Virus record (IMG/VR): IMGVR_UViG_3300013131_000279 | Span: 1-21,695 of that record | Strand: one strand, 5' to 3' | Source of the DNA: a virus | DNA: 21,695 nucleotides | Part shown: in pieces, positions 1-21,695 of the stretch | How positions within the stretch are numbered: position 1 is the first letter of the stretch | Layout: every line of letters starts with the position of its first letter | Notes under the pieces: model-generated | The model's input: the letters and a program-made list of their open reading frames with translations, nothing else | Told to the model about the DNA's origin: nothing | Databases searched by the model: none | Position numbers and translations under genes: made by a program

Positions 1-147
1 AGTAAACTCTAGCACACTCAAGAATTGATCTGGTGTTTCGCAACGCACTTCTTCATAGGACCCGTCAGTGCCGTGAAGATAAAACGTCCTGTTACTAATA
101 TTTATCTTAACACTTTCGATAAATTCGTCAGTCAGGTGAAGATCCAT
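1..147 (-). CDS. Conserved-looking hypothetical protein, 3' end outside window
   Basis: An open frame of 49 codons begins at an ATG at 147 and runs off the left edge without a stop. It reads MDLHLTDEFIESVKINISNR at the start, followed by a short beta-rich, acidic stretch. It lies 46 bases downstream of the 278-aa virion protein, on the same strand, so it probably belongs to the end of the tail operon. The overlapping plus-strand frame has no family signature and opposes the direction of all neighbours, so this minus frame is preferred. No clear Shine-Dalgarno is visible. I do not recognise a family, and the truncation prevents further assignment. Confidence 0.6.
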   Translation of the reverse strand, partial: MDLHLTDEFIESVKINISNRTFYLHGTDGSYEEVRCETPDQFLSVLEFT

Positions 148-193
148 AGTGTTTGCTCATCAGGTTCCATCATAGCATGGAACCCTGAGCATG

Positions 194-1030
194 TCAACCC
201 TCGACTTGAAGTTTTTCGATGTCTTTGCGTTCCGCTTGAACCAGATAATAAGCATCAATTGCACCACCACTAGAGTTACGAATAACAACTCTAATTCCCC
301 ATTCGATATGATCAACGAATAGTTCTTGATAAAAACGATGTGGTGTTAGTTGTACAGTAATTGTCTCAGGATCTACAAGATCTTTCCAATAGTCTGGTAG
401 TTCAATAATACCATCAGTTGTTACACGACCACGCACATAAACACCGTGCTCTGGTCCTTCTAAAGATCCATGGTATAATTTCTTTCCAGGCTTTGATGGA
501 TGCTCAATCTCAAATGATTTACTGTTTGCTGAAAATGCTCCGTTCACATGCATATTCCCATGATGTGTATAAAGTGGTGCTGCTGAAGTTTTAGCAACAC
601 AGGTGTCTTCTTGGGTTGGTTGAGTGTTTGTTTCTCCACCTACTGCTACATTATACCCTGTTCTGTTCGATAAGCCAAGTGCATTATTCATACCAATTTT
701 ATTCAGGATGCCAAGTTTATTTGACATACCGAAAAAATTGCTCAACCCAAGGTTGTTCATATAACCAGTGTGTTGAGTTCCTGCAGTAACATCCAATCCT
801 AGAGTAGGAATGCCTGGTGCAAATGGAGGAATTGCAGGTCCAATATTGACTGCTGCACGGGCAAATCCAATATTAGTTGGAGCACCAAAAAATGAAGGAC
901 CACATACAGCTAATGTGCCTGCAAATGGATTAGCATCATCATCTAATGTCAGAGTAGATTGATCTAATCGTGCTGGAATTTCTGGTCCAACATAAAGTTT
1001 TCCTGTTGAAAGTTCGCCTGCGATTGCCAT
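194..1030 (-). CDS. Virion structural protein with NxxG repeats and fibre-type C-terminal domain
   Basis: A 278-aa protein, last complete gene of the hub/spike cluster. Residues 40-80 are Gly/Pro/Ala-rich. Residues about 91-126 are a short-period repeat (LGLSN, GMSNKLG, ILNKIG, MNNALG, LSNRTG), which suggests a fibrous or beta-solenoid shaft. Residues about 172-230 match a motif I associate with tail-fibre and surface proteins: FEIEHPSKPGKKLYHGSLEG, then VYVRG, then IELPDYW and ITVQLT. Its position directly after the needle gene suggests a tail-tip or fibre role; that is inference. It has the strongest ribosome-binding site in the cluster, a perfect AGGAGG six bases before the ATG, which implies high expression. 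The upstream needle gene stops only one base before this ATG. Family naming is uncertain, but a structural role is likely. Confidence 0.65.
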   Translation of the reverse strand: MAIAGELSTGKLYVGPEIPARLDQSTLTLDDDANPFAGTLAVCGPSFFGAPTNIGFARAAVNIGPAIPPFAPGIPTLGLDVTAGTQHTGYMNNLGLSNFFGMSNKLGILNKIGMNNALGLSNRTGYNVAVGGETNTQPTQEDTCVAKTSAAPLYTHHGNMHVNGAFSANSKSFEIEHPSKPGKKLYHGSLEGPEHGVYVRGRVTTDGIIELPDYWKDLVDPETITVQLTPHRFYQELFVDHIEWGIRVVIRNSSGGAIDAYYLVQAERKDIEKLQVEG

Positions 1031-1031
1031 A

Positions 1032-1577
1032 CTATCCTCCTACGACAGTTTCTTCTAGTAATGTATTTACAATATCTGCAACTGAGGTTGGAATAAGTTT
1101 TGTTTTTCTTTCATGTAAGAAAACTGGATTACCAGAAACAATATTCCATCCGTCAGAAACATTGAGCATAGTATAAAATGCCTTAGTCGTTACGTTTGTA
1201 CCAAGGATTGTGACATTATTGTCAGCATCAAGTCTTATGTTACGCTTTGAGTTTATAACAACATCACCATCTGATGATGTTGTCTGCATAATAATATTTT
1301 TAGCCTTCATGGAAATGTCGCCCTTTGCTTCAATATTAACATCTCCATCTGAAGTAATATTGATTGGACCAGATCCTTCTTGAACTAAGGAAGATCCTTT
1401 TTCATTAGACTTAGCCCATAAGCACCATCCACCATCCTTATAAATGTGCAATGCTGCTCCAGATCCACCACCAAGTTGAACATGGTGCTTTCTTAAAATT
1501 TTATCATCAGTTTCTTCACCAATTTCCAGAAATCCTGCTTCTGGATTATGGATATTGATGGGAGGGCAACTATTCAT
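1032..1577 (-). CDS. gp5 C-terminal-like beta-helical spike (needle) protein
   Basis: A 181-aa protein. Residues about 71-126 form regular VxI/GD repeats (INITSDGDVNIEAKGDISM, then IIMQTTSSDGDVVINSK, then IRLDADNNVTILG), the pattern of the triple-stranded beta-helix at the C terminus of T4 gp5 and of VgrG spikes. The N-terminal 60 residues resemble the entry region to the helix (GGGSGAALHIYKDG). The C-terminal 50 residues are non-repetitive. Its ATG directly follows the TAA of the gp5-like gene with no spacer, so the two are translationally coupled. I infer that the membrane-piercing needle, which is fused to gp5 in T4, is a separate polypeptide here and assembles as a trimer under the hub. 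Confidence 0.75.
   Translation of the reverse strand: MNSCPPINIHNPEAGFLEIGEETDDKILRKHHVQLGGGSGAALHIYKDGGWCLWAKSNEKGSSLVQEGSGPINITSDGDVNIEAKGDISMKAKNIIMQTTSSDGDVVINSKRNIRLDADNNVTILGTNVTTKAFYTMLNVSDGWNIVSGNPVFLHERKTKLIPTSVADIVNTLLEETVVGG
1036..1041 (-). promoter_or_regulatory. Perfect AGGAGG Shine-Dalgarno for the 278-aa virion protein
   Basis: Read on the minus strand, AGGAGG lies six bases upstream of the ATG at 1030 and overlaps the last codons of the upstream needle gene. Most other genes in this cluster have no recognisable Shine-Dalgarno and rely on stop/start overlap, so this site stands out. Confidence 0.75.
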
Positions 1578-3542
1578 TTATCTACTCACACAATCTACAA
1601 CACGAAGAACCTTTTCTGGTGGGATGTTAACTTTAATTTCACTTCTTCTGGTGTACTTCATAACAGGTCTGATGATTGCACCAACACCAGTTGCACTATT
1701 TATTGCTAGGTTAGGAAGCGTTGTGCATCCAAGTTCAGATGAAATAATATCTGCACCAACAACTCTTCCTTCATCATCTAGGACTGGTTTGAGAACACCA
1801 CATTCAGTTTCGATCATATCATCAGGTGAATATCCAATGCCAGTATTAACGATCTGAACACCATCAAGTTCACCAACAACATCTTCGCCCTGACTATCTG
1901 GTGTGACTTCTGATGTTGGAATATATCCACCGCCAGGTTCAAGCATCACGATATTAGTAACTTGTCCATTTTGAACGATTGCTCGTCCAGTAGCACCATA
2001 TCCATTATCACAATCATCAACGAACTGTATATATGGTGATCCAGCATAACCAAACCCAACATCAGTCATATTGACACCAACAACTTGTCCAAGACTGTTT
2101 ACAACTGCTCTAGCTGCTGCACCAGCACCACCACCGCCAAAGATAAGAACATTTGGTGGACCACATGTAATATTGTATGGATCACAACCACCTACGACAC
2201 TATCAACAACTTCATCATCTGCAGAGTTAGTATCTTTAGGGAACCAACTACCAATTGTGTCTTTACTATTTTTTTTCAAATTACTGATATACTTAGAAAG
2301 ATTAATTGTTCTCTTAAAGTCTGCAGTTTCTTGTGGTACTGGACCAAAGTTAACTGCCCAGTTGTATGGTTGTGGTTCACATATATCACCTTCACACTTG
2401 AGGAAGTTTAGACCAACTTGAACGTAGTTAATTGCTTGATCAATATATCCAATGAATGATCCAATCGGTCCTAAAATCTGCTCAATAGCACTCATAGCAG
2501 GACCGATTGCTTCTTGAACTAGTTCTCCAACTTCTGAGATCAATCCTGCAACAAATTGCTCAGCAGCACATAGTGGAATATTGATGATCTTACCAATCAT
2601 CTGCATCAAGAAATCACCAATAAATTTCTTAAGACCTTTGATAATATTTTCAATCACGCAATAGATCGTATCCATTGCTTTCTTGACGGCAATATCTTTT
2701 AAGAAACTTTCTGGGAAGATAAAGTTTAAAAGTTTCTTTACAGCTTCAAAGATTTTTCTAAACAGATACTTTCTTGCTTGCCTCATCAATTCTGAAAATG
2801 CTCCAGAAATCAAATCTGCAGTTTGATTGATTAATGCTGGGATATCAGCAATTTCATTCAAAACAGGATCAAGGTATCCATCCTTGAATGCCTTCAAATC
2901 ATTAACAACTTCAATAAATGTTGCTAATGAACGTGCGACTTCCCACATGAAGCCTTTGCCGTCTTTACATTTTTTGGCACGTCCTACAACCTTTTTCTTT
3001 GCGTCATTATTTGCCTTTCCCTGAACACTTTCCTTTCCATCTGCAGTCTTACCTTGTCCAGGAACTCCATTCCCTGTCGGAGATCCTCCAGTAGCAGGTT
3101 TTACTGCGACTGAATATTTTAGTTGTCTATTGAAATCAATTGGTTTGAAACCGCTAGTTCCTTTATCAACTGCAGTTTGCCAGGCAACAAGATTTTTTTC
3201 TGCTTCGCCACTAAACAATGCACCCAAGATAATGGGTTGCTGCATATCATCACCATCTAGGAAAAATCCTAAGACAGTTTCACCACCTTGCAATGAAAAA
3301 CTAGTACCACCAAAATTTTTACCTGCTCCCAGTGATGGTGGTACTAGGAAATGTGCCCAAGGTAATTCACTATCAGGAACTTCATTTGAAGCTGGATGAC
3401 GACCTAAGATCCTGACTTTTGCTCGATATCCATACTTAGTGCTAAATTCTCGCCAATTTGAATCAGCAGTTACCTGTCCGATGAACCAATGAAATCCATC
3501 TTCTCCAATAAAGTTGATCTTAGATAGGCGTTGCTCCAGCAT
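1578..3542 (-). CDS. 5: gp5-like baseplate hub protein (OB-fold, no lysozyme domain)
   Basis: A 654-aa protein. Residues 1-115 look like the gp5/VgrG OB-fold: FHWFIGQVT, YGYRAKVRILGRHP, LPWAHFLVPPS, then GGETVLGFFLDGDDMQQPII. Residues 150-195 are a Gly/Lys linker. Residues about 200-380 are a long amphipathic to hydrophobic helical region (around FIFPESF, FLMQMIGKIINI, AIGPAMSAIEQIL). Residues about 465-625 hold several beta repeats of the form GxGAxxRAVV...GQVxxVxM...GxGY...PxI. No muramidase motif is present, unlike T4 gp5, whose central domain is a lysozyme. It starts at an ATG whose A is shared with the TAA of the preceding 70-aa gene. It should sit below the gp27-like hub and carry the separate needle. 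The gp5 assignment rests mainly on the N-terminal domain and gene order. Confidence 0.75.
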   Translation of the reverse strand: MLEQRLSKINFIGEDGFHWFIGQVTADSNWREFSTKYGYRAKVRILGRHPASNEVPDSELPWAHFLVPPSLGAGKNFGGTSFSLQGGETVLGFFLDGDDMQQPIILGALFSGEAEKNLVAWQTAVDKGTSGFKPIDFNRQLKYSVAVKPATGGSPTGNGVPGQGKTADGKESVQGKANNDAKKKVVGRAKKCKDGKGFMWEVARSLATFIEVVNDLKAFKDGYLDPVLNEIADIPALINQTADLISGAFSELMRQARKYLFRKIFEAVKKLLNFIFPESFLKDIAVKKAMDTIYCVIENIIKGLKKFIGDFLMQMIGKIINIPLCAAEQFVAGLISEVGELVQEAIGPAMSAIEQILGPIGSFIGYIDQAINYVQVGLNFLKCEGDICEPQPYNWAVNFGPVPQETADFKRTINLSKYISNLKKNSKDTIGSWFPKDTNSADDEVVDSVVGGCDPYNITCGPPNVLIFGGGGAGAAARAVVNSLGQVVGVNMTDVGFGYAGSPYIQFVDDCDNGYGATGRAIVQNGQVTNIVMLEPGGGYIPTSEVTPDSQGEDVVGELDGVQIVNTGIGYSPDDMIETECGVLKPVLDDEGRVVGADIISSELGCTTLPNLAINSATGVGAIIRPVMKYTRRSEIKVNIPPEKVLRVVDCVSR

Positions 3543-3754
3543 TAGTTTTCGTAAATTCTACACTCAAGTGCATTAGGATGTTGATCACAATAAATTTCAA
3601 ATGGGGTGGGATCGTGACTATCATCAGGATGATTTGCCTGATAGATTTTCAAGTCTTCTAGTTCGTGTTCTAGAAAACGGCGACGTTGTGAAGAAATACC
3701 AGGGTCATAAAGATCTGTGGTATCCTTTTCGATGTGGTCTTCGATGGTTCTCAT
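3542..3754 (-). CDS. Small conserved hypothetical protein in hub operon
   Basis: A 70-aa acidic, His-rich protein. Its middle is predicted helical (SSQRRRFLEHELEDLKIYQ), and the C-terminal part is HPDDSHDPTPFEIYCDQHP with two cysteines. The ATG overlaps the TGA of the gp27-like gene (ATGA), and its TAA shares one base with the ATG of the gp5-like gene (TAATG). It is therefore locked translationally between the two hub genes, which suggests a chaperone or small hub component. I do not recognise a family, and no function is claimed. Confidence 0.6.
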   Translation of the reverse strand: MRTIEDHIEKDTTDLYDPGISSQRRRFLEHELEDLKIYQANHPDDSHDPTPFEIYCDQHPNALECRIYEN

Positions 3755-5013
3755 GTTAGTTGTGCGTAGGAATCTCTTACTAAAGTCAATCCAGTAAAAT
3801 CGCCCCTTGAAGAAAATTTATGTGCTAACGACTTGATCATATAGTATCCCGAACTAGGATCGGAACCAAAATCAGATTCTTGCTTATTTATCTTAGAAAA
3901 GTTGCAGAATATTACTTCCCCAACTCTTAAATTAAAGTTCATTGGCACCGTTATTGACAATGTTTGAGAGAACAGTGATGCGTATCTTGCAATTCCTTGT
4001 GATTGGAATAGTGGTTGATATTGTGGTGTATCTAAGTCACCTTTTGAAGATAGCGTTCCTGTGTCGATTACTCCCATAATAATTCTTGATGGATAAGTAT
4101 CAATCTTACTAGGAATGTTCTCAACTTCGTTTGATAACGTTAGTTGGTTGTTTATACTTTGACCAAAGTAGTAATCTTGAAATTCTGGCGATCTTGTAAT
4201 GATATTATAGAACCAATTAGAAGATCTATACATTCCTAGTCTTAGTTTTTCTAGGATATCATGACTTTCTTTCCAAACTGGAGGCGAAACCAATTTATAA
4301 TTATTATCTGGACTTAATGCATCAACAGTTTCGTGGTAACTGTATTTTAAAATTTTATCTTTATTCTTCTTTGCCTCATTAAAAATATTATCAACGCTTC
4401 TGAAATAATATCCATCTAACGTTTCATAGAAAAAATACCCAGCTGTTCCAGAATTCTTCCCATTATTAACTAAAGGAATAGATTTCGGACATAACCAAGT
4501 GCAAGTGAATAAAGGTTTTTTATAGTTTCCCATGAAACTATAAGTATTTGAAGTCTCTTCTAGTCTTCTTATTCTTGATGATTTAATCTTAAGATCTTTC
4601 TCTAAGATCTTTCTAATCGTTGTATCGAGTTTACCTGTATATTTTCGATACAATCGAGTTGTATGATTGCTGAATGATCCTTGTGTTTCTAAAATTAGAG
4701 TATAAACTTCTCGTTTTGCTGTTGCAGTTCCTGTCTTGATATTACTGATAACTAACGGATTATTTTGATCAAATCGTATTTCCCCTGAAGGATGTGTGAT
4801 TGTAAGATATACAAGAGCACCACTTCTTACAGGAAGTTTTGCTAACTTGCCACTAGTGTCTAAAATATCAATTTCAAAGTGAATTGAACTATCTGTGACA
4901 TCTTCATAATAACTGATGAGACCAGACTGTAAACGAACATCCTCAAACCTATCTCCTCTTGGAGAAGCAATTAGAAGTTCTGTTACTTTATGTCCTTTTA
5001 AGAAATTGGACAT
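3751..5013 (-). CDS. 27: gp27-like baseplate hub protein
   Basis: A 420-aa protein with no signal peptide or membrane segment. The N-terminal region is beta-rich (VRLQSGLISYYEDVTDSSIH, then VYLTITHPSGEIRF, then REVYTLILETQG), resembling the barrel domain of gp27/VgrG-type hub proteins. The sequence then continues through a mixed middle region and a C-terminal beta stretch (LRVGEVIFCNF, then GYYMIKSLAHKFS, then TGLTLVRDSY) typical of domains around the hub channel. T4 gp27 is about 390 aa, a similar size. In T4, gp27 trimers sit on gp5, and here the gp5-like gene follows after one small ORF. The start shares a base with the stop of the preceding gene (TAATG). The assignment is by gene order, size and fold-like pattern, not strong sequence identity. 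Confidence 0.6.
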   Translation of the reverse strand: MSNFLKGHKVTELLIASPRGDRFEDVRLQSGLISYYEDVTDSSIHFEIDILDTSGKLAKLPVRSGALVYLTITHPSGEIRFDQNNPLVISNIKTGTATAKREVYTLILETQGSFSNHTTRLYRKYTGKLDTTIRKILEKDLKIKSSRIRRLEETSNTYSFMGNYKKPLFTCTWLCPKSIPLVNNGKNSGTAGYFFYETLDGYYFRSVDNIFNEAKKNKDKILKYSYHETVDALSPDNNYKLVSPPVWKESHDILEKLRLGMYRSSNWFYNIITRSPEFQDYYFGQSINNQLTLSNEVENIPSKIDTYPSRIIMGVIDTGTLSSKGDLDTPQYQPLFQSQGIARYASLFSQTLSITVPMNFNLRVGEVIFCNFSKINKQESDFGSDPSSGYYMIKSLAHKFSSRGDFTGLTLVRDSYAQLT

Positions 5014-6551
5014 TATGCGGTTATCTGTGACATCATCTGAGCATATTTAGCAGCAGCCTGGTATGGCGACGCTCCACCGCCACCAATGATTTGTGTTCCA
5101 CCACCTACAGGAACAGGAACGATTGTGGTATTTGGTTCTGCTAATGCAATAATATTTCCTCCACCCAGACTACTTTGAGGACCACCAGGATTACCTTCTT
5201 CAGGTGATAATGTTTCTCGTCTTTTCCTTAGTTCTCTGTCTTGCTTCTTTATTCCTTTTAATTCTTGCCTTTGGAAAAATTGTTCTGGGGTTTCTTTATC
5301 TACTTTAGATGCAGGTCTTCTGATAATAACTTGTCCTTCTGGAGTATCAATAACTTCTTCAACCATCTCTCTTGGTTTTATCTTAGGATCTCTAGGAGCT
5401 GTTGGAGTGCGTGTAGGAGCAGGTGTTTCCCCAAAGATCGATTCTATGATCCTTTCAGTTGTTGTTCTTGGTGATGGTGCAGGTGTTGTAGGAAGTTCTT
5501 CTTTAGGAGCAACACGAATTTTATTAGGATCTACTCTTGGAGGTTGTGGTGCTGTTGGTGCTGTTGGTGGTTTTGGTATAAGATCTGCAACAGCACCAAT
5601 TCTTTGAATTAATGGACCACCTTTGCCTCTTGTTAAGAATAAGACACCACCAACAATGGCAACACCAGCAACAAATCCAGCAACACCACCTTGAGTTCTA
5701 CCTTCTCCAACACCTTTATTATATCCCATTTCAAATGCTTTTAGAAGTTGATCTTTCCTTCTTTGTATAGGCATCATTTCTGGTGGTGGTTCTTTTCCAG
5801 CACATGCACAAATACCACCAGAAAAAGATGCTAACTTATCTAAAGCAGCATCAAATGTATCCAATGTACCAGAGAACGGTGTCTTGGTGATTAGTAAACT
5901 AGTTTTCTTTTCTTCTTCTTGTACTCTTCTTTCTACTTCTGCTTCTCCCGCATCAACACCAGTTGCTCTGTCAGCAATATTCCCTGCTGTCATTGCACCG
6001 ATGCCACCACCTACAAGAGATCCTATTCCACCACCAATAAGTGTTCCTACGCCAGGAGCAACCAATGTACCTAATCCTGCACCAATCTTTGCTCCTAAAG
6101 CAGCACCAGCGATACCACCAGCAATACCAGAACCTGCACCAATACCTGCTTGCAAGTTAGATTGCCCTGCAGATCGTCTCTGCATGAAATCAATACCACC
6201 AAGTAATACATTAACTCCTGCAACACCACGTCCTATTCTAGGTCCACCTAACCTAGGTTTAGGCGCTACACCTACTGGTGCTTTAGCACCTTTCAGACCT
6301 CTTGCTAATCCTGCTAATCCAAGTGAACCAAGAACTTTATCTAAAACCCCACCTTTCTTTTCTTGTTCTTCTTGAGATTGTCTGATCGCAGTGTAAGTTT
6401 TCCTTCTAGTTTCTAAAAGTTGTGTCTTTGCACGTAAACGTTGGGTTTCAATTTCATTTGATGTTGAAACAGATCTAGCAAATAATTTTGCAAGATCAAC
6501 ACTACCTTTTGTATTGGATGCAGCTGCTGATAATACTCTTTCTAAGTTCAT
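5013..6551 (-). CDS. Glycine-zipper and proline-rich tail protein, tape-measure/hub candidate
   Basis: A 512-aa protein. Residues 1-65 are helical and charged, compatible with a coiled coil. Residues about 135-192 are a long glycine-zipper-like hydrophobic segment (AGIGAGSGIAGGIAGA, then GTLIGGGIGSLVGGGIGAM). Residues about 288-307 form a second hydrophobic segment (GGVAGFVAGVAIVGGVLFL). Residues about 325-395 are a Pro/Thr-rich linker, followed by a charged helical region and a Gly-rich tail. In T4 this part of the tail cluster holds gp28/gp29, and gp29 is the tape measure, so this or its 532-aa neighbour could fill that role. The hydrophobic segments could also insert in the host membrane during DNA entry. 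The ATG overlaps the TGA of the 532-aa gene (ATGA). No homologue is recognised from sequence alone. Confidence 0.5.
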   Translation of the reverse strand: MNLERVLSAAASNTKGSVDLAKLFARSVSTSNEIETQRLRAKTQLLETRRKTYTAIRQSQEEQEKKGGVLDKVLGSLGLAGLARGLKGAKAPVGVAPKPRLGGPRIGRGVAGVNVLLGGIDFMQRRSAGQSNLQAGIGAGSGIAGGIAGAALGAKIGAGLGTLVAPGVGTLIGGGIGSLVGGGIGAMTAGNIADRATGVDAGEAEVERRVQEEEKKTSLLITKTPFSGTLDTFDAALDKLASFSGGICACAGKEPPPEMMPIQRRKDQLLKAFEMGYNKGVGEGRTQGGVAGFVAGVAIVGGVLFLTRGKGGPLIQRIGAVADLIPKPPTAPTAPQPPRVDPNKIRVAPKEELPTTPAPSPRTTTERIIESIFGETPAPTRTPTAPRDPKIKPREMVEEVIDTPEGQVIIRRPASKVDKETPEQFFQRQELKGIKKQDRELRKRRETLSPEEGNPGGPQSSLGGGNIIALAEPNTTIVPVPVGGGTQIIGGGGASPYQAAAKYAQMMSQITA

Positions 6552-8146
6552 GCTCCATATACCCCTAGAATTAGGTTAGAAGTAAATCTATCAACACTTT
6601 CAAAAGTAGTATTGAATGCAACTTCACTTGATGCTGGAGCAGATTTAGGTCCTTGTGGTTTAGCAACTGACTGTTTGCCAGGAATTGTAATTAATGATAT
6701 GTCTGAACTTCCACTCATACCAGTTGAACTTTGCTCACCATATCTACCATACATTCCACTATCTTGAGCAGATCTTTTTGGTTTTGGACTTGTCTGTGCT
6801 CCTTGTGCTTCTCTAAGATTTTGATTGTAAATTTCTAAACTTTGTTGTAATGTTCTCTTTGTTTGTCCATAACGAGGACCAAAACCAGCCCATTCTTCAT
6901 TCAAAATGCGAAGATCCTGCAATGTCACTGGTTTTGATACATCTACTTTTCTTTTCTTTTTTGCAAGGTACAATATCATTTTATTCTGCAATTCTGGAGT
7001 AAATTTCTCTTTGCTAGGATCTAATCCCATTGCACTAACAACATTCTCTGGTTCCATGAATTGCCCAGCACCAACTGCTGCTGATGTTCCACCACGATAT
7101 CTTCCTCTACCTTCCCTTAGGAATTTTTTCTGTAGTTCTGCAACTTGATTTGCTGTTAGTTTGGATAAATCTCCACCATACTGAGATCCCCCAAAAAATG
7201 TATTATATCCTTGTGGTCCAGCAGTGCCTTCAACTTCTCTAACTGATGCAATGAATGCTTTTTCTTCTGGAGTATCAGCAATAACGTCAGCGGCATTTAC
7301 ATTACCTTCTCTACCTCCACCACTACCAGGATAATTCGGTGGTCTTTCCTTCATCAAATCTTCAACTGCAACCTTTGGTTGCTCTGCTGCCTTTCCAGTT
7401 CCACCCCTTTGAGAAAGGATAGCATCAAAACGAGTTACAGTTGCTTGAAATCTTTCAGTATCTTCTGGACTAATACCTGGAGATCCAGTCTGTCTTCTTA
7501 CAAGTTCTTGTCTTCTTACATCAGCAGCACCCATTGTTAAAGGCACTGCAGCAGCAAGTCCTAGCATTCCGACACCACGCATACCAGGCATCGCCATACG
7601 TGGACCACGGGCGATTGTAGCACCTGCTGCAGCACGTCCTGCACCACCTAGTGCCATTCTTGTTAGAACCAGTCCAGAAGCGATATTAACGATCTCTGGG
7701 AGCATTGCAGTAACTGCAAACCCAGCATTGGCAGCAGCATCACCAAATCGACCTTCTAGTAATGCCTTGCCAGCAAGAACTGCAGATAATCCAGCAAACT
7801 TAGATCTGAAATCAAAAAAGGATCCACGTAAACTGGTTAGATTTTCTTCTTCTTTCTTGTTTAACTTCTTTTCTTCATCAAAATATCTTTTCTTATCACG
7901 AATATCTTGTCTAATCTGTGCTTGAATTGATGCTAGATTAGTATTGACTTGTTCAAATTCTAATACTAGTTTACCTAACGTTCTGATTGTCTTTGGAGAA
8001 AGAGATCCTTCTCTTTCTTCCGCTTCCATAAGCAACTTATCATAAGCCAATCCCATCCTACGACGTAGAGGAGTAATCGAAGATGCCTTCTTCTCTACGT
8101 TTACGATACCAGGTAGAATTTGGTTTTGTGGCTCAACTAATTGCAT
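6548..8146 (-). CDS. Tail-associated lysozyme with lambda-R-like (GH104) muramidase domain
   Basis: A 532-aa protein. Residues 1-110 are charged and helical, ending in a coiled-coil-like KKRYFDEEKKLNKKEEEN stretch. Residues about 115-205 are hydrophobic with Gly/Ala-rich segments. Residues about 293-445 resemble the phage lambda R endolysin (lytic transglycosylase) family: SVREVEGTAGPQGYNTFFGG, with putative catalytic Glu306 in the VEGT motif; SAAVGAGQFM at 355-364; and NEEWAGFGPRYGQ at 416-428. The C-terminal 80 residues are low-complexity plus a conserved-looking tail (ESVDRFTSNLILGVYG). It lies in the hub operon, not beside a holin, so it should be a virion enzyme that opens peptidoglycan during DNA injection, taking over the role of the gp5 lysozyme of T4. 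It overlaps the preceding 62-aa ORF by 14 bases. Confidence 0.7.
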   Translation of the reverse strand: MQLVEPQNQILPGIVNVEKKASSITPLRRRMGLAYDKLLMEAEEREGSLSPKTIRTLGKLVLEFEQVNTNLASIQAQIRQDIRDKKRYFDEEKKLNKKEEENLTSLRGSFFDFRSKFAGLSAVLAGKALLEGRFGDAAANAGFAVTAMLPEIVNIASGLVLTRMALGGAGRAAAGATIARGPRMAMPGMRGVGMLGLAAAVPLTMGAADVRRQELVRRQTGSPGISPEDTERFQATVTRFDAILSQRGGTGKAAEQPKVAVEDLMKERPPNYPGSGGGREGNVNAADVIADTPEEKAFIASVREVEGTAGPQGYNTFFGGSQYGGDLSKLTANQVAELQKKFLREGRGRYRGGTSAAVGAGQFMEPENVVSAMGLDPSKEKFTPELQNKMILYLAKKKRKVDVSKPVTLQDLRILNEEWAGFGPRYGQTKRTLQQSLEIYNQNLREAQGAQTSPKPKRSAQDSGMYGRYGEQSSTGMSGSSDISLITIPGKQSVAKPQGPKSAPASSEVAFNTTFESVDRFTSNLILGVYGA

Positions 8147-8321
8147 TTGCTGTTTGTGCTGCCTCTAACTTTTTCTTCTCCAAATAATTCTCAAGATATT
8201 TAATATAAGTTTCCTTTTCCCAAGGGATCAAATCGTCAAGTTCAGTTAAACTCCATCTATGATAATGCATCAATGCAAAGTTGTCTTCATAATATGAAGT
8301 CATATCTGTATGATATAGCAT
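8133..8321 (-). CDS. Small tail-assembly protein, possibly the frameshift extension of gp26
   Basis: A 62-aa ORF whose ATG shares its A with the TAA of gp26 (TAATG), placing it in the -1 frame relative to gp26. Residues about 15-52 (FALMHYHRWSLTELDDLIPW, then ETYIKYLENYLEKKK) fit the short T-type segments of tail-assembly chaperones, which precede the tape-measure gene. T4 places gene 51 near this position, but this ORF is far shorter than T4 gp51, so I give no symbol. An alternative internal start is Met7. It may be translated by reinitiation at TAATG, as a -1 frameshift fusion to gp26, or both. Confidence 0.6.
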   Translation of the reverse strand: MLYHTDMTSYYEDNFALMHYHRWSLTELDDLIPWEKETYIKYLENYLEKKKLEAAQTANAIS

Positions 8322-9052
8322 TATGCGAAAAAATTTGTCAAACCCTCAATCAGAACATCAGTGTCAATATTAGTATTAGGATTGGTTACCTTTGTTGAAT
8401 ATGATAACTTTGGCATCGTTTCAAAGAACTTCTCAATCATTTGGAATTGAGAACTGTCCAGTCCTTCAAGGAATTCAATCCATTCCTTTTCGGTATAATC
8501 AGAATGTGACCATGCTTCGTCTTCATTATATAACTGTTCAATACATGAGATCACAGACTTGAATGCTCTATCAATCTTATCTTTATTTGTTCCAGACTTA
8601 GTAACAGAGAAATTATTTTCAACGAACTGCTGCATGGAAGGATATTTCATCTTCATGCTCAATCCACCACCAAGATCAATAATATCAGTATGTCCTTCAG
8701 GAACAACAAGTTTTACTTCATTGATTTTTACTAATAATGGAACTTGAGTTTCTCCATCGTCAGTGCAGGTAACTAGAAGTTCTACACTTTCACCAACAGA
8801 CTTACTGCGAATATTCAAGAAAAGATATTCAAGTTCAAAACTAGGAAGATCATCAACTTTGATGCCCTTAGTCAGAACACAGGACTTTAGAACATCTTTT
8901 ACAGCGTTCAAAATATCCTTTTCATTACCACTCTCAAGTGCAATCAGAAGAACTTTCTCTTCCTTTACAAGAAATGGACGATATTTGATTGTTTTACCAG
9001 TCGAAATAAGATCTAGTTCAAATGTAGGAGTAACAACCTTAGGTAATGGCAT
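8321..9052 (-). CDS. 26: gp26-like baseplate hub assembly protein / tail chaperone
   Basis: A 243-aa protein of the T4 gp26-type baseplate family (T4 gp26 is about 208 aa). Recognisable stretches are the N-terminal PLPKVVTPTFELDLISTGK, KYRPFLVKEEKVLL, a helical region around NAVKDVLKSC, FELEYLFLNIRSKSVGE, and the beta strand stretch GETQVPLLVKINEVKL. The C-terminal half is acidic and helical (EEWIEFLEGLDSSQFQMIEKF). It is needed for hub assembly in T4. A late-promoter motif ends 21 bases upstream of the ATG. The 3' end carries A AAT TTT TTC immediately before the last codons, and the next ORF is in the -1 frame, suggesting a longer alternative product. No strong Shine-Dalgarno is seen. Confidence 0.8.
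   Translation of the reverse strand: MPLPKVVTPTFELDLISTGKTIKYRPFLVKEEKVLLIALESGNEKDILNAVKDVLKSCVLTKGIKVDDLPSFELEYLFLNIRSKSVGESVELLVTCTDDGETQVPLLVKINEVKLVVPEGHTDIIDLGGGLSMKMKYPSMQQFVENNFSVTKSGTNKDKIDRAFKSVISCIEQLYNEDEAWSHSDYTEKEWIEFLEGLDSSQFQMIEKFFETMPKLSYSTKVTNPNTNIDTDVLIEGLTNFFA
8327..8336 (-). promoter_or_regulatory. Candidate programmed -1 frameshift site at the end of gp26
   Basis: Read on the minus strand in the gp26 frame, the sequence is ACA AAT TTT TTC GCA TAA. It contains two overlapping heptamers of the X XXY YYZ form: A AAT TTT (8336-8330) and T TTT TTC (8333-8327). After a -1 slip the frame reads TTT CGC ATA ATG and enters the 62-aa ORF with no stop, giving a fusion of about 306 aa instead of 243. 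No convincing stable downstream stem was found; only a weak AT-rich 6-bp palindrome at 8292-8305 is present. Frameshifting itself is inferred. Confidence 0.5.
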
Positions 9053-9073
9053 AAAATTTCACATCATTGTCTT

Positions 9074-9081
9074 TATTTAGA
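9074..9081 (-). promoter_or_regulatory. Late promoter motif TCTAAATA upstream of gp26
   Basis: Minus-strand TCTAAATA, close to the T4-like late -10 consensus NATAAATA, contains the TAA stop of the gp54-like gene. It ends 21 bases before the gp26 ATG, a spacing shared with the other late motifs in this window. It would start a sub-operon of the hub genes. Confidence 0.55.
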
Positions 9082-9901
9082 ATGGATTTCTGGTGTTCTT
9101 CCCAGAATCTGATCTTAAAATTGTATCAGTGTCATAACTTCTAGAAGTCCTATCAGTATAATAATAATCATACTTAAATGTGACTGCAGTTTTGATTAGT
9201 TCTGCATCTCCATATGCTAGTGGAGCAGCAACAATATTAATTGGAAAGGCATCCATTAAATGATATGTAATAGCACTGGACATTCTAGCAGAAGTTCTAG
9301 CACTATCAGAAGATTGCAATCTAGATTGCTCTGGAAGAACATCTCCACTAAATGCAGTGATTTGTATATCACACTTATAACTAAGTGGATATTTTAATTT
9401 TCTATATGATGCTCTATCTTTTTTTCTTTCATCTGTATTTCTACCATGTCCACCTGTTGATAAAACTGTTGGTGAAATATATTCCATCCAAGCATTGAAT
9501 ACTTCATTAGTATAATAATCTTTTTGAGAATAGTATGTCAATGTAACTTCAGGGTATCTTCTATACACAGCATAACTTGAGGACACACCTTGTCTTAATC
9601 CATCAACTTGTGAAGTTTGAATTTGTGATCCTGGAAGAACTGCTTCTGAGCAGAATAATGCTAGATAATTTCCTGGATTTTCTAATGTTCTAGCATCATA
9701 AAACCCATGCTGATTGATAAATCCAATTAAACTATTACCACCCTGCGATACAGCACTATTAAAATCTATCCATACATCATATAAGTTATTAAAAGCAGGT
9801 ACAATACCAGATCCAGTTTTACTTACACTAGATCTATAAAGTTCAGATGTTGGTAGATAAATTCTATTTTTTGTAGTCTCTAAATTGCTCTCTCTACTCA
9901 T
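9077..9901 (-). CDS. 54: gp54-like baseplate tail-tube initiator (tube-fold protein)
   Basis: A 274-aa protein. After a Ser/Thr-rich N terminus, residues about 35-230 look like the tail-tube fold shared by gp19, gp48 and gp54: LYDVWIDF, NYLALFCSEAVLPGSQIQTS, YPEVTLTYYSQKDYYTNEVF, WMEYI, YKCDIQITAFSG, DAFPINIVAAPLAYGDAELI, then VTFKYDYYYT. It should sit on the hub and nucleate tail-tube polymerisation. In T4, gene 54 is next to gene 48; here the gp48-like gene is about 900 bases away on the opposite strand. The alternative is the tail tube protein itself, but the hub context favours gp54. The ATG is at the edge of a 28-base divergent intergenic region shared with gp4. Confidence 0.65.
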   Translation of the reverse strand: MSRESNLETTKNRIYLPTSELYRSSVSKTGSGIVPAFNNLYDVWIDFNSAVSQGGNSLIGFINQHGFYDARTLENPGNYLALFCSEAVLPGSQIQTSQVDGLRQGVSSSYAVYRRYPEVTLTYYSQKDYYTNEVFNAWMEYISPTVLSTGGHGRNTDERKKDRASYRKLKYPLSYKCDIQITAFSGDVLPEQSRLQSSDSARTSARMSSAITYHLMDAFPINIVAAPLAYGDAELIKTAVTFKYDYYYTDRTSRSYDTDTILRSDSGKNTRNPF

Positions 9902-9908
9902 CTAAATA
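9901..9908 (+). promoter_or_regulatory. Late promoter motif TCTAAATA for the gp4-gp48-gp53 operon
   Basis: Plus-strand TCTAAATA ends 21 bases before the gp4 ATG at 9930 and is immediately adjacent to the divergent gp54-like start codon. Sequence and spacing match the minus-strand late motifs in the window, so it is the likely promoter for the rightward structural operon. Confidence 0.6.
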
Positions 9909-9914
9909 GAAGAC

Positions 9915-9922
9915 GTTTATAT
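9915..9922 (-). promoter_or_regulatory. Weak divergent late-promoter-like motif for the gp54-hub operon
   Basis: Minus-strand ATATAAAC (with TATAAACG one base on) partly matches NATAAATA. It lies only 13 bases from the gp54-like ATG, closer than the 19-24 bases seen for the other late motifs. The leftward operon needs a promoter here or nearby, and this is the best candidate, but the match is imperfect. Confidence 0.3.
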
Positions 9923-9929
9923 ACTATGT

Positions 9930-10364
9930 ATGAGTTATAAGGGAAAGTTTCGACCTTCCAATCCTAAAAAATATAAAGGTGATCCCACAGGTATTATTTA
10001 CAGATCTCTATGGGAATTAAAATTTATGAATTATTGTGATAAAAATGAAAATATCTTGAAATGGGCATCGGAAGAGCTTTGGATCCCTTATAAATCTCCA
10101 GTCGATAATCGATATCATAAATATTTTCCTGATTTTTATATCAAATATAAAAACACTTCTGGAAAAATTGTAGAAAGTTTGATTGAAATAAAACCAGCAA
10201 AGCAAGTTGCAGGTCCAAAACCACAGAAATCAAAATCTAACAAATATCTTTCTGAGGTTTATGAATATGCTAAAAACATGGCAAAGTGGGAGGCAGCAAA
10301 AGAATATTGTGATGATCGAAAGTGGGAATTCAAAATCCTAACGGAGCACGATCTTGGAGTTTAA
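9930..10364 (+). CDS. 4: gp4 head-completion protein, PD-(D/E)XK nuclease fold
   Basis: A 144-aa protein closely resembling T4 gp4 (about 150 aa) in length and motifs: YKGKFRPSNPKKYKGDPT, RSLWELKFMNYCDKN, KWASEELWIPYKSPVDNRYH, KYFPDFYI and SLIEIKP. The acidic residues Glu29, Asp68 and Glu86-x-Lys88 fit a PD-(D/E)XK nuclease core. gp4 acts after DNA packaging, when heads are completed and joined to tails, and may trim DNA ends; that mechanism is family knowledge and not shown here. It is first in a four-gene plus-strand operon behind a late promoter motif. Its 3' end overlaps the next gene by 11 bases. Confidence 0.9.
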   Translation: MSYKGKFRPSNPKKYKGDPTGIIYRSLWELKFMNYCDKNENILKWASEELWIPYKSPVDNRYHKYFPDFYIKYKNTSGKIVESLIEIKPAKQVAGPKPQKSKSNKYLSEVYEYAKNMAKWEAAKEYCDDRKWEFKILTEHDLGV

Positions 10365-10779
10365 ATCTCAATTTCCAAAATCAACGGTCACGAGTATTCC
10401 CCAAGTTGGGCATTTAATGCTGTTTCGTTATCGTGCAGTGACTGCAGAAAAGAGATTTTATGACAAAAATCCACTCTGCTTTATTGTGCTTGATTTGAAT
10501 GAAGTATTCTATGGAATGAATTTACACTACTATGCAAAAACTCAAAGAATGAGTGTAGTGAGTATGCTTCAAGAAGCACAGTCAAGTGGTGTTCAGAATT
10601 GGGAAGAATTTTTATTTGGTAGCACTGGGTTCCATAAATACTTGAAATCAGAAGTAGAAAGTAACTTCATAGATATAGCAATGGAAGAATGGCAAGCTGC
10701 ATCACTATTATCTGTGGAAGAGTTTGTTAGAAGTTTCCGTGGTGCAGAAGTTCCAGTTGATCCTAGAGGTATAGTATAA
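10354..10779 (+). CDS. Conserved virion/assembly protein of unknown function, TTG start
   Basis: A 141-aa protein. The visible motif block is GHLMLFRYRAVTAEKRFYD, then PLCFIVLDLNEVFYGMNLHY; I associate FYD...PL...GMNLHY with small proteins next to head-completion genes in marine T4-like phages, but I cannot name a function. The C-terminal half is helical and acidic. The start is TTG at 10354, supported by GGAG seven bases upstream inside the gp4 gene; an internal Met at residue 22 is the alternative. The stop overlaps the gp48 ATG (TAATG). T4 has gene 2 (DNA end protector) beside gene 4, so a DNA-end or neck function is conceivable, but I see no evidence for it. Confidence 0.65.
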   Translation: MEFKSQFPKSTVTSIPQVGHLMLFRYRAVTAEKRFYDKNPLCFIVLDLNEVFYGMNLHYYAKTQRMSVVSMLQEAQSSGVQNWEEFLFGSTGFHKYLKSEVESNFIDIAMEEWQAASLLSVEEFVRSFRGAEVPVDPRGIV

Positions 10780-12365
10780 TGCCAACCCCTACAGGATATA
10801 TTCCAAAGGAACCTGCAGGTAAAAAGCAACCTGTAAGACCAGCAGAACGTGGTGGAATTCACTTTGGGACATTTCAATTTACTAGTCCAGCATATCCTGG
10901 TAAAACATTTACTGGATTCTATAGTAAAGATACCGCTAATGGAGACTTTTTAAAAATATATAAAATTAATTTTGGATCTCTTCCTTGGGAGTACACAACT
11001 CCAACAAAAGGAGATTTTAACACATTAATGAAAGATGGTGGTCCTGGGCAAGCAGCATATTATGATGAAGTTGGAAGATTAAAATTAATCATAGATAACC
11101 AAAATAAAACTAAAGGTGGACCTGGAGGATCAAATAAAGCACAGATTGATCAAGCCTTAAACCAATCAGGAACAGCTGCAGTATGGGACAGTTCTAAAAA
11201 AACACCTCAAGCAGCACCACCAGCAACTACAGCACCAGCAGCAGCACCAGCAGCTCCAATAGCAGATCCTGCAACTGGTCAATCTTTAACACTTCCCTCA
11301 GATTTAGTAACAGAAATTTTATCCTCATCAGAGGAAACTATAAAATCTTTAAGTGCCCCTGGAGAAAAAGGTCCTTTAATTTTAATTTATCCAGAAGATG
11401 CATCATATAAAAACACTCAAGATCATGTTCTTATAGAGCAATTTACTTATAAAGCTCCTCAAGAAGACTTACTTGTCACAGGACAAAATCAATTTACTAA
11501 TAATTTTGCAGATATCATAACTGGAGGATTAACTAGAAATTCTAATCTTAGAGATTTTATAGGAATGGTAAAACTACCAATTCCAAATCAATTAGCAATT
11601 TCTAATGGGGTTTCTTGGGGTGAAGATCGTGCTAATCCAATAGAAGCAGCTGCATTTTTTGGTGCTCTTCCTCTTGCACAACAGGCAATAGGAGGAAACG
11701 TGGGTAGTGTGTTGGGGGGAGCATTTAGTGGATTTGGTCAGTTTATGGATCAAGTATTAAGTGGCAATTTTGGTGGTAATACACCAGCAGGAATACTATT
11801 ATCTTCCTTTATTGCACAATATGCTTTAGGTAAAATTGGTATCAATGTAGATCCTGCACAATTTATTGCACGAGGAACTGGAACAACGATCAATCCTAAC
11901 TTAGAATTACTATTCAATGGTCCTAAATTAAGATCATTCTCATTTACTTTTGAATTTGCTCCAATTGGAACAGACGATGCTCTAGCAGCAAGACGAGTGA
12001 TGAGATTTTTTAAGCAAGGAATGGCAGCAAAACGATTTAACAGTACAGCAATTTTTATAGGATCTCCAAATGTTTTTAGAATTTCATATAAAGGAACAGG
12101 AGATAAAACTATAAAAGGATTAAATAGATTTAAAATTTGTGCATTAACTGCATGTGAATTAAATTATACTCCAGAAGGTGTATATCAATCATATGACGAT
12201 GCAGATGCAGTTTCAATGCCAGTAAGAACAAATATGACACTATCATTCACAGAACTAACTCCAATCTTTGAACAAGACTACTACAAGCAAGATGATCCAA
12301 GTGTTCAAGATGCCCTTGGTGGCACTGCTGGTGAGGAAATCACGTTTGATGAATTAGGTTTCTAA
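10779..12365 (+). CDS. 48: gp48-like baseplate tail-tube cap protein
   Basis: A 528-aa protein. The N-terminal 130 residues include AERGGIHFGTFQFTSPAYPG. Residues about 142-166 are an Ala/Pro-rich linker. The C-terminal region (about 370-505) has the tube-like pattern of gp48: NPNLELLFNGPKLRSFSFTF, EFAPIGT, then AARRVMRFFKQGMAAKRF, then FRISYKG and KICALTACELNYTPEGVY. T4 gp48 is about 364 aa, so this version is long; the extra length is the N-terminal and linker portion. It acts with gp54 to cap the hub and start the tail tube. GAGG lies nine bases upstream of the ATG. It is followed immediately by gp53, as in related cyanophages. Confidence 0.8.
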   Translation: MPTPTGYIPKEPAGKKQPVRPAERGGIHFGTFQFTSPAYPGKTFTGFYSKDTANGDFLKIYKINFGSLPWEYTTPTKGDFNTLMKDGGPGQAAYYDEVGRLKLIIDNQNKTKGGPGGSNKAQIDQALNQSGTAAVWDSSKKTPQAAPPATTAPAAAPAAPIADPATGQSLTLPSDLVTEILSSSEETIKSLSAPGEKGPLILIYPEDASYKNTQDHVLIEQFTYKAPQEDLLVTGQNQFTNNFADIITGGLTRNSNLRDFIGMVKLPIPNQLAISNGVSWGEDRANPIEAAAFFGALPLAQQAIGGNVGSVLGGAFSGFGQFMDQVLSGNFGGNTPAGILLSSFIAQYALGKIGINVDPAQFIARGTGTTINPNLELLFNGPKLRSFSFTFEFAPIGTDDALAARRVMRFFKQGMAAKRFNSTAIFIGSPNVFRISYKGTGDKTIKGLNRFKICALTACELNYTPEGVYQSYDDADAVSMPVRTNMTLSFTELTPIFEQDYYKQDDPSVQDALGGTAGEEITFDELGF

Positions 12366-12366
12366 A

Positions 12367-13032
12367 ATGTCATATTTCGACTTATTTCCAGATTTACTAC
12401 TACCATCATTCTCGGATAATCGTAATTCCAGTTACGATTATGTTCGTGTAAAAAATCTTTTTAAACGTGCTAAAATACGAGATGATTTTTTCCAAAATGC
12501 AGTAGTATTTGACAAATATGCTATTGTTGGAGATAATCGTCCAGATAACATAGCAGATCAATTATATGGAAGTCCACAACTAGACTGGATTATTCTAATT
12601 TCTAACAATATTATCAATGTTAGAGAAGAATGGCCAATGTCACAGGCAGATTTGAACAATTATTTGATGAATAAGTATGGATCTGAACTTCTGCAGGAAA
12701 TTCATCATTATGAGACCAAAGAAGTCCGTGATAGTGAAGGAAATCTGCTTTTACAGGCAGGATTAGTTGTTGATGCAAACTTCCAATTCAAGTATTCCAA
12801 CTTTGGCACATATAAAGTGCTTTCTGGAGCAAGTATTGTAACTTCAGTCAGTAACTACGATTACGAAGTTTTAAAAAATGATGAAAAACGCACGATTTAC
12901 ATTTTAAGGAATAATTACCTCCAAACCGTAATTGACGATATGCGTGAAATCATGACTTATACCGATAGTTCTCAGTATATTGATAGACGTACAAAAAAGG
13001 GAGCTAACTTGAGGATTTTATCCCCACGCTAA
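12367..13032 (+). CDS. 53: gp53 baseplate wedge protein
   Basis: A 221-aa protein, similar in size to T4 gp53 (196 aa). Family-like stretches are the N-terminal MSYFDLFPDLLLPSF, YDYVRVKNLFKRAKIRDDFF, DNRPDNIADQLYGSPQLDW, WIILISNNIINVREEWP and LNNYLMNKYG, followed by a region around IHHYETKEV. The C-terminal third is beta-rich and ends with a basic tail. gp53 joins wedges to the central hub. It starts two bases after the gp48 stop and closes the plus-strand operon, being followed by an intrinsic terminator. The assignment by motif and gene order is strong. Confidence 0.88.
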   Translation: MSYFDLFPDLLLPSFSDNRNSSYDYVRVKNLFKRAKIRDDFFQNAVVFDKYAIVGDNRPDNIADQLYGSPQLDWIILISNNIINVREEWPMSQADLNNYLMNKYGSELLQEIHHYETKEVRDSEGNLLLQAGLVVDANFQFKYSNFGTYKVLSGASIVTSVSNYDYEVLKNDEKRTIYILRNNYLQTVIDDMREIMTYTDSSQYIDRRTKKGANLRILSPR

Positions 13033-13062
13033 CTCCCCAAAAACCTATTTGGCAATTTTTTG

Positions 13063-13087
13063 GTGGAATTTTTTGTCCACTTTTTTT
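13063..13087 (+). terminator. Rho-independent terminator after gp53
   Basis: Plus-strand stem GTGGA (13063-13067) pairs with TCCAC (13076-13080) across an eight-base AT-rich loop, followed directly by seven T residues. A second, mutually exclusive stem CCAAAAA (13037-13043) / TTTTTGG (13057-13063) lies just upstream. It sits between the convergent gp53 and gp32 genes. On the minus strand the same stem is not followed by a T-run, so it is best read as a terminator of the rightward operon. Confidence 0.7.
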
Positions 13088-13110
13088 GGAATTAAAAGTT
13101 GATTTTGAAA

Positions 13111-14025
13111 TCACTCCTCAGCAAGTCGCTGGAAGTATGACAGTGCATCATCGTCATCATCATCTGCTGCAGGAGCAGGAGAAGACTTCACAACACGCTC
13201 TTCTTCCTTGATCTGTTGACGAGACTTCATCACGACCTCTTCTTCCTCATCAAACGTATCAGGATCAACACGACGACTAGAAGCGTTAGGATTTAGAACA
13301 CTGTTCATACGCTTCTCCAGTTCTTCATAAGACTTGAACTGATCAGGACGAGTAAACTCTTCAAGAGAATACTGCTTCTTCCAGATTGCTTCCAGTGCAT
13401 CATCATCGTCCAGAAGAGGATCAGGTTTTGCAAACTCAGAACTGTCGTAGTTACGATAATTAGCAACGTTCTTGATCTTCATCTTGAAGTTTGCACCTTG
13501 CCAGAAGTCAAACGGATCAATCGCTTGCTCATCTTCATATTCAGGTTGCATGGCAGCAGTGATCTTATCAAAGATCTTCTTACCGAACTTGAGCAGAAAG
13601 ACTTTGCCTTCGTTCTGAGGATTAGCAGGATCCTTTACAACATAGATGTTGCTGATGTAAGTCAGTTTACGCTTCTGCTTACGTGCTTGTTCTTTATCTG
13701 CTTCACTACCACTGTTCCAGAGAATGCGATTGTACTCCGAAACAGGATCTTTACCACCAAGCGTAGTAAGACTGTTCTCAATATACCAACCTCCAGGACC
13801 TTGGAAAGCATGTGACCATACTTTTGCCCAAGGCAGTTCTTCACCATGTGGTGCAGGTAGAAAACGGATTACTGCATAACCGTTACCTGCCTTATCGACT
13901 TCAGGTTTCCATACACGATCATCAGCACCGCCAGTGGTGCTCTTATTCATTTTTTCGATCTCAGTTGTCAGTTTAGAAGTCAAACTGCCAAGGCGAGACT
14001 GTTTCTTTAGATCTGCGAAAGACAT
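13111..14025 (-). CDS. 32: gp32 single-stranded DNA-binding protein, lacking the zinc cysteines
   Basis: A 304-aa homologue of T4 gp32 (301 aa), which coats ssDNA in replication, recombination and repair. The basic N-terminal B-domain is LKKQSRLGSLTSKL (6-19). The core contains GNGYAVIRFLPAP, WSHAFQGPGGWYIENS, LTYISNIYVVKDPANPQNEG and KVFLLKFGKKIFDKI. The C-terminal tail is strongly acidic with six Asp in a row (residues 288-293), as expected for the domain that binds gp59 and other partners. The T4 zinc ligands Cys77, Cys87 and Cys90 have no counterparts; the protein contains no cysteine at all, and the CPVC region reads DPVSEYN. A TTGACA-17-TATGAT promoter precedes it. The leader just before the ATG is A-rich without a clear Shine-Dalgarno. 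Confidence 0.95.
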   Translation of the reverse strand: MSFADLKKQSRLGSLTSKLTTEIEKMNKSTTGGADDRVWKPEVDKAGNGYAVIRFLPAPHGEELPWAKVWSHAFQGPGGWYIENSLTTLGGKDPVSEYNRILWNSGSEADKEQARKQKRKLTYISNIYVVKDPANPQNEGKVFLLKFGKKIFDKITAAMQPEYEDEQAIDPFDFWQGANFKMKIKNVANYRNYDSSEFAKPDPLLDDDDALEAIWKKQYSLEEFTRPDQFKSYEELEKRMNSVLNPNASSRRVDPDTFDEEEEVVMKSRQQIKEEERVVKSSPAPAADDDDDDALSYFQRLAEE

Positions 14026-14070
14026 AGGATTTTTGTATTCGTTGGATTGGGTGGATTAATCACCTGTCAC

Positions 14071-14099
14071 ATCATAACACGCTATTTAGCGTCTGTCAA
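14071..14099 (-). promoter_or_regulatory. Sigma70-type promoter of gp32 (TTGACA-17-TATGAT)
   Basis: Minus strand: TTGACA at 14099-14094, exactly 17 bases of spacer, then TATGAT at 14076-14071. Expected transcription start is near 14064, giving a leader of roughly 40 bases. The -35 box overlaps the stop region of the upstream 105-aa gene. This would let host RNA polymerase express gp32 early, independently of late transcription. Confidence 0.7.
14079..14092. repeat. Inverted repeat ACGCTA-TT-TAGCGT inside the gp32 promoter spacer
   Basis: Two perfect six-base arms separated by two bases lie between the -35 and -10 boxes. On the minus strand the centre reads GCTAAATAGC, which also contains a CTAAATA late-type motif. 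It could be an operator-like site or a late promoter element added to an early promoter, or chance; the late-motif distance to the ATG (about 56 bases) is unlike the other late sites. Confidence 0.45.
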
Positions 14100-14413
14100 T
14101 CACGTTGTCTCCAATCAGTTTGATCTTCATCACGTTTAAACCAATCGTGTAGATCATCTGGATTATTAAAACCACGGCGACCAAATCTTTCATGTCCCAA
14201 TCCACCAATATCAAGTTGGTTCATGAAATCATCCATCGCATCCATATCAGGATTTTCTGCCTTTCTTCTTGCCTGACGAAGTATAGTTGCAGCAGAACGA
14301 TTTGCCTTTGCAAGTTTCTCTGCCCAAATCATATCTTCTAAACTTACTGATTCATGCAAAACAATCTTTTTACAGATTGCTTCTAGTCTCAATCTATACT
14401 GCGTAGAGAGCAT
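14096..14413 (-). CDS. Conserved hypothetical protein upstream of gp32
   Basis: A 105-aa protein. The N-terminal 60 residues are helical and basic (LSTQYRLRLEAICKKI, then DMIWAEKLAKANRSAATILR); the middle is acidic (NPDMDAMDDFMNQLDIGGLG); the C terminus is DLHDWFKRDEDQTDWRQRD. It is encoded between the 65-aa gene and gp32, with a late-type motif 19 bases upstream of its ATG. I considered it as gp33, but the 87-aa ORF at 16602 fits gp33 better. Its place among gp59 and gp32 suggests a role near replication or transcription, but no family is recognised. Confidence 0.7.
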   Translation of the reverse strand: MLSTQYRLRLEAICKKIVLHESVSLEDMIWAEKLAKANRSAATILRQARRKAENPDMDAMDDFMNQLDIGGLGHERFGRRGFNNPDDLHDWFKRDEDQTDWRQRD

Positions 14414-14431
14414 ATGTATTACCAGATAGGA

Positions 14432-14629
14432 TTATTTAACACGTATCATCGATTCTAAGGTGTTAACTCTATTGAATTCTTCGTATGCTTTTTCCGACCT
14501 CTCGGATAAAATATCAGAAATGTCTTCAAGAATTACTTCGTTGTCGATGTATTCATCCAAATACTTGTCTAACGCTTCTTTGAGATAACGTTTACGATGC
14601 CATTCGGGAGAGTATGGTTTATAGTCCAT
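14432..14629 (-). CDS. Small conserved hypothetical protein
   Basis: A 65-aa, highly charged helical protein (MDYKPYSPEWHRKRYLKEAL, then DEYIDNEVILEDI, then ERSEKAYEEF). It has its own late-type motif 24 bases upstream and is followed by another motif that overlaps its stop. It resembles small proteins commonly found beside gp32 in T4-like cyanophages, from memory, but no function is known to me. Length and composition are compatible with a small transcription or replication accessory factor. Confidence 0.65.
   Translation of the reverse strand: MDYKPYSPEWHRKRYLKEALDKYLDEYIDNEVILEDISDILSERSEKAYEEFNRVNTLESMIRVK
14433..14439 (-). promoter_or_regulatory. Late-type motif TTAAATA before the 105-aa gene
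   Basis: Minus-strand TTAAATA overlaps the TAA stop of the 65-aa gene and ends 19 bases before the ATG at 14413. It is a one-mismatch relative of CTAAATA with the same spacing as the other late motifs. Confidence 0.4.
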
Positions 14630-14653
14630 AATATAAGATCAGTTGGGGTATAA

Positions 14654-14660
14654 TATTTAG
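14654..14660 (-). promoter_or_regulatory. Late promoter motif CTAAATA before the 65-aa gene
   Basis: Minus-strand CCTAAATATT contains the TAA stop of the DUF1825-like gene and lies 24 bases before the ATG at 14629. It matches the late motif seen at the gp4 and gp26 promoters. Confidence 0.5.
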
Positions 14661-14989
14661 GGTGTGTCAAGACGTTTTTGTAATCCCTCAAGGGTTTTTC
14701 TCATGTTATTGAAGATGATTGACATGTCAACATCTTTAAACCCCATCGCTGCTGATGTGATCTTAATTTTTTCTTTCATCTCCAGTGCTTCTGGATCATC
14801 GGACAATGCAAGTCTTGTCCACATGACTTCTTGTTTATCTAAAAGTGTCTTTAGTTTTTCAATGTGTTCTTTCTTTTCTTTGTCACTAAATGAACTGAAC
14901 TGAATAATAACTTCGTATAATTCTTTTTGAATTTTGAATATGCTTTCCATCTCCTCACGAATAATCTCAGACTGAAAAAACTTACCCAT
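14657..14989 (-). CDS. DUF1825-like protein (cyanobacterial family)
   Basis: A 110-aa protein read from an ATG at 14989, giving MGKFFQSEIIREEMESIFKI. The pattern FF-SEI--E...F, then EKKEHIEKLKTLLDK, ALSDDPEALEMKE and a C-terminal helix IFNNMRKTLEGLQKR resembles the DUF1825 family, which I know as a family of cyanobacteria and their phages. It is all-alpha by pattern. The longer upstream frame was rejected because GGAG lies seven bases before 14989 and the family starts with MGxFF. The start lies inside the end of gp59 (8-base overlap). Function is unknown; the position between gp59 and gp32 suggests a replication-linked or host-interaction role. Confidence 0.7.
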   Translation of the reverse strand: MGKFFQSEIIREEMESIFKIQKELYEVIIQFSSFSDKEKKEHIEKLKTLLDKQEVMWTRLALSDDPEALEMKEKIKITSAAMGFKDVDMSIIFNNMRKTLEGLQKRLDTP

Positions 14990-15584
14990 TCGTCTTCTCC
15001 GATAATCGCTCCCGCAAATATTCTTTATACTTACGGGTATCAATATTTAGAAACGGTGCATACTTCTTTAATTTTAAACTGATTGCTTCCCAGATTGGGT
15101 CAGTCAATTTCTTATCAAGATTATTGCCGAACAGGAAAATTTTATCGTAAATTGTAAGAGTTTCGATACTAATATTCCCGCTCAGGAAATTCTTGAGCAC
15201 TGGTGGATGTTGTCTTGAAGCATCAAATAACTGCTCTAGGTTGTATTCAGACAACAAATCTTCTGTGTGTTGCTTGAACTGATAGAATAAACTCTGCTGC
15301 CTTCCTTGCCAGGAAGAATAAACAGTCTCACCTGATCGAATAATCTCACCAATCCATAGTGCATCTGGATTGTCACACGCTACAAAGTTAGCAACAAAGA
15401 ATGCTTTGATCTCATCATCATTATACTTCCTTGACATCTTTTCAAAGAAGTATCTGTCCTTTCTTTTATAAAAGGAATTCAAACTTGCTCTAGATTTGCC
15501 AGCATATCTAAAGTAATCATAATTTTTCCTTGTGAAATGCTGTTTAAATGCAAGATACTGTTTATAAGTATCAAACGGGTTCAT
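14982..15584 (-). CDS. 59: gp59 loader of the gp41 replicative helicase
   Basis: A 200-aa protein starting at the ATG at 15584 (MNPFDTYKQYLAFKQHFTRK). T4 gp59 is 217 aa, helical, and loads helicase gp41 onto gp32-coated forked DNA. Matching stretches are YKQYLAFKQHF, YDYFRYAGKSRASLNSFYKR, DRYFFEKMSRKYNDDEIKAF, FVANFVACDNPDALWIGEI, then LKNFLSGNISIETLTIYDKI and WEAISLKLKKYAPFLNID. The upstream TTG start was rejected because it adds only eight residues and lacks a ribosome-binding site. It overlaps the upstream radical SAM gene by 14 bases, although in T4 gene 59 directly follows gene 33. It should cooperate with gp32, encoded downstream. Confidence 0.88.
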   Translation of the reverse strand: MNPFDTYKQYLAFKQHFTRKNYDYFRYAGKSRASLNSFYKRKDRYFFEKMSRKYNDDEIKAFFVANFVACDNPDALWIGEIIRSGETVYSSWQGRQQSLFYQFKQHTEDLLSEYNLEQLFDASRQHPPVLKNFLSGNISIETLTIYDKIFLFGNNLDKKLTDPIWEAISLKLKKYAPFLNIDTRKYKEYLRERLSEKTNG

Positions 15585-16602
15585 AATTTTTAGGGTTGAA
15601 CATTTCAACTGTCTTCTTCTGTCCTTTTAATTGTATTTTAGCAGCATATTCAACTTTTGGTCTGCTTGGACACATGTTACAGATCCAACCAGGTTCTACA
15701 ACTTCTTTGAATGAACTTCTAAGTGCTTCTTCAGTGTCATTGATGCTGGTTGGTTTATATCCAAGATATTTCTGCCATTCTGGATCTTCTAATTGATCTG
15801 TAGCTGCTAAAGATTCTCTTAGATATGCTACCATAGGACACTTCCACAAATGTCCATTATATAATTGAGAATTTGCACAGGTGCAATGGGTGAAACTAGC
15901 AGATGGATCTCCATCCTCATGTGGATAATATTTTACTGATCCATCTTCATTAAATTTATATTTTACAAGATCAAACCAAGTTCTAGGCTTATTGTCCTCC
16001 GTAAGATATGCTTCACTCAATTCAAACATGTTGTCAATATCAACTCCACGTTCAATTAGATATTTGGTAAACTCATATCCATTTTCCCAATCTTTCTTAC
16101 CCACTTGAGTATATGGTGGACGATGAAAGGTAAGTCTAAAGACAACACCCTTCAACATTTCATCAGCAATCCATTCCTTTTCTTGAAGAAGTCTAGATCC
16201 ATTGCTGAATAGTTTTACATTACATGGTTGTGATCCACGCTCACCATAACAAAGTTCTCTAACAATCCTAGTTACTTCTTTTGTTCTTGGTTCCAATAAT
16301 GGTTCGCCACCAATGATACTAACATGGCTCCAAACCCAAATCTTTGGGAGAATATTTTCTATATCCTCTATTAACTGATCAATATCTACAGAACTTTTTC
16401 CCGAAAGCAAACTGCTATTATGATTACATCCTCTACATGAAAGATTGCAACCATTCATAGTATGAATACTAAGAAGCCTTGTAGTAGGTCTTTCTTTTTC
16501 TAACTCTACAATTTGATCTGTGGTAATTTGTTTAAAATTATCGATCCAAAATCCTTTTAAACTTCTAATGTATTCGACTTTTTCTTTCAGTTCTTTGTCC
16601 AT
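15571..16602 (-). CDS. Radical SAM enzyme with C-terminal auxiliary cysteine region (copy 2)
   Basis: A 343-aa protein. The radical SAM signature is CNLSCRGC (Cys52, Cys56, Cys59), followed by SIIGGEPLLEP at 95-105 and a barrel strand VKLFSNG. The C-terminal part has Cys240, Cys242 and Cys255 (HCTCANSQLYNGHLWKCP), then Cys308 and Cys311 (WICNMCPSRPK), consistent with a second iron-sulphur cluster as in SPASM/Twitch proteins. It is clearly paralogous to the 268-aa copy at 18545, which shares NSQL/NTQL-xNGxLWKCP and ICNMC. Its ATG shares a base with the gp33 stop (TGATG), and its end overlaps gp59, so it is inserted without a gap between two T4 core genes. Substrate is unknown. Confidence 0.8.
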   Translation of the reverse strand: MDKELKEKVEYIRSLKGFWIDNFKQITTDQIVELEKERPTTRLLSIHTMNGCNLSCRGCNHNSSLLSGKSSVDIDQLIEDIENILPKIWVWSHVSIIGGEPLLEPRTKEVTRIVRELCYGERGSQPCNVKLFSNGSRLLQEKEWIADEMLKGVVFRLTFHRPPYTQVGKKDWENGYEFTKYLIERGVDIDNMFELSEAYLTEDNKPRTWFDLVKYKFNEDGSVKYYPHEDGDPSASFTHCTCANSQLYNGHLWKCPMVAYLRESLAATDQLEDPEWQKYLGYKPTSINDTEEALRSSFKEVVEPGWICNMCPSRPKVEYAAKIQLKGQKKTVEMFNPKNYEPV

Positions 16603-16865
16603 CAGATAAAAAATTTTGCTTTAGAAGTTCTCTTCAAATAATTTAGGTTAGTTGCATTCCACTTTAGTTTTTCTTTCAGTGGTTTTGAAATCAGTTTTAC
16701 AATCGATTCGATTTCAATACTATTCTGTTCACAATAAAAACAAATTGCCTCAATATAATTCATGCCTGAGTTATCTTTTACAATGTTTTCAATGTCATTA
16801 GTAAACTTATCTTGGCAAAGAAACTTGCTCTTGATAATAGATTTAATTTCATTTTTTGTAGTCAT
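16602..16865 (-). CDS. 33: gp33 late-promoter transcription accessory protein
   Basis: An 87-aa protein. The central block DNSGMNYIEAICFYCEQNSI aligns with the GMSYLEATTAFLEENSI block of T4 gp33 (112 aa), followed by a similar helix (VKLISKPLKEKLK). The C terminus ends in aromatic and hydrophobic residues (KAKFFI), comparable in position to the clamp-binding tail of T4 gp33 (LDFLL). gp33 links RNA polymerase to the gp45 sliding clamp and co-activates late transcription with gp55. The late motifs in this window fit its presence. It starts inside the 3' end of the exonuclease gene (17-base overlap) and ends overlapping the radical SAM start. Confidence 0.72.
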   Translation of the reverse strand: MTTKNEIKSIIKSKFLCQDKFTNDIENIVKDNSGMNYIEAICFYCEQNSIEIESIVKLISKPLKEKLKWNATNLNYLKRTSKAKFFI

Positions 16866-17514
16866 TTAGTTTGTCCTCCACAAATTTTTGAATGTACTTA
16901 ACTAGTTTTTCCATGTACTGTTTCTTATCATACTCTTCATAAACTTCTACCTCACCATTTTCACACGTCATAATGATGACAAGTTTCTTTACTGGTATCT
17001 CCGTCATTTCATAAAACATACAAGCATATGCTGCTGCTTGCACAAAATAATTTTCGATCCATTGCTTTGGTTTTGGTTTTTCTGCAGTCTTAAAGTCAAT
17101 GACTGCTAATTCACCATTATACTCGGCAATACAATCTACTGTTCCTGCAACACCTAGCTCTTTACTGTATAAAGATTTCTCAAGAGCATAGATATTATTT
17201 ATATTACCCAGGATTTTTTTCGCCTGAGTAAATAACATCTTTGGTAAAGGATCTGTATCTGGAACATCCTTATTCCAAAGGAAGTTTTCTATGCATGTGT
17301 GGACTTTAGTTCCGCGAGATGTAGAACGTTTAGAAATACGGTTCGCTTCTTCCTCACCAACCCGTTCTCGCCATTTTACAAAGACTTCTTTATTAAAATG
17401 GGAGGTGACCGAGGTAATAGATACCATCGGTCTACCTTCCACGGTATAATAACGAACTCCATCAATCGTTTCCCGTTTCAGTGCAGGAAACTCAATATCA
17501 ACGTGTTGAAACAT
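16849..17514 (-). CDS. PD-(D/E)XK exonuclease (RecB/MGME1-like)
   Basis: A 221-aa protein using the ATG at 17514, which shares its A with the TGA of PhoH (TGATG); a TTG one codon upstream is less likely. Counting from that TTG, motifs are RGTKVH (68-73), GVAGTVDCIAEYNGELAVID with Asp128 and Asp141, FKT with Lys143, and QAAAYACMF at 160-168. This is the RecB-type nuclease arrangement D...(D/E)xK...Q. The family trims or degrades DNA ends and is common in cyanophages, where it may replace T4 recombination nucleases or help degrade host DNA. It is in an operon with PhoH and gp33. Confidence 0.82.
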   Translation of the reverse strand: MFQHVDIEFPALKRETIDGVRYYTVEGRPMVSITSVTSHFNKEVFVKWRERVGEEEANRISKRSTSRGTKVHTCIENFLWNKDVPDTDPLPKMLFTQAKKILGNINNIYALEKSLYSKELGVAGTVDCIAEYNGELAVIDFKTAEKPKPKQWIENYFVQAAAYACMFYEMTEIPVKKLVIIMTCENGEVEVYEEYDKKQYMEKLVKYIQKFVEDKLNDYKK

Positions 17515-18269
17515 CAAAGACCCAAATTAATTTTGTTTAGAATGTAACTCTTGACAAGTCCAGATCTTACGATATCTTCAACGCCAAATTCGACGCTTTC
17601 AAATTCAGGCATCGCTTGAATAATTTTCATAAAATCTAGAATACCATTTCGTTCATTGGTTTTGATAAGGTCTGACTGCGATGCATCACCACAGAAATGG
17701 ATCTTACAATTTTCACCAACTCTTGTAATTATACTATCTAATTCGTGAAAATTCAAGTTCTGACACTCATCGACGATGATAATACAATCATCTAGTGTAG
17801 TTCCACGGATGAAACTTGTAGACCAGAACTTTACACTTTCTTGTGTCTTGAGATTACCCCACAGCATTTCAAAATCATTGTCTGTAGGTAACTCAAACAT
17901 ATACTTTACCATATTCTTATACGGAATTTGGTAAAGAGAAGATTTATCTTCATGATCTCCTGGAAGGAAACCAATTTCTCTTGTAGCAACTAATGATCTT
18001 ACAACCACAACTCTGTTGTAAGGTGTCAAAGGATTGAGGACTTCTTTCAATGCAAGGTACATTGTGATAAAGGTTTTGCCTGTACCTGCTGCACCATAAA
18101 CAAAAACATTTTTGTCTTCTTTATAAGCGTCAAAAACTTTTGTTTGGTTTTGTGTTAGCGGTTCAATATCGACCATCATATCGACATTGAAAGGTTTTTT
18201 TCTTTGCATTTGCTTTGCTGATAATCCAGCTCCGACTTGGGAAGAAGTTCTTTTTTTCCTTGAGGACAT
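17514..18269 (-). CDS. phoH: PhoH-like P-loop ATPase
   Basis: A 251-aa protein. Walker A is GAAGTGKT (59-66), Walker B is IIIVDE (163-168), and the PhoH-type stretches VVRSLVATREIGFLPGD, SFIRGTTLDDC and ITRVGENCKIHFCGDASQSD are present. The N-terminal 35 residues are basic and Ser/Lys-rich. PhoH-like proteins are RNA-associated or helicase-like ATPases of uncertain function and are widespread in cyanophages, where they were first linked to phosphate stress; the phosphate link is not shown here. It starts one base after the stop of the 83-aa gene and overlaps the exonuclease start by one base. It is complete, and I see no damage to its motifs. Confidence 0.93.
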   Translation of the reverse strand: MSSRKKRTSSQVGAGLSAKQMQRKKPFNVDMMVDIEPLTQNQTKVFDAYKEDKNVFVYGAAGTGKTFITMYLALKEVLNPLTPYNRVVVVRSLVATREIGFLPGDHEDKSSLYQIPYKNMVKYMFELPTDNDFEMLWGNLKTQESVKFWSTSFIRGTTLDDCIIIVDECQNLNFHELDSIITRVGENCKIHFCGDASQSDLIKTNERNGILDFMKIIQAMPEFESVEFGVEDIVRSGLVKSYILNKINLGL

Positions 18270-18270
18270 A

Positions 18271-18522
18271 TTAGAAGTGCGTTGTTTTCTGAGGCTTTAC
18301 TTTTGAACCAGGCATCTTGCTAACCTTATGAAGGATTTCATTCCATCCTCCATCAGTTCTACTATAAACGTCACCTACAGCACTCACGGCAGAAGCGACA
18401 CCAGCAGACCAATCTTTATCCCATTCGGGATTATCTTTTCTCCACTGATCGTAATCAGCAACAGACATAACAAGTTCCTGTGTTTCCCCAGTCTCTAAAT
18501 GTTTGACAGGATAAATGGGCAT
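18271..18522 (-). CDS. Small FmdB-like protein without zinc cysteines
   Basis: An 83-aa protein. The start MPIYPVKHLETGETQELVMS resembles the N terminus of FmdB-type zinc-ribbon proteins (MPxYxFxC...G), but here there are no cysteines. It is followed by DYDQWRKDNPEWDKDWSAG and a C-terminal NEILHKVSKMPGS. It begins an operon with PhoH, the exonuclease and gp33, behind a perfect NATAAATA motif 19 bases upstream. The family link is tentative; function is unknown. Confidence 0.7.
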   Translation of the reverse strand: MPIYPVKHLETGETQELVMSVADYDQWRKDNPEWDKDWSAGVASAVSAVGDVYSRTDGGWNEILHKVSKMPGSKVKPQKTTHF

Positions 18523-18541
18523 AGTTATTTCAATTCGTAAA

Positions 18542-18549
18542 TATTTATT
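18542..18549 (-). promoter_or_regulatory. Late promoter AATAAATA for the 83-aa-PhoH-exo-gp33 operon
   Basis: Minus-strand AATAAATA is a full match to NATAAATA. It overlaps the TAA stop of the radical SAM gene and ends 19 bases before the ATG at 18522. It separates the carbamoyltransferase module from the core operon. Confidence 0.65.
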
Positions 18550-19351
18550 GGGTGGTGATAATTTTTTTATGGTTGTTGATTTGTAATGCTGCGCTAAACT
18601 TCAATGGTCTAGCAGTACACATGTTACATATTTGTTCAGGTTTACTAGAGTTATCACAGAATTTTACCAGATCTTCATCACTACAGTCAACTGGTAGTCC
18701 ATCTCCAATAAAAGGTTTCCAACAATCATCATCTAATTGTTCAGTAACATAAAGAAGTTCCTTCAGAAATGCTGCATTAGGACACTTCCAAAGTCTACCA
18801 TTAAACAACTGAGTATTAGAGCAAGAACACATCTCAAAACTTTGTTCTATATTGTTATGAGCATAAGGATATACCTTACCGTTAGTCTGTTTAATAGAAT
18901 TAAACCAACGGTCTTTGCCATCATGATGTTCTGTAACAAGAACCTTAGAACTTTTTACCTTGTTGATGTTCTCAATAACTTCTGGTGTATGAATACTAAC
19001 ACGTAAGGACATGCCAGGATACTTTTCCAGATCTTCCTCAATCCATTGTCTGTTCTCTTCATTGAGAAGAATACCATTGGTGTACAGATAGACTGTCTCA
19101 GTGTGCTCTAGACAAGCGTGTAGGATGTCTCTGCAGCGTGGATTGAGCAATGGTTCTCCACCAATCACTGAGACACGTTCTGCGTCTATCCTGGGTAGTA
19201 TTGTATGGATATCTTGAATGAGTTTATCAGTATCTAATTTACTACCAGGAGCAAAGTAATTACTGAAATGATTACATCCTTTGCAACTTAGATTACATCC
19301 AATTGTTGCACTAACATCAAGAATTTTTAATTTTGGGATTGTGGTAAGCAA
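18545..19351 (-). CDS. Radical SAM enzyme with auxiliary cysteine region (copy 1)
   Basis: A 268-aa protein. The signature is CNLSCKGC (Cys19, Cys23, Cys26), followed by VIGGEPLLNP (62-71) and VYLYTNG. Auxiliary cysteines are Cys175 and Cys177 (MCSCSNTQLFNGRLWKCP, with Cys190), then Cys242 and Cys245 (QICNMCTARPL), matching copy 2 at 15571. It is about 75 residues shorter, lacking the N-terminal extension and part of the middle. No ATG lies before the first motif; the start is TTG at 19351, supported by AGGAG (19361-19365) nine bases upstream. This start lies inside the carbamoyltransferase tail, giving a 35-base overlap. The tight coupling implies it works with the carbamoyltransferases on the same substrate or product. 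Confidence 0.8.
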   Translation of the reverse strand: MLTTIPKLKILDVSATIGCNLSCKGCNHFSNYFAPGSKLDTDKLIQDIHTILPRIDAERVSVIGGEPLLNPRCRDILHACLEHTETVYLYTNGILLNEENRQWIEEDLEKYPGMSLRVSIHTPEVIENINKVKSSKVLVTEHHDGKDRWFNSIKQTNGKVYPYAHNNIEQSFEMCSCSNTQLFNGRLWKCPNAAFLKELLYVTEQLDDDCWKPFIGDGLPVDCSDEDLVKFCDNSSKPEQICNMCTARPLKFSAALQINNHKKIITTQ

Positions 19352-20168
19352 GGTAAGCAGCTCCTATGGAAGTTCCACCATCATGTGCGATTGGTTCAGC
19401 ATATATTTTTACATCTTCTGGCAACTGTTTACACAGTTTATAATTCACAACACAGTTCAAGAAACATCCACCAGACAATACAAGATTCTTACATTTAGTT
19501 TTCTTTAAAGCAAGTTGAGCAAGTTCTAATGCACGTTCTTCCCAAAGAGTTTGAACTGTGTAGGCAGCATCTTCCTTTGGTTTTAGTGTGAGATCACTTA
19601 GGTCTACTATATTAGATCCATATGATGACAGTCCCATGACTTTACCAGCATCTTCATAATCAAATCCACAAAATCTAGATACATCTTCAAATTTTTTCCC
19701 TATGCCATGGTTCTCAGACTGCCAATATTGTTTATGAATAGTTTTCCATTGAAACCTATTACTATTTTTTGCGTGAAAGATAGTTTCAATTTCTAAGTTG
19801 TCCGCAACTTTAGATCCATTACTATCTACGATAATACATGCTGCCTCATCAAATCCAGAACTATAGAATGCTCCTGCAGCATGTGCTAAATGATGAGACT
19901 TTCTATAATCAATATGTTTAGCAGTAGGAAATGAACGTTTGATCCGTGCAGTATCTCTAGCACTGATCATATTTTTTTCTGGTGTAGTCCAATGCGAATC
20001 AACTGTTGCAATCACATCTACAGCAGTTACATAATTTACCAAGTCTTTGACTGTATAGTCATACTTTTTTCTAGTAACTCGTTCTGCTTCCAAATAAAAA
20101 TCTATCTGTCCATCTTTCAACAGACAAATAGATCCATTATTAGAAACATTTATTCCTAAGATATTCAT
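19317..20168 (-). CDS. Stand-alone Kae1-like carbamoyltransferase domain (N-terminal half only)
   Basis: A 283-aa protein with the N-terminal domain of NodU/CmcH/TobZ O-carbamoyltransferases: MNILGINVSNNGSICLLKDG, LEAERVTRKK, HHLAHAAGAFYSSGFDEA with the metal-binding HHxxHA at 92-97, DAGKVMGLSSYG (about 173-184), LSGGCFLNCVVNY (231-243) and HDGGTSIGAA. It ends right after this, without the YrdC-like C-terminal domain (GRxEAGPRALGNRS) that makes carbamoyl-AMP. There is no sign of a frameshift: the stop is followed by the coupled radical SAM gene, and all motifs are intact. Its ATG overlaps the stop of the full-length paralogue by four bases. I infer that it uses carbamoyl-AMP from that paralogue, forms a heterodimer with it, or is regulatory. 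Confidence 0.78.
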   Translation of the reverse strand: MNILGINVSNNGSICLLKDGQIDFYLEAERVTRKKYDYTVKDLVNYVTAVDVIATVDSHWTTPEKNMISARDTARIKRSFPTAKHIDYRKSHHLAHAAGAFYSSGFDEAACIIVDSNGSKVADNLEIETIFHAKNSNRFQWKTIHKQYWQSENHGIGKKFEDVSRFCGFDYEDAGKVMGLSSYGSNIVDLSDLTLKPKEDAAYTVQTLWEERALELAQLALKKTKCKNLVLSGGCFLNCVVNYKLCKQLPEDVKIYAEPIAHDGGTSIGAAYLAYHNPKIKNS

Positions 20169-21695
20169 TTGACTACAAGTTTTTGTACTTCAGGAAAATA
20201 AAGATACTTAATATCACTATTATTAAAAGTCTTCAATGCATCTTCTGGTGTCTCTACAAGTGGTTCACCAGCAAGATTAAAGGATGTATTGAACAAAATT
20301 GGAACGTTAGTTTCTTTATTGAATGCAGCAATCAAATTGTAGTAATGTTCATTCTGTTCTTTTGTAACAGTTTGAATTCTACAAGTTTTATCAACATGAA
20401 GTATTGCTGGAATAAATGGTGCAGTATCAAAATATGCATCGACAGCATACATCATGAAAGGACTTTCATCCATCCCTGCCATATCAAACCACTCATGAAC
20501 ATATTCTTTTAAAATAGTTCCTGCAAAAGGACGGAATGCTTCACGCTTTTTGATTGTATTGACATGATCTTTTCCGTTAGGATCTCTTGGATCATAAAGA
20601 ATAGATCGATTACCAAGTGCTCTAGGACCAGCTTCAGATCTTCCCTGAAACATTGCAACAATATTTCTATTACTAATTAGACTAGCTACCTGTTCATAAG
20701 TAGTGTCTAATCCTTCAATGTGAGAAAGATCGTAAGTTGGTCCTAAGTATAATGTTTTCATAGGTGTTTTTTTATCCGAAACTAACATTGCAGATCCAAA
20801 TGCATGTCCACCATCATATGATAATGGATCAACGTATAAATTGATGTCTAATGATTTTAACACATTATAGTTAGAAACACAATTCAAAAAGAAACCACCA
20901 GAAACTACTACATTTTTTTTACCAGAAAGTTCAATTGCTTTTTTGATCATGTAAATCGTATGTTTTTCAGCAGACTTCTGAAGATTATATGCTACGTTTT
21001 CATTTACAGTTTCTTCTCCATAGTATTTTGTCCATCCTTCATTGTCTCTAGGATAGATGTCTTTACTACAAAGACTATGCCCATACTCTTCATTGAAAAG
21101 ATTGACTTGTCCAGAACCATAAGCAGAAAGTCCCATAGTTTTACCTGCTTCAAGTTCACCAAATCCACAAAGCGAAGATATGCACCTAAACGCTTGTCCA
21201 ATACTTACTCTATCACTGAATAAATTATTACCATCCCAAAAAGGATGTCCAATTTTTTCACATAAAGAACGATTATAGAAGCAAGAATAGTGCTTGAATA
21301 AAGGAATAAATTCACCATTCACATAGTTGTAAATACTTTCTGTTTCACAAAATGAAGTCCCATTTTTACGAACAACAGATCCTTTACCATCCATTACTAG
21401 ACAGACAGCATCATCAAATCCAGACCCATAAAATGCAGATGCTGCATGACAATCATGATGACGATCAGAAAAATCTAAAACTTCTTTTACTCCCCTATCA
21501 TGTAAAAGCTGTTTAAGGTTTTTTTTATAAGATTGCTTTTCAAAATTATACTTTATTGTATACTTTGTAAAACAATCAGAGTAAACTGCAACATCAATAC
21601 TATCATCAACGAATTTTTCACATAGTGCGTAAGCACCAACATCACGTTTCTTTCTAGTAACTCTTTCTTCTTCAAGATAAAATTTTAGTTTCCCA
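20165..21695 (-). CDS. Full-length NodU/TobZ-type O-carbamoyltransferase, 5' end outside window
   Basis: The frame is open to the right edge; 509 residues are visible and the start lies outside. The first visible residues (KLKFYLEEERVTRKKRDVG) already match the family, so only a short N-terminal part is missing. Kae1-like domain: HHDCHAASAFYGSGFDDAV (visible residues 79-97), AGKTMGLSAYGSG, VVSGGFFLNCVSNY and YDGGHAFGSA. YrdC-like C-terminal domain: GRSEAGPRALGNRSIL (351-366), EAFRPFAGTIL, VPILFNTSFNLAGEPLVETP. The family uses ATP and carbamoyl phosphate to make carbamoyl-AMP and transfers the carbamoyl to a hydroxyl of a sugar, antibiotic or nucleotide. It is first in the visible accessory operon; the substrate is unknown. 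A start at the internal Met (21394) would cut off HHxxHA and is rejected. Confidence 0.88.
   Translation of the reverse strand, partial: GKLKFYLEEERVTRKKRDVGAYALCEKFVDDSIDVAVYSDCFTKYTIKYNFEKQSYKKNLKQLLHDRGVKEVLDFSDRHHDCHAASAFYGSGFDDAVCLVMDGKGSVVRKNGTSFCETESIYNYVNGEFIPLFKHYSCFYNRSLCEKIGHPFWDGNNLFSDRVSIGQAFRCISSLCGFGELEAGKTMGLSAYGSGQVNLFNEEYGHSLCSKDIYPRDNEGWTKYYGEETVNENVAYNLQKSAEKHTIYMIKKAIELSGKKNVVVSGGFFLNCVSNYNVLKSLDINLYVDPLSYDGGHAFGSAMLVSDKKTPMKTLYLGPTYDLSHIEGLDTTYEQVASLISNRNIVAMFQGRSEAGPRALGNRSILYDPRDPNGKDHVNTIKKREAFRPFAGTILKEYVHEWFDMAGMDESPFMMYAVDAYFDTAPFIPAILHVDKTCRIQTVTKEQNEHYYNLIAAFNKETNVPILFNTSFNLAGEPLVETPEDALKTFNNSDIKYLYFPEVQKLVVK

Follow-up and report, generated by a model that had tools for sequence, protein, structure and literature searches.

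The gene for the gp26-type baseplate protein of a T4-like cyanophage and the 62-aa open reading frame that follows it very likely (probability about 0.93) form one gene with two products, a short tail assembly chaperone (TAC-N) and, through a -1 ribosomal frameshift on the slippery heptamer U UUU UUC, a long chaperone of about 306 aa (TAC-NC). The window, by which we mean the whole 21,695-base virus record analysed here, has the gene content of a T4-like cyanophage, and its DNA matches among phage records are mostly to Synechococcus phages; unlike the T4-like phages in the work cited below, it is an uncultured cyanophage contig.

All genes of this block lie on the minus strand. The gp26 gene (9052..8321, 243 aa) belongs with the T4 baseplate protein (PF12322, E 1e-65; phrog_150, E 4e-72), has the putative slip site near its 3' end and closes with the codons ACA AAT TTT TTC GCA TAA. 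Its stop codon (8321..8323), used when no shift takes place, overlaps an ATG in the sequence TAATG, within which the 62-aa ORF (8321..8133) starts in the -1 frame relative to gp26. Traced upstream, that frame runs through the heptamers without a stop, so that the shifted product would read ...NFFRIM..., and it encodes the T-like domain (TAC-C; 8133..8329 with the conserved stretch from FFR onward) that matches phrog_634 (E 4e-20) and is annotated elsewhere as gp51. Both AAATTTT (8336..8330) and TTTTTTC (8333..8327) stand in X XXY YYZ phase. An earlier note on this DNA had given the coordinates, codons and frames of the junction correctly and had named these two overlapping heptamers as slippery; T TTT TTC bears this out as a conserved -1 site, whereas A AAT TTT proved to be specific to one lineage.

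The conservation of the site was followed in the window and 80 relatives from viral_contigs with 50-91% protein identity. In these related sequences, which do not amount to 81 independent events, gp26 has TTT TTC as its last two Phe codons in 81/81, with a T ending the preceding codon likewise in 81/81, and T TTT TTC is therefore invariant. Outside the site these genes use TTT for Phe 654 times and TTC 229 times, other FF pairs are written TTT TTC in only 4 of 79 cases, and 74 in-frame XXXYYYZ motifs were counted over 19,441 codons. The codons around the slip site vary, the divergence of the relatives is large and nearby synonymous positions are unconserved. The conservation of U UUU UUC is more than chance, and the slippery heptamer is under selection at synonymous sites. 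AAATTTT was rejected as the operative site, being present in the window and L001-L009 and absent from L010-L080. A heptamer lost while the overlap is kept, which the earlier note had regarded as speaking against frameshifting, is not the pattern found: U UUU UUC stays invariant and it is the gp51 start codon that has been lost in several lineages instead. Further afield, T TTT TTC is kept in phages of the KVP40/VH7D and Aeh1/phiAS5 types, in Astolliot, Stenotrophomonas BUCT608, Cronobacter S13, Vibrio F86 and S-B68, while phiM12 and C48C1 carry T TTT TTT and RL38J1 carries T TTT TTG; the site or its variants extend to Sinorhizobium and Pseudomonas phages.

Upstream of the heptamer, at a distance of 9 nt, lies a Shine-Dalgarno (SD)-like GAGGG (8343..8347) that by its pairing and spacing is presumed to be a stimulator. 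AGGG or GAGG precedes the heptamer in 67/70 non-redundant loci, and the predicted anti-SD pairing averages -7.6 kcal/mol at this element against -0.95 elsewhere in gp26. The spacer from [GA]AGGG to the heptamer measures 9 nt in 55/70 loci and 8 nt in 9/70 (64/70 together), and the element stands about 21 nt from the gp51 ATG of the window; judged from the sequence, this spacing is unlike that of a gp51 initiation site. The arrangement resembles that of E. coli dnaX, in which an SD-like element about 10 nt upstream of the slippery heptamer is combined with a hairpin downstream, although dnaX is a cellular gene and its heptamer is A AAA AAG in place of the U UUU UUC of gp26.

Downstream of the heptamer, the folding of 45 nt compared with synonymous-codon shuffles gave a mean z of -2.0, with p<=0.05 in 54% of loci, as against a z of -0.19 and 11% of loci for the next stretch, which served as control. 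RNAalifold found no common structure in all 70 loci taken together because the registers of the hairpins differ, and a split into two types gave structures. The type I hairpin (11 bp, 25 loci) shows changes on both sides in 12 cells compared with 2.1 in shuffles and the type II hairpin (5 bp, 13 loci) shows 7 compared with 1.6, where the choice of members by pairing biases the percentage paired, and the paired changes less so. The window's own downstream RNA fits neither type; a branched fold 3' of the heptamer (8267..8326, MFE -14.7 kcal/mol) is possible there but weakly supported, with a z of -2.15 against dinucleotide shuffles and a p of 0.058 against synonymous shuffles. In many relatives the covarying downstream hairpin is probably part of the frameshift signal, while in the window the hairpin is not clear.

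In 80/80 relatives, a few of them cut by a contig end, the -1 frame continues without a stop from FFR onward and carries the conserved gp51 domain. A start codon is found near the end of gp26 in 62/70 non-redundant loci, and in 60/70 an ATG follows the shift site within the first codons. The latter count would suit a variant of the preferred explanation, in which the frameshift fusion is accompanied by some free gp51 from reinitiation wherever the ATG is kept; we regard this addition as unlikely, given that this ATG has no conserved ribosome-binding spacing and that its retention may partly reflect the protein sequence. No ATG, GTG or TTG precedes the conserved gp51 residues in 8/70 loci, in which gp51 would therefore be made only by frameshifting. 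Such start-less genes occur in the cultured phages ACG-2014e, ACG-2014j, P-RSM1 and Cronobacter S13, the records of which carry no annotation for the gp51 stretch, as well as in C48C1, and AG-345-P14 has only an internal TTG ahead of the domain; in the start-less isolates the start-codon route cannot yield the whole conserved domain.

This bears directly on the idea of gp51 as an independent gene of the usual kind, with ribosomes terminating and reinitiating at TAATG and the T-run being incidental. The TAATG overlap with its ATG kept in the window and the start codons near the gp26 end in most loci are what such a gene would lead one to expect, yet it would explain neither the invariance of the TTT TTC codons nor the loci and isolates that lack any start codon, and the SD-like element, too far from the ATG for initiation, keeps a fixed distance of 8-9 nt from the heptamer. 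We consider a separate gene very improbable. Transcriptional slippage on the T-run as the source of the fusion can draw on the six-T run that stands before the shift in all loci, but slippage runs are usually longer than six bases and the phase, the SD-like spacing and the RNA hairpins fit ribosomal slippage, which leaves it with hardly any credibility.

The preferred reading of gp51 as the frameshifted extension of gp26 also applies to older annotations. According to Sullivan et al. (2010), Aeh1 lacks gp51 and the gp51 of cyanophages has about 20% of the normal length. In the genome that we presume to be that of Aeh1 (L124), the gp51 domain lies at about 2262-2445, in the -1 frame after gp26 and with no start codon before the conserved residues. 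As far as the sequences tell, the gp51 that seemed missing in Aeh1 or short in cyanophages is the -1 frame extension of gp26.

T4 itself has two distinct genes for gp26 and gp51. Its gp26 gene closes with GAG TTC TTT GAG TTA CTA TAA, has no slippery heptamer at this end and is followed on its strand by gene 25. A profile of the fused gp26 and gp51 domains aligns colinearly with T4 gp51; in a profile-profile comparison of nine T4-like gp51 sequences with the gp26 profile, the alignment spans 184 columns (P 1.3e-13) and stops at the slip-site FF, and phrog_150 covers residues 3-248 of T4 gp51 (E 2.6e-84). An HMM built from the N part of the gp26 alignment alone matched T4 gp51 weakly (11.7 bits, with 3/5000 shuffles higher). 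In AlphaFold2 models, the gp26 of the window (pLDDT 84) and a T4-like gp51 (pLDDT 88) have a near-identical order of strands and helices, the latter with three extra C-terminal helices. By these comparisons T4 gp51 appears to be a natural fusion of gp26 and gp51, and T4 gp26 and gp51 would therefore correspond to G and GT, the short and long forms being supplied by two genes in T4 and by frameshifting in cyanophages. A fold search of the PDB with the gp26 model gave as its top match the HK97 tail assembly chaperone (2ob9) at a non-significant E of 0.7, which is therefore a hint only. The PDB sequence search with gp26 and the fold search with the T4-like gp51 model returned no match, and the NCBIfam search gave nothing useful.

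The surroundings of the junction point in the same direction. Upstream of gp26 (8321..9052) lies a tail tube-like protein (9077..9901; phrog_45 tail tube, E 8.5e-25; PF23849, E 2.5e-13), and the gp51 domain is followed by a 532-aa protein (6548..8146) that overlaps its end by 14 nt and by a 512-aa tape-measure-like protein (5013..6551; phrog_794, E 4e-7; phrog_167 tape measure, E 2e-5). The placement of the two chaperone genes just upstream of large tape-measure-type proteins, as previously noted, holds by profile for the 512-aa protein, while the 532-aa protein, which has a local match to phrog_90, is a candidate tape-measure component by its position. The order of tail tube-like, gp26, gp51, 532-aa and tape-measure-like genes resembles V-G-T-H in lambda, whose slippery heptamer is G GGA AAG as opposed to the U UUU UUC found here and whose N domain is smaller than the 243 aa of gp26. 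This gene order and the colinearity of T4 gp51 with the fused domains support the earlier proposal that gp26 and the small ORF are the T4-like counterparts of G and GT, an idea already published for T4-like phages. In some cyanophages (L126, 1422-1702; L127, 1393-1708) annotation makes the product of the gene that follows gp51 a lytic transglycosylase or a late control gene D protein, in place of a tape-measure-like protein.

A model of expression can be drawn up on this basis. The majority of ribosomes would stop at the gp26 TAA and release the short chaperone, which resembles lambda gpG, whereas a minority would be slowed by pairing of the SD-like GAGGG with 16S rRNA and probably also by downstream RNA structure, slip by -1 on U UUU UUC and complete the fusion of about 306 aa with the gp51 domain, which resembles gpGT. 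By analogy with lambda, for which the action of the G/GT chaperones has been described (PMC5009743), the short form would coat the tape-measure protein and the C-terminal domain of the fusion would recruit tail tube subunits, and neither form would be expected in the virion. We infer expression and the efficiency of the shift from the sequence, and chaperone action and the ratio of the products from lambda.

In Ackermannviridae the end of gp26 differs. The Kuttervirus-type gene ends [AG] ATT TTC AT[TC] TAA and that of Serratia 3M ends GTT TTC ATC TGA; ATTTTC is invariant in this family (L104-L121, L133) apart from the GTTTTC of Serratia 3M and is a possible non-canonical -1 slip site. The domain in the -1 frame gives a weak match to phrog_634 (E 0.003) and lacks a start codon in most members. 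One tRNA slipping from UUC to UUU would be consistent with this. It is conceivable, at slightly less than even odds in our estimation, that the signal consists of three parts, an SD-like element at fixed spacing, the invariant U UUU UUC and a hairpin that has repeatedly been replaced by other architectures, and that Ackermannviridae have switched to non-canonical slippage of a single tRNA at [AG]TTTTC.

A 2022 abstract by Vladimirov, Gautam and Davidson (in Virology 566:9-15) reportedly describes frameshifting as conserved in several T4-like groups and T4 as using genes 26 and 51; this identity of the T4 genes agrees with the profile-profile and phrog_150 results obtained here. Before that, a 2016 review still had T4 as the exception among long-tailed phages (PMC5009743). 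With reference to Vladimirov et al. (2022), a passage of the PRFect paper attributes to some T4-like phages a short tail assembly chaperone gene as well as a fused, long one (PMC10885494), and a passage of the phage Adele paper states that poly-T slippery sequences are known in T4-like TAC-N genes (PMC12846349). Going by these passages, the chaperones are of the same T4-like kind as those treated here, and because of such prior reports the gp26/gp51 frameshift is not new in kind; the present measurements concern the SD-like element, the covarying hairpins and the lineages with a start-less gp51. Literature searches found no other paper on a gp26/gp51 frameshift in cyanophages, and the anatomy of the stimulators together with the many genomes with an unannotated C-terminal domain may be new. 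The chaperones of Vandenendeviridae and Andersonviridae likewise have a conserved -1 extension of TAC-N upstream of the tape measure and a T-rich slip site (PMC12846349), but these are other families with another motif, GTTTTT, to which the non-canonical [AG]TTTTC of the Ackermannviridae relatives is related.

In many cyanophage and other T4-like records the gp51 domain is unannotated or named as a stand-alone 'baseplate hub assembly catalyst'. Reading it as part of a long-form tail assembly chaperone would correct the annotated function and would explain why cyanophage gp51 looks truncated by about 200 aa and why that of Aeh1 seemed missing, and it would give marine phages a clean and testable frameshift signal.

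Other genes of the window, all on the minus strand, deserve mention in their own right. A CP12-like protein of 70 aa (3542-3754; PF02672, E 4e-13) is encoded within the tail and baseplate block and not in a metabolic cluster. Two adjacent ORFs (19317-20168 and 20165-21394) are each similar to phrog_1601, a Nol-like carbamoyltransferase family, with overlapping matches at profile positions 1-324 and 125-526, which suggests tandem paralogues, and two radical SAM domain proteins (15571-16602 and 18545-19351) flank a PhoH-like gene.
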